NCBI GenBank assembly: GCA_001683905.1
Contig: LXQK01000170.1
Location: 12,511 to 62,024, forward strand
Source: Marivirga sp. ANT-B6
GTDB lineage: Bacteria > Bacteroidota > Bacteroidia > Cytophagales > Cyclobacteriaceae
Length of the DNA stretch: 49,514 nucleotides
Reading direction: 5' to 3'
Each line of letters begins with the position of its first letter. Position 1 is the first letter of the stretch. The notes under the pieces were generated by a model that had not been told where the DNA came from, made no database searches, and saw nothing but the letters and a program-made list of their open reading frames with translations. A program made the translations under genes and the position numbers. Positions 1-49,514 of this stretch are shown piece by piece.

Positions 1-48
1 TGATACTATTAATTCCCCAAAGACATAGATTCAATTAAACCCTCAACC

Positions 49-957
49 TTGAAAAAAATTCTTATTAGTGGCGGTTCCGGTTTGGTAGGAACCAGGCTTA
101 CGCAGCTTCTTTTGCTAAAAAATTACCAGGTTTGCCACCTAAGCAGGTCATCATCAGGTCCAACCGGCGTAAAAGTTTTCGTGTGGGATGTCGACAAAGG
201 TTATATTGAGTCGGGTACCTTTGATGGGGTCGACGCGATCGTTCATCTGGCAGGTGCCGGGGTGGCCGAAAAGCGTTGGACCGAAGCGAGAAAGCAGGAA
301 ATATTGGACAGTCGGACCAAATCCTCTGACCTTATCATTCAGGAGCTCGAAAAGACTACCATGAAGCCTAAAGCTTTCATTTCCGCTTCAGCTATAGGAG
401 TTTATGGCTTTGATACGGGAGAGGCGTGGATCAATGAGAACAGCAAGCAAGGGAAAGATTTTCTAGCCCAGGTGACCCAAGCCTGGGAGGCACATGTAGA
501 ACCTGTTGAAGCATTAGGGCTTCGTCTTTTGAAATTCAGAATCGGCGTGGTGCTAAGTAAAGGCGGAGGCGCTTTGGAAAAGATAAGAAAACCTATCATG
601 CTCGGCGCTGGTGCGCCATTAGGAACGGGAAAACAGCTCATGAGTTGGATTCATATAGATGATCTTTGTCGCCTTATCATCTATGGTATTGAAAATCAGG
701 AATTGAAGGGCGTTTTCAATGCTGTAGCGTCGACGCCTGAAACCAACGATGATTTCACCCAAACGGTGGCTAAGATAGAAAAAAAGCCGTTAATACTGCC
801 CAATGTGCCAGCTTTCGCGTTGAAGTTGCTGCTGGGAGAAATGGCCAATATCGTTTTAGGAGGCAATCGTGTTTCTAATCAAAAAATAAGGGATGCAGGA
901 TTCGATTTCCAGTTCGAGGATCTTGAAAATGCCCTGCTTGATGTACTAAAAAAGTAG
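49..957 (+). CDS. TIGR01777-family NAD(P)-dependent epimerase/oxidoreductase (YfcH-like)
   Basis: This is a 302-residue extended short-chain dehydrogenase/reductase. The N-terminus carries the dinucleotide-binding glycine motif GGSGLVGTRL at about residues 8-17. A SASAIGVYG segment follows near residue 114, and a HIDDL segment near residue 203, both typical of the TIGR01777/YfcH family. The length matches the family (about 300 residues). The real substrate of these proteins is not known; they are cytoplasmic and look like nucleotide-sugar epimerases. The start is a TTG, followed directly by Lys-Lys and the first beta strand of the Rossmann fold, so an internal ATG would cut the fold. The gene stands alone before the LOG-family gene. 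Family assignment is secure and function is inferred only. Confidence 0.88.
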   Translation: MKKILISGGSGLVGTRLTQLLLLKNYQVCHLSRSSSGPTGVKVFVWDVDKGYIESGTFDGVDAIVHLAGAGVAEKRWTEARKQEILDSRTKSSDLIIQELEKTTMKPKAFISASAIGVYGFDTGEAWINENSKQGKDFLAQVTQAWEAHVEPVEALGLRLLKFRIGVVLSKGGGALEKIRKPIMLGAGAPLGTGKQLMSWIHIDDLCRLIIYGIENQELKGVFNAVASTPETNDDFTQTVAKIEKKPLILPNVPAFALKLLLGEMANIVLGGNRVSNQKIRDAGFDFQFEDLENALLDVLKK

Positions 958-1035
958 ATTTAAGTGCATAGTGCATCAAAATTACAGGATAGCATAAATT
1001 TTTATAACCAATAAGCAGGCATGATTTATTCTTTC

Positions 1036-1066
1036 TTGTCGTTGTCATTTAGTTATATTAAATTTG
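1036..1066 (+). promoter_or_regulatory. Bacteroidota-type promoter before the LOG-family gene
   Basis: A perfect TAnnTTTG -7 element (TAAATTTG, 1059-1066) lies 20 nt after a TTG (1036-1038) that fits the -33 element. Transcription would begin near 1071-1073. This rules out the in-frame TTG at 1064 as the translation start, because it lies inside the promoter. Confidence 0.6.
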
Positions 1067-1102
1067 TCGCCCTTCATAATGAGGGGAATTAATAAAAAAA
1101 AG

Positions 1103-1939
1103 ATGAGCAGAAATAGTGAGAATGGAAAAAGGCAGTCGGAGATTAACAAGGATAAGCCCGTGGTAAAGCCAGATCCGATGAAGGAAAGTAAGCAGGTAAA
1201 GCCTGAAATGCCCAAGGAGGATGGTGTACAATCAGAAGATGAAAACAGGATACGACAAGCTTTTGCAGACAAAGATTGGAACGAGATAAAAAGCTCAGAC
1301 TCGTGGGCTATCTTTAAGGTGATGGCAGAGTTTGTTGAAGGATTTGAAAAGTTGGCTAAAATAGGCCCCTGTGTTACGATTTTTGGTTCGGCCCGTACGC
1401 TGGACAATCATCCCTATTACGTCATGACAGAAGAAATAGCAGCAAAGCTGGTAAGGCATGGCTATGGTGTGATTACTGGCGGTGGACCGGGTATCATGGA
1501 GGCGGGAAATAAAGGGGCAAGAAGTGAGAACGGAAAATCGGTAGGTCTTAATATTATTCTCCCTTTTGAGCAGTTTAACAACGTATATATTGATGCCGAT
1601 AAGTTGATCAGCTTTGATCATTTTTTTGTGAGAAAGGTGATGTTTGTAAAGTATTCACAGGGTTTTATCGTAATGCCTGGTGGATTTGGAACCCTTGATG
1701 AGCTCTTTGAAGCTTTGACGTTGATACAAACCAAGAAGATAGGCCGTTTCCCTATCGTATTGGTAGGAAAAGATTATTGGGAAGGCTTGTTCAAGTGGAT
1801 TAAAGAAATGGTGCTAACCCAGGAAAAGAATGTCAATGCTGAAGATCTTGATCTGGTTAGCCTGGTTGATAATCCTACCGATGCGGTAAAGGTTATTGAC
1901 GATTTCTATTCAAAATATTTGCTTTCACCAAACTTCTAA
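1103..1939 (+). CDS. LOG-family protein (TIGR00730; nucleoside 5'-monophosphate phosphoribohydrolase type)
   Basis: The protein has the two signature motifs of the LOG/lysine-decarboxylase-like fold: GGGPGIMEAGNKGA and PGGFGTLDE. Members of the family cleave the N-glycosidic bond of (cytokinin) nucleoside monophosphates; many bacterial members are annotated only as TIGR00730. The segment SWAIFKVMAEFVEGFE before the core is typical of the Bacteroidota form. The first 50 or so residues are highly charged (Lys/Glu/Asp rich) and probably disordered. The frame is open from 1064, but a promoter -7 element occupies 1059-1066. The ATG at 1103 has an A-rich leader and is preferred over the ATG at 1079. 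The stop codon touches the start of the next gene, so the two are probably co-transcribed. Confidence 0.85.
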   Translation: MSRNSENGKRQSEINKDKPVVKPDPMKESKQVKPEMPKEDGVQSEDENRIRQAFADKDWNEIKSSDSWAIFKVMAEFVEGFEKLAKIGPCVTIFGSARTLDNHPYYVMTEEIAAKLVRHGYGVITGGGPGIMEAGNKGARSENGKSVGLNIILPFEQFNNVYIDADKLISFDHFFVRKVMFVKYSQGFIVMPGGFGTLDELFEALTLIQTKKIGRFPIVLVGKDYWEGLFKWIKEMVLTQEKNVNAEDLDLVSLVDNPTDAVKVIDDFYSKYLLSPNF

Positions 1940-2872
1940 TTGAAAACATTTCAGCATATACTGCAGATCAGTATCATTTTGGTCTTGGTTGTCTATCTTG
2001 TATATACCAAATTGGCAGATGACAAGCCTTTGCCCCTCGTGGCGCAAGGTGCATATATGGTTCAGGAAGGGAATTTCCTGGTTCCGACATTTGACGTGCC
2101 TCCTACAATGGCATTTGCTGACGAGAAAGTACCCTTACATGATGAGGAGGTAAAACAACGACTTGATAGGGAGCTACATATCAATAGTTATTGGCATTCA
2201 AGTACTATTTTTTTGATAAAACGAGCCAACGAATGGTTTCCACAAATAGAGCCTGTACTGAAGCAAAACAATATCCCGGACGATTTTAAATACATTTCCC
2301 TGATTGAAAGTGGGTTGTTAAATGTGCGGTCTCCCAGTGGTGCTATTGGCTTTTGGCAGATATTAGAAGCGACCGGAAAAGAGCTTGGACTGGAAATCAA
2401 TGAGGAAGTAGATGAGCGTTATCATCCTCTAAAATCTACAGAAGCAGCATCCAAATATTTTTTAAAAGCGTATAACAAATTTGGCAACTGGACTAACGCA
2501 GCAGCCTCGTATAACATCGGGATAAGTGGTTTAAGCAGGATTCTTAGTGAGCAGAAAATGGATTCCTATTATGATCTTTACCTCAATGAGGAAACTGCCA
2601 GGTACATTTTGCGTGTAATAGCTTTAAAAGAAATTATAGAGAATAAAGCAACCTACGGGTACGATGTGCCCGAGAACCAACTTTATCATCCTATACCGCT
2701 GAAAGAGGTGACTGTATCGGAAGATATTCCGGATTTGGTGAAGTTTGCTTTGGAGCAAGGGGTATCTTATAAGGTGCTTAAACATTATAATCCATGGCTT
2801 CGTCAAAAAACGTTGACCATAAAAAAGGGTGGCGGTTCTTACACCATCCTTATTCCTGCTTCTGACAATTAA
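1940..2872 (+). CDS. Membrane-anchored lytic murein transglycosylase (SLT domain, MltD-like)
   Basis: This is a 310-residue cell-wall hydrolase. An N-terminal hydrophobic segment (about residues 8-22) acts as signal peptide or anchor. The SLT catalytic domain spans about residues 95-230. It contains the ESG motif with the catalytic glutamate (SLIESGLLN), then SGAIGFWQI and ASYNIG. The C-terminal 60 residues (NPWLRQKTLTIKKGG, then a strand ending ILIPA) look like a degenerate LysM-type peptidoglycan-binding module. The enzyme would cleave the MurNAc-GlcNAc bond with formation of 1,6-anhydro ends in the periplasm. The TTG start follows the previous stop codon without a gap, which suggests translational coupling to the LOG-family gene. 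Confidence 0.87.
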   Translation: MKTFQHILQISIILVLVVYLVYTKLADDKPLPLVAQGAYMVQEGNFLVPTFDVPPTMAFADEKVPLHDEEVKQRLDRELHINSYWHSSTIFLIKRANEWFPQIEPVLKQNNIPDDFKYISLIESGLLNVRSPSGAIGFWQILEATGKELGLEINEEVDERYHPLKSTEAASKYFLKAYNKFGNWTNAAASYNIGISGLSRILSEQKMDSYYDLYLNEETARYILRVIALKEIIENKATYGYDVPENQLYHPIPLKEVTVSEDIPDLVKFALEQGVSYKVLKHYNPWLRQKTLTIKKGGGSYTILIPASDN

Positions 2873-2937
2873 GGTTATTCGAAACTGGTCATGTCTTTCC
2901 AGGTGCCGGAAGATCAAATTACAAGTATTACATTAAC

Positions 2938-5832
2938 ATGGTGAAGTTGAAGGAAAACGTAGAGATCATAAAGGAAGAAAATATAGATTTTTCAGATGCC
3001 AGTGGGCATGATTATATTGAGGTATTTGGTGCCCGGGAGCATAACCTGAAGAATATCGACATCAAATTTCCCCGTAACAAGCTGGTCGTTATTACCGGTA
3101 TTTCAGGAAGCGGCAAATCGTCGCTGGCCTTCGACACGATATATGCTGAAGGCCAACGACGGTATATGGAAAGCTTTTCTGCTTATGCCCGATCTTTTAT
3201 CGGCGACCTGGAGAGGCCCGATGTAGATAAAATCAACGGGCTGAGTCCTGTTATTTCTATTGAACAGAAGACCACGTCGAAAAACCCGCGCTCTACAGTC
3301 GGGACGGTCACTGAGATCTACGATTTTATGCGTCTCTTATTTGCGCGCGCCTCAGATGCTTTCTCTTACCTGACAGGGGAGAAAATGACCCGGCAATCGG
3401 AAGATCAGATTTTAGCGCATATCCTCAAAAATTACACCGGACAAAAGCTGGTAGTGCTTGCGCCGGTCGTAAAAGGAAGGAAGGGACACTACAGGGAATT
3501 GTTCCTGCAGATCAGGAAGATGGGATTTTCCAAGGTGCGGATAGACGGTGAAGTGATGGATATGGTGGCGAAAATGCAGGTAGACAGGTACAAAACCCAT
3601 GATATAGAAATCGTTATCGACAGGCTGGTCGTAAGCCAAGAAGACAAGTTTAGGATAAGCCAGTCGCTGAAGACGGCTTTGAACCATGGCAAAGGCATTA
3701 TGATGGTTTTGGATGAAAAAAATAATCCGGATCATTTTTCGAAGTTTCTGATGGATCCGAAAACGGGGCTTGCCTATGATGAACCTGCACCAAATTCCTT
3801 TTCTTTCAATTCCCCTTATGGCGCTTGCCCTACCTGCAATGGGCTGGGCCAGATTGAAGAAATTACCCCTGACTCCGTTATTCCTGACCCAGAGCTAAGC
3901 ATTAGCCGGGGTGGTATTGCACCACTGGGAGAGTTCCGTGATATTTGGATATTTAAAAAAATTCAGGCCATCCTGAAGCGGTATAAGGTGAATCTAACCA
4001 CGCCAATCAAGGATATCCCTTTGGAGGTGATGGACGTCATTCTTTTTGGCGATAGTGTACCAGTAGCCGTTAAGTCCGTGAAATATCCTGGTACCGACTG
4101 GAACACGCAGTTTGAAGGGATCATCAAGTTTCTGGAAAAGCAAAAGGAAACGGGTTCTGACAAGATACAAAGCTGGATTAAAGATTATACGCAAAGCAAG
4201 TTGTGCGCTACCTGCCATGGTGGTAGGCTAAAAATAGAATCGCTTCATTTCAAGATAGATAACAAAAATATTGCTGAGCTGGCCATGCTTGATATAGCCC
4301 AGCTACATACCTGGTTTGATGGTTTGGAGAGCAGGCTGAGTGAGAAGCAGAATCTGATAGCCGCTGAAGTTTTAAAGGAGATTCGTAAAAGAATAGGCTT
4401 TTTACTGGATGTGGGGCTTCACTACCTTAGCCTTAACAGGCCGCTGAGAACACTCTCAGGGGGCGAGGCACAGCGTATTCGCCTGGCTACACAGATAGGA
4501 ACGCAGCTGGTGGGCGTATTATATATCCTGGATGAACCAAGTATTGGGTTGCACCAAAGGGATAACGTGAAATTGATCAGCGCCCTGAAAGACTTACGCG
4601 ATATAGGCAATTCAGTCATTGTTGTGGAGCATGATAAGGATATGATGCTGGAATCTGATTATATCATTGATATTGGCCCGGGTGCCGGGCGTCATGGTGG
4701 TGAGATTGTCGCTGCAGGGCCGCCCGCGGATTTTCTGCAGACGCAAAGCCTTACGTCGGCCTACCTGAAGCGAGAGGTAAACATAGCACTGCCAGAGAAA
4801 AGAAGGAAAGGTACGGGAAAATGGCTAAAACTGGCAGGAGCAACAGGCAACAACCTGAAAAATGTTACACTGAAGATTCCGCTGGGGACGATGGTAAGTG
4901 TAACCGGCGTATCAGGAAGCGGAAAGTCGACCTTGATCCATGATACATTATTTCCTATTCTAAATCAATTTTTTTACCGGTCGAAAACAGAACCCATGCC
5001 CTATGCTTCGTTTGAGGGGCTAAAAGAGCTGGATAAGGTAATAGAAGTAGACCAGTCGCCGATCGGAAGAACGCCGAGGTCTAACCCGGCCACCTATACG
5101 GGGGTATTTACAAATATTCGTGCCTTATATACGGAGCTGCCTGAGGCAAAAATCAGGGGCTATAAGCCTGGCAGATTCTCCTTTAACGTAAAGGGCGGGC
5201 GCTGCGAAACATGCGAAGGCGCAGGGATGAAGCTGATAGAAATGGATTTCCTTCCCGATGTTTTGGTGCCCTGCGAGACCTGTAAAGGTAAGAGATATAA
5301 CCGCGAAACGCTGGAAGTACGTTTTAAAGGTAAATCCATATCCGACGTGCTGGATATGACGGTAGAACAAGCCACAGAATTTTTTGAAAATATGCCACAT
5401 ATCAACCGAAAAATACAAACGCTAAATGATGTCGGCCTGGGATATATCACGCTAGGCCAGCATGCGACTACATTGTCTGGCGGCGAGGCACAGCGCGTGA
5501 AGCTGGCAACAGAATTGTCTAAAAAAGATACAGGTAAAACCTTTTACATCTTGGATGAACCAACTACCGGGCTTCACTTTCAAGACATACAACACCTTTT
5601 GGATGTGTTGAATAAATTGGTAGATAAAGGCAACTCTGTTTTGATCATTGAGCACAATCTGGATGTCATCAAAGTAAGTGATTATATTGTTGACTTAGGG
5701 CCCGAAGGCGGTGATCAGGGAGGAAATATTGTATGCCAGGGAACGCCTGAGGAGGTTGCAAAAAATAAGAAAAGCTATACAGCAATTTATCTAAGGGAAG
5801 AATTGTCTTTTGCGGGAAAAAAGAAGGTGTAA
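2938..5832 (+). CDS. uvrA: UvrABC excinuclease subunit A
   Basis: This 964-residue damage-recognition ATPase of nucleotide excision repair has two ABC ATPase halves. Half one has Walker A GISGSGKS (about 54-61) and signature LSGGEAQR (about 506). Half two has Walker A GVSGSGKS (about 656) and a second LSGGEAQR (about 846). Two Cys-rich zinc modules are visible: CPTCNG (about 296) with CATCHG (about 422), and CETCEG with CETCKG (about 754-780). The position where many UvrA proteins have another CxxC pair (about 271) reads LMDPKTG, with no cysteine. UvrA works with UvrB and UvrC; uvrC lies at 23.6-25.4 kb in the same window. The ATG start fits the N-terminus of the family. A strong terminator follows. 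Confidence 0.97.
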
Positions 5833-5837
5833 AAAAA

Positions 5838-5870
5838 AAAGAAAATGCCACCAAAGGCGGCATTTTCTTT
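5838..5870 (+). terminator. Rho-independent terminator after uvrA
   Basis: A perfect 12-bp stem (AAAGAAAATGCC, 5838-5849, with its complement at 5859-5870) and a 9-nt loop lie directly after the uvrA stop codon. The right arm ends in TTTCTTT. Confidence 0.8.
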
Positions 5871-6178
5871 AACCAAAACATTAAATATCAACTATGAATA
5901 ATCTGTATATGCATAATCGTAAAATAACATCAAAAGGTTCCGATTTTTAACAAAAATATTTAAGATTTTTTTAGCAAAAGCGCAACGAACTGATGTGTAA
6001 TCTTAAGAATGACAAAATACCTATAATTTCAACGACGATAGTTGCTAAATTCTCAAAATCAGCATCTTTTATGACATACATAGCTTGATAAGTCTTGATA
6101 AAAATCCTTTATATTCATAACTAAATGTCTGTAAATTTGTAGATATAACAGCGATCAAATTTAATAAACCAAAAAATA
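5871..6178. other. Non-coding AT-rich gap between uvrA terminator and NADH dehydrogenase
   Basis: I see no convincing reading frame here. The only recognisable signal is a -7-like TAAATTTG near the right end, annotated separately. The rest is AT-rich without clear repeats. Confidence 0.6.
6108..6139 (+). promoter_or_regulatory. Probable Bacteroidota promoter before NDH-2
   Basis: A perfect TAnnTTTG element (TAAATTTG, 6132-6139) is preceded, 21 nt earlier, by a weak TTT (6108-6110) in the -33 place. Transcription would begin near 6145, giving a leader of about 35 nt. Confidence 0.45.
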
Positions 6179-7498
6179 ATGATTACCTCAGAACATCAAT
6201 CCATAGAAATTCCAAGGTCGAAAAATCCCCGTTTTGTAATTATCGGCGGGGGCTTTGGTGGTATTGAAATGGCTAAAATGTTGAAAAATAAGAAAGCACA
6301 GGTAGTTTTACTGGACAGACATAATTACCACACATTTATTCCGCTGTTGTATCAGGTAGCTACTGCGGGTTTAGAGCCTGACTCTATTGCCGAACCGTTA
6401 CGGAAAATAATAGAAAACACAAAAGATTTTTACTTTAGGATGGCGAAGGTAGATAGGATCAATCCGGAGGAGAAGACGGTTTCCACGGCTGTAGGTGATT
6501 TACCTTATGATTACCTGATTATTGCCACCGGATCAAAAACGAATTATTTTGGAAACGAATCCATCTATAAAAAGGCCTTTCCACTGAAGCAGATCACGCA
6601 GGCTCTGGACCTTCGTAGCCAAATTCTTCAGAATTTTGAAAAAGCGGTGCAGACAAAAAATGAAGATGTGCGTCAAAGTCTGATGAACTTTGTGGTGGTA
6701 GGCGGTGGGCCTACAGGTGTAGAGGTGTCGGGTGCCTTGGGCGAATTAAAGAAGCAGGTTTTACCGCAAGATTACCCCGAGCTGGACTTTGACATGATGA
6801 ATATCTACCTTATAGAAGGGCTGCCCCGCCTGCTGAGTGGGATGTCGGACTATGCGGGTAATAAGGCTTTGGAATACCTTAAGCGGTTCGGGGTGACGGT
6901 ACAACTGGAGAAGATGGTAAAAGCATACGATGGCACAGAGGTTGTGTTTTCGGATGATACTAAACTTAAAACACAGACCCTGATATGGGCGGCTGGTGTG
7001 AAAGGTAATATCATCGATGGGCTAGATGAAAAAAGTATCGAGCGTGACAGGCTCATCGTTGACGAGTACAATAGAGTAGAAGGATATGACGATATTTTTG
7101 CCGTAGGAGATATTGCGTCTATGAAGACAGCTAAATTTCCCAAAGGTCATCCGATGCTTGCACCGGTAGCCATACAGCAGGGAAAACACCTGGGAGAAAA
7201 TATTGTAAGAATAACAGAAAATAAGCCTTTAAAACCCTTTACATATTTAGATAAAGGATACATGGCTACAGTAGGCAGAAAAAAGGCCGTAGTAGACCTG
7301 CCCGGGGGCTTGAAACTTGGGGGCTTTTTGGCTTGGATCACCTGGATGTTTATCCATATATTCTACCTTATTGGATTTAGAAACAAACTGGTCGTATTTA
7401 GCAACTGGGTATGGAACTATTTCACCTACGACCGGGGAATACGATTGATCATCCGACCCTTCGATATCGAGAAAAAGTCACAGGAAATTAATGATTAG
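6179..7498 (+). CDS. ndh: Type II NADH dehydrogenase (NAD(P)/FAD-dependent oxidoreductase)
   Basis: This 439-residue flavoprotein would oxidise NADH and reduce quinone without pumping protons. The FAD-binding motif IIGGGFGGIEMA is at about residues 21-32. The NADH-binding motif VVVGGGPTGVEVSGA is at about 174-188. The second FAD contact, YDDIFAVGDIA, is near 300. The C-terminal 70 residues include an amphipathic, aromatic-rich stretch (WITWMFIHIFYLIGF and WNYFTYDRG) typical of NDH-2, which holds the protein on the inner face of the membrane. The length fits the family. The gene appears monocistronic, with its own promoter and no strong terminator visible after it. Confidence 0.9.
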   Translation: MITSEHQSIEIPRSKNPRFVIIGGGFGGIEMAKMLKNKKAQVVLLDRHNYHTFIPLLYQVATAGLEPDSIAEPLRKIIENTKDFYFRMAKVDRINPEEKTVSTAVGDLPYDYLIIATGSKTNYFGNESIYKKAFPLKQITQALDLRSQILQNFEKAVQTKNEDVRQSLMNFVVVGGGPTGVEVSGALGELKKQVLPQDYPELDFDMMNIYLIEGLPRLLSGMSDYAGNKALEYLKRFGVTVQLEKMVKAYDGTEVVFSDDTKLKTQTLIWAAGVKGNIIDGLDEKSIERDRLIVDEYNRVEGYDDIFAVGDIASMKTAKFPKGHPMLAPVAIQQGKHLGENIVRITENKPLKPFTYLDKGYMATVGRKKAVVDLPGGLKLGGFLAWITWMFIHIFYLIGFRNKLVVFSNWVWNYFTYDRGIRLIIRPFDIEKKSQEIND

Positions 7499-7681
7499 TG
7501 CATAACCTTCCTTTGAAATGGGGCTGCAGCAAAAAGGTACGTAGCCTCATCACTTCAATAGTTTCCAATTATTGCCTTAATTTTCCCTTTATAAAATAAT
7601 CCTTTACTTCTGCCGCGTTTATAATTAATTTTATGGCTAGCGTAACTGCATGCCTTTACTTTATCGATTGTGCATTACGAG

Positions 7682-7710
7682 TTGCATTCCAGTAACGATC
7701 GTTACTTTAG
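7682..7710 (+). promoter_or_regulatory. Promoter with embedded 16-bp palindrome before LytS-like kinase
   Basis: A TTG (7682-7684) and TACTTTAG (7703-7710, one mismatch to TAnnTTTG) are spaced 18 nt apart. Between and overlapping them is a perfect 16-bp palindrome, AGTAACGATCGTTACT (7691-7706). A dimeric regulator bound there would block polymerase, so it looks like an operator. Confidence 0.5.
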
Positions 7711-7725
7711 TAATTTTACTTTTCA

Positions 7726-8754
7726 ATGAATAAAAAGCGCGTTTATTGGTTTTGTCAGATTATCGGGTGGTCGATGTTTGTGCTTATCAATAGTTTTATT
7801 GCTATATCAGAGCAAAAACTAGACGCCAATTACCTGATAAGTTTAATATTGCAAACCCTATATTTCATTGCTTCCACTCACTTTTTTCGCTACATCATCA
7901 TTAAAAGGGGCTGGTTAAGGTTGTACATGGCCCAATTGATTCCGAAGGTTTTTATGTCGGTCGCAGCCCTGGCTGTTATCAATTACTGTGTGCTTTTAAT
8001 GATCACTTACCTGCTCGACGAGTTCAACCTCGAGCTAGGCATCAACATTACCTATATCCTTTTTAATATATTCTCGAGCATGGTACTTTACCTGCTATGG
8101 TCGCTCATCTATTTTATGTATCATTATGTAGAAAACTACAATACATCGTTAAAATACGACGCTTCTATTAATGAGATCAAGCTAAACCAGCTAAAGTCGC
8201 AGCTAAATCCTCACTTTATCTTCAACGCACTGAATAGCATCAGGGCTCTGGTAAATGAAGATCCTGCAAAGGCCAAAAGCGCTATCACCCAGCTTTCCAA
8301 TATCTTAAGAAACTCACTAATCATGGATAAGCAAAAGCTGATTCATTTTAACGATGAGTTGCGGACGGTCAAAGATTACCTTGAGCTCGAAAGTATCAGG
8401 TTTGAAGAAAGATTACGAACCGAAATGATAATCGATCCGCTGTCTGAAACCTTCCGGGTACCACCATTGATGATGCAGACGCTGGTGGAAAATGGTATAA
8501 AACACGGGATTTCGACTTTAGTTGATGGTGGCTGGATAAAGATAAATACGATAGTGAGCGATGGCATATTGCTGATCCATATCAGGAATAGTGGCCAATA
8601 TGTGAATGGCATGCAAAAGGAATATGGTGGGTTAGGTTTGGAAAACACCAGAGAGCGACTCAAGTTAATTTATGGCGACGGCGCTACATTTTCTATAAAG
8701 AATGAAAGCAATAATTGTGTTTTAACAGAGGTGAAAATTCCGGAGATGAAGTGA
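7726..8754 (+). CDS. LytS/YehU-type sensor histidine kinase (His_kinase, PF06580)
   Basis: The 342-residue protein has four predicted membrane helices in the first 135 residues, with no obvious periplasmic domain. A short linker leads to the His_kinase domain with QLNPHFIFNALNSIR. The His near residue 163 is the phosphate acceptor, and the motif NPHFIFN is diagnostic of the family. The ATPase part shows an N-box (LVENGIKHG, about 255) and a G-box (YGGLGLENTRERL, about 299). The partner regulator begins 86 nt downstream, so the two form a two-component pair. The signal is unknown. The ATG is well placed after the promoter. Confidence 0.9.
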   Translation: MNKKRVYWFCQIIGWSMFVLINSFIAISEQKLDANYLISLILQTLYFIASTHFFRYIIIKRGWLRLYMAQLIPKVFMSVAALAVINYCVLLMITYLLDEFNLELGINITYILFNIFSSMVLYLLWSLIYFMYHYVENYNTSLKYDASINEIKLNQLKSQLNPHFIFNALNSIRALVNEDPAKAKSAITQLSNILRNSLIMDKQKLIHFNDELRTVKDYLELESIRFEERLRTEMIIDPLSETFRVPPLMMQTLVENGIKHGISTLVDGGWIKINTIVSDGILLIHIRNSGQYVNGMQKEYGGLGLENTRERLKLIYGDGATFSIKNESNNCVLTEVKIPEMK

Positions 8755-8840
8755 TAAAATTTCTTGACCTGAGTTCAGCGCTTCCTTTAAGGGTGGCTTA
8801 AATTAAAATAAAAATTTTTTACTTTTTAAATAGAAAAGCT

Positions 8841-9566
8841 ATGAAAGTATTAATCATTGATGATGAAAGATTGGCGCGTAAAGAGCTGGTATCGCTGTTG
8901 GAGGACTTTGACGAACTCGAAATTGTGGGGGAAGCGGTGAATGTTGAAGATGCTTTTGAGAAAATAAATACTTTAAAACCTGATCTGCTATTTTTGGACA
9001 TACAAATGCCTGGGAAAACCGGTTTTGACTTGTTGGAAATGCTCGATGATGTGCCAAAAGTAATTTTTACTACAGCTTACGATGAGTTTGCCCTGCGTGC
9101 TTTCGAAGTAAATGCTTTGGATTATTTGCTAAAGCCTATACAACCCGAGCGACTCAAGGAAAGCCTGCAGAAAATAGAAAGGATAACAAAGCCTAAAGAG
9201 GTACCTGTTGAAGAAGGGAGCTTCAAGAAATTAGGGTTGAGTGATCAAGTTTTTGTTAAAGACGGGGATAAATGCTGGTTTGTCCGGCTTTCGGAAATTC
9301 GCCTTTTTGAATCCGAGGGAAATTATATCAAGGTTTATTTCGAAAATTATAAGCCGATGATCCACAAGTCATTGAATGCCCTGGATGAGCGGCTGGATGA
9401 CCGAACTTTTTTCAGGGCGAGTCGAAAACATGTCATCAACCTGAACTGGGTAGAAGGGATCGAGCAGTGGTTTAATGGGGGCCTGATGGTCAAATTAAAA
9501 GGTGGAGAAAAAGTGGAAGTGAGCCGTCGGCAGGCAGCCAAGTTTAAGGATATGATGAGCTTGTAG
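8841..9566 (+). CDS. LytTR-family response regulator
   Basis: This is a 241-residue DNA-binding response regulator. The receiver domain (about 1-118) has the acidic pair D7/D8, the phospho-acceptor D53 in FLDIQMPG, and the conserved Lys in LLKPIQP near 103. A LytTR DNA-binding domain follows (about 140-240), with FESEGNYIKVYF, SLNALDERL and FFRASRKHVINL as recognisable segments. It is the partner of the histidine kinase upstream. Its targets are unknown. The ATG is preceded by an A/T-rich leader. Confidence 0.92.
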   Translation: MKVLIIDDERLARKELVSLLEDFDELEIVGEAVNVEDAFEKINTLKPDLLFLDIQMPGKTGFDLLEMLDDVPKVIFTTAYDEFALRAFEVNALDYLLKPIQPERLKESLQKIERITKPKEVPVEEGSFKKLGLSDQVFVKDGDKCWFVRLSEIRLFESEGNYIKVYFENYKPMIHKSLNALDERLDDRTFFRASRKHVINLNWVEGIEQWFNGGLMVKLKGGEKVEVSRRQAAKFKDMMSL

Positions 9567-9581
9567 GCAGTAAATATCTTC

Positions 9582-11222
9582 TTATTTTACTTCTTTTGTT
9601 TCGAAGTAAAACTGGTCATGGGCAAACGCAAGCGTGGAAGGGTTACCCGACAAGGTAAGCTTCTGCCACTTTGTTTTGGGATAAATTATCTGCGACGAAA
9701 TCTTATCGGTAGTAAAGATCATACCCATATTAAAATCTTTAACAGGGCTGTTCCAGCGATATTCGAGAACTGATATTTTGTTCTGTGTCTTTAGCCTGTA
9801 TTCAAGCTGTGGAACAGCGGTATGATTTAAAAAATGAGCAAACACGGGTTTCAGCTTATACCCAGAGATAGCACTCATCGTGCTGACAATGTCTTCTGTG
9901 GTTACAATTTTATATTTAAATTGCTGATATAAGGCCCTAAGTGTTTTAAACCATATCTCATCATTATTGATGGTGTTGCGCATAGAGTGTAGCATCCATG
10001 CCCCCTTATAATACATATCAGAATCATTCCAGCCCTGATAATTCACCCCTTTGGGCCCTAAAACAGGCTCCTTATTAGCTATTTTCGATTTCTGCGTAAG
10101 CAGATATCGAACAGAAGTATCGAAGTCGTGGAGGCACTCTGCAAAGAGCGCGTCGGTGTAGGTGGTAAAGGATTCATGGATCCACATTTCTGCATGGTCT
10201 TCTGCGCTTATGCTATTACCCCAATATTCATGTCCGCTCTCATGCACAATGATAAAGTCGAAGCCAAATTCGTTGTTGACGTAATTGTTACCATAGGCAA
10301 TAGCACTTTGGTGCTCCATGCCCCAATAGGAGGTTTCGACCAACGCGTAGCCGTCATTCCAAAATGGATACTTGCCATAAAGCTTTTCATAGCATTGTAG
10401 CATCGGCTTCACTTGCTCAAACTGAATCCTGGCTTTCTCCAGATTGGCAGGCAGTACATAGTAATTCAATTGTAGCTCTTCACCGTCTGAGCTGGTATAA
10501 GTATCCGAAAAATTAGCATAATCAGCTATATTGACCGTTACATTATAATTATTGATAGGGTAGGTCACTTTCCAGTCGTACTGTGCATAGCCAGCGTTCA
10601 ATTGTTTTTTTTCCAGGTATTGTCCATTAGATACCGCCATGAGGTGGTCGGGCACCTGGAAGGTCATCCTCATACTATCGGGTTCATCAGAAAGGTGGTC
10701 TTTATTGGGCCACCAGACACTTGCGCCCAACCCCTCGCAGGCAACGCCTACCCACGCTTTTCCTGTAATATCTTTCTTCCAAACGAAACCGCCGTCCCAG
10801 GGTGGCCGCTCCGCAATCAGCGGTTTGCCACCATAATATACTGTCAGCACGGCCAGGGCATCTTTTTGTATGGCCTTATTGAAGTCTACAAAAAAAGCGT
10901 TTCCCTCCCGACGAAACTTGGTCGGTTGTTGCTGGTAGAGGATACTATCGATTACAAGATTGTCAAAAAGATCCAGTTGTATCGTTTGTATATCTTCTAA
11001 GGCCTTGAAATGGATTTCATTTGACCCTTTGATACGCTGGGCTGCAGGATCGATCCGCAAATTGAGATGGTAGAAGTGCACGTTAAAGTTGCTGCGGTAT
11101 TGATTTAACGATCCACGCAATGAGTCGGCCCTGGTAAAAGGCGATCCAGTTTGTGCATCTAACGCACTGGAAGTCAGCGTGAAGAAACATATGTAAAATA
11201 AGATTTTCAAGCTGGTTCGCAT
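9582..11222 (-). CDS. Secreted M1-family (gluzincin) aminopeptidase
   Basis: This 546-residue zinc metallopeptidase has a signal peptide (about residues 1-24) ending in ALDAQ. An N-terminal beta domain is followed by the thermolysin-like catalytic domain. The zinc site HESGH, 18 residues, then E (in WIHESF) matches the HExxH-x18-E pattern of M1. The exopeptidase motif is YWGMEHQS, a variant of GxMEN in which the last Asn is His. The protein lacks the long C-terminal ERAP-like domain and also any T9SS sorting domain, so it is probably periplasmic or surface-associated. It would remove N-terminal residues from peptides. It is the last of three minus-strand genes (hemW, small TerB-like protein, M1). 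Confidence 0.88.
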   Translation of the reverse strand: MRTSLKILFYICFFTLTSSALDAQTGSPFTRADSLRGSLNQYRSNFNVHFYHLNLRIDPAAQRIKGSNEIHFKALEDIQTIQLDLFDNLVIDSILYQQQPTKFRREGNAFFVDFNKAIQKDALAVLTVYYGGKPLIAERPPWDGGFVWKKDITGKAWVGVACEGLGASVWWPNKDHLSDEPDSMRMTFQVPDHLMAVSNGQYLEKKQLNAGYAQYDWKVTYPINNYNVTVNIADYANFSDTYTSSDGEELQLNYYVLPANLEKARIQFEQVKPMLQCYEKLYGKYPFWNDGYALVETSYWGMEHQSAIAYGNNYVNNEFGFDFIIVHESGHEYWGNSISAEDHAEMWIHESFTTYTDALFAECLHDFDTSVRYLLTQKSKIANKEPVLGPKGVNYQGWNDSDMYYKGAWMLHSMRNTINNDEIWFKTLRALYQQFKYKIVTTEDIVSTMSAISGYKLKPVFAHFLNHTAVPQLEYRLKTQNKISVLEYRWNSPVKDFNMGMIFTTDKISSQIIYPKTKWQKLTLSGNPSTLAFAHDQFYFETKEVK

Positions 11223-11295
11223 AGCATTCTTCGGATCGTAATGAAGTTGTTTAATCCATTAACGGGAGTTAATCATAAATATTTAAAATAAATCA

Positions 11296-11661
11296 TCAAG
11301 TCCTCACCAATGCAATTAATTCATTTTCGATATGCCAGTCTTTGGCAAGCTTTAGCATAGCTGTAGCCTCCATTTCAGTGATATAGCCCTTTTTATTATT
11401 GGCTTTCCAAACTAAATCGAGGTAATAGAGCCTTTGGTCTTTCTCCATATTGCCAATGATGTTATTTAAAAATTCATGCGCCCTTTCGAATGCCGTAAAG
11501 TAGTCTTCGGAGATAAAGTCATTTGCCCATTTTAATTCATCAAATGCATCAAGCTCCTCAGCTGTCTGATCCAATATTTTTTGTTCGTCTTCATCCAATC
11601 CGTGGTAGTGGAAGATGACGGATTTTAGAAGTAAATAAGCTCTTTTTTCTTCGCTATTCAT
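11296..11661 (-). CDS. Small all-helical conserved hypothetical protein, TerB-fold-like
   Basis: This 121-residue acidic protein has no signal peptide or membrane segment. The sequence is predicted to be entirely helical. The spacing of KRAYLLLKSVIFHYHGLDEDEQ at the start and YITEMEATAMLKLAKDW near the end resembles the TerB/DUF533-like helical fold, but the resemblance is only by eye. It lies between hemW (91 nt upstream) and the M1 aminopeptidase (73 nt downstream) on the same strand. I do not know its function. The ATG is the only good start. Confidence 0.6.
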   Translation of the reverse strand: MNSEEKRAYLLLKSVIFHYHGLDEDEQKILDQTAEELDAFDELKWANDFISEDYFTAFERAHEFLNNIIGNMEKDQRLYYLDLVWKANNKKGYITEMEATAMLKLAKDWHIENELIALVRT

Positions 11662-11752
11662 CTAAGACAAAAATTAATATGACGTAAATATACTATATTT
11701 TAAGTGTGGTAAAGGATATAAATGAAAAGATTGCTACATTGGCAATAGCTAT

Positions 11753-12877
11753 TTATACATAAAATAGATCGGAAGCGATCTTATCAGCCAATAGCTTGCC
11801 GTGGTTGGTCAAAATCAAGGCGTCTTGCTTTATATACGCTAAGTTTTCATTGAGGAGTTTGTCGATATAAGGCTGGTTATCCGCCCGCACATCTACATCA
11901 TACGAATGGCTGATCTTCTCAAAGCTGCAGCCCCAGCACGTGCGTAAGCTGGTCATAATATACTCATTGATCTGATCTTCTCGTGTGAGCTTATCCAACG
12001 TAAAGGGTACAGCTCCACCTTCAATTGCTTTGATGTATCTGCTATTGTTGCTCACATTGTACTGCCTGGTATGCCCGTGAAAAGAGTGTGCACTGGGACC
12101 TATTCCTAAATAAGCCTCTTGTTTCCAATAATTTGTATTATGCTTTGACTGGTATTCGGGTTTGCAAAAGTTACTGATTTCATATTGCTCATAGCCACAA
12201 GCCGACAAGGTATCCATCAATATCTCGAATTGCCGGGCGGCAAATTCCTCGGTAACGGCTTTAATTTTTCCTTTGTTGAGCCAATTACCGAAAGTGGTAT
12301 TGTTTTCAATAGTGAGGCAATATGACGATATATGCGTAGGGCGCAGACGTAATATCTCCTCTAGGTCCACTTTCCAGTTGTCGTGTGATTCAGAAGGAAT
12401 AGCATAAATCAGATCCAGGCTAATATTGTCAAATCCTGCTTGTTTTGCCAGCTCAAAACAAGCTTTTGATTCCTTGCTACTGTGGGCCCGGTTGAGGTAG
12501 GTAAGGGAACTATCGTTGAATGTCTGCAGGCCTATGCTTAGCCTGTTGATCCCAACAGCTCTCAATTCAAGAAGCTTAGAGAAGCTCAAATCGTCGGGAT
12601 TTGCTTCCAGGGTAATTTCTGCCTTTTCGTCCACAATAAAGTTTTCATGGATCTGTTTTAAAATATCCGAAATCTCGTTACCCCGAAGTAAGGATGGGGT
12701 GCCGCCGCCAAAGTAAATGGTATGGACTGGTTCGTCAAGGAAATGGCGCTGCAGGTAGATTTCTTTAATAATGGCCTCCACCATGACAGCTTTCTTTTTT
12801 ATATTGGTAGAAAAGTGGAAGTCGCAATAGTGACAAGCCTGTTTACAAAATGGTATATGTATATAGATTCCCGCCAA
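11753..12877 (-). CDS. hemW: Radical SAM heme chaperone HemW (coproporphyrinogen III oxidase-like)
   Basis: This is a 374-residue radical SAM enzyme. The [4Fe-4S] cysteines are C11, C15 and C18 in PFCKQACHYCDF. The segment YFGGGTPSLL follows, then IGLQTFND and the C-terminal HemN_C-like region. The short N-terminus that begins a few residues before the iron-sulfur motif is characteristic of HemW; true HemN has a longer one. HemW binds heme and is thought to deliver it to respiratory proteins. The start is TTG (12875-12877), since a stop codon lies three codons upstream. A perfect TAATTTTG element just upstream supports this start. The divergent Omp85 gene begins only 44 nt away. Confidence 0.9.
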   Translation of the reverse strand: MAGIYIHIPFCKQACHYCDFHFSTNIKKKAVMVEAIIKEIYLQRHFLDEPVHTIYFGGGTPSLLRGNEISDILKQIHENFIVDEKAEITLEANPDDLSFSKLLELRAVGINRLSIGLQTFNDSSLTYLNRAHSSKESKACFELAKQAGFDNISLDLIYAIPSESHDNWKVDLEEILRLRPTHISSYCLTIENNTTFGNWLNKGKIKAVTEEFAARQFEILMDTLSACGYEQYEISNFCKPEYQSKHNTNYWKQEAYLGIGPSAHSFHGHTRQYNVSNNSRYIKAIEGGAVPFTLDKLTREDQINEYIMTSLRTCWGCSFEKISHSYDVDVRADNQPYIDKLLNENLAYIKQDALILTNHGKLLADKIASDLFYV

Positions 12878-12897
12878 GAAATGTTATTTTTAGGGTA

Positions 12898-12905
12898 CAA
12901 AATTA
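12898..12905 (-). promoter_or_regulatory. -7 element of hemW promoter
   Basis: TAATTTTG on the minus strand matches the Bacteroidota -7 consensus exactly. It lies about 20 nt before the TTG start of hemW. No good -33 element was found. Confidence 0.45.
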
Positions 12906-12921
12906 ATCCAATCCATTCAAT

Positions 12922-14676
12922 TTGTATTCATCACTGACCAGGTTATTTATAGCTTTCGGGCTTATGTTTTATGTATCGCTGGTGGCCTCCATGGCACAAG
13001 AACAGCGACAGGTGGAATTTATTGCGTCAGAAGCAGATTTGGAGGTTTTAAAGAAATATCCTATTTCATTGCAGGGAAAGGATTCTTTGGCCATATGGCA
13101 GCTACTTTCTGATGTAAAAATTGACCTTCACCGGTCTGGTTATCTGACGGCAGGCTTCGATACGGTTCATTTTTTCCCGGGTTTGGTGCGGGTGCATGCC
13201 TGGCTGGGTAAACCATATTCATTAGCAAGGCTCACCATTGAGGAGGAGTCAAAACCACTATTCAATAAGATAGGCTATAGAGAAAGATTTTATCAAAAGA
13301 AGCCTTTCAACCAGCATGAAGTTGCGGCGCTCATGGAAAAAGCAATCACCTATAGTGAAAACAACGGATATCCTTTTGCTTCTCTGACCATGCGGGATGT
13401 GCAGGTGAGCGACAATCAAATAGAGGCAGTCTTAGACTATAGTTCTGGACCATTGATTACCTTTGACTCCATAGCAATAGAAGGAAACGCGAAGATAAAA
13501 CCACGATTTTTACACACATTGCTACGTTTAAATCCGGGTGAACCGTATGACGAATCGCAGGTAAACGCTGCTTTTTCACGGCTAAAGACTTTGCCGTATG
13601 TGAAGGTAAAGCGCCCTCCTACGGTCACCTTTCAGAATGAGCAAGCTATCGTTTCTTTTGAGTTAGAGGCGCGCAAATCAAATCAGATCGATGGAATCAT
13701 TGGTTTTTTACCCAATGAGGCACAAGATAGGAAGGTGCTATTAACAGGGGAATTTAACCTGCACCTTCAAAACCTTATGGGTACAGGTAAAAGCCTGATG
13801 GTACAATGGCAGAAGCTAAAGCCATTGTCGCAATACCTGGAGCTGCAGTATGACCATCCCAACTTATTTAAAACTGTCCTGGATGTGAGTGGCGGATTGA
13901 ACCTGCTCAAAGAAGATACCTCCTTTATCAACAGAACTTTTAACCTTTCCATAGCTCACCGTGCTGGAAAATATGGGAAGCTCCGGTTCTATACCCAATA
14001 CAAGACAGGAAACCTAATTGCTACTGCACAGTACAAAGATGCCATAAGGCTGCCTGACCTCGCCGATTTTAAACTTACCGTGTATGGTTTGGGGTATGGC
14101 CTGGTAAAGCTAGACGATCTCCTTTGGCCAACCGCTGGCTATACCTTGTCCATTGATGCCGATGCAGGGAATAAGCGAATTTTGAGAAATAGTGGGTTGG
14201 ATGAAAGATTGTATCAGGATATTACACGCAATAATTTACAGGTAAGCGCCAGACTTTCAGTGGCGAAATTTACCAGGATTACCAATAGAAATATTTTATT
14301 GACGAGGTTGCAGGGTGCATTGACCGCCAGTAAAAGGTTATTTTTAAATGATCTTTATAGGGTCGGCGGGCTGAATTCGCTGCGAGGATTCAACGAGAAT
14401 TTTTTCTTCGCCTCGGAATATCTTGTTACCACCATTGAGAAGCGTTTTTTGATGAGCCAAACATCCTATTTATTATTATTTTACGATCAGAGCTATATCC
14501 ATTATGCTTTAGATAATAAGCAGTATAGAGACTATCCACTGGGGCTGGGTGCCGGAATTAATTTCGAAACAAATGGCGGGATCTTTACCTTCGTTTTCGC
14601 TGTCGGGAAAAATCAGGAGCAGGGACTGTCATTAAATTATTCAAAAATACATTTTGGTTACATCAGCAGATTTTAA
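12922..14676 (+). CDS. Omp85/BamA-TamA-superfamily outer membrane protein
   Basis: The 584-residue protein has a hydrophobic signal peptide ending near SMAQEQ. POTRA-like repeats follow (about 80-250); one is clear around FDSIAIEGNAKIKPRFL with the strand LKTLPYVKVKRP. The rest (about 270-584) is a 16-strand-type beta barrel. It contains GGLNSLRGFNE, the LRGF version of the conserved (V/I)RGF motif of Omp85 proteins, and ends in phenylalanine (FGYISRF), as outer membrane barrels do. It is shorter than BamA (about 800 residues) and so is probably a TamA-like or lineage-specific assembly factor. The TTG start gives a proper signal peptide; the next ATG (12964) would remove most of it. The WecA-like gene follows 62 nt later. 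Confidence 0.83.
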   Translation: MYSSLTRLFIAFGLMFYVSLVASMAQEQRQVEFIASEADLEVLKKYPISLQGKDSLAIWQLLSDVKIDLHRSGYLTAGFDTVHFFPGLVRVHAWLGKPYSLARLTIEEESKPLFNKIGYRERFYQKKPFNQHEVAALMEKAITYSENNGYPFASLTMRDVQVSDNQIEAVLDYSSGPLITFDSIAIEGNAKIKPRFLHTLLRLNPGEPYDESQVNAAFSRLKTLPYVKVKRPPTVTFQNEQAIVSFELEARKSNQIDGIIGFLPNEAQDRKVLLTGEFNLHLQNLMGTGKSLMVQWQKLKPLSQYLELQYDHPNLFKTVLDVSGGLNLLKEDTSFINRTFNLSIAHRAGKYGKLRFYTQYKTGNLIATAQYKDAIRLPDLADFKLTVYGLGYGLVKLDDLLWPTAGYTLSIDADAGNKRILRNSGLDERLYQDITRNNLQVSARLSVAKFTRITNRNILLTRLQGALTASKRLFLNDLYRVGGLNSLRGFNENFFFASEYLVTTIEKRFLMSQTSYLLLFYDQSYIHYALDNKQYRDYPLGLGAGINFETNGGIFTFVFAVGKNQEQGLSLNYSKIHFGYISRF

Positions 14677-14738
14677 TTGGTTTATTAGATTGTTTATCCT
14701 TCAATTATCTGATAAATTGCAACATAACTTGAATAACA

Positions 14739-15764
14739 TTGCCTAATATACTTGACATCTTCCTCTGTATGCTATGGTCTTTTCTGATAGCCATATTTGC
14801 AGTGCCCTCCATTATCAGTGTTTCGCACCGCAAAAAGCTATTCGATCAACCCAACCACAGGACTATCCATGAGCTACTAACGCCACGACTGGGCGGCCTG
14901 GCGATATTTGCTGGTTTTATGTCAGCGCTTACCATTTTCGGTGATATGGAACTGGGCGTACAGCAATTGCTTGCCGGCTGTCTCATCTTGTTTTTTATTG
15001 GTGTCAAGGACGATATTGTTACTGTTTCAGCCTTCAAGAAGTTTTTTGTGCAACTTCTCGCTGCGGGTATTGTAATGTTTATTGGCGAGGTGCGTATTAC
15101 AAGCTTCCAAGGCTTTATGGGGATATATGACCTGGAAATAGGCATTAGCTACGGGTTCACCTTTTTGGTAATTATAGGCATTACAAACGCTATCAATTTA
15201 ATCGATGGATTGGATGGTTTAGCTGGTAGCTTGATTTTGTTGATTTCCCTCACATTCGGTATCTATTTTTATTCTTATAATTTGCCCTATGCATTTGTGG
15301 CGTTTAGTTTGTCAGGCGCTGTATTGGGATTCTTACGCTATAATTTCTATCGCGCAACCATCTTTATGGGCGATACCGGATCTTTGTTATGCGGGTTTAT
15401 TGTGGCTGTAATGGCCATAGAGTTTATAGAAATGAACGCTGTAGGGTCAGCACCAGCACTTGCAGTCGGTATTCTTGTCATTCCCATATTTGATACGATT
15501 CGCGTTTTCTCTATCCGCATCTTGCGGGGGCAATCACCATTTCATCCCGACAGGAACCATATCCATCACCGTTTACTGTCGTTAAAGCTTTCCCAGATCA
15601 TGGTAGTAGGCATACTTATCCTTTTTAATGTCATTACCATATTAATTATGGTTAATTTTGCATACTTGGGCAACACGAAACTATTGGTAATGGCATTGCT
15701 TATCGCCTTCCTGTGTAACGGTGCATTGGTTTTGATTAAAGAAAAAACGCCGATCAATGAGTAG
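14739..15764 (+). CDS. WecA/TagO-like undecaprenyl-phosphate sugar-1-phosphate transferase
   Basis: This 341-residue polytopic membrane enzyme belongs to the MraY/WecA family. It shows the Mg-binding pair in VKDDIV (D near 91-92), the motif NAINLIDGLDGLAGS (about 150-164), GDTGS near 211 and the cytoplasmic HIHHRLL motif near 275. The His-rich loop HPDRNHIHH is the WecA/TagO type, not the MraY type. It would transfer GlcNAc-1-P or a related sugar phosphate to undecaprenyl phosphate, starting surface polysaccharide synthesis. About ten membrane helices are predicted. The start is TTG. The 3' end overlaps the next gene by 8 nt, so the two are translationally coupled. Confidence 0.88.
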   Translation: MPNILDIFLCMLWSFLIAIFAVPSIISVSHRKKLFDQPNHRTIHELLTPRLGGLAIFAGFMSALTIFGDMELGVQQLLAGCLILFFIGVKDDIVTVSAFKKFFVQLLAAGIVMFIGEVRITSFQGFMGIYDLEIGISYGFTFLVIIGITNAINLIDGLDGLAGSLILLISLTFGIYFYSYNLPYAFVAFSLSGAVLGFLRYNFYRATIFMGDTGSLLCGFIVAVMAIEFIEMNAVGSAPALAVGILVIPIFDTIRVFSIRILRGQSPFHPDRNHIHHRLLSLKLSQIMVVGILILFNVITILIMVNFAYLGNTKLLVMALLIAFLCNGALVLIKEKTPINE

Positions 15765-16935
15765 TGTCTATAGGAAGTATCTGCTTGTTTGTTTTGTTCT
15801 TATTACTTTGGGCAGCAAACGTGCTGATGCAAAGGCGATCCCTTCGGACTACCAGGTTGTGAAAAGCCTTCGCGATGACTTTCTTACGTTCGATTCCAGG
15901 CTTGGATTTTATGTTCCGCTCGTTGTCAATACCAGGGCAAATATTTCAGAGGTAAGTTTTTTCGTGAATTTACGTGAATATGCTTCCAGAGAATTGATGT
16001 TATGCCTTCCTCCCGAAAGCTATGTTTTTATCGATCAACAAATTGTGTATCGTGCCAAGGTAGGCACTGACCCATGCAAAGTGCTGCAGATAGATAGCTT
16101 ATTAAATACTTATCAAACCGATACGCTCTTTTTCAGCATTTTTCACCCCACGGTGAATGTAGGGAATATAGACGTGGCTGTAGTGGCCGCTGTGGCGAAG
16201 GCTCCGCTTGCCAAAGCAACTAGCAACGACTTATTAGCCATCATGCTAAGACCGTCCAAAGATTTCCTGAATTTCTTTGGGCTGGGCATGCTTATTTTAC
16301 TGGTATTTTTTACCATCCTGATCAATATCTATGGGAAGGCCTTTTCAGAGTATTATGACTATAAAAAAGCGGTGGCGTTAAGATTTAGAGAGGAGGGTTT
16401 GCATGCAGCCAAGACCATCAGTGTGTCTTTTATATTCTTTCTTATCTTCCACAGCCTGCTGGTAGCCTTTATCATGATCACCATTCTCCATTATATAGAA
16501 CTCTGGCCCGAGATGGTGTATTTACTGAACACCCAAGCCCTTGGAGCGTCTTTTAAGAGCTGGTTTATGTTGGCATTCCTGATCTTCGCCACGCTGATAT
16601 TAAAATATATTTATGTGGTAAGTGTCGGGGCTTTGTTCAATTTGCGGAGCTTCAGCAACCTGCAATATTACGATTTTGTGCGTATGTCGAAGGTGTTTTT
16701 TCTCCTAATTTTCGGGATGCTTATTTTTGTGTTATATGGGCTGGGTTATAACTATCAGTTGTGGCTGAAAGTGGTCATTTATACCATCATATTTTTTTCA
16801 ATTATCAGGTTTATTATCCTCTATCTAAAATTATTAAAGTTTTCCTCCTTTAGAAATCTTCATTTATTTTTGTACATTTGCAGCACCGAATTACTTCCCT
16901 TATTTATAGGTTTTAAATTATTCTTTAATAGTTAA
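15757..16935 (+). CDS. DUF4271-domain membrane protein
   Basis: The 392-residue protein starts with a signal peptide ending near GSKRADAKA. A periplasmic or extracellular domain of about 150 residues follows. The C-terminal 220 residues hold six or so membrane helices, as in the Bacteroidota-specific DUF4271 family. Function is unknown. In Bacteroidota the family is commonly found next to hemD, and that is also the case here (hemD begins 48 nt later). The overlap with the WecA-like gene (ATG inside its last codons) shows it belongs to the same operon. The assignment is from layout and general resemblance. Confidence 0.72.
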   Translation: MSSVYRKYLLVCFVLITLGSKRADAKAIPSDYQVVKSLRDDFLTFDSRLGFYVPLVVNTRANISEVSFFVNLREYASRELMLCLPPESYVFIDQQIVYRAKVGTDPCKVLQIDSLLNTYQTDTLFFSIFHPTVNVGNIDVAVVAAVAKAPLAKATSNDLLAIMLRPSKDFLNFFGLGMLILLVFFTILINIYGKAFSEYYDYKKAVALRFREEGLHAAKTISVSFIFFLIFHSLLVAFIMITILHYIELWPEMVYLLNTQALGASFKSWFMLAFLIFATLILKYIYVVSVGALFNLRSFSNLQYYDFVRMSKVFFLLIFGMLIFVLYGLGYNYQLWLKVVIYTIIFFSIIRFIILYLKLLKFSSFRNLHLFLYICSTELLPLFIGFKLFFNS

Positions 16936-16983
16936 TTCTTAGTATAGCCCTATTGTTAAACTGGAAATTGATTGAGTGGAACT

Positions 16984-17757
16984 ATGACAAAAAAAGCTAA
17001 GGAAAATCTTGTAAAAGTAAAGAGCATTCTTGTTTCCCAACCCAAACCTACAGACGACAAATCTCCCTATTTTAATTTAGCAGAAAAGTATAAGTTAAAA
17101 ATAGACTTCAGGCCGTTCATCCAGGTGGAACCAGTTACGTTCAAAGAGTTTAGGAAACAAAAAATAGACATACTTAACCATACGGCGGTCATCTTTACCA
17201 GCCGGAATGCAGTGGATCATTTTTTTAAACTTGCCACTGAAAGTAAGGTGGAAATGCCTGCTGATATGAAATATTTTTGTATTTCTGACCAGACATCCAA
17301 CTATCTCCAGAAATACATCGTTATCAGGAAGCGGAAGATATTTACTGGTTCGAGAACAGCAAACGACTTAATAGAAATATTAAAGAAGCACAAGAACGAA
17401 AAGTACATATTTCCCTGTTCTAATATCAGGAAGAATGACATACCTGATTTTTTACAAAAGAATGGCTATAACCACACCGAAGCGATTATTTATAAAACTG
17501 TAGCAAGCGATCTTTCTGACCTTGCCAATGTAAATTATGACATTATCGCGTTTTACAGCCCTTCGGGCATTAATTCGTTATTTGTAAATTATCCTGATTT
17601 TAAACAAAACAACACCCGAATAGCAGCCTTTGGCCCTACAACAGCAAATGCTGTTCGCGAGGCAGGACTGCAACTGGATATTGAGGCACCTTTGCCCAAT
17701 GCCCCCTCTATGACTGGTGCGCTGGAATTGTACATAAAAAGAGCAAATAATGTATAA
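16984..17757 (+). CDS. hemD: Uroporphyrinogen-III synthase
   Basis: This 257-residue cytosolic enzyme closes and inverts ring D of hydroxymethylbilane in tetrapyrrole synthesis. HemD proteins are poorly conserved. The signs here are the N-terminal KSILVSQPKP strand, AVIFTSRNAVDHFF in the first lobe, and IIAFYSPSGINSLF and IAAFGPTTANAVREAGL in the second lobe. These are the family's S/T-rich substrate-facing loops. The frame is open from a TTG at 16972, but the ATG at 16984 is preferred. The gene ends the Omp85-wecA-DUF4271-hemD run; porP/sprF starts 128 nt later. Confidence 0.85.
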   Translation: MTKKAKENLVKVKSILVSQPKPTDDKSPYFNLAEKYKLKIDFRPFIQVEPVTFKEFRKQKIDILNHTAVIFTSRNAVDHFFKLATESKVEMPADMKYFCISDQTSNYLQKYIVIRKRKIFTGSRTANDLIEILKKHKNEKYIFPCSNIRKNDIPDFLQKNGYNHTEAIIYKTVASDLSDLANVNYDIIAFYSPSGINSLFVNYPDFKQNNTRIAAFGPTTANAVREAGLQLDIEAPLPNAPSMTGALELYIKRANNV

Positions 17758-17794
17758 TTAGTTGCTTTTGATTCAAAATCACATGAAAAGTATC

Positions 17795-17878
17795 TTCACA
17801 GGGACTACAATATAGTTATAGCGTTTTACGCTATAATAAAATATTTGCTATATTTATTCACAGACTCTATAATATAGT
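17795..17878 (+). promoter_or_regulatory. Repeat-bearing regulatory region before porP/sprF
   Basis: Two 22-nt imperfect direct repeats (17795-17816 and 17857-17878; 18 of 22 positions the same) both begin TTCACAG and end AATATAGT. Between them is a perfect 8-bp inverted repeat, TTATAGCG (17816-17823) and CGCTATAA (17829-17836). A -7-like TATATTTA (17849-17856) directly precedes the second repeat. The arrangement suggests an operator pair around the promoter of the porP/gld locus. Confidence 0.4.
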
Positions 17879-17885
17879 AGTAATT

Positions 17886-18845
17886 ATGAAGATAATTTAC
17901 AGTTTTTTGATCGTGGCATTTATTCTCTGTCACAATAGTTTACAAGCCCAGCAGGATGGACAGTATAGCCAATATATGTTCAATACATTATTCTATAACC
18001 CGGCATATGCTGGAGTGGAGGGTGTAACAAAACTTTCAGCCTTTCACAGAAGCCAATGGTCTGGCTACACAGGGTCTTTTGTATCCGGCGGTGCGCCTAC
18101 TTCCCAGGTATTTTCTTTGTCTACTCCCGTTTTTAGGATCAGAAGTGGTTTTGGTTTGCACGTAGTCAATGATCAGCTTGGACCGTTGCGCAATCTCGAA
18201 ACGCAGGTATCCTATGCCTACCATTTGGGGATACGAAATTCCAAACTGAGTTTTGGTATCAGAATGGGGGCTTTTTCCCAAAGCATAGATTATAACCAAT
18301 ACCAGGCCATCGACGAAGATGATCCTTTTCTGGATGGAAAAGAAGGGCGAGACTCTCAGATTCGACCCGACATGGCTTTAGGCATATATTATAGATCCGA
18401 AAAGATGTATGTCGGCGCTTCTTTTAACCATTTGCTAAAATCTCAGTTCAACTTTGGCGCCAATGACTTTACAAATCCGCTGGAACACCAGATGACCTTA
18501 ACAGCAGGCTATGATTTTGAAATCAATTATAACTTGGTGTTAACCCCCTCATTTTTAGTTAAAACTAATTTGGAAAGCTATTCTTTCGACATTGGCGCTA
18601 TAGGTACCTATAATGATAAGATGTGGGGTGGACTGTCTTACCGCCAGGGAGATGCCGCCATTGCCATGTTAGGCTATAGCCTATTTAAAGATAATTCTCT
18701 CAAAGTCGGGTACGCATTCGACTATATTATAAAAGCCCAGGAGGCCAAAACAGCCACATCTCACGAAATTATGCTAAGTTATACCTTACCGGTGGCTGCA
18801 GCTGGTGGCAAGAAAATCATCAGAACTCCCAGATTTAGGCATTAA
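17886..18845 (+). CDS. PorP/SprF-family type IX secretion outer membrane protein
   Basis: This 319-residue protein has a signal peptide ending SLQAQQ, then the family's characteristic opening QYSQYMFNTLFYNPAYAG. The rest is made of alternating short strands rich in Gly, Tyr and Phe, as in a beta barrel. PorP/SprF proteins sit in the outer membrane. They are needed for secretion or surface attachment of T9SS substrates and, in some species, of the SprB adhesin for gliding. In many Bacteroidota a member lies directly before gldK, exactly as here. The ATG start is clear. Family assignment is strong, but the bound partner cannot be told from sequence. Confidence 0.92.
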   Translation: MKIIYSFLIVAFILCHNSLQAQQDGQYSQYMFNTLFYNPAYAGVEGVTKLSAFHRSQWSGYTGSFVSGGAPTSQVFSLSTPVFRIRSGFGLHVVNDQLGPLRNLETQVSYAYHLGIRNSKLSFGIRMGAFSQSIDYNQYQAIDEDDPFLDGKEGRDSQIRPDMALGIYYRSEKMYVGASFNHLLKSQFNFGANDFTNPLEHQMTLTAGYDFEINYNLVLTPSFLVKTNLESYSFDIGAIGTYNDKMWGGLSYRQGDAAIAMLGYSLFKDNSLKVGYAFDYIIKAQEAKTATSHEIMLSYTLPVAAAGGKKIIRTPRFRH

Positions 18846-18993
18846 ATTTGAAATATTTTTTTCCCTTTTATGTTATAGAATACAATTCTACGTTATAATC
18901 AAGTGTTAATAAGTGATTTAGTTAAATAGTCCCGGAAATCTTACAACATACAGTTTTTCAAAAGTTGTGTTATGATTAAGAGCCTATATACTT

Positions 18994-19001
18994 TAATTTT
19001 G
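18994..19001 (+). promoter_or_regulatory. -7 element before gldK
   Basis: TAATTTTG is a perfect TAnnTTTG match about 45 nt before the preferred gldK ATG. A weak TTATG at 18970-18974 is in the -33 place. gldKLMN may thus have its own promoter in addition to any read-through from porP/sprF. Confidence 0.45.
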
Positions 19002-19046
19002 AATTCCTCTTTAAATTAATTGAAAGAGCATAAACCAAGACGTGTT

Positions 19047-20087
19047 ATGAACAAAAGTATTATTTTACAGAAAGCTGTCTACTTCACTATGGTGACAGGC
19101 TTCATTTTTTTGCAGGGTTGCGGACTATTTAACCGTGGTAAAGGAAATGACAAAGGTGAATTAGTAGGCGTGCAAGGTAGAGAGGACTGGGGTATGACAG
19201 TTCCGTACGGCATGGTTTCAATTCCCGGTGGTACATTCCATATGGGCCAGGCGGACGAAGATGTTGCAGCTACTCAGATCAACTTCAATAAGCAGATCAC
19301 TATCGGTGGTTTCTACATGGATGATACTGAGATCACAAATAACGAGTATAGACAATTCATGGACGCTATCATAGCTGACTCCATGTCTTTATTAGGTGAG
19401 GACTTCGTGATGACAGAGCTTTATCCTGATACCACAGTCTGGACCCGCGAATTTACACACCATATGGGAGACCCTATGCAACAGTATTATTACTGGCATC
19501 CGGCTTTTGACGAATATCCTGTGGTAGGTGTAGACTGGGAAGCAGCAAAATATTTTGCCAAATGGCGTACCAACTATCTAAATGCCTACCGTGCAGGCCA
19601 GGGCTTATGGCCAATGCCAGAATTCAGGCTGCCGTCTGAAGCAGAGTGGGAATACGCTGCGCGTGGTGGAAGAGATATGGCGAAATATCCTTGGGGCGGT
19701 CCTTATATCAGAAACTCTAAAGGATGTATGCTTGCCAACTTCAAACCAGGTAGAGGTAATTATTTCGATGACGGTTTTGCTTATACTGCGCCCGTAGCAG
19801 CTTATTTTGCCAACGACTTCGGATTATACGATATGTCGGGTAATGTAGCTGAATGGTGTGAAGATGCTTACAATCCGGCTTCTGTTCCTTTGGTTTGGGA
19901 CTTAAATCCAACCTATTACGATGTAAACGAACCGCGTAAAGTTATAAGGGGCGGATCTTGGAAAGATATTGCTTACTTCCTCGAAACAGGTACAAGAACT
20001 TTTGAATTTAAAGATACAGCAAGTTCTTCTGTAGGTTTCAGATGTGCAATGACATACCTGGGTAGATCATCAGGTGCTGAATTTTAA
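19047..20087 (+). CDS. gldK: T9SS/gliding motility lipoprotein GldK (PorK)
   Basis: A lipoprotein signal peptide with lipobox LQGC is followed by an FGE-sulfatase domain (formylglycine-generating-enzyme fold). The domain runs from VSIPGGTFHMG through YPVVGVDWEAAKYFAKW and FRLPSEAEWEYAARGG to RGGSWKD and GFRCA. GldK/PorK has this fold but is structural. With GldN/PorN it forms the periplasmic ring attached to the outer membrane over the GldLM motor. Chosen start: the ATG at 19047 places the signal peptide at the N-terminus, while the in-frame TTG at 19020 adds nine charged residues. gldL, gldM and gldN follow in the canonical order. Confidence 0.96.
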   Translation: MNKSIILQKAVYFTMVTGFIFLQGCGLFNRGKGNDKGELVGVQGREDWGMTVPYGMVSIPGGTFHMGQADEDVAATQINFNKQITIGGFYMDDTEITNNEYRQFMDAIIADSMSLLGEDFVMTELYPDTTVWTREFTHHMGDPMQQYYYWHPAFDEYPVVGVDWEAAKYFAKWRTNYLNAYRAGQGLWPMPEFRLPSEAEWEYAARGGRDMAKYPWGGPYIRNSKGCMLANFKPGRGNYFDDGFAYTAPVAAYFANDFGLYDMSGNVAEWCEDAYNPASVPLVWDLNPTYYDVNEPRKVIRGGSWKDIAYFLETGTRTFEFKDTASSSVGFRCAMTYLGRSSGAEF

Positions 20088-20152
20088 TATAAAAAAAACA
20101 AAAAAATATTTCAACCTAACTATTTAACAACCTCTAATTAAATCTTAAAAAC

Positions 20153-20959
20153 ATGAGTAAAAAGAACGGTGGATTCACGGAGCTATTCTACAGCAAACTG
20201 ATGCCGAAAATATATGGTATTGGTGCTTCAATTGTAATCGTAGGAGCGTTATTTAAAATTGAACACTTACCCTTTGCGGGTTTACTATTAGGCTTTGGTC
20301 TTGGTATAGAAGCGATCATCTTCTTTCTAAGTGCTTTTGAACCTAAGAGTCATGAGCCAGATTGGTCCAAAGTATATCCTGAATTGGCTGATGATTATGA
20401 AGGAGCCGCTATGGTTCGCGCGATCAGCAATGGTAACGATGGTTCTGTAACCAAGAAACTTGACCACATGCTGGAAAGCGCTAAGGTAGGTCCGGAACTT
20501 ATCGATAGCTTAGGAAAAGGCATGAAACATCTTTCAGAATCTGTAAATCAGATGGGTTCTTTAAGCAATGCAGCAGTCGCTACTGACGAGTATTCTAGAA
20601 ACGTAAAGGAAGCATCCAGGTCATTGGTAGATATGAACAAGTCATATGCTAATACTGTAAATGCGATGGGTGAAATGGCCAACGCTTCAAAAGACGCGAA
20701 AGAGTACCATAGCCAGGTTGTAAACGTCACCAAGAACTTAGGTGCTCTGAACTCGGTATATGAGATGGAATTGCAAGATGCCAATAGCCACATCAAAGCC
20801 ATGAATAAATTCTATGCAAATATTTCTACTGCAATGGATAATATGTCAGAGGCTTCGAAGGAAACTGAACAGTTCAAAGGCGAACTTTCTAAACTTACTA
20901 CCAATTTGACTTCGTTGAACAGGGTATACGGAAGTATGCTATCTGCAATGAAAGGTTAA
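20153..20959 (+). CDS. gldL: T9SS/gliding motor protein GldL
   Basis: This 268-residue inner membrane protein has two membrane helices near the N-terminus (about 20-34 and 41-60). A glutamate (E53 in GLGIEAIIFF) lies in the second helix. It matches the protonatable residue thought to use the proton gradient in the GldLM motor. The cytoplasmic tail is helical and carries a visible duplication of about 50 residues: NKSYANTVNAMGEM and NKFYANISTAMDNM each start a copy, and both end in an LN-x-VY motif. GldL forms a pentamer around two GldM helices. Confidence 0.96.
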   Translation: MSKKNGGFTELFYSKLMPKIYGIGASIVIVGALFKIEHLPFAGLLLGFGLGIEAIIFFLSAFEPKSHEPDWSKVYPELADDYEGAAMVRAISNGNDGSVTKKLDHMLESAKVGPELIDSLGKGMKHLSESVNQMGSLSNAAVATDEYSRNVKEASRSLVDMNKSYANTVNAMGEMANASKDAKEYHSQVVNVTKNLGALNSVYEMELQDANSHIKAMNKFYANISTAMDNMSEASKETEQFKGELSKLTTNLTSLNRVYGSMLSAMKG

Positions 20960-20994
20960 TCATTTATTTAATTATAAGCTAAATATAAGAAAAT

Positions 20995-22584
20995 ATGGCC
21001 GGTGGAAAAGAAACCCCAAGGCAAAAGATGATAGGGCTGATGTACCTGGTACTCACCGCTCTGTTAGCTTTGAATGTCACAAAGACGGTACTTGATAAAT
21101 TCGTGTTCATTAACCGAAGTTTAGAAAGATCCGTGACCGATGGCGTCGCTAAGAATAGCGGTACCATAGAACGTGTGAAAAGCGCTGTCGAGGAATCAGG
21201 TAGCAGACCTGCCGACAAAGCAGTGCTTACAAAAGCACAGGACGTTCGCAACCAAACCGCTGCCGTTCTTAAAGAACTTGATCAGCTAAAGGAAGAGATT
21301 ATCGTATTAACAGGTGGTAGAGATGAAGAAGGTAATTTCGTAGAAATTGCTGATGAAGACAAACTTGCCACACTGATGCTGAAGCAAAAAAGAGGCGAAG
21401 AGCTGCAGAAAAGATTGAATGAATACACTGCTTATTTATCAAAAGCTGTGGACATCAATTTTGAACCGCTTGCCCTTGACGCAAAGGACAGTAAAGAGTT
21501 TAAGGATAATCCGAATCAAAAAAGGAAATCTTTTTCTGAATTAAATTTTGCCAATACACCAATGGCTGCTGGTCTTGCTACCATAAGCCAATTGCAAACA
21601 GAGGTGGTAAACATTGAATCACAGGCTTTAGAAGCCCTTGCACGTAAAGTAGGTGCAGCAGATTTGAAGTTTGACAAGATCATCGCTATGGTAAGGCCAG
21701 AATCTAAGGTGGTTGCTGCAGGCACAAAATACAGTGCTGAAATGTTTATCGCTGCATCTTCTTCAGGCGTTACGCCAACGATGAAGCGCGACGGGCAGGC
21801 AATCCCAGTAGATGCCAGCGGCATGGGTAAAGTAGAATTTACTGCAACAGCGGGTGACTATAACAAAGAAGGCAATGCGATCAAGTCTTATACTGCTGCC
21901 ATCACAATGAAAATGCCAGGTGGAAATGATACGACATTTACACAAAAAGTAGAGTATATCGTTGCAAAGCCGGTTATCCAGGTGCAGTCACAGTCGGTGC
22001 AGGCATTATATTATAACTGTGCCAATGAATTGAACGTGCAGGTTCCTGCTCTGGGTTCAGTTTATGACCCATCATTTACGGCAACGAATGCCACGACCAT
22101 CAAAGGGCCACAGCGTGGGCTTGTAACCATCGTACCAAGTAGTGCAGCTGATGTAAAATTGAATGTGCTGAACAGCGGTAACCTTATTGGTAGCGAGACT
22201 TTTAAAGTACGCCCTATCCCTAAGCCGGAAATTAAGGTATTGAATGGTTCCGCGGAAATTAATGCCAAACAAGGTGAAAACATTGCAAGGCTAAGAACGT
22301 TGAATGTGAAGGCTGTTGCTGAAGAAGGATTTAGACAATTTTTACCTAAGGATTCACGTTATAAAGTTTCTGAATGGACAATAACATTGGCCAGAGGTTC
22401 AAGACCAGTAATGCCTCCAATCAATGCAACATCTGAGTCGGTTAACGTCGCTAGTTTTGCAAGTGTCGCCAAGCCAGGAGATAGAATTGTTGTGGAGATC
22501 AAGAAAGTACAAAGGATGAACTTTAGAGGTAATATTGAGAATGTGGGTATTAAAGATGCATTTGTGAACATACCGCTTAATTAA
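20995..22584 (+). CDS. gldM: T9SS/gliding motor protein GldM
   Basis: This 529-residue protein has one N-terminal membrane helix (MIGLMYLVLTALLALNV, about 10-26) and a long periplasmic part made of successive domains (D1-D4 in solved homologues). The opening GGKETPRQKMIGLMYLVLTA is highly typical. Dimers of GldM pass through the GldL pentamer and reach across the periplasm to the GldK/GldN ring, where they transmit the motion that drives secretion and gliding. The ATG is 35 nt after the gldL stop codon, in the same operon. Confidence 0.96.
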   Translation: MAGGKETPRQKMIGLMYLVLTALLALNVTKTVLDKFVFINRSLERSVTDGVAKNSGTIERVKSAVEESGSRPADKAVLTKAQDVRNQTAAVLKELDQLKEEIIVLTGGRDEEGNFVEIADEDKLATLMLKQKRGEELQKRLNEYTAYLSKAVDINFEPLALDAKDSKEFKDNPNQKRKSFSELNFANTPMAAGLATISQLQTEVVNIESQALEALARKVGAADLKFDKIIAMVRPESKVVAAGTKYSAEMFIAASSSGVTPTMKRDGQAIPVDASGMGKVEFTATAGDYNKEGNAIKSYTAAITMKMPGGNDTTFTQKVEYIVAKPVIQVQSQSVQALYYNCANELNVQVPALGSVYDPSFTATNATTIKGPQRGLVTIVPSSAADVKLNVLNSGNLIGSETFKVRPIPKPEIKVLNGSAEINAKQGENIARLRTLNVKAVAEEGFRQFLPKDSRYKVSEWTITLARGSRPVMPPINATSESVNVASFASVAKPGDRIVVEIKKVQRMNFRGNIENVGIKDAFVNIPLN

Positions 22585-22602
22585 GTATAAGTAAAAGGGA
22601 TT

Positions 22603-23487
22603 ATGAAAAAATTCAATTATATTATTGTATTCGCTTCTCTGGCATGTTTAGGCGTCAGTGGTGGCGCCCAGGCACAAGAAGTTGCTTCAGGATACAACCC
22701 AAACTCTGTTAATCCAATTCATGAGTCTGATATCATGTTTCAAAAGAGGATTTGGAGAAGGATGGATCTAAAGGAAAAGCAGAATCGCCCATTTTTTGCC
22801 AATAATAATGAGATTACAAAGATCATTATTGAAGCAGTAAAACAAGGTGTTTTATTTCCCTACATGAACGACTCTCTGAAGAGCAGAATGACCAAAGAAA
22901 CCTTCCTGGACAATTTAAAAATTCCGGAAGTGGGTAGCGGTCTTTCTGAAGAAGAAAAAGCCTTGGGCTTTAGCGAAGAAAAGACTGATGACTGGGGTGG
23001 TGGCTGGGGCGATGAGCCCAAAACAGACGCCGCTACAGCTACTGCCAGTGCTGCTGAAGATGATTTTTACTTTCTGCCGCAACAGGTAACAGTGCTTGAA
23101 ATTATGGAAGATATGATCTTCGATAAGAAAAGGTCCAGGTTATATTGGGATATCCAATCTGTTAAGTTAATTCTTCCGCCAGAAAATTTTCCTGAATCAG
23201 GATTGCTTAGAGAAGTAGGCGTTTTTAAATATAAAGATTTGGTCGCCTTATTCAAAAGTATGCCCGAGGAAGCCATATGGTTCAATCCGCAGAATAGCGC
23301 TGCCCATAGAACATTAGCTGATGCGTTTGCATTAAGACTGTTCCATGCTCGCATCATTAAAGTAGCCAATCCTAAGGATGAGATGATTGTCGATATTTAT
23401 GGCAACAATCCTAAAGATGGAATTATCGCTTCTCAGAAACTTGAGCAGGATCTAATTGAATTGGAACACAACCTTTGGGAATTTTAA
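22603..23487 (+). CDS. gldN: T9SS/gliding ring protein GldN (PorN)
   Basis: This 294-residue periplasmic protein has a signal peptide ending GGAQAQE. Recognisable segments are DIMFQKRIWRRMDLKEKQN near residue 45, a low-complexity Gly/Trp/Asp stretch (WGGGWGDE) near 130, and AVRLFHARI-like ALRLFHARI near 245. Length and composition fit GldN. It partners GldK in the ring under the outer membrane. The ATG lies 18 nt after the gldM stop. The transcript ends at the hairpin that follows. Confidence 0.94.
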   Translation: MKKFNYIIVFASLACLGVSGGAQAQEVASGYNPNSVNPIHESDIMFQKRIWRRMDLKEKQNRPFFANNNEITKIIIEAVKQGVLFPYMNDSLKSRMTKETFLDNLKIPEVGSGLSEEEKALGFSEEKTDDWGGGWGDEPKTDAATATASAAEDDFYFLPQQVTVLEIMEDMIFDKKRSRLYWDIQSVKLILPPENFPESGLLREVGVFKYKDLVALFKSMPEEAIWFNPQNSAAHRTLADAFALRLFHARIIKVANPKDEMIVDIYGNNPKDGIIASQKLEQDLIELEHNLWEF

Positions 23488-23507
23488 TCCCTCCAAAATA
23501 TACATTT

Positions 23508-23541
23508 AAGAGGCATCCTAAAAAAGATGCCTCTTTTTTTT
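23508..23541 (+). terminator. Rho-independent terminator after gldN
   Basis: A perfect 10-bp stem, AAGAGGCATC (23508-23517) and GATGCCTCTT (23526-23535), with an 8-nt loop and a run of T, closes the porP-gldKLMN unit. It separates the unit from the convergent uvrC. Confidence 0.85.
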
Positions 23542-23607
23542 GTCATAGTGCGAGAACCATGGCTAAACAAGTTGCGGGGTGCCGGGCTTTACATACGCCA
23601 TTATTTT

Positions 23608-25395
23608 TTAGATCACTTCCTTCACAATTCTTGCTTTGTCCTGCCCGACTATAGCAACGAGTTCTTCAATGGTAGCTTCTCTAATCTTCTTTACAGACTT
23701 AAAATGTTGTAAAAGCTTATCAGCCGTTTTTTTACCGATTCCCTCAATTTCTTCCAATTGGGTAGTAAAGGATGCCTTGCTCCGTTTGTTTCGATGAAAG
23801 GTGATAGCAAACCTATGAGCTTCATCTCTGATGGTTTGTAATAGCATCAGAGACTCTGATTTTTTCTCAATATGTAAGGGGTATGGGTCTTCAGGAAAAT
23901 AAATTTCTTCCAATCGCTTGGCAATGCCGATGATTGGGATCTTTTGGTACAAATCGAGTTCTTTTAATGCCGCGCATGCCGAACTCAACTGTCCTTTACC
24001 GCCGTCTATCACGATCAGGTTAGGTAGTGCAGCCCCCTCCTCCAATAATCTCTTGTAGCGCCTGAAGGTGACCTCTCGCATCGATGCAAAATCATCAGGA
24101 CCTTCTACAGTCTTAATATTGTACTTTCGGTATTCTTTCTTGGCAGGCTTCCCGTTTTTAAAGCACACCATAGCGGCTACAGGAAAGCTGCCCTGAATAT
24201 TGGAGTTGTCGAAACATTCGATGTGGTTGGGCAGGTGTTTGAGCTGCAAGTCGTCTTTTAATTTGATCAGTACCCGCACCTCTTTCTGCCTATTAAGCTC
24301 CTGTTGGCTGTACCTTTCTTTTTTATAGTACAGGGCATTTTTTACAGAAAGATCAACCAGCTTCTTCTTATCGCCTATTTTGGGTATGGTATAAGGCAGC
24401 TCATGTTCCGTAACGGCGAGGCCTTTGTTGGCGATGATATCTTTAAACTCGTGTTGATATCGCTCCTTAAACTCAAGAATGATTAGCGTTAGGATGTCTT
24501 CATCGGTTTCATCCAATTTTTTCTTGACTTCCACCGTCTGGGTGAGAATGATAGCACCATCCTTTACCTTCAAATAGTTGACAAAGGCTTTCTTCTCATC
24601 TGATACAATAGTAAAAACATCGGCATCAGCAATATTTTGATTGACCACCAAAGACCGCGCCTGAAACTTGTCTACCAGCTGGAGCTTTTCCTTATAAAGT
24701 TGCGCTTTCTCAAATTCCATTAGCCCGGCATATCGATTCATGGCCTCTTTGAAATGGTTCTTGATCAAGCCAAGATTACCTTTGATAATATGAATGGCCT
24801 GCTCTATATCGCGATTATATTCGCCCTCCTCCTGTAATGAAGCACAGGGGCCTTTGCAGTTGCCGATATGGAACTCCAGGCATACTTTATATTTTTGCTG
24901 TTTTACATTATCTTCACTCAGAAGGTACCTGCATGTCCGGATCGTGTATAAACTCCTGATCAGGTCGAGTACATTGTGCATCGCCTTGACACTTGCATAC
25001 GGGCCAAAATATTGTCCTTTGGCATGGTTAACAGTTCTGGTTGGGTAAATCTGAGGAAACCGCTCATTCGATACGCAGATATACGGATAGGTCTTATCAT
25101 CCTTTAGGAGGATATTGTATCGGGGCTGGTTGCTTTTGATGAGGCTATTTTCCAGCAAGAGCGCATCAAGTTCTGAATTTACTATGGCAAATTCAATGGT
25201 CTTGATCTCACCCACCATCTTGCGGGTTTTGCGGTTTACGCCGTTTAGCTTATTGAAATAGCTGCTGACTCTTTTTTTAATATTTTTCGCCTTACCAACG
25301 TAAATGATTTTTCGTTCGGCATTATAGAATTTATAAACGCCGGGCTCGTCTGGCAGAAGGTTGATTTGATCAATATTAAAAAAAGGAATTTCCAT
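23608..25395 (-). CDS. uvrC: UvrABC excinuclease subunit C
   Basis: This 595-residue nuclease makes both incisions in nucleotide excision repair. The N-terminal GIY-YIG domain shows GVYKFYNAERKIIYVGKAK. A UVR (UvrB-binding) stretch is around residues 200-235 (FEKAQLYKEKLQ). The RNase H-like domain includes ECFDNSNIQGSFPVAAMV and VIDGGKGQL. The C-terminus ends in a helix-hairpin-helix pair (IEGIGKKTADKLLQHF). The length is standard. It is separated from the PBP gene upstream by a hairpin and therefore probably has its own promoter, which I could not identify. Confidence 0.96.
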   Translation of the reverse strand: MEIPFFNIDQINLLPDEPGVYKFYNAERKIIYVGKAKNIKKRVSSYFNKLNGVNRKTRKMVGEIKTIEFAIVNSELDALLLENSLIKSNQPRYNILLKDDKTYPYICVSNERFPQIYPTRTVNHAKGQYFGPYASVKAMHNVLDLIRSLYTIRTCRYLLSEDNVKQQKYKVCLEFHIGNCKGPCASLQEEGEYNRDIEQAIHIIKGNLGLIKNHFKEAMNRYAGLMEFEKAQLYKEKLQLVDKFQARSLVVNQNIADADVFTIVSDEKKAFVNYLKVKDGAIILTQTVEVKKKLDETDEDILTLIILEFKERYQHEFKDIIANKGLAVTEHELPYTIPKIGDKKKLVDLSVKNALYYKKERYSQQELNRQKEVRVLIKLKDDLQLKHLPNHIECFDNSNIQGSFPVAAMVCFKNGKPAKKEYRKYNIKTVEGPDDFASMREVTFRRYKRLLEEGAALPNLIVIDGGKGQLSSACAALKELDLYQKIPIIGIAKRLEEIYFPEDPYPLHIEKKSESLMLLQTIRDEAHRFAITFHRNKRSKASFTTQLEEIEGIGKKTADKLLQHFKSVKKIREATIEELVAIVGQDKARIVKEVI

Positions 25396-25440
25396 GTATA
25401 AAAGACATCACCAAGGTAGTACAGCACAGATAAAAACACA

Positions 25441-25464
25441 AGAGGCAACGATAAAGTTGCCTCT
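25441..25464 (-). terminator. Probable terminator after the PBP1A gene
   Basis: A perfect 9-bp stem (AGAGGCAAC, 25441-25449, and GTTGCCTCT, 25456-25464) lies just after the PBP gene. On the minus strand it is followed by TGTGTTTTTA, which is T-rich but not an ideal tail. Confidence 0.55.
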
Positions 25465-25492
25465 CATTTAAAAATCACGCATTACTGGACGA

Positions 25493-27823
25493 CTAAAAGA
25501 TATCTCCCGGATTTACACCACTGGTATTACTGCGATTTATATTCAGAGAGTCTGTTTCTATGACTTCTCCTCTATATCTATCGCAGTTGATTTCTATAGA
25601 TAGCGGTCGTGAAGGCCGTTTGAAGGGTCCTTTTTCATAACCAAGCGTAGGGTCATTATATACCTTGTTCATGAATTTGCCCCATATTGGAAGGGCTGTT
25701 TTTGATCCCTGCCCCAAGTACCAGTTCCTAAATCGAACACTTCTTTCGTCGCCACCTACCCATGCTCCTCCTGCAAGGTCTTTCGTAACACCCATAAACC
25801 AACCGTCAGATGCATTTTGTGATGTACCGGTTTTTGCTGCTATCTCCATGCCGTCCCCAAATAATCCATACTCTGCACGGTGCAGACCGAGCGCACTACC
25901 GCCAGTGAGCTGCGTGGCTCCTTGCAACATATGGATCATCAGATAGGCAGTTTCCTCATTGATGGCTTCAATGGTACGGGGAGGAAATTCCTGTATTACC
26001 TGCCCGTTTTTATCCTCAATACGGGTTACATAGTACGGCTCTATCCATGTTCCTTCATTTATAAAGGTACTGTAGGCGCCTACCATTTCATACACCGATA
26101 CGTCGCTACTTCCCAAAGCCAGCGACATTACTGGCTCGATCGGGCTCTTAATTCCCAATCTTTGCGCCATATCAACCACCGTACCGGGCCCTAATTTATT
26201 GGTTAAAAAAGCAGCTATAGAGTTTTTTGATTGTGCGAGAGCCAGTCGCAAGGTCATCATCTTGCCACTGAAGTCACCTTCAGAGTTCTTAGGAGTCCAT
26301 GTTGGAGGGTCACCACCCGTAGGATAGCTCATCAATGCATCCATTGCTTCATAGCAAGGATTGTAGCCTGCTTCCATAGCCGCGGCATATAGAAAGGGTT
26401 TGAAAGTAGATCCTGGCTGACGCTTGCCTTGTTTTACGTGGTCATACTTGAAATATTTATGGTCGATACCCCCAACCCAGGCTTTGATCTGCCCTGTGTT
26501 TGGGTCCATGGCCATAAAGCCCGCCTGAAGGAACTTCTTATAATATCTAATGGAATCGAGTGGACTCATCAATGTGTCGATTTCGCCGTTCCAGGAAAAT
26601 ACGCTCATTCGTACCTGCTTATTGAGTACGATCTGAATAGAATCGTCGCCTTTGCCATATCGTTTGACAAGGGTCCTGTATCTTTCCGTTTTTTTAATGG
26701 CCTTTTCCGCAAAATCTGGAATCTCTTTAAAGTTGTCATCCACCCACGGGTTTCTGCCGTCCCAATGCTTGTTAAAGGTTTTTTGCAGCGAACTCATATG
26801 CTCTCTTACAGCCTCTTCTGCATACATTTGCATACGGCTATCGATGGTGGTATAAATTTTCAAACCGTCTTCATCAAGATTATATCCATTCTCATCCGCC
26901 CATTTGTAGAGGAAATTCCGGATAACGGATCTAAAGTAGGTCGCTATGCCCTGGTTATGGTTTTCTACCTTATAATCGAGATTTAACGGCTGTTTCAACA
27001 GCGAATCTAGCGTTGCTTTATTTATAAAGTTGTTCCTGTAAACCTTGGTGAGTACCTGATTTCTCTTTGCTAATGCGTTGTTGGGATTTCTGTGCGGATT
27101 GAACCAGCTAGGGTTTTGCAGCAATCCAACAAGTACAGCCGATTGGTTTAAGTTAAGGCTATCGGGTGTAGTATTAAAGAAGGTTTTTGCTGCCGTTTTG
27201 ATGCCAAAAGCATTCCCACCAAATTCAAAAGTATTCAGATATAAAGCAATAATCTCCTTTTTGGTAAACGACTTCTCCAACCTTACCGCTACAATCCACT
27301 CCTGTGTCTTATCGATTAACATTCCAAGCAAAGGTACCTTGTTCAATGGACCATCAAATTTTTCGCTCCTTGTCTTAAATAGAATTTTGGCAAGCTGCTG
27401 GGTGATGGTGCTCCCTCCTCCCTGACTTCTATTGCCAAACATGATAGATTTAACGCCAGCACGGGCCAGGCCAAACATATCTATGCCACTATGTTCTTCA
27501 AAACGATGGTCTTCTGAGGCAAGTAACGTGTTGATCAGGTCGGGTGAAAGTTCTTCAAAGTCCACAGGACTTCGGTTTTCGCGGAAATATTTTCCCAGCG
27601 ACACATTGTCTGAGGAATATAGCTCCGACGACAGGTCATTTTCGTTTTGTGAATTTTCCAGTGTACGAATACTCGGCAGGTCGCCAAATAGTCCTAAGAA
27701 GTTGCTATTTACCGATAGGATATATAATGGAACCATCACAACCAACACGGCAAAAGTAAGCCATAGTGCTTTTGCGATTTTGCTGTAAGCTGTTCCTGAT
27801 GTAGTGGTTTTCTTCTTGGGCAT
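25493..27823 (-). CDS. Bifunctional penicillin-binding protein 1A (transglycosylase/transpeptidase)
   Basis: The 776-residue protein has an N-terminal membrane anchor (about 15-35). The GT51 glycosyltransferase domain has SEDHRFEEH (catalytic Glu near 106) and GGSTITQQLAK. The transpeptidase domain has the active-site S in QPGSTFKPF (about 470), the SKN triad member in LAQSKNSIAA, and KTGT near 663. All catalytic motifs are present. It polymerises lipid II glycan and crosslinks stem peptides on the periplasmic side. It lies 8 nt after sprE/porW on the same strand, so the two are co-transcribed. Confidence 0.94.
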   Translation of the reverse strand: MPKKKTTTSGTAYSKIAKALWLTFAVLVVMVPLYILSVNSNFLGLFGDLPSIRTLENSQNENDLSSELYSSDNVSLGKYFRENRSPVDFEELSPDLINTLLASEDHRFEEHSGIDMFGLARAGVKSIMFGNRSQGGGSTITQQLAKILFKTRSEKFDGPLNKVPLLGMLIDKTQEWIVAVRLEKSFTKKEIIALYLNTFEFGGNAFGIKTAAKTFFNTTPDSLNLNQSAVLVGLLQNPSWFNPHRNPNNALAKRNQVLTKVYRNNFINKATLDSLLKQPLNLDYKVENHNQGIATYFRSVIRNFLYKWADENGYNLDEDGLKIYTTIDSRMQMYAEEAVREHMSSLQKTFNKHWDGRNPWVDDNFKEIPDFAEKAIKKTERYRTLVKRYGKGDDSIQIVLNKQVRMSVFSWNGEIDTLMSPLDSIRYYKKFLQAGFMAMDPNTGQIKAWVGGIDHKYFKYDHVKQGKRQPGSTFKPFLYAAAMEAGYNPCYEAMDALMSYPTGGDPPTWTPKNSEGDFSGKMMTLRLALAQSKNSIAAFLTNKLGPGTVVDMAQRLGIKSPIEPVMSLALGSSDVSVYEMVGAYSTFINEGTWIEPYYVTRIEDKNGQVIQEFPPRTIEAINEETAYLMIHMLQGATQLTGGSALGLHRAEYGLFGDGMEIAAKTGTSQNASDGWFMGVTKDLAGGAWVGGDERSVRFRNWYLGQGSKTALPIWGKFMNKVYNDPTLGYEKGPFKRPSRPLSIEINCDRYRGEVIETDSLNINRSNTSGVNPGDIF

Positions 27824-27831
27824 AAAATTGA

Positions 27832-30405
27832 TTAATAAAATTTCTTATAGAAGCTCAAATAATTTATTAGGTCTTTGCTTTGATAAAAAAGTTGAAAGTT
27901 ATCTTTTGATATAATGAACCTATCAACATTCGCTTTATCCAAACTATCAATAGGAGATTCAGATTGATTGATCTGCTCCAGGTACTGTTTTGCCATCTTT
28001 TGATCTGTAAACTCTGAAATCAGCACAATCGATCTTCCTTCATCCAAAATTAAATTTCCTGTTTTAAGTTCCCAGTCTTTGAAGGCGCTCTTGTTGAATT
28101 TCTCCATTGCTGCCGGGATACTATTTTCCAGATTCTGACCTGGCTTATAAACTACCACCATAAAGTGTGCCTGATCGAAATATTGTATATACGCTGCTCC
28201 TTTTTCATCGGTGATCTTTTTGGCAAGTTCTTCCGATGCTATTAAAAGTTTTTGCGCATACGGGATCAATTCACTGTCTTTGAAGTTTTCGATGAAGTTC
28301 TTCAGCGCAAATTGATAATTATATTTATTCTCAACTTTACCAATGATCATAATTTCTAAGAGCCTGAGATTATCAGCAAAATCTGTAATTGGATATGCAT
28401 TCTTAGCTGAAGTTATTACAGCTTGTGCCGCATCAAATTGTCCCTGCTGATATAATGCATAGGCCTGTTTATACTGTAACCTAATTTGCTCATTCGCTAT
28501 ATTCGTATCTTCCTTAAAGTTAGGATTTTGTATGATCCGGGCATAATTGGTATTGGGAAACTCCCGAATTATTTTTTCTTTGAAAGCGTCAGATTTTGCA
28601 ATATCACGCTCTTTATATAAGAGGTATAACAAATAATAGAGCTCCGCTTTGTATTCAGATTCCTGAAACCTGGTGAGAATCGTCTCATAACTTCCTATAG
28701 CACCAAGTTTGTCATTTAAATCAAAATTGTAAATATTTCCCAATTTATAATACGCATTTTCTATTGCTTCCAAAGCCACGTGCTTTTCTTCCTGATTATA
28801 CGGAATAGAGGCAATCATCTCCGCTTTCACAGCATCATCAATAGCTAACTGGTCTACGGGTTGCTCAGCGGTTACTTCTTCTGCTGAAGGTGCGGTAGCT
28901 TCTCTGACCACATTGGCTGAATTATCTTTGTCTGATCTACGCCAGTTGTCCTCAAGCTTTCTATTGCCCCATATGCGTTGAAATTCGTTCTGCCCCCTTG
29001 CCACTGCAGTGGCATTATAAAAATACCAGGTTGCGCCTTCTGTGGTATTTTGAGCAAAACCCGTCTGGTCTGTGTTGTTAAAGGTAGCATTTCGCCTGTT
29101 GGCAATTTCGGCTTGTTTTTCTTTTTGTTTTTCTTCCTTGTTTTTTGCGGCGATGATCTTGTCCAAAAAGTCGTTTAACGCTGTCTTATCCATCTCAGCC
29201 AGGGCAAGCAGGCTGTCCTGCAATTGAATGATTTCAATCTGCTCCACAAAATTAGCTAGTATTTTTTGCCGCTGCTGAATAGCAGGAAACATAGCGTCAT
29301 CAGGTGGCATGCTTTGCAGCGTACTGTCATAATAACTTTTAGCTAAGGCGAATTTCTTTAGTTTCTCAAAATGAATCTTGCCCAGTTGTAAAAATGAAAG
29401 AGCCTTTTGTCGGGGATTGGCGACACTTGCACGGGTAGATGCTATATAATTTGCAATGGCTTCCTGCAAGTTATCTTGTTTTAGCTCAAAGCCGCCCATT
29501 TCATAATATATCTTATCTCTATATTCCTTATTTTTCGCATCTCTGAGGAGTTTGCCATAGTACTTCCTTATCTTATCCGTCTCCCGGTTTTTCGAGAGCT
29601 CATAGGTCTGGTACATATTCAGGCGGGCGTAAAAAGAAAGTTCATACGTAGGATTACTTTTTACGCTCTTTTCATAATGCTCATAAGCCAGCACATCGTC
29701 TCCTTTTTGTTGATATAGCTGCCCCAGGATAAAAAGGTATTTAGCTCTGCCATCTTTTTTCTTAACTAAGGGTATGGCTAGTTCCAGATTTTTCAACAAC
29801 GCATTAGAATCTCCCTTGATTTGGGCATAGTAAGCACGTGTTAAAAAGAGGTTTTTTTGGTTTGTTTTATTTAATGTCTCCTTCTTAAGGTAATCAGAAA
29901 CAGCAATGGCATTATTCTCTTCCTTATAATCTATATAGGTGCGCATCAGGTCTATAAGTGCCGCATGCCGCGCATCCTTATCCTCACTTTTTGTATTTAC
30001 CAGCTTATAGGTAGCGATGGCTTTTACAAAATCTGCATTATAATAGCGCGCTTTTCCCACCAGAATGTAACTATCATCTACCCACTTACTATTTTTGTGT
30101 CTTTGTATGGCAATCGATGCTTTTTGTAGACACTCCTCCAGTTGCTTGTCAACTGAATTTACCGCAGAAGAATCTACCAAAGGAAATACTTTTAGTACCT
30201 CATTGTAATTATGGACATGGGCATTTTGAATGGCTTGTTCTACCTCACCCATCTTTTCCCGGGCAATAAAATAGGCATTATACCGTGCTGTGGTATTATG
30301 AAAGGTTTTACTTACCAGGTTTTTTCGTTCCGCTGAACAGCCTGACATAAGTATCAGGAGCACAGCTGCTTTCACTATTAGAAATCTTTGAGCTACTATT
30401 TTCAA
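27832..30405 (-). CDS. sprE: T9SS periplasmic lipoprotein SprE/PorW-like (TPR repeats)
   Basis: The 857-residue protein has a lipoprotein signal (LILMSGC, Cys near residue 23), then a typical SprE/PorW opening in which HNTTARYNAYFIAREKM is clear. Many tetratricopeptide-like helical repeats follow; examples are YLFILGQLYQQKGDDVLAYEHYEK and KALSFLQLGKIHFEKLKK. A Gln/Lys/Glu-rich spacer lies near 420-440. SprE/PorW proteins are required for T9SS and gliding and connect the outer membrane translocon with the GldKLMN core. The start is TTG. The PBP1A gene follows directly. The assignment is by motif and length; a generic TPR lipoprotein remains possible. Confidence 0.83.
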   Translation of the reverse strand: MKIVAQRFLIVKAAVLLILMSGCSAERKNLVSKTFHNTTARYNAYFIAREKMGEVEQAIQNAHVHNYNEVLKVFPLVDSSAVNSVDKQLEECLQKASIAIQRHKNSKWVDDSYILVGKARYYNADFVKAIATYKLVNTKSEDKDARHAALIDLMRTYIDYKEENNAIAVSDYLKKETLNKTNQKNLFLTRAYYAQIKGDSNALLKNLELAIPLVKKKDGRAKYLFILGQLYQQKGDDVLAYEHYEKSVKSNPTYELSFYARLNMYQTYELSKNRETDKIRKYYGKLLRDAKNKEYRDKIYYEMGGFELKQDNLQEAIANYIASTRASVANPRQKALSFLQLGKIHFEKLKKFALAKSYYDSTLQSMPPDDAMFPAIQQRQKILANFVEQIEIIQLQDSLLALAEMDKTALNDFLDKIIAAKNKEEKQKEKQAEIANRRNATFNNTDQTGFAQNTTEGATWYFYNATAVARGQNEFQRIWGNRKLEDNWRRSDKDNSANVVREATAPSAEEVTAEQPVDQLAIDDAVKAEMIASIPYNQEEKHVALEAIENAYYKLGNIYNFDLNDKLGAIGSYETILTRFQESEYKAELYYLLYLLYKERDIAKSDAFKEKIIREFPNTNYARIIQNPNFKEDTNIANEQIRLQYKQAYALYQQGQFDAAQAVITSAKNAYPITDFADNLRLLEIMIIGKVENKYNYQFALKNFIENFKDSELIPYAQKLLIASEELAKKITDEKGAAYIQYFDQAHFMVVVYKPGQNLENSIPAAMEKFNKSAFKDWELKTGNLILDEGRSIVLISEFTDQKMAKQYLEQINQSESPIDSLDKANVDRFIISKDNFQLFYQSKDLINYLSFYKKFY

Positions 30406-30518
30406 TTAAAATACCTTTAAACCTTACAATGAAACGAAATAATTGGAATATTAATACAATAGTGTAAGTTCTATTGGTTAATTATGTAAAAACAAAATAA
30501 CAACAAAATCATTCCCTT

Positions 30519-31388
30519 TTGAAGTCTAGAAAAACATTATCTAACTGGCTGACTAACAGATATCTTTTGATTATCCGTAATGAGGAAAACTTTGCTGAAA
30601 AGTCGACATTTAGCTTTAACTACGCAAAGTTAATCGTTTTTTTTGTTTCTATATTTATCATTTTCCTCACCATCAGCTTATACCTCTCCAAGACCATTCT
30701 TTCGCAATGGGTAGATCCGCGACATGCCGAGCTTGAGACCAACAGGAAGCTCATTGCCCTGTCGCTTGCCATTGATTCACTGGCTAATGAGGTAGCAAAA
30801 AAAGATAAATTTATCCATAGTTTCCAATATGTATTGACGGGAAATGATGAAGTAATAGAACTTGGTAAATCGGTACCCTCGGATTCGGAGCGGCTACAGA
30901 ATCTTAATAAGGACGTAAACCTGTATAACTTGCCTGAAATAGATTCTGCCTTCAGGAAAGAATTTGAGGATTCAGGAATTGGAATAACAAGAAGATCTGG
31001 TGAGATAGCTGACTTACAGGAAATTTTCTTCTTCTCGCCGGTCTCTGGCATCATCACATCACCTTATAATTCAAAAAGGGATCATTATGGTGTTGATATT
31101 GTTTCTAAAAGTAATGAGCCTATAAAATCCGTTGCCGACGGCACGGTTATATTTTCCTCATGGACGCAGGAGACGGGCAATGTTATTGCCATTCAACACC
31201 GCAGTAATCTTATTTCTATATATAAACACAATTCGGCTCTGTTAAAAAAGACGGGGAACTTTGTTCGGGCAGGAGACCTGGTAGCCATTATCGGAAACTC
31301 AGGTGAGTTAACCTCGGGCCCGCACCTGCATTTCGAATTATGGCACAATGGAAACCCCGTTGACCCGGAAGCATATATCTCATTATAA
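30519..31388 (+). CDS. Membrane-anchored M23 (LytM-type) metallopeptidase
   Basis: This 289-residue protein has a cytoplasmic N-terminus of about 35 residues, one membrane helix (LIVFFVSIFIIFLTISLYL) and a helical linker. The M23 domain contains HYGVDIV (zinc ligands H near 189 and D near 193) and the second zinc motif HLHFELW near 268. The ligands are present, so it may be an active peptidoglycan endopeptidase. The bactofilin gene starts 18 nt later. M23 peptidase-bactofilin pairs are widespread and act together in shaping the cell wall. The start is TTG. Confidence 0.88.
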   Translation: MKSRKTLSNWLTNRYLLIIRNEENFAEKSTFSFNYAKLIVFFVSIFIIFLTISLYLSKTILSQWVDPRHAELETNRKLIALSLAIDSLANEVAKKDKFIHSFQYVLTGNDEVIELGKSVPSDSERLQNLNKDVNLYNLPEIDSAFRKEFEDSGIGITRRSGEIADLQEIFFFSPVSGIITSPYNSKRDHYGVDIVSKSNEPIKSVADGTVIFSSWTQETGNVIAIQHRSNLISIYKHNSALLKKTGNFVRAGDLVAIIGNSGELTSGPHLHFELWHNGNPVDPEAYISL

Positions 31389-31406
31389 CAATCAAAATAT
31401 ACCATC

Positions 31407-31841
31407 ATGTTTAACAATAAAGAAAATAAGAAAGTATCAGAAGAAATTCGAGACTCCAGCAATAACATCGGAAAGGGTACAGTTTTAGAAGGAAATATTG
31501 AAGCCTTTGGAAACATAAGAATTGAAGGAAAGGTTATTGGCAATATCAAGTCGAAATCGAAAGTGGTTTTGGGACCATCTTCACATGTAGACGGCAATAT
31601 TTATGCTCAGAATGCAGAAATTGAAGGTGAGGTAAAGGGTTTTGTTGAAGTAACAGAACTACTGGTTCTAAAACCAACCGCCCTGGTACATGGTGATATC
31701 CTTACCAGCAAACTGGTTGTAGAGTCAGGCGCAGCATTTAATGGATCATGTAAAATGGGTACGCCTGACAATAGGTCAAAAAATGGCACAAAACAACAAG
31801 AAACCATTCAACAAAACAGACCCGAACCAGTCAAAGGATAA
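31407..31841 (+). CDS. Bactofilin-family polymer-forming protein
   Basis: This 144-residue protein has a central bactofilin (DUF583) domain of regularly spaced beta strands, as in NIGKGTVLEGNIEAFGNIRI, SHVDGNIYAQNAEIEGEV and TALVHGDILTSKLVVE. These stack into a beta helix that polymerises without nucleotide. Short disordered tails flank it; the C-terminal tail is Asn/Gln/Lys rich. It pairs with the M23 peptidase upstream. Its 3' end overlaps atpZ by 59 nt in a different frame. Confidence 0.92.
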   Translation: MFNNKENKKVSEEIRDSSNNIGKGTVLEGNIEAFGNIRIEGKVIGNIKSKSKVVLGPSSHVDGNIYAQNAEIEGEVKGFVEVTELLVLKPTALVHGDILTSKLVVESGAAFNGSCKMGTPDNRSKNGTKQQETIQQNRPEPVKG

Positions 31842-32037
31842 AAACCCTATGCTGGATTACCTGAAGTATTCAGGTCTTGCCTTCCAAATGCTGGCCGTGA
31901 TTGGTGTCAGCGTTTGGGCGGGCATCAAGCTGGACGAGAAGTTTAATAATAACAATCCCTTGTTTGTACTTATCCTCGCCTTCTTGGGGATATTCGGCTC
32001 CATTTATACCCTTTACAGGTCTTTGCCTAAAGACTAA
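31783..32037 (+). CDS. atpZ: AtpZ/AtpI-family protein
   Basis: This 84-residue protein has two membrane helices. The segment KYSGLAFQMLAVIGVSVWAG is typical of the small AtpZ/AtpI family that precedes F-type ATP synthase genes. In other bacteria these proteins assist c-ring assembly or ion transport. The ATG at 31783 gives the usual short Lys/Asn-rich N-terminus and makes a 59-nt overlap with the bactofilin gene. The alternative ATG at 31849 avoids the overlap but removes this N-terminus. The frame is open further upstream, which I regard as chance. Confidence 0.82.
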   Translation: MAQNNKKPFNKTDPNQSKDKNPMLDYLKYSGLAFQMLAVIGVSVWAGIKLDEKFNNNNPLFVLILAFLGIFGSIYTLYRSLPKD

Positions 32038-32188
32038 GTCTTTCCAATTTGATCATCGATATCCATATATACGGTAATAGTTCCTGCAGAGCTCCTAAGA
32101 AGGCCCCGTAGAGCGGGTAGTAGGCTTTCAGGGCACCTTTGCATCAGGAAACAATAAAAATCAGTCGTTTTTTTATTTTTTTAAACAC

Positions 32189-32196
32189 TATATTTG
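32189..32196 (+). promoter_or_regulatory. -7 element of the atp operon promoter
   Basis: TATATTTG matches TAnnTTTG exactly. A TTTT run at about 32167-32171 is in the -33 place. Transcription would begin near 32202, so the in-frame TTG at 32194 cannot be the start of the first gene. Confidence 0.55.
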
Positions 32197-32220
32197 TGCT
32201 TTCCAAAAAAGCGTGAGACT

Positions 32221-32637
32221 ATGCCTCAAAGCAAAGGCAAATTATTTTTTTTCCAATTATTGAAGATAGTAGGATTGACTTTGATCATCTGGGGGATATT
32301 TTTTACGCTGTCCCAAATTGATGTCACTGCGGGTATCGTGCACGAAATGATCAACTATATCATTGTATACTCGGCATTGGTTGCGCTTATTGTTGCCCTT
32401 TTCAACTTGCTGATCATGATCAGAGAGGGAAACCAGATAACGATGATTCTTGGAAGTACCGTCTTGCGCATGTTTTTAAGCATCGTAATTATGACCTTAT
32501 TGTTGCTTAGTGGTGCCGGAGACAGGTTAATTCTTGTCGTGGATTTTTTTCTTGTCTATTTGTTCTATTTAGTATTTGAAATATATAGCATTATCGCTAA
32601 CTTGCGCCGGATTTCAAAAAAGGATATTTCATTATGA
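32221..32637 (+). CDS. Small four-helix membrane protein, AtpI-like, first gene of the atp operon
   Basis: This 138-residue protein has four predicted membrane helices and a basic C-terminus. It overlaps atpB by the four bases ATGA, so it is translationally coupled to the F0 a subunit. Its position and topology match the ATP synthase protein I-like genes found there in Bacteroidota, but the sequence is not clearly recognisable. The ATG at 32221 lies 25 nt after the promoter -7 element and is preferred over the upstream TTG. Confidence 0.7.
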   Translation: MPQSKGKLFFFQLLKIVGLTLIIWGIFFTLSQIDVTAGIVHEMINYIIVYSALVALIVALFNLLIMIREGNQITMILGSTVLRMFLSIVIMTLLLLSGAGDRLILVVDFFLVYLFYLVFEIYSIIANLRRISKKDISL

Positions 32638-33716
32638 AAGGTTGTGCCGAAAAGTCAAAAATTAACGAACTAATAAGGATTTTTTTAGTATTAATGATGA
32701 TGTCTTTTTCTTTTCAGGTTGCCACCGCTCAGGAAGTTGAAGAGCAGGAGGTTGAAGAGGGCGAAAGCAAAACGGAATATATTTTACATCACATCAAGGA
32801 CACTCATGACTGGCATTTTGCCAATATTGGACATGCGCATCTTACCTTACCTTTACCAGTAATTCTTTATTCTGCTGATCGCGGACTGGAAATTTTTTCT
32901 TCAAATAATTTCCTGGACCCTGAGACGCACGAAAAAGTATCTCATGCAGGCTATACGATAGACGAGCATGAACATATTGTGGCTGAAGACCCTTCGCGCA
33001 ACGTCTATGACTTCTCTATTACAAAAAATGTGGCGATGCTTTTCATCACCGTTTTGGTGCTGATATTTATCATGTTCGCTGTAGCAAAACGCTATAAGAA
33101 TCACCCGAAAGCGGCGCCAAAAGGAGTTGCCTCGTTTTTCGAACCCATCATCATATTTATCAGGGACGAAATTGCAAAGCCGAATATTGGGCCCAAATAC
33201 GCGCGTTTTCTCCCCTACTTGTTGACCTTGTTTTTCTTTATCTGGTTTGGAAATCTTTTAGGCCTCTTACCAGGTGCTGCCAACCTTACTGGCAATATTG
33301 CCGTCACATTTGTGCTGGCGATGATCACTTTCCTGATCACCAACGTGAATGGCAACAAAGAATACTGGAAGCATATCTTTGCGACGCCAGGGGTTCCTAA
33401 ATTGTTGTGGCTTATCATCGTTCCTGTAGAAATCATTGGTATCTTCACCAAGCCTATATCATTGATGGTCAGGTTGTTTGTGGCTATTACGGCAGGTCAT
33501 ATTGTAATATTAAGCCTCATAGGACTTGCCTTTATCTTCAATTCTTATGCGATGGGTGTGGTCAGTAGTGTGATGGTTGTGTTTATCAATATCATCGAAA
33601 TACTGGTGGCCACAATACAAGCCTATGTGTTTACCTTATTTTCTTCGATGTACATCGGTGCTGCTATTGCAGAACACCACCATGATGAACATCATGTCGA
33701 TAAGGCTTTGATTTAA
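32634..33716 (+). CDS. atpB: ATP synthase F0 subunit a
   Basis: The 360-residue protein is longer than usual (about 270) because of an N-terminal extension. The extension has a signal-peptide-like segment ending ATAQE, then an acidic stretch and a His-rich periplasmic region of about 80 residues. The membrane core follows. It holds the essential arginine in LMVRLFVAITAGH, which faces the c ring, and the final helix EILVATIQAYVFTLFSSMY. The C-terminus is His-rich (EHHHDEHH). Subunit a forms the proton half-channels. The gene is coupled to the AtpI-like gene and is followed by atpE. Confidence 0.95.
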   Translation: MKGCAEKSKINELIRIFLVLMMMSFSFQVATAQEVEEQEVEEGESKTEYILHHIKDTHDWHFANIGHAHLTLPLPVILYSADRGLEIFSSNNFLDPETHEKVSHAGYTIDEHEHIVAEDPSRNVYDFSITKNVAMLFITVLVLIFIMFAVAKRYKNHPKAAPKGVASFFEPIIIFIRDEIAKPNIGPKYARFLPYLLTLFFFIWFGNLLGLLPGAANLTGNIAVTFVLAMITFLITNVNGNKEYWKHIFATPGVPKLLWLIIVPVEIIGIFTKPISLMVRLFVAITAGHIVILSLIGLAFIFNSYAMGVVSSVMVVFINIIEILVATIQAYVFTLFSSMYIGAAIAEHHHDEHHVDKALI

Positions 33717-33755
33717 TCGTTCATTCAATTGTTTTACTTATATAAATAAATTTCT

Positions 33756-34013
33756 ATGTTAACTTCATTATTATTAACTGCTGGTTTTGCTTTAATGGGT
33801 GCTGGTATCGGTGCTGGAATCGTTGCAATAGGCGCGGGTCTTGGTATCGGTAGAATCGGTGGTCAGGCTATGGAAGGTATTGCTCGTCAGCCAGAGGCTG
33901 CGGGTAGAATTCAAACTGCCATGTTGATCATCGCTGCTCTTATTGAAGTAGTATCGTTATTTGGTGTTGTAGTTTGTCTTTTGATCGTTACAAGCATCGA
34001 TTACGCATTTTAA
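33756..34013 (+). CDS. atpE: ATP synthase F0 subunit c
   Basis: This 85-residue hairpin protein has two membrane helices joined by the polar loop RQPEAAGRI. The first helix is Gly-rich (GAGIGAGIVAIGAGLGIG). The second carries the ion-binding glutamate in ALIEVVS. The residues around it do not match the Gln/Ser/Thr set of known sodium-binding rings, so proton coupling is likely. The subunit is needed in about ten copies per complex. A stable hairpin lies directly after its stop codon. Confidence 0.96.
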   Translation: MLTSLLLTAGFALMGAGIGAGIVAIGAGLGIGRIGGQAMEGIARQPEAAGRIQTAMLIIAALIEVVSLFGVVVCLLIVTSIDYAF

Positions 34014-34017
34014 TTTT

Positions 34018-34059
34018 AAGCCTGGTAAGCTGTAGCATTTGGCAAGGCTTGCCGGGCTT
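34018..34059 (+). promoter_or_regulatory. Intercistronic RNA hairpin between atpE and atpF
   Basis: The arms AAGCCTGGTAAGC (34018-34030) and GCTTGCCGGGCTT (34047-34059) pair along all 13 positions, with two G-U wobbles and a 16-nt loop. ATTTTAAG follows. It could stop a share of transcripts or protect the atpE mRNA. Confidence 0.6.
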
Positions 34060-34093
34060 ATTTTAAGTTAACATTAAATAAAAAGAAAAAACA

Positions 34094-34588
34094 ATGGATT
34101 TACTCATCCCTAGTGAAGGTTTAATATTCTGGCAGTTGATAGGATTTCTTGTCCTGCTATTCCTCCTTTCTAAGTATGCCTGGAAGCCAATCCTTGCCTC
34201 TCTGGAAGAGCGGGAAAACTCAATAACAGAAGCACTCGAAGCTGCTGAAGTTGCCAAGCAGGAAATGAAAAAGCTGCAGGCAGAGAATGAAAAAATATTA
34301 GCCGAAGCCAGGCTGGAAAGAGACAAGATGTTGAAAGAAGCCTTGTCTACTGCCACCATGATCAAGGATGAAGCACGTGAGGAGGCTTCGAAAATCGGCC
34401 AGAAGATGATTGATGATGCCCGGGCGGTCATCATCAACGAAAAGCAGGCTGCGATGACCGAATTGAAAAATCAGGTTGCTACATTATCACTGCAGGTTGC
34501 CGAAAAGCTACTTCGCAAGGATCTCAGTGCATCAACAGAACAGAAAGGGTTGGTAGATAGATATATCAAGGACCTTCAAATAAACTAA
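34094..34588 (+). CDS. atpF: ATP synthase F0 subunit b
   Basis: This 164-residue protein has one N-terminal membrane helix (LIFWQLIGFLVLLFLLSKY), then a long charged helix rich in Glu, Lys and Ala that forms the peripheral stalk dimer. KYAWKPILASLEERE at the membrane boundary is typical. The gene begins 81 nt after atpE, beyond the hairpin, and ends 6 nt before atpH. Confidence 0.95.
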   Translation: MDLLIPSEGLIFWQLIGFLVLLFLLSKYAWKPILASLEERENSITEALEAAEVAKQEMKKLQAENEKILAEARLERDKMLKEALSTATMIKDEAREEASKIGQKMIDDARAVIINEKQAAMTELKNQVATLSLQVAEKLLRKDLSASTEQKGLVDRYIKDLQIN

Positions 34589-34593
34589 AATCC

Positions 34594-35151
34594 ATGTCTG
34601 ATATAAGAATCAATTCCAGGTATGCGAAGTCTTTGTTAGGATTAGCAGAGGAAAAAGGAGTGTTGGAAGAGGTGCATCAAGACATGCTTTTGTTTAGCAA
34701 AACGATTGGCGAAAACAGGGATTTTTCTAATATGTTGAAAAACCCTATCATCAAGCACGACAAAAAATTAAAGATCCTGAAAGCCATATTTTCTGGAAAA
34801 GTTCACCCGATGACCATTTCCATATTTGAGATTATCTCACGGAAGAACAGGGAGTCGTTTTTGGCTGGTATTGCCGATGAGTTTCATAGCCAGTATAACG
34901 TCAATAAAAGAATAGAAGAAGCTAAAGTGACAACCACCTTTCCGATTACGCCCGAGCTGCGAGCACAATTCAGGCAGATTGTTGAGCGGATTTCAGGAAA
35001 ATCGGTAGAACTTACAGAAGTTGTGGATGAGGATATCATCGGGGGATTTATCCTGCAGATAGATGACCGGCAGATCGACGACTCTATCAATACCAAATTG
35101 AAGGAGCTGAGGTCTAAGTTTAGCAAAAATCCATATATCAAGGAGTACTAA
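34594..35151 (+). CDS. atpH: ATP synthase F1 subunit delta
   Basis: This 185-residue protein has an N-terminal helical bundle (RYAKSLLGLAEEKGVLEEV) and a C-terminal part with the family motif IIGGFILQIDDRQIDDSI. It joins the b-subunit stalk to the top of the alpha/beta hexamer. The spacing to atpF is 6 nt and to atpA 53 nt, in the standard operon order. Confidence 0.95.
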   Translation: MSDIRINSRYAKSLLGLAEEKGVLEEVHQDMLLFSKTIGENRDFSNMLKNPIIKHDKKLKILKAIFSGKVHPMTISIFEIISRKNRESFLAGIADEFHSQYNVNKRIEEAKVTTTFPITPELRAQFRQIVERISGKSVELTEVVDEDIIGGFILQIDDRQIDDSINTKLKELRSKFSKNPYIKEY

Positions 35152-35204
35152 TTGTTATCAAAAGCTGATAGTAAATTAATTAACAAAAATTTAAGTATAA
35201 ATAC

Positions 35205-36785
35205 ATGGCAAATGTAAGACCAGATGAGGTTTCGGCGATACTAAGAGAGCAACTCTCTAACTTTAAGACTGAGGCTGAATTAGAAGAAGTGGGTACAGTG
35301 CTGCAAATTGGCGATGGTGTTGCCAGGATCTATGGTTTATCCAAGGCACAATCGGGTGAGTTGTTGGAATTCGGTAACGGCCTGATAGGGCTTGTACTGA
35401 ACCTTGAAGAGGATAATGTAGGTGCCGTATTATTGGGCGATTACAAAGGGGTAAAAGAAGGCGACACTGTAAAAAGAACCAAGAAGATCGCTTCTGTACA
35501 GGTTGGCGATGGCATGTTGGGAAGGGTTGTAGACACCTTGGGGAATCCTATTGATGGTAAGGGTCCATTGACGGGGCAGTTGTACGAAATGCCATTGGAG
35601 AGAAAAGCTCCTGGTGTAATTTACCGTCAGCCGGTAAACGAGCCGCTGCAAACAGGTATCAAAGCAATAGACTCGATGATCCCTATTGGCCGTGGTCAGC
35701 GGGAATTGGTTATTGGTGACCGCCAGACAGGTAAAACTGCTGTTGTCATCGATACGATCATTAACCAGAAAGAATTTTTTGAAAAAGGAGAGCCAGTATA
35801 TTGTATATATGTTGCTATAGGGCAGAAAGCATCGACGGTTGCAAATATCGTCGCGGCACTTGAGAAAGGTGGCGCGATGGATTACACGGTGGTCGTAGCT
35901 GCTTCAGCCTCTGAACCTGCACCAATGCAGTTTTTCGCTCCATTTACAGGAGCAGCGATTGGCGAGTTTTTTAGAGATACCGGCCGACCGGCCCTGGTGG
36001 TATATGATGATCTTTCCAAGCAGGCGGTAGCTTATCGCGAGGTGTCTTTGCTATTAAGAAGGCCTCCGGGACGTGAGGCCTATCCTGGTGACGTATTTTA
36101 CCTTCACTCAAGGTTGTTGGAAAGAGCTGCGAAGATCAACTCCAACGATGAGCTTGCCATGCAGATGAATGATCTTCCGGAGTCCCTGGTTGGCCTTGTA
36201 AAAGGTGGCGGTTCTTTAACAGCGCTTCCCATCATCGAAACTCAGGCGGGCGACGTATCGGCCTATATTCCTACCAACGTGATATCCATAACAGACGGGC
36301 AGATTTTCCTGGACACTGACCTGTTTAACTCGGGTATCAGACCAGCCATTAACGTGGGGATTTCTGTATCGCGGGTAGGTGGTAATGCGCAAATCAAGTC
36401 GATGAAGAAAGTTGCGGGAACGTTAAAGCTAGACCAGGCTCAGTTTAGAGAGCTTGAGGCTTTTGCTAAATTCGGATCTGACCTTGATGCGGCTACAAAG
36501 CTAACCATCGAAAGAGGAAGAAGAAACCTTGAGATATTGAAGCAGCCCCAGTACTCTCCCGTACCGGTAGAGCAGCAGGTTGCTATCATATATGCATCTA
36601 CCAAAGGCCATATGGACAATGTGCCGGTAAGTAAGGTAAGGGAATTCGAGAAAGAATACCTTGCACTACTTTCTACACAACATAGGGACGTATTGGCAGA
36701 TATCAAAGCTGGAAAGCTGGATGATAATATTACCAAAGTGTTGAAGGCTACGGCGGAAGATTTAGCGAAGCGATACGCAAATTAA
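35205..36785 (+). CDS. atpA: ATP synthase F1 subunit alpha
   Basis: This 526-residue protein is the regulatory nucleotide-binding subunit. It has an N-terminal beta barrel and the P-loop GDRQTGKTA near residue 172. The segments PIGRGQREL and the alpha-subunit signature near the end of the nucleotide domain ([13 protein letters not shown]) are also present. Length and motifs are standard. Its partner beta is not encoded in this window. An RNA hairpin separates it from atpG. Confidence 0.97.
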
Positions 36786-36805
36786 ATTGAAGGAAATGAG
36801 TGCTC

Positions 36806-36832
36806 GATGTGGCATGCTCAGCATGACACATC
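36806..36832 (+). promoter_or_regulatory. Intercistronic RNA hairpin between atpA and atpG
   Basis: GATGTG-G-CATGC (36806-36817) pairs with GCATG-A-CACATC (36821-36832): 11 base pairs, one mismatch, and a 3-nt loop. GTTTTATC follows nine bases later. It lies in the 80-nt gap between the two genes. Confidence 0.5.
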
Positions 36833-36865
36833 ATCGGCTCGTTTTATCATTCATACACACAACAA

Positions 36866-37753
36866 ATGGCGAATTTAAAAGAGGTAAAAAGCAGGATCAG
36901 TTCGGTATCTTCTACGCAGCAGATTACCAGGGCCATGAAGATGGTGGCCGCATCAAAATTGCGCAGGGCACAGGAAAGAATAACCCAAATGCGCCCCTAT
37001 GCTCAGAAACTGGGCGAGATACTTAGAAACGTAAGTGGTGGACAGGGGGATGATGATGCCAGCGTATACAGTACAAGACGCGAAATAAACAGGGTGTTGA
37101 TCATTGCCATTACTTCTGATAAAGGGTTGTGTGGGGGTTTTAACAGCAACGTTTTTCGTGCGACCACTGCCTTGCTCAAAGAAAAATATGTGCGCCAATA
37201 TACTAAGGAGCAAGTTGTGATATTGCCGATAGGCAAAAAAGCACTGGACAACTACCGCAAGCGTGGCTTTGAAATCGTCCCTGACTTTGGGGGCATATTT
37301 TCGGATCTTTCTTTCGACACAGCAAAGCTTGCCGCAGAATATGCCATGGAGGCTTTTAAAAACGATGAGTACGACCGTGTAGAACTGGTATACAATGAGT
37401 TTAAAAATGTAGCTACTCAGATCATGCGTACCGAGCAGTTTCTGCCAATTCCTGAAGCAGAAGTAGATGGCGAAAGCAACAGCAATACGATCGATTATAT
37501 TTTTGAGCCGTCTAAGGATTATATTGTGGAGGAGCTCATCCCTACCTCATTGAAAATCCAGTTTTATAAAGCGTTGCTGGAATCTAATGCCGCCGAACAT
37601 GGGGCCAGGATGACAGCCATGGATAAGGCGACGGAAAATGCGGGTGAACTACTTAAGGAGTTGAAATTGAAATATAACAGAACAAGACAGGCTGCCATTA
37701 CTACGGAGATCTTAGAGATTGTGGCCGGTGCAGAGGCACTCGGTGGTAGGTAA
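36866..37753 (+). CDS. atpG: ATP synthase F1 subunit gamma
   Basis: This is the 295-residue central rotor shaft. The N-terminal helix shows MANLKEVKSRISSVSSTQQI and MKMVAASKLRRAQ. ITSDKGLCGGFN is in the middle, and the C-terminal helix has RMTAMDKATENAGELL and the typical NRTRQAAITTEILEIVAGA. Both ends of the long coiled coil are therefore intact. The operon ends here with a terminator, without atpD and atpC. Confidence 0.96.
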   Translation: MANLKEVKSRISSVSSTQQITRAMKMVAASKLRRAQERITQMRPYAQKLGEILRNVSGGQGDDDASVYSTRREINRVLIIAITSDKGLCGGFNSNVFRATTALLKEKYVRQYTKEQVVILPIGKKALDNYRKRGFEIVPDFGGIFSDLSFDTAKLAAEYAMEAFKNDEYDRVELVYNEFKNVATQIMRTEQFLPIPEAEVDGESNSNTIDYIFEPSKDYIVEELIPTSLKIQFYKALLESNAAEHGARMTAMDKATENAGELLKELKLKYNRTRQAAITTEILEIVAGAEALGGR

Positions 37754-37760
37754 ACCTTTC

Positions 37761-37800
37761 AAGCCCATGATTAAAAAGCGCAAGTAATTGGGCTTTTTTT
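37761..37800 (+). terminator. Rho-independent terminator after atpG
   Basis: AAGCCCA (37761-37767) pairs with TGGGCTT (37789-37795), followed by a run of T ending at 37800. It ends the atp operon. Confidence 0.7.
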
Positions 37801-37841
37801 ATGCCTTTTTAGGTGTTTATTTGCACGAAATGGTGCATTTT

Positions 37842-37930
37842 GCGTGAGGGATTGCAGCGGAAAACCCACAGCCACAAGGTACGCGTGGCGAGGATTTGGA
37901 GCGGAAAGCGCGACCCGTAGGGGCACGCCC
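37842..37930 (+). repeat. GC-rich extragenic repeat-like element
   Basis: Two related 22-nt units occur at 37846-37867 and 37890-37911. Both begin GAGG and share AGCGGAAA; 17 of 22 positions are the same. Each is preceded by GCGTG. The element ends in a G/C-rich tail (CGACCCGTAGGGGCACGCCC, 37911-37930). It lies in the gap between the atpG terminator and the next gene, is richer in G+C than its surroundings, and makes a spurious open frame from 37844 into the next gene. Confidence 0.5.
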
Positions 37931-37951
37931 ACTTTAGCCATACCCAGAAAT

Positions 37952-38776
37952 ATGTTTTTCAGGATTTATCGGTATATCAATGTCTTCAGTATTGATGTAG
38001 CCGCAGGGGCTGCCATCTGTGCTTGCGCCGTTGCCCGGGTGGCGGGGGTGAAGGTATTGTGGCCTGCCTTTACTGCCTTGGCGGTATGCGTGTGGCTGAT
38101 CTATACAGTCGATCACCTGTTGGATGCACGCCAAATCCGACACCGTGCACATAGCTATCGGCATCAGGTTCACCAGCAATATTTTCAGCCTATTGCATGG
38201 ACTTGCGGGTTGATGGCGCTGGCAGGGATTGGCATTTTGTTTTATTTGCCCGCGGCTGTGCTTTTGAACGGTTTGCTGCTGCTCAGCTTAGTGGGTATTT
38301 ACTTTGTTGCCGTTCGTTATGTGAAGGGGTTTTATTTTCCCAAAGAAGGCATTATCGCCTTGGTATATACGCTGGGAATTTTTCTTGTAGGGTTCTCTAA
38401 GGATCCTTCTTTCCTGGTAATGCCCATGCGCATCCTTTTTGTGCAGCTGCTATTGGTGGCCATGACCAATGTGGTTCTATTTGCTTACCTCGAGTATGAC
38501 AGTGATCTGGAAGATGGGCAGCCGTCTATCGTTACACATTGGGGAATGCCCTTCACCAAATATACGCTGTGGCTATTGTTAGGCCTACAATATGCCAGTT
38601 TGGCAGCCGTAATCGCCCTTGGATTCGAGTCGTTGCTCCTGTGGCAGTACATTCTACTAGCGATGACCTTCATGCTTCATCTTATCTTTGTAAAACCATC
38701 GTGGTTTCAAAATATAACGTACCGGATATTTGGCGACCTGGTTTTCTTTTTTCCATCTATCTTGCTGCTTTCATGA
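37952..38776 (+). CDS. UbiA-superfamily-like polytopic membrane protein
   Basis: This 274-residue protein has eight or nine predicted membrane helices. Two loops look like the Asp-rich motifs of UbiA-type prenyltransferases: YTVDHLLDARQ near residue 53, and YLEYDSDLEDGQP near residue 180. In UbiA these loops bind Mg and prenyl diphosphate. The substrate is unknown and the enzyme activity unproven. The ATG at 37952 is chosen, because the upstream part of the open frame is translated from the repeat element. The stop codon overlaps the start of the methyltransferase gene (ATGA), so the two proteins are made together. Confidence 0.68.
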   Translation: MFFRIYRYINVFSIDVAAGAAICACAVARVAGVKVLWPAFTALAVCVWLIYTVDHLLDARQIRHRAHSYRHQVHQQYFQPIAWTCGLMALAGIGILFYLPAAVLLNGLLLLSLVGIYFVAVRYVKGFYFPKEGIIALVYTLGIFLVGFSKDPSFLVMPMRILFVQLLLVAMTNVVLFAYLEYDSDLEDGQPSIVTHWGMPFTKYTLWLLLGLQYASLAAVIALGFESLLLWQYILLAMTFMLHLIFVKPSWFQNITYRIFGDLVFFFPSILLLS

Positions 38777-39420
38777 AAATGGGCGCATTAAACGACTACA
38801 ATCTGATCGCTGGAATTTACGACAGGTTGGTATACTTTGTCTTCGGAAAGCGGCTATGGGATGCTCAGAGAGAGTTTTTGCATACTATTCCAGCAGACGC
38901 CAGCGTGTTGGTGTTGGGAGGCGGTACGGGCAGGTTTTTGCATGCGATGCCAGCGCAGGTGGGTAAGATCTATTATATCGATGCGTCAGAAAAAATGCTC
39001 AGGATAGCCCGCCAGCAGGAACCGCCACATTTGTCAGGGAAGATACAATGGGCACATGGCACAGAGACAGTCCTGAAACCAGGCAAAACCTATGATGTGA
39101 TTATCACTTTTTTCTATCTTGATCTTTTTACCGCTGAAAAGCTGGAAAACATCATGGCGCTATTGCGGCAGACGCTGCATGAAGATGGGCTGTGGTTGAT
39201 GTGCGACTTCGAGCTATCTGCCACGACCCACCGGTGGTGGCAAAGCATTTTGGTAAAGACGATGCTGCTATTCTTTAAAATAATGACCAGGCTCGAGGCA
39301 AAGAAGTTGCTTCCATTTGCTGCCTTTTTTGCACGGCACCAACTGATTGCGCAACGCGAGGCTTCGTTTTGCAAAGGCATGGTACGTTCTGTTGTATATG
39401 TGAAGAAAATGGTGCAATAA
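38773..39420 (+). CDS. Class I SAM-dependent methyltransferase
   Basis: The 215-residue protein has SAM-binding motif I VLVLGGGTGRFLHAM near residue 36, an acidic end of strand 2 in YYIDASEKML, and the later segment YDVIITFFYLDLF (motif IV-like). The C-terminus has aromatic residues and a basic tail. The start codon ATG overlaps the TGA of the UbiA-like gene, which indicates coupling. It may modify the product of the UbiA-like enzyme, in the way UbiE/MenG acts after UbiA/MenA; this is inference. A second ATG (38779) is also possible. Confidence 0.8.
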   Translation: MKMGALNDYNLIAGIYDRLVYFVFGKRLWDAQREFLHTIPADASVLVLGGGTGRFLHAMPAQVGKIYYIDASEKMLRIARQQEPPHLSGKIQWAHGTETVLKPGKTYDVIITFFYLDLFTAEKLENIMALLRQTLHEDGLWLMCDFELSATTHRWWQSILVKTMLLFFKIMTRLEAKKLLPFAAFFARHQLIAQREASFCKGMVRSVVYVKKMVQ

Positions 39421-39468
39421 GGATAATAGCCAACTTTGCGGATATTCTTTTTACAGCATCTCTTCCTG

Positions 39469-39705
39469 CTACTTTTCTCTCTTTTTTCTACCTCTCATTA
39501 CCAGATACAGCACAATTGCCAATACTGGAATGCCAATATAGAAGATAATGCTAAAAGGTGATGACAGATCGATAGGATCATTGTCGCTTGGCTTGGGGAG
39601 CCCCTGTGGTGACTGGGCGACCGCAGCTGTAGCAAGCAACATCGGTAAAATGATAAGGCTCCTAAAGGAGTATACGTATTTGGATTTTTGTTGCATGACC
39701 TTCAT
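39469..39705 (-). CDS. Small signal-peptide plus transmembrane protein
   Basis: This 78-residue protein has an N-terminal signal peptide (SLIILPMLLATAAVAQ), a short Pro/Asp-rich segment, one membrane helix (IIFYIGIPVLAIVLYLVM) and a basic tail RGRKKREK. Similar tiny proteins are common in Bacteroidota and have no known function. The frame is open further upstream to 39978, but that part comes from a GC-rich repeat-like element and has no protein-like composition. The ATG at 39705 (or 39696) is the likely start. Confidence 0.6.
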   Translation of the reverse strand: MKVMQQKSKYVYSFRSLIILPMLLATAAVAQSPQGLPKPSDNDPIDLSSPFSIIFYIGIPVLAIVLYLVMRGRKKREK

Positions 39706-40124
39706 AACATTTATGGTAAGCGTTCTGTTCAAAAAGGAAGTCAGGGAAACCATTGTGGCATACGACTCCGGGCAAGTACATTGCTTATCTAACGCCAGGG
39801 GAGCGGGTTCTATATCCTTCGGGGAACGACACCGTAGATAAAAGCAGGCCTCCGAAAGCGGAAAAATATCAAAGCAATAGGCACGACGTTTCGATATCAG
39901 CTGGCCCATGATGTGCGGTTCTGGGGGTGCCGCTTTTCCCACCCACGCTCCTGCCGCGCAGCGTCGGGCTTTCGGCACTCGCCCCCTTCACACGTGCCAT
40001 TTCGGGCTCATACAATGCCTCTATCCCTCACCCATTACAGCTAAACCCTTTCTCCCAAATCTGAAAGAGGTATTGGCTACTGAAAGGTAGAAAAGTTCCA
40101 GAAAAATTTTACTGACTCCATTCT
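39706..40124. other. Non-coding gap holding a GC-rich palindromic element
   Basis: No credible gene lies here. The main content is a GC-rich element at about 39909-40030, listed separately. The remaining sequence shows scattered GC-rich words such as CCGAAAGCGG near 39852, which may be degraded pieces of the same element. Confidence 0.5.
39909..40030 (-). repeat. GC-rich extragenic palindromic repeat-like element
   Basis: The outer arms GGGGGTGCCG (39923-39932) and CGGCA-CTCG-CCCCC (39973-39986) pair with a 4-nt bulge. Inside, CCCACGCT (39942-39949) pairs with AGCGT-C-GGG (39960-39968). Read on the minus strand, the element begins GTGAGGGATAGA, similar to the start of the element at 37845 (GTGAGGGATTGC). 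It also contains CCGAAAGCCCGAC, a word similar to the GCGGAAAGCGCGAC of the other element. This suggests two members or relatives of a dispersed repeat family. Confidence 0.45.
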
Positions 40125-40940
40125 CTACGCGAACAACGAGAGCTGAACGGCTGGTATTGCGGCTGGAATGCTGAATGGATCAATCTGATAGACAGGGATT
40201 TCTGCTGTCCGGGAGGTGAGGATTATTTCTACGCCATCAGCATGCGCCTGGAAAAGACCATGCACAAGCGCAGGGTCATTGTTTTCCTTCGAGAGGTGCG
40301 ACAAAAACAGGTGCGACATAAAAGCGGGCTTATGCTTACAGAAGATCTCCAATGCCTGCTGATTGGAAAGATGCCCATAGGCGCTGCTGATGCGGCGCTT
40401 TAGGTGGTATGGATAGAAGCCCTTTTCGAGCATTTCCGTGTCATAGTTGGTTTCAAGAAATATAGCATGGCAACACTTGAAATGCCTGATCACATGTTCG
40501 CAGGGTGTGCCGATATCGGTAAATACTCCCACGCAAATATCATTATACTTGATCACGAAGCTCTGCGGGTCGTGTGCATCGTGGTTTTTAGGGAAAGCGG
40601 TGACAGTCATTGCTCCGATGGATACGGCATGATAAGGCATCAGTTTTTGTTGCAGGGGATCTTCAGGATAAAGGTGTGTCTTATTTAATGTGCCTGGCGT
40701 ACTATAGACTGGTAGCTGATATTTTTTTGCCAGCACCCTCACCCCTCTGATATGGTCACTGTGTTCGTGAGAGATAAACAGCGCCTTTACCCTGCTCATC
40801 GAAAGCCCAAGACGCACCATGCGGCGCTCAATTTCGCGGCAGCTGATGCCCGCATCTATCAACACTGCCTCCTTCTCGTTGCCAATATAGAAGCAATTGC
40901 CATTGCTACCTGAATTGAGGGCTGTAACAAATAAACTCAT
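40125..40940 (-). CDS. MBL-fold metallo-hydrolase (YycJ/WalJ-like)
   Basis: This 271-residue protein has the metal motif HEHSDH near residue 58, preceded by the opening SLFVTALNSGSNGNCFYIG that is typical of the YycJ/VicX/WalJ group. A further His/Asp set follows (FPKNHDAHDP, FTDIGTPCEHV, LETNYD, HLSNQQALE). Members are thought to be double-strand DNA 5'-exonucleases or related phosphodiesterases. The protein is cytoplasmic. The frame is open to 41039, but the ATG at 40940 starts exactly at the conserved N-terminus. Confidence 0.85.
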   Translation of the reverse strand: MSLFVTALNSGSNGNCFYIGNEKEAVLIDAGISCREIERRMVRLGLSMSRVKALFISHEHSDHIRGVRVLAKKYQLPVYSTPGTLNKTHLYPEDPLQQKLMPYHAVSIGAMTVTAFPKNHDAHDPQSFVIKYNDICVGVFTDIGTPCEHVIRHFKCCHAIFLETNYDTEMLEKGFYPYHLKRRISSAYGHLSNQQALEIFCKHKPAFMSHLFLSHLSKENNDPALVHGLFQAHADGVEIILTSRTAEIPVYQIDPFSIPAAIPAVQLSLFA

Positions 40941-41087
40941 TATACAAATAAAGCGAAATGATGTCCCTAAACCAATGGGTGTCGGAGGAATATTTGTGAC
41001 GTGATTATTCTCAAATCTTCTGGATGCAATTTGATCCACTTTACGAGGTGGATTAAATTACCGTTATCTGCTGTTTACAGTCGACCT

Positions 41088-42344
41088 TTAGCGGTTTGCC
41101 TTACTGATGACGAAGTTAGCGACCCATTGGTAGACGAAAATGGCAATCAGGAAAAAGAAGCTGATGAAATTGATGAGGATACCGTTCACCAGGCTTAACC
41201 ACAAAGCTAAAAGTCCTATGATAGCCGTAATTACTGTATAGGACACCAGAATTTGATCACTTCTCTTCGTCTCTCCGTTATACATACTTCCAATAGGGAT
41301 AAGCATCAATAATGAAAATCCTGCCAGGCCAAGCCAATGATCAGTGCTAAAGAACGCATAGATCAACAATGAAATCATAGCGACAAAAAGCAGGGCTCCC
41401 ACCAACCTCGCCACACGTTTTTCGCGGTTGGAAAGGGCATACTTACCATATGGATTAAGGAAGAGGAATAAATCATGGAGCGGGGACAGAAACCATGAGG
41501 AAAAGGCAAAGATAAACATCCCCACCATGATGGGTATCAGCACCGGCTGCAGCGAGCTATTGTTTTCAGCGGTACTTCGCAGCACTCTAAAAAGTACATA
41601 AAAGCCAATGATGAAGGCCCACTGAAGTTTCCCCTTCAGGTTGCCGATCCAAAAGCTGTAACGCAGGAACAGGCTGTAAATAAAGAACTTTGACTTCAAC
41701 GCTTCGATGAGCCCAGCTTTTGCATATTCGCTGTTGGGGTCATTTTTTAATGCTTCCTTAAAATGCACCAATGCCTTATCATACTCCCGCTTTTCAAGTA
41801 GTGTAAAGCCGAAATTAGCGTGTGTAAAGGCGTTATTAGGATCGGTTTCAAGGGCTGTATTTATTGTTTCATAAGCGGCTTCCTTGTCACCCAGCTTGCC
41901 CAAGGCAGCCGATCGGATATTGAGGCAGTTCAGGTTTTCCGGATCTACCGATAGCCCTTCATTAGCCATGCTTAGCGCATCTTTAAAATCTTTGCTATTG
42001 AGGTGAAGTTGCGCCTTGACGCCAAAATAATCAGCATTATAGGGGTTTAAAAGTATGGCCTCGTCTATTTTTGCCATAGCCAATATACTTTTACGAAGGG
42101 CAAAGTATATGCGTGCGAGCAAATGTATGGCGAAATCGTTCGCGGGGTTGATGGAAATGGCTCTTTCCACAGTTTCCTGCGCCAGAAGATATTCACCAAC
42201 GTTATATTTGCATAACGCCAGGAGAACCAGGGCTTCTTCGTTATTTGGCTCCTGTGAAAGTGCCACTTTAAGCTCACTTTCTGCGCGCTGAAAATTACTT
42301 TGCTCTATCAACAACATTGCCCGTTGCATTGCTGGCTCTACCAT
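41088..42344 (-). CDS. TPR-repeat protein with C-terminal polytopic membrane domain
   Basis: This 418-residue protein has about six tetratricopeptide repeats in the first 225 residues (for example NNEEALVLLALCKYNVGEYL and NAFTHANFGFTLLEKREYDK). About six membrane helices follow (about 240-410). There is no signal peptide, so the TPR part should face the cytoplasm. Its start overlaps the stop of the AAA+ gene (TAATG), so it is translationally coupled to that ATPase. The pair looks like an ATPase and its membrane receptor. Function is unknown. Confidence 0.78.
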   Translation of the reverse strand: MVEPAMQRAMLLIEQSNFQRAESELKVALSQEPNNEEALVLLALCKYNVGEYLLAQETVERAISINPANDFAIHLLARIYFALRKSILAMAKIDEAILLNPYNADYFGVKAQLHLNSKDFKDALSMANEGLSVDPENLNCLNIRSAALGKLGDKEAAYETINTALETDPNNAFTHANFGFTLLEKREYDKALVHFKEALKNDPNSEYAKAGLIEALKSKFFIYSLFLRYSFWIGNLKGKLQWAFIIGFYVLFRVLRSTAENNSSLQPVLIPIMVGMFIFAFSSWFLSPLHDLFLFLNPYGKYALSNREKRVARLVGALLFVAMISLLIYAFFSTDHWLGLAGFSLLMLIPIGSMYNGETKRSDQILVSYTVITAIIGLLALWLSLVNGILINFISFFFLIAIFVYQWVANFVISKANR

Positions 42345-43663
42345 TATTTCTTGATGTTTAAATAGGTGAGGATCTCATCGTAGAGACCTGATTCGTTGGC
42401 GTATAAAGCATAATTTCGGGCAGTACTAAACCATTCTAAGGTTGTGGCGCGATGTTTTTTGACAGCGTTCTTCAGGTCTTTGGTTAAAAGGGGAGCAGGA
42501 ACGCCGGTTTTGAAAGCCTCCGCCAATTTCTCTTCTATGGCCAGATCGATAACGGCCTCCAGGTCGGCACCAGAAAAATTATGCGTGGCCTTGGCAACAT
42601 CTTTATAATCTATGTTTTTGGCTGGTTTCTTTTGCAGTTTTACTTTCAGAATGGCCTCACGGCTAAGCTGGTCGGGAGGGGATACAAAGATAATGCGATC
42701 GAAACGACCGGGCCTTCGAAAGGCGGGATCGAGATGCCATGGTGCATTGGTGGCGCCCAGGATCAGGAGACCATCATTGTCAGACTCCAACCCATCGAGC
42801 TCTGCCAGGAACTGGTTAATCAGGTGCCGCCCTGCTGACTGCTTCATGTCGGAGCGATTGGCGCCGAGGGCGTCTATTTCATCGAAAAATAATACACAAG
42901 GACGGTGCCGGCGTGCTGTTTCAAAGATTTGGTGGAGGTTTTTTTCGCTATTGCCAATCCACATATCCAATACATCATTGATGCCAACACTCATAAATTT
43001 TGCCTTCACCTCACCCGCAGTAGCCCTGGCCAGGTGTGTTTTGCCGCAGCCTGGCGGTCCGTACAGTAATATGCCACCTCCTACCTTTTTACCGTAGGCA
43101 GCATATAGCTCCTTGTGCAGGAGGGGTTTGATGATCTTGAGGTCTATCTCATTTTTCACATGGTCTAGCCCGCCAACATCTTTGAAAGAGATATTCGGCC
43201 TTTCTACGGCTATGGCCGATGACGCCATTTCCTGGTCGTCGACCTGTTGCATGTCGGCCTGTAAACTTTGTTTCAGCCTATTTTCTAAAGCTTCATCATT
43301 TGCATTAGGGTCCAGTTGCAGCGCTTGCTGGTAAACTTCCGAGGCCTGCGCTTGTGCGCCATCTTCCAGGAGGGATCGGCTATATAAGAGTAATGCGGGC
43401 ACAGATGGAGGATTTTCCTTGATGAGGTCTTCCAGGAGAATAATAGCCGAAGAAATTTTGTTTAACCCTAAAAAGCAGCCTGCGAGACCTAGCTTGGAAT
43501 CCAGATCGCCAGGTTGTGATTTTAATATAATTTTAAAATGCCCCTCGGCCTCTTCAAAAGCTTGCTGCTGATACAGCAATCCGGCGATATGTTTGCGTAG
43601 CGGAATGTTATCAGGAGAAAATTGCAGCGCTTCCTGAAGAGCTTGAAGCTGGTTTTGATCCAT
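42344..43663 (-). CDS. TPR-AAA+ ATPase (CDC48/Vps4-like AAA domain)
   Basis: The 439-residue protein has N-terminal TPR repeats (about 1-130) and a single classic AAA domain. Visible parts are Walker A GPPGCGKTH (about 198), the pore-loop region MWIGNSEKNL with an aromatic Trp, Walker B CVLFFDEIDALG (about 257) and the arginine-finger segment AFRRPGRFDR. The C-terminal helical tail WFSTARNYALYANESGLYDE is typical of this bacterial group. It should act as an ATP-driven unfoldase or remodelling enzyme; the substrate is unknown. The ATG at 43663 is preferred, since the upstream TTG (43684) overlaps the promoter -7 element. Confidence 0.85.
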   Translation of the reverse strand: MDQNQLQALQEALQFSPDNIPLRKHIAGLLYQQQAFEEAEGHFKIILKSQPGDLDSKLGLAGCFLGLNKISSAIILLEDLIKENPPSVPALLLYSRSLLEDGAQAQASEVYQQALQLDPNANDEALENRLKQSLQADMQQVDDQEMASSAIAVERPNISFKDVGGLDHVKNEIDLKIIKPLLHKELYAAYGKKVGGGILLYGPPGCGKTHLARATAGEVKAKFMSVGINDVLDMWIGNSEKNLHQIFETARRHRPCVLFFDEIDALGANRSDMKQSAGRHLINQFLAELDGLESDNDGLLILGATNAPWHLDPAFRRPGRFDRIIFVSPPDQLSREAILKVKLQKKPAKNIDYKDVAKATHNFSGADLEAVIDLAIEEKLAEAFKTGVPAPLLTKDLKNAVKKHRATTLEWFSTARNYALYANESGLYDEILTYLNIKK

Positions 43664-43681
43664 TTTATCTAAGTAATGTTC

Positions 43682-43711
43682 CAAATTAGATTTATAATTT
43701 GATTGCGCAAA
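43682..43711 (-). promoter_or_regulatory. Promoter of the AAA+/TPR operon
   Basis: On the minus strand, a TTTG (complement of 43708-43711) lies 19 nt before TAATTTG (complement of 43682-43688), which is one T short of the -7 consensus. The position implies a short leader to the ATG at 43663. Confidence 0.45.
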
Positions 43712-43791
43712 ATAATTCTGCTGTCCTATGGATATTTTTTAAAACAGAAAGGTAAGTGTTTTTGTATTGGCTGGATTGTAAACTTCGACCC

Positions 43792-43830
43792 GTGTACGAA
43801 ATCAGACATATGGTGTACGATATCAAACAT
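43792..43830 (+). promoter_or_regulatory. Tandem palindromic operator before the FtsX-type permease
   Basis: Two imperfect palindromes, TGTACGAAATCAGACA (43793-43808) and TGTACGATATCAAACA (43814-43829), are spaced exactly 21 bp apart, two turns of the helix. With flanking bases they share 16 of 18 positions. The form TGTnCG-N4-CnnACA resembles the paired sites of dimeric activators such as NtrC-type proteins. Confidence 0.6.
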
Positions 43831-43896
43831 CATTAGCTATATTAAATTCGCAATCATTTGTATATCAATACTTTAAATAGTGGTATAAAAATTGAA

Positions 43897-46344
43897 ATGA
43901 ATCAAAATAACCCTTTCCCTCATGCTATGTTATACCATACTCTCAAGCAAATTTTCCGTAGCCTTTGGTTAAACAAAAGTTTTACGCTCATCAATCTCTT
44001 AGGGCTTTCGTTGGGACTGGCAGTTGGCGTGCTTATCTTTTTGATCATTGACTATGAAAAAGGCTTTGATAAATTTCATACCAACCCTGATCAGGTTTAT
44101 AGAATTGTCAGTGAAAAAGTACAATCTGGAGAAACATCATATAGTGCGGCCGTACCGTATCCTACGGCCCAGCTGCTACGGGAGGAGTACGAAGGTATTT
44201 TCGCTACTCAAACTCACTTTGAAAAAAATATGGATGTAAGGATTAATGAAGCAGATCCTTTTAATGAAGCAGATATTCTTTTTGCTGATTCCATGTTTTT
44301 TCAGGTTTTGGATTTTGGCAAAATCGAGAACTTCTGGATGTTGGGGAATCCGACTAAGGCGTTGCTAAATCCTAATCAGGTTGTCCTAGCGGAAAGTACC
44401 GCCAGACGATATTTTGGGGCTGATAATCCCATTGGGAAAATGATTAAGGTGGATAACAACTATGAGGTTGAAGTAACGGGCGTCGTGAAGGATGTTACAA
44501 CGCTGAACCATCTGCCTTTCTCTATGATTATCTCTTATGCTACGCTCAATGATAAATTGCCGAATGGATTGGACATTCTTAACTGGAACTTTACAGCCGA
44601 AGGATATAGCTATGTCAGGCTAAAAGGTGACCCAAATAAGGATGCCACAGAGACCTCGCTAACGGCAATTATACAACGCAACGCCGATTCTGACTCCGGT
44701 AAGAAAGATCTGCTACACTTGCAGTCCATTGCCGACATCCATTTTGATTTGACCTACGAAAACGACAATCCCACCTATATTACCAGTGATAAATATCTCT
44801 CTATACTTGTGCTTTTAGGGACTTTTATCATTTTAATAGCTTGCGTAAATTACATCAACCTGGCTACCTCATTTGCCTTTAACAAATCGAAGGAGGTCGG
44901 TATTCGTAAAAGTATCGGCGCCTCGAAACAGCAGTTATTTTTTCACTATATGCTCGAGACCTTCGTGGTTACATTTTGTGCCACTTTGCTTGGCGTCGTG
45001 CTGGCCGTTGTGGCATTACCTTACATCAACCAGATTCTGGATAAGTCCATGGTCGTTACGCAGTTGATCAGTATACCCTTTATTGGTCGGGCGCTGGGGA
45101 TTATTTTAATCATTACGATCATTTCCGGTGTTTATCCCGCCATGATTCTTGCTGGCTTTAGCCCCATCACGGCGCTCACCAACAAGTTAGCAATGCCCGG
45201 AAAATCATCGGTCCTGCTCAGAAAGTCTCTGGTGATTTTTCAATTTACAATATCTACAGCCCTTATCATTTGCACGCTGGTCATAGCAAGTCAGATGAAA
45301 TATTTTCAAAATAAAGGGCTTGGGTTTAATAAGGATGCTGTTATAGAAGTATCGCTCCCTGAGCGGGATAGTACAAAAAGGGATGCCTTTTATACTTTGC
45401 TTCAAAAGCAATCCGCCATTAATGCCGTATCTTTTTGTCTGGGAGCTCCAATTTCCGGTAACGGGTTATCCACAAGTTTTCTCGCAGCAGACTTACCTGC
45501 CGAGATGGGTTACGATGCGGTAGTTATTGCCTGCGATAGGGCTTATAAAGATACCTACCAAATGCAAATGATTGCAGGTCGCTGGTTTCTGCCATCCGAA
45601 GAACAAAATATTGGCACTGCCGTGGTGGTAAACAGAACGCTGGCAAAGACAATAGGTTATGTTAACCCGGAAGATGCACTGGGTCAGTGGATCGGGCTTG
45701 GATTAAATGATATTAAACCTATAATTGTGGGTGTAACAGAAGATTTTCATACGACTTCCTTGCACATCAATATAAGGCCAGTGGCTATGACTCCCATTCC
45801 GTATTTCCATCTTTCCGCGGGGATAAGGATTAATCCAGGGGATTTGCAGGCAACATTAGCGGAAATTGAAGCCGCCTGGAAACAGGTGTACCCTGAGAAT
45901 GTGTACGAGGTTGCCTTTATTGACCAAACTTTGGCAGCTCGGTATGAACAGGAAAATCGGGATTACCAGGTTTTTAGAATCTTTTCCTTCATCTCTGTTT
46001 TGATCTGTTGCATGGGGCTTTGGGGTCTTATCGCTTTTGTAGTCGTGCGAAAAACCCGTGAAATTGGTATTCGCAAAGTTCTGGGAGCAAGCATAAGTGG
46101 CATTGTTATTTTAATTTCACGGGACTTCCTGAAACTTGTCGTTATTGCACTGGTGCTCTCGTCTACTATTGCGGGATATTTTATGCAAAATTGGCTGCAG
46201 AATTTTGCCTATGCAATAGAATTAAGGTGGTGGATCTTTGCGCTGGCAGGTTTTATTTCTGTGGTCATTGCTTTTTTAGCAATTAGCTATCCCGCCATTA
46301 AAGCAGCCATGACCAACCCTATCAACAACCTTAGAGTGGACTAA
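43897..46344 (+). CDS. ABC transporter permease with two FtsX/MacB_PCD units
   Basis: This 815-residue protein has an N-terminal membrane helix (FTLINLLGLSLGLAVGVLIFL), a MacB-type periplasmic core and three FtsX helices. After EVGIRKSIGASKQQLFFHYM, a second periplasmic domain and three more helices with KTREIGIRKVLGASI follow. These duplicated EIGIRKxxGAS loops are the coupling motifs that touch the ATPase. Such proteins export peptides, lipoproteins or small molecules together with an ABC ATPase, which is not next to it here. The frame is open from 43858 (TTG), but ATG 43897 or 43927 is more likely. The two operator-like palindromes lie about 70 nt upstream. Confidence 0.87.
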   Translation: MNQNNPFPHAMLYHTLKQIFRSLWLNKSFTLINLLGLSLGLAVGVLIFLIIDYEKGFDKFHTNPDQVYRIVSEKVQSGETSYSAAVPYPTAQLLREEYEGIFATQTHFEKNMDVRINEADPFNEADILFADSMFFQVLDFGKIENFWMLGNPTKALLNPNQVVLAESTARRYFGADNPIGKMIKVDNNYEVEVTGVVKDVTTLNHLPFSMIISYATLNDKLPNGLDILNWNFTAEGYSYVRLKGDPNKDATETSLTAIIQRNADSDSGKKDLLHLQSIADIHFDLTYENDNPTYITSDKYLSILVLLGTFIILIACVNYINLATSFAFNKSKEVGIRKSIGASKQQLFFHYMLETFVVTFCATLLGVVLAVVALPYINQILDKSMVVTQLISIPFIGRALGIILIITIISGVYPAMILAGFSPITALTNKLAMPGKSSVLLRKSLVIFQFTISTALIICTLVIASQMKYFQNKGLGFNKDAVIEVSLPERDSTKRDAFYTLLQKQSAINAVSFCLGAPISGNGLSTSFLAADLPAEMGYDAVVIACDRAYKDTYQMQMIAGRWFLPSEEQNIGTAVVVNRTLAKTIGYVNPEDALGQWIGLGLNDIKPIIVGVTEDFHTTSLHINIRPVAMTPIPYFHLSAGIRINPGDLQATLAEIEAAWKQVYPENVYEVAFIDQTLAARYEQENRDYQVFRIFSFISVLICCMGLWGLIAFVVVRKTREIGIRKVLGASISGIVILISRDFLKLVVIALVLSSTIAGYFMQNWLQNFAYAIELRWWIFALAGFISVVIAFLAISYPAIKAAMTNPINNLRVD

Positions 46345-46372
46345 ATTCTGCCTGATCTTATCCTGGCATGGA

Positions 46373-46837
46373 TTATAGGTGGATGGTGAAAATGGTCGAT
46401 TCAAAGGGTGTACTGGTACAGGCTATCGCTCCATCTAGCTTTTCCACCGCTTTTTTAGTGATAAATAAGCCCAAACCAAAACCATTGGATTTGGTATTGC
46501 CCCGAAAGAAAATATCGTATATTCTGTCGCTGATTTTTTCGTCGATACCTTCACCGTTGTCTTCTACGGTAATAATCGTTTGTTGGTGATCTTTTTTTAA
46601 ATTGATATTAACGTAAGGCGCATCTTCATTCCAGCCGTAGTGCGACTTGAACCATTGCCTTTCTTTATCCGATAAAACGATCAGCGATACAGGCGTTTCA
46701 CAAATGGTTGCGGCATGATGATTTGGTTCCTCAAGATCTTCTTCTATAGGACTATCCAACAGGGAATAGCTTCTAAGGTTAGTTAATCTTTCTTCTTCAC
46801 GTTCAAGCACTTTAAGTCGGTGTTTGGAGGTTTCCAT
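46373..46837 (-). pseudogene. Internally deleted GAF-domain histidine kinase remnant
   Basis: The 154-codon frame joins two unrelated pieces. Residues 1 to about 71 look like the start of a GAF domain (EEERLTNLRSYSLLDSPIEED, then PVSLIVLSDKERQWFKSHYG). The rest is the end of a histidine-kinase ATPase domain: TVEDNGEGID (D-box), FFRGN, and FGLGLFITKKAVEKLDG (G2-box). The dimerisation domain with its phospho-acceptor His, the N-box and most of the GAF domain are missing. The junction near WNEDAPYVNI keeps the frame. It is therefore most likely a deletion product without kinase activity. Confidence 0.7.
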
Positions 46838-46843
46838 AAGCAC

Positions 46844-47324
46844 ATTGGTAATAGCTTTGTAGGGTGTTTTATTATTTCGATCTTCGTTTTTTCATAAATG
46901 AAGGTAGAAATCAATTTAAATTACTATCGCGACAGAAAGGATCTGCGCGGCATAATTGATAATCCACATTTGTAGCAACAGATTTTATGACTGCCATAGA
47001 GCGACCAAGAGATATAGCTTATGATTACAAGTCAATAAAGTAAAAAATGGTAATTAAATAAACGATATCATTTATTTAACCAACCACTACAAGAGCTTGT
47101 TCAGAAATTGGATACTATTGAAGCGAAACTTATTGCGCTGGTAAACTTTTTACTCCAAATATTTGTCATGCATATATAAAAATAGCTTTCATACCATTTT
47201 TATAACTATCTTTGACTTTTTATTTCAGGTTGGCAGGTAATTTATTATCCTTCTCCCAAACATATCGTTAGCCCTCCGTTCTAAAGAATCTTACAAAATT
47301 CTATATCATTTAAAAATTAACACA
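46844..47324. other. Gap before the DEAD-box helicase gene
   Basis: No intact gene. It holds a 9-bp inverted repeat TTAAATAAA (47054-47062) and TTTATTTAA (47071-47079). It also has a short coding-like stretch up to the TAA at about 47178 (containing LQELVQKLDTIEAKLIALV), and the promoter of the helicase near 47210. Confidence 0.5.
47207..47214 (+). promoter_or_regulatory. -7 element before the DEAD-box helicase
   Basis: TATCTTTG is a perfect TAnnTTTG match. Transcription would start near 47221, leaving a leader of about 105 nt before the TTG start. A long leader is common for cold-induced helicase genes. Confidence 0.45.
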
Positions 47325-48578
47325 TTGACATTCGATCATTTAAATCTAATTGAGCCTATCCTTAAGGCTTTAAAAACAGAAGGATATACACAACCGACGC
47401 CCATACAAGAACAAGCAATCCCCCTTATTCTCAAAAGAAACGACCTTTTAGGTTGTGCCCAGACAGGTACAGGTAAAACGGCTGCTTTTGCTATTCCAAT
47501 TTTGCAGATACTGCATGAGGAGGCACCATTGGAAAAAGGACCCAAGGCTATTAAAGCGCTGATTTTAACGCCTACGCGTGAACTGGCGATCCAGATAGAA
47601 GAAAGCTTTCATGCTTATGGCAAGCACGTAGGCTTAAAACACTTGGTTGTATTTGGTGGTGTATCGCAGTATGGTCAAACTACGGCTTTGCGAAAAGGCG
47701 TAGATATCCTCGTGGCAACACCTGGCAGGCTACTTGACTTGATGAATCAGCGGTTTATCAGCCTGGACAAGATCAAGCTTTTTGTGCTTGATGAAGCAGA
47801 CCGAATGCTGGACATGGGCTTCTTTAATGATGTGAAGAAGATCATTGCGAAACTCCCTGAAAGGCGGCAATCCCTGTTTTTCTCGGCTACCATGCCACCA
47901 GAAATTGTGATGCTGGCCGACAAGATTCTGGTAAATCCATCGAAGGTAGAGGTGACACCTGTTTCGTCTACAGCCAATACCGTAGAGCAGGCAATTTATT
48001 TCGTCGATAAAAAAGATAAAAAGTCATTGTTGACACATCTTTTGGATGACAAAGTTATTGTTTCGGCACTCGTGTTTGCCCGTACCAAACATGGGGCAGA
48101 TAAAGTGGCGAAAGACCTGAACCGCTCTGGCATAAAAACTGAGGCTATTCATGGCAATAAGTCGCAAAATGCCAGGCAAAATGCTTTAAATAATTTCAAA
48201 AATAAGCGTACCAGAGTTTTGGTAGCGACCGACATTGCTGCCAGGGGAATAGATGTAGAAGACTTATCGCACGTAATTAATTTTGAGCTTCCCAACGTCC
48301 CTGAGACCTATGTCCACCGGATTGGAAGAACCGGAAGGGCTGGTGCCAGTGGTATAGCGCTTTCGTTTTGCGATAGCGAAGAAAAAGCGTACTTAAAAGA
48401 TATCCAGAAGCTGATTTCCAAAGCCATTCCTGTGGTAGAAGATCATCCTTATCCCTTAATAGAGACGCATGTCGCCAAGAAACCAGAAGCTGCCAGAAGA
48501 GTAGATAAAAGTGGTGCAGGTGGCGTGAACAGGGGAGCAGGGAAAAGCTGGTATGGTAAAAAAAGACACACCCGGTAG
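47325..48578 (+). CDS. DEAD-box ATP-dependent RNA helicase (RhlE-like)
   Basis: The 417-residue helicase has all the family motifs: Q-motif (YTQPTPIQEQAIP), motif I AQTGTGKT (about 44-51), PTRELA, TPGRL, DEAD in VLDEADRMLDMGF (about 154), SAT, the C-terminal ARGIDVEDLSHVINFE, and HRIGRTGRAG (about 330). The tail is short, basic and Gly/Ser/Arg rich, as in RhlE-type proteins. It would remodel RNA structure, for example during ribosome assembly or in the cold. The TTG start gives the usual short N-terminus before the Q-motif. Confidence 0.94.
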   Translation: MTFDHLNLIEPILKALKTEGYTQPTPIQEQAIPLILKRNDLLGCAQTGTGKTAAFAIPILQILHEEAPLEKGPKAIKALILTPTRELAIQIEESFHAYGKHVGLKHLVVFGGVSQYGQTTALRKGVDILVATPGRLLDLMNQRFISLDKIKLFVLDEADRMLDMGFFNDVKKIIAKLPERRQSLFFSATMPPEIVMLADKILVNPSKVEVTPVSSTANTVEQAIYFVDKKDKKSLLTHLLDDKVIVSALVFARTKHGADKVAKDLNRSGIKTEAIHGNKSQNARQNALNNFKNKRTRVLVATDIAARGIDVEDLSHVINFELPNVPETYVHRIGRTGRAGASGIALSFCDSEEKAYLKDIQKLISKAIPVVEDHPYPLIETHVAKKPEAARRVDKSGAGGVNRGAGKSWYGKKRHTR

Positions 48579-48600
48579 ATTATGTAGCATAAAAAATATT

Positions 48601-48645
48601 AACAATAAACCCCGCCAGGCACAAGTCTGGCGGGGTTTATTGTTT
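48601..48645. terminator. Bidirectional terminator between convergent genes
   Basis: A perfect 18-bp stem (48601-48618 with 48627-48644, core CCCCGCCAG/CTGGCGGGG) has an 8-nt loop. A/T-rich ends on both strands let it act in both directions, for the helicase gene and the SDR gene. Confidence 0.9.
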
Positions 48646-48666
48646 TAAAAGATACGCCTAACGGAA

Positions 48667-49380
48667 TTAGGCTGGTTTGGTAGGCCTAACTTCTATTTTA
48701 CTTGGCAAGGTGCGCGGGTGCATCTGCATCAGGTCTACAACCATCTGCCCTATGTCTTCGATCTGGATTTTCCACCCATCTTTTTCGTTCGGCTGGTGAT
48801 CATTAAAAAAGGTAGCTACCGACCCGGGCATGATGGTTGTCACTTTTATATGATGCTGGCGCAAGTCAAGCATCACCGATTGGGTAAATCCTGTAAGCCC
48901 AAACTTACTGGCATTATAGGCCGAACCCTCAGCAAAAAAATTGGTGCCAGCAAGGCTGGAGATCGTCATGATATACCCTTTCGATGCCTTCAACGCTTTG
49001 AGACACGATTTGATACTGTAAAAAACCCCCGTAAGGTTCGTGTCGATTGTTTCATTCCACTGTTCCGGGGTGAGGTCTTCGATGGAGGCAAAATGCCCCA
49101 GACCTGCATTGGCAACAAGCAGGTCCAGCTGCCCCCATTGATTGATTAATTGCTCTACGGCCTGCTGCTGAGACGAAAAATCGCGTACGTCAGCTGCGAG
49201 CCCCAATGCTTCACCTTTGCCAGCTTTGTTGAGCGTCGCCGCCGCCTTGTCGGCACTGTCCTGCGAACGACTTGTGATAGCCACTTTCATCCCTTGTTGC
49301 ATGAGTGCTTCGGCGATACCGTACCCTATGCCTTTACTTCCACCGGTAATGAGTGCCACTTTGTGTTCCAAATTTTGCAT
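48667..49380 (-). CDS. SDR-family NAD(P)-dependent oxidoreductase
   Basis: This 237-residue classical short-chain dehydrogenase has the cofactor motif TGGSKGIGYGIAEAL at about residues 12-26, NAG in LVANAGLGHF near 92, the catalytic Ser in TISSLAG near 142, and YNASKFG with the catalytic Tyr and Lys near 155-159. All are intact. The similarity is to 3-ketoacyl-ACP reductase and related alcohol dehydrogenases, but the substrate is not predictable. It faces the helicase gene across the bidirectional terminator. The ATG start is clear. Confidence 0.9.
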   Translation of the reverse strand: MQNLEHKVALITGGSKGIGYGIAEALMQQGMKVAITSRSQDSADKAAATLNKAGKGEALGLAADVRDFSSQQQAVEQLINQWGQLDLLVANAGLGHFASIEDLTPEQWNETIDTNLTGVFYSIKSCLKALKASKGYIMTISSLAGTNFFAEGSAYNASKFGLTGFTQSVMLDLRQHHIKVTTIMPGSVATFFNDHQPNEKDGWKIQIEDIGQMVVDLMQMHPRTLPSKIEVRPTKPA

Positions 49381-49514
49381 GATATCATCTTTTATGTTTT
49401 AGCACCTAATATAGCTGCCATTGACTTACAGGTAAATAGAAATGTGGGGGAAGATGTTTTAGAAGAAGACCCTATGTTCTAATACTTCGGCAAAAACGGC
49501 GTTTTAAAATTTGG

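Follow-up and report, generated by a model that had tools for sequence, protein, structure and literature searches.

A predicted tandem enhancer and sigma-54 promoter before a duplicated FtsX/MacB-type permease gene in Marivirga sp. ANT-B6

Two near-identical palindromes located in front of a duplicated FtsX/MacB-type permease gene of Marivirga sp. ANT-B6 most probably represent a tandem enhancer for an NtrC-type bacterial enhancer-binding protein (bEBP), which would act on a sigma-54 promoter of this export permease. The whole stretch of DNA analysed here, referred to as the window, comprises 49,514 nucleotides (contig LXQK01000170.1, positions 12,511 to 62,024 of the forward strand). Copies of this control module stand in front of related export genes in many Bacteroidota, and on this ground the motif is regarded as real and a likely regulator family can be put forward.

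According to the mechanism proposed from these sequence comparisons, the palindromes would serve as tandem upstream activating sites for a bEBP of the response-regulator type (receiver, sigma-54 AAA+ and Fis-type HTH domains), predicted to be phosphorylated by a partner histidine kinase. Phosphorylated bEBP dimers would bind next to each other at the two sites, at a distance of two helical turns, and would assemble an ATPase ring there, with only some 50 bp left between the end of the sites and the -24 element downstream. The ring would then open the RpoN-RNA polymerase bound at 43881-43895, with transcription of the permease gene as the expected outcome. The permease itself is likely a single component of a tripartite ABC exporter, the ATPase and adaptor of which would be encoded elsewhere.

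Palindromes, sigma-54-like element and permease gene in the window

The predicted enhancer site 1 (43793..43808, forward strand; TGTACGAAATCAGACA) is a degenerate palindrome, TGTACG-AAAT-CAGACA, of a class enriched before export genes in relatives. Predicted site 2 (43814..43829, forward strand; TGTACGATATCAAACA) reads TGTACG-ATAT-CAAACA, and the start-to-start distance between the two is 21 bp. The sites are identical in 14 of 16 positions, or in 16 of 18 if one flanking base per side (G...T) is included. An earlier, sequence-only reading had described near-identical palindromes in 21-bp phase at 43792-43830, and its coordinates, spacing and 16/18 identity were all correct. This is the sole pair of 18-mers in the window with at least 16/18 identity at a distance of 18-26 bp; in 100 windows simulated with a Markov-1 model the mean number of such pairs was 0.01, i.e. 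about 1% of windows. The pair score of 21.2 is also the highest in the window, followed by 15.3. In both sites, the right half-sites depart from CGnACA in like manner.

The same reading saw no sigma-54 -24/-12 site downstream of the pair. This has to be revised, as a candidate element, TGGTATAAAAATTGA, is present at 43881..43895 (forward strand), 51 bp past site 2, at an offset conserved in related promoters. Its GG and TTG are correctly spaced, but A replaces C at -12, and the element is a weak one (TGGTA, TTGA). The probability of such an element at the favoured offsets was between about 0.0002 (local shuffles) and 0.004 (rate in the window). Overall, the module in the window ranks among the weak representatives of the enhancer/sigma-54 class. 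The divergent TPR/AAA+ ATPase gene (42344..43684, reverse strand), considered as context only, lacks a sigma-54 element on its side at the offset conserved in related promoters.

From TGGTATAAAAATTGA, transcription is predicted to start at about 43907, i.e. downstream of the ATG at 43897, which would exclude the latter as the start of the permease. The start was assigned to the ATG at 43927, not at 43858 or 43897, and orthologues begin at the equivalent residue. The gene (43927..46344, forward strand) encodes a protein of 805 aa with MacB_PCD and FtsX domains, each twice (Pfam PF12704 and PF02687). Its orthologues in genomes G030 (62%) and G027 (59%) are placed within operons, and the exact promoter of the window is not conserved there.

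Convergent with the permease gene is a histidine-kinase remnant (46373..46843, reverse strand), in which a GAF-like start, recognised by eye, is fused straight onto the HATPase domain, probably through an internal deletion. It had been suggested to be a possible relic of the original signalling partner, an idea that was not supported: the remnant matches the partner kinase family discussed below only weakly, almost exclusively within the HATPase domain, and elsewhere the genome encodes a kinase that properly belongs to this family. We judge the remnant to be probably unrelated to the promoter in the window.

Recurrence of the pair and the associated bEBP family

The exact 16-mer pair had no other occurrence with up to three mismatches in 60 genomes of the family. 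The degenerate tandem TGTnCG-N4-CGnACA, of which the sequence-only reading had taken both sites to be variants, was found across 241 genomes of the order at 82 places with spacing 20 and at 171 with spacing 21, against 5 and 3 places, respectively, for the reversed-pattern control (253 vs 8 in total, table entries summed by hand). It should be added that a search pattern demanding TGTCNG in the first site gave no matches and was too strict.

The association with FtsX-type permease genes, which the sequence-only reading had named as support, was seen repeatedly: in 18 of 51 pair loci an FtsX/MacB permease gene followed within about 110-300 bp downstream. Other loci were situated before genes for HlyD adaptors, ABC ATPases or OEP/TolC proteins, or before a PadR gene with a permease gene behind it. 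Sigma-54-like elements scoring at least 13, the weights having been chosen manually with the first examples already known, were at offsets 51-54 or 62-66 (9 of 140 offsets) in 33 of 44 cases. As several loci came from related species, the counts are not independent; with distinct sequences only, the proportion was 28 of 37. These two clusters of offsets are separated by one helical turn, with the window element belonging to the first.

A scan of named genomes revealed no close relatives, and none of the relatives searched was congeneric; the layout of pair and sigma-54 element recurred in Tenacibaculum and Xanthocytophaga. Three Tenacibaculum species (L305-L307) share a pair whose sites are spaced by 22 and which is followed by a sigma-54-like element at +63, which points to the module extending beyond the order. 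Pair matches in genus g103 (L210-L212) adjoin genes of small secreted proteins and are without a sigma-54 element; these are perhaps another motif or chance matches.

The orthologues of the window permease in G027 and G030 belong to adaptor-ATPase-permease arrays with 5 or about 18 permeases, which are divergent from genes of a bEBP and a histidine kinase; the pair is located between the two gene groups, and a sigma-54 element follows it at +53 on either side. The approximately 18 duplicated FtsX/MacB permeases of G030 (L157-L159; C1:5540000-5595000) form one tandem array, inside which the enhancer/sigma-54 module is repeated several times, at +53.

The bEBP family concerned (L156:16070-17422) contains receiver (PF00072), Sigma54_activat (PF00158) and HTH_8 (PF02954) domains. 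A strong pair, defined by a score above the 99th percentile of shuffles, was present upstream of 21 of 30 family members, 6 of 20 paralogues and 0 of 20 other bEBPs used as controls. The pair thus stands before the genes of one bEBP family, an association with one regulator family being likewise named as support by the sequence-only reading, and this family is the likely regulator. The same reading had also proposed the architecture of a cooperatively bound dimeric activator or repressor: two in-phase sites for a dimeric regulator are retained, while the choice of function is narrowed to a sigma-54 activator. Across 59 genomes, comprising that of the strain and those of relatives (counts ignoring shared ancestry), the bEBP family and the permease type of the window were both present in 41 and both absent in 13, with the bEBP alone in 4 and the permease alone in 1. 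All 13 relatives without the bEBP family were also without this permease type, and the single permease-only genome is the incomplete one of strain ANT-B6 itself.

Members of the family carry the recognition helix TR[AST][AS]LYRR. Paralogous bEBP genes (L267, L269, L276 and L277) are accompanied by a different tandem palindrome, GTTTCA-N3-TGAAAC, and in the three of these four that were read the helix is GRTTLYRK, not TR[AST][AS]LYRR. The loop by which such activators contact sigma-54, canonically GAFTGA, was G[AS]FTDA in all 27 family members read (L232-L261) and GxFTGA in 18 of 20 control bEBPs, and the -12 element of promoters of this class is TTG followed by any base, with C in 7 of 34. GAFTDA is listed among the variants keeping activity and occurs naturally in another EBP, DVU2106 (PMC4641369), so that the family may still contact sigma-54. 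In NorR, the corresponding loop substitution, G266D, allows escape from GAF-domain repression (PMC2941729).

Regulators of strain ANT-B6 and alternative readings

RpoN is encoded in the genome of strain ANT-B6 (G000:C42, PF04552, E 9.5e-57). The cognate bEBP family was not found in this assembly, which is 82.7% complete. The assembly contains two bEBPs, at C60 and C86, neither of which was accepted as the cognate regulator, since their recognition helices differ and their upstream regions lack the pair. At C74:14946-15854, the contig end cuts a kinase gene belonging to the partner family (53% to the L260 kinase). In G027, G030 and related loci, the bEBP gene lies immediately before that of the kinase, so the gap at C74 falls at the position expected for it. 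This is suggestive of, but does not prove, a location of the cognate bEBP gene in the unassembled part of the genome, by the C74 kinase.

One may alternatively regard the window promoter as a relic, i.e. an ancestral enhancer and sigma-54 element the regulator of which has been lost, the permease being silent or under another promoter. We consider this unlikely, even though the bEBP family is missing from the assembly, the -24/-12 element is weak and the half-sites deviate. The full layout is kept at three permease promoters of this genome, namely in the window (+51), at C148 (+51) and at C113 (+52); all three read TGGYA-N6-TTGA, and the -24/-12 elements of C148 and C113 are nearer to the consensus. 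A composite search of the genome at offset 51 with three mismatches retrieved only the window and C148, and the control gave 0. Furthermore, the partner kinase is present, albeit cut, and the reading frame of the permease is intact.

It is considerably less probable that the pair is the operator of a non-sigma-54 regulator, such as a PadR-type repressor, on a housekeeping Bacteroidota promoter. PadR genes do follow some pair loci (L207 by Pfam, L203 by resemblance only), but there PadR is a target gene and no constant partner, and no PadR gene was seen beside the permease in the window. The fixed offsets of the sigma-54-like element past the pair, and the position of the pair before bEBP genes, also argue against such an operator. 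Least credible is a chance direct repeat without function: the exact 16-mer pair is unique to the window among the 60 family genomes, but the simulated frequency is low, and the distances from the pair to a sigma-54-like element and to a permease gene are the fitting ones, as in the two other promoters of the strain. The tandem enhancer for a bEBP is the reading that we prefer, and we infer the binding, phosphorylation and activating role of the bEBP from the sequence relationships above.

Relation to published work and known systems

Sigma-54 promoters before FtsX-like permeases (COG0577) have been described computationally for Bacteroidia in a study presented by its authors as first evidence (PLoS One 2025, PMC12316311). 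A search of its text for 'palindrom' and 'upstream activat' gave no hits, and in the portions of the article consulted no enhancer or cognate activator was seen for FtsX-like permease genes. No publication on the enhancer of these permeases, on its phasing or on its regulator was found in the open-licence literature. An ordinary mechanism (bEBP enhancer and sigma-54 promoter) would seem to operate here in an apparently undescribed regulon.

These Bacteroidota encode strongly expanded sets of duplicated FtsX/MacB permeases, and we found no account of how they are switched on. With the enhancer motif, its constant spacing from the sigma-54 element and the activator-kinase family, the regulon can be listed directly in any genome, and the same set offers a route to the inducing signal; the helix-to-site code is testable in natural paralogues. 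More tentatively, there might be a Bacteroidota-wide sigma-54 network for these permeases, built of GAFTDA paralogues with separate enhancer codes (TR[AST][AS]LYRR with TGTnCG-N4-CGnACA, and GRTTLYRK with GTTTCA-N3-TGAAAC), short helix-phased enhancers and a relaxed -12 element (TTG-any). Perhaps the loop and the -12 element have co-evolved to produce this relaxed tolerance, which we offer as a hypothesis only.

Among curated models, the window permease matches both ADOP (TIGR03434) and DarB of the darobactin exporter DarBCD (NF038008) over nearly the full length, and the ATPase of the G027 operon likewise matches DarD. Every score was under the curated cut-offs (for the permease, 294 bits against 622 for ADOP and 167 against 700 for DarB), and neither protein is assigned to these families.

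NtrC, PspF and NorR exemplify the general arrangement, in which a -24/-12 element is preceded by two sites for activator dimers, the activator is an AAA+ protein with a Fis-type HTH and its gene is divergent; all these features are predicted for the present class as well. In contrast to these systems, the class described here has the motif TGTnCG-N4-CGnACA at a spacing of 20-22 bp and at fixed short offsets of 51-54 or 62-66, and in G027 and G030 one enhancer would serve two divergent sigma-54 elements. Its last -12 base is not conserved, and the activator loop is G[AS]FTDA, not GAFTGA.
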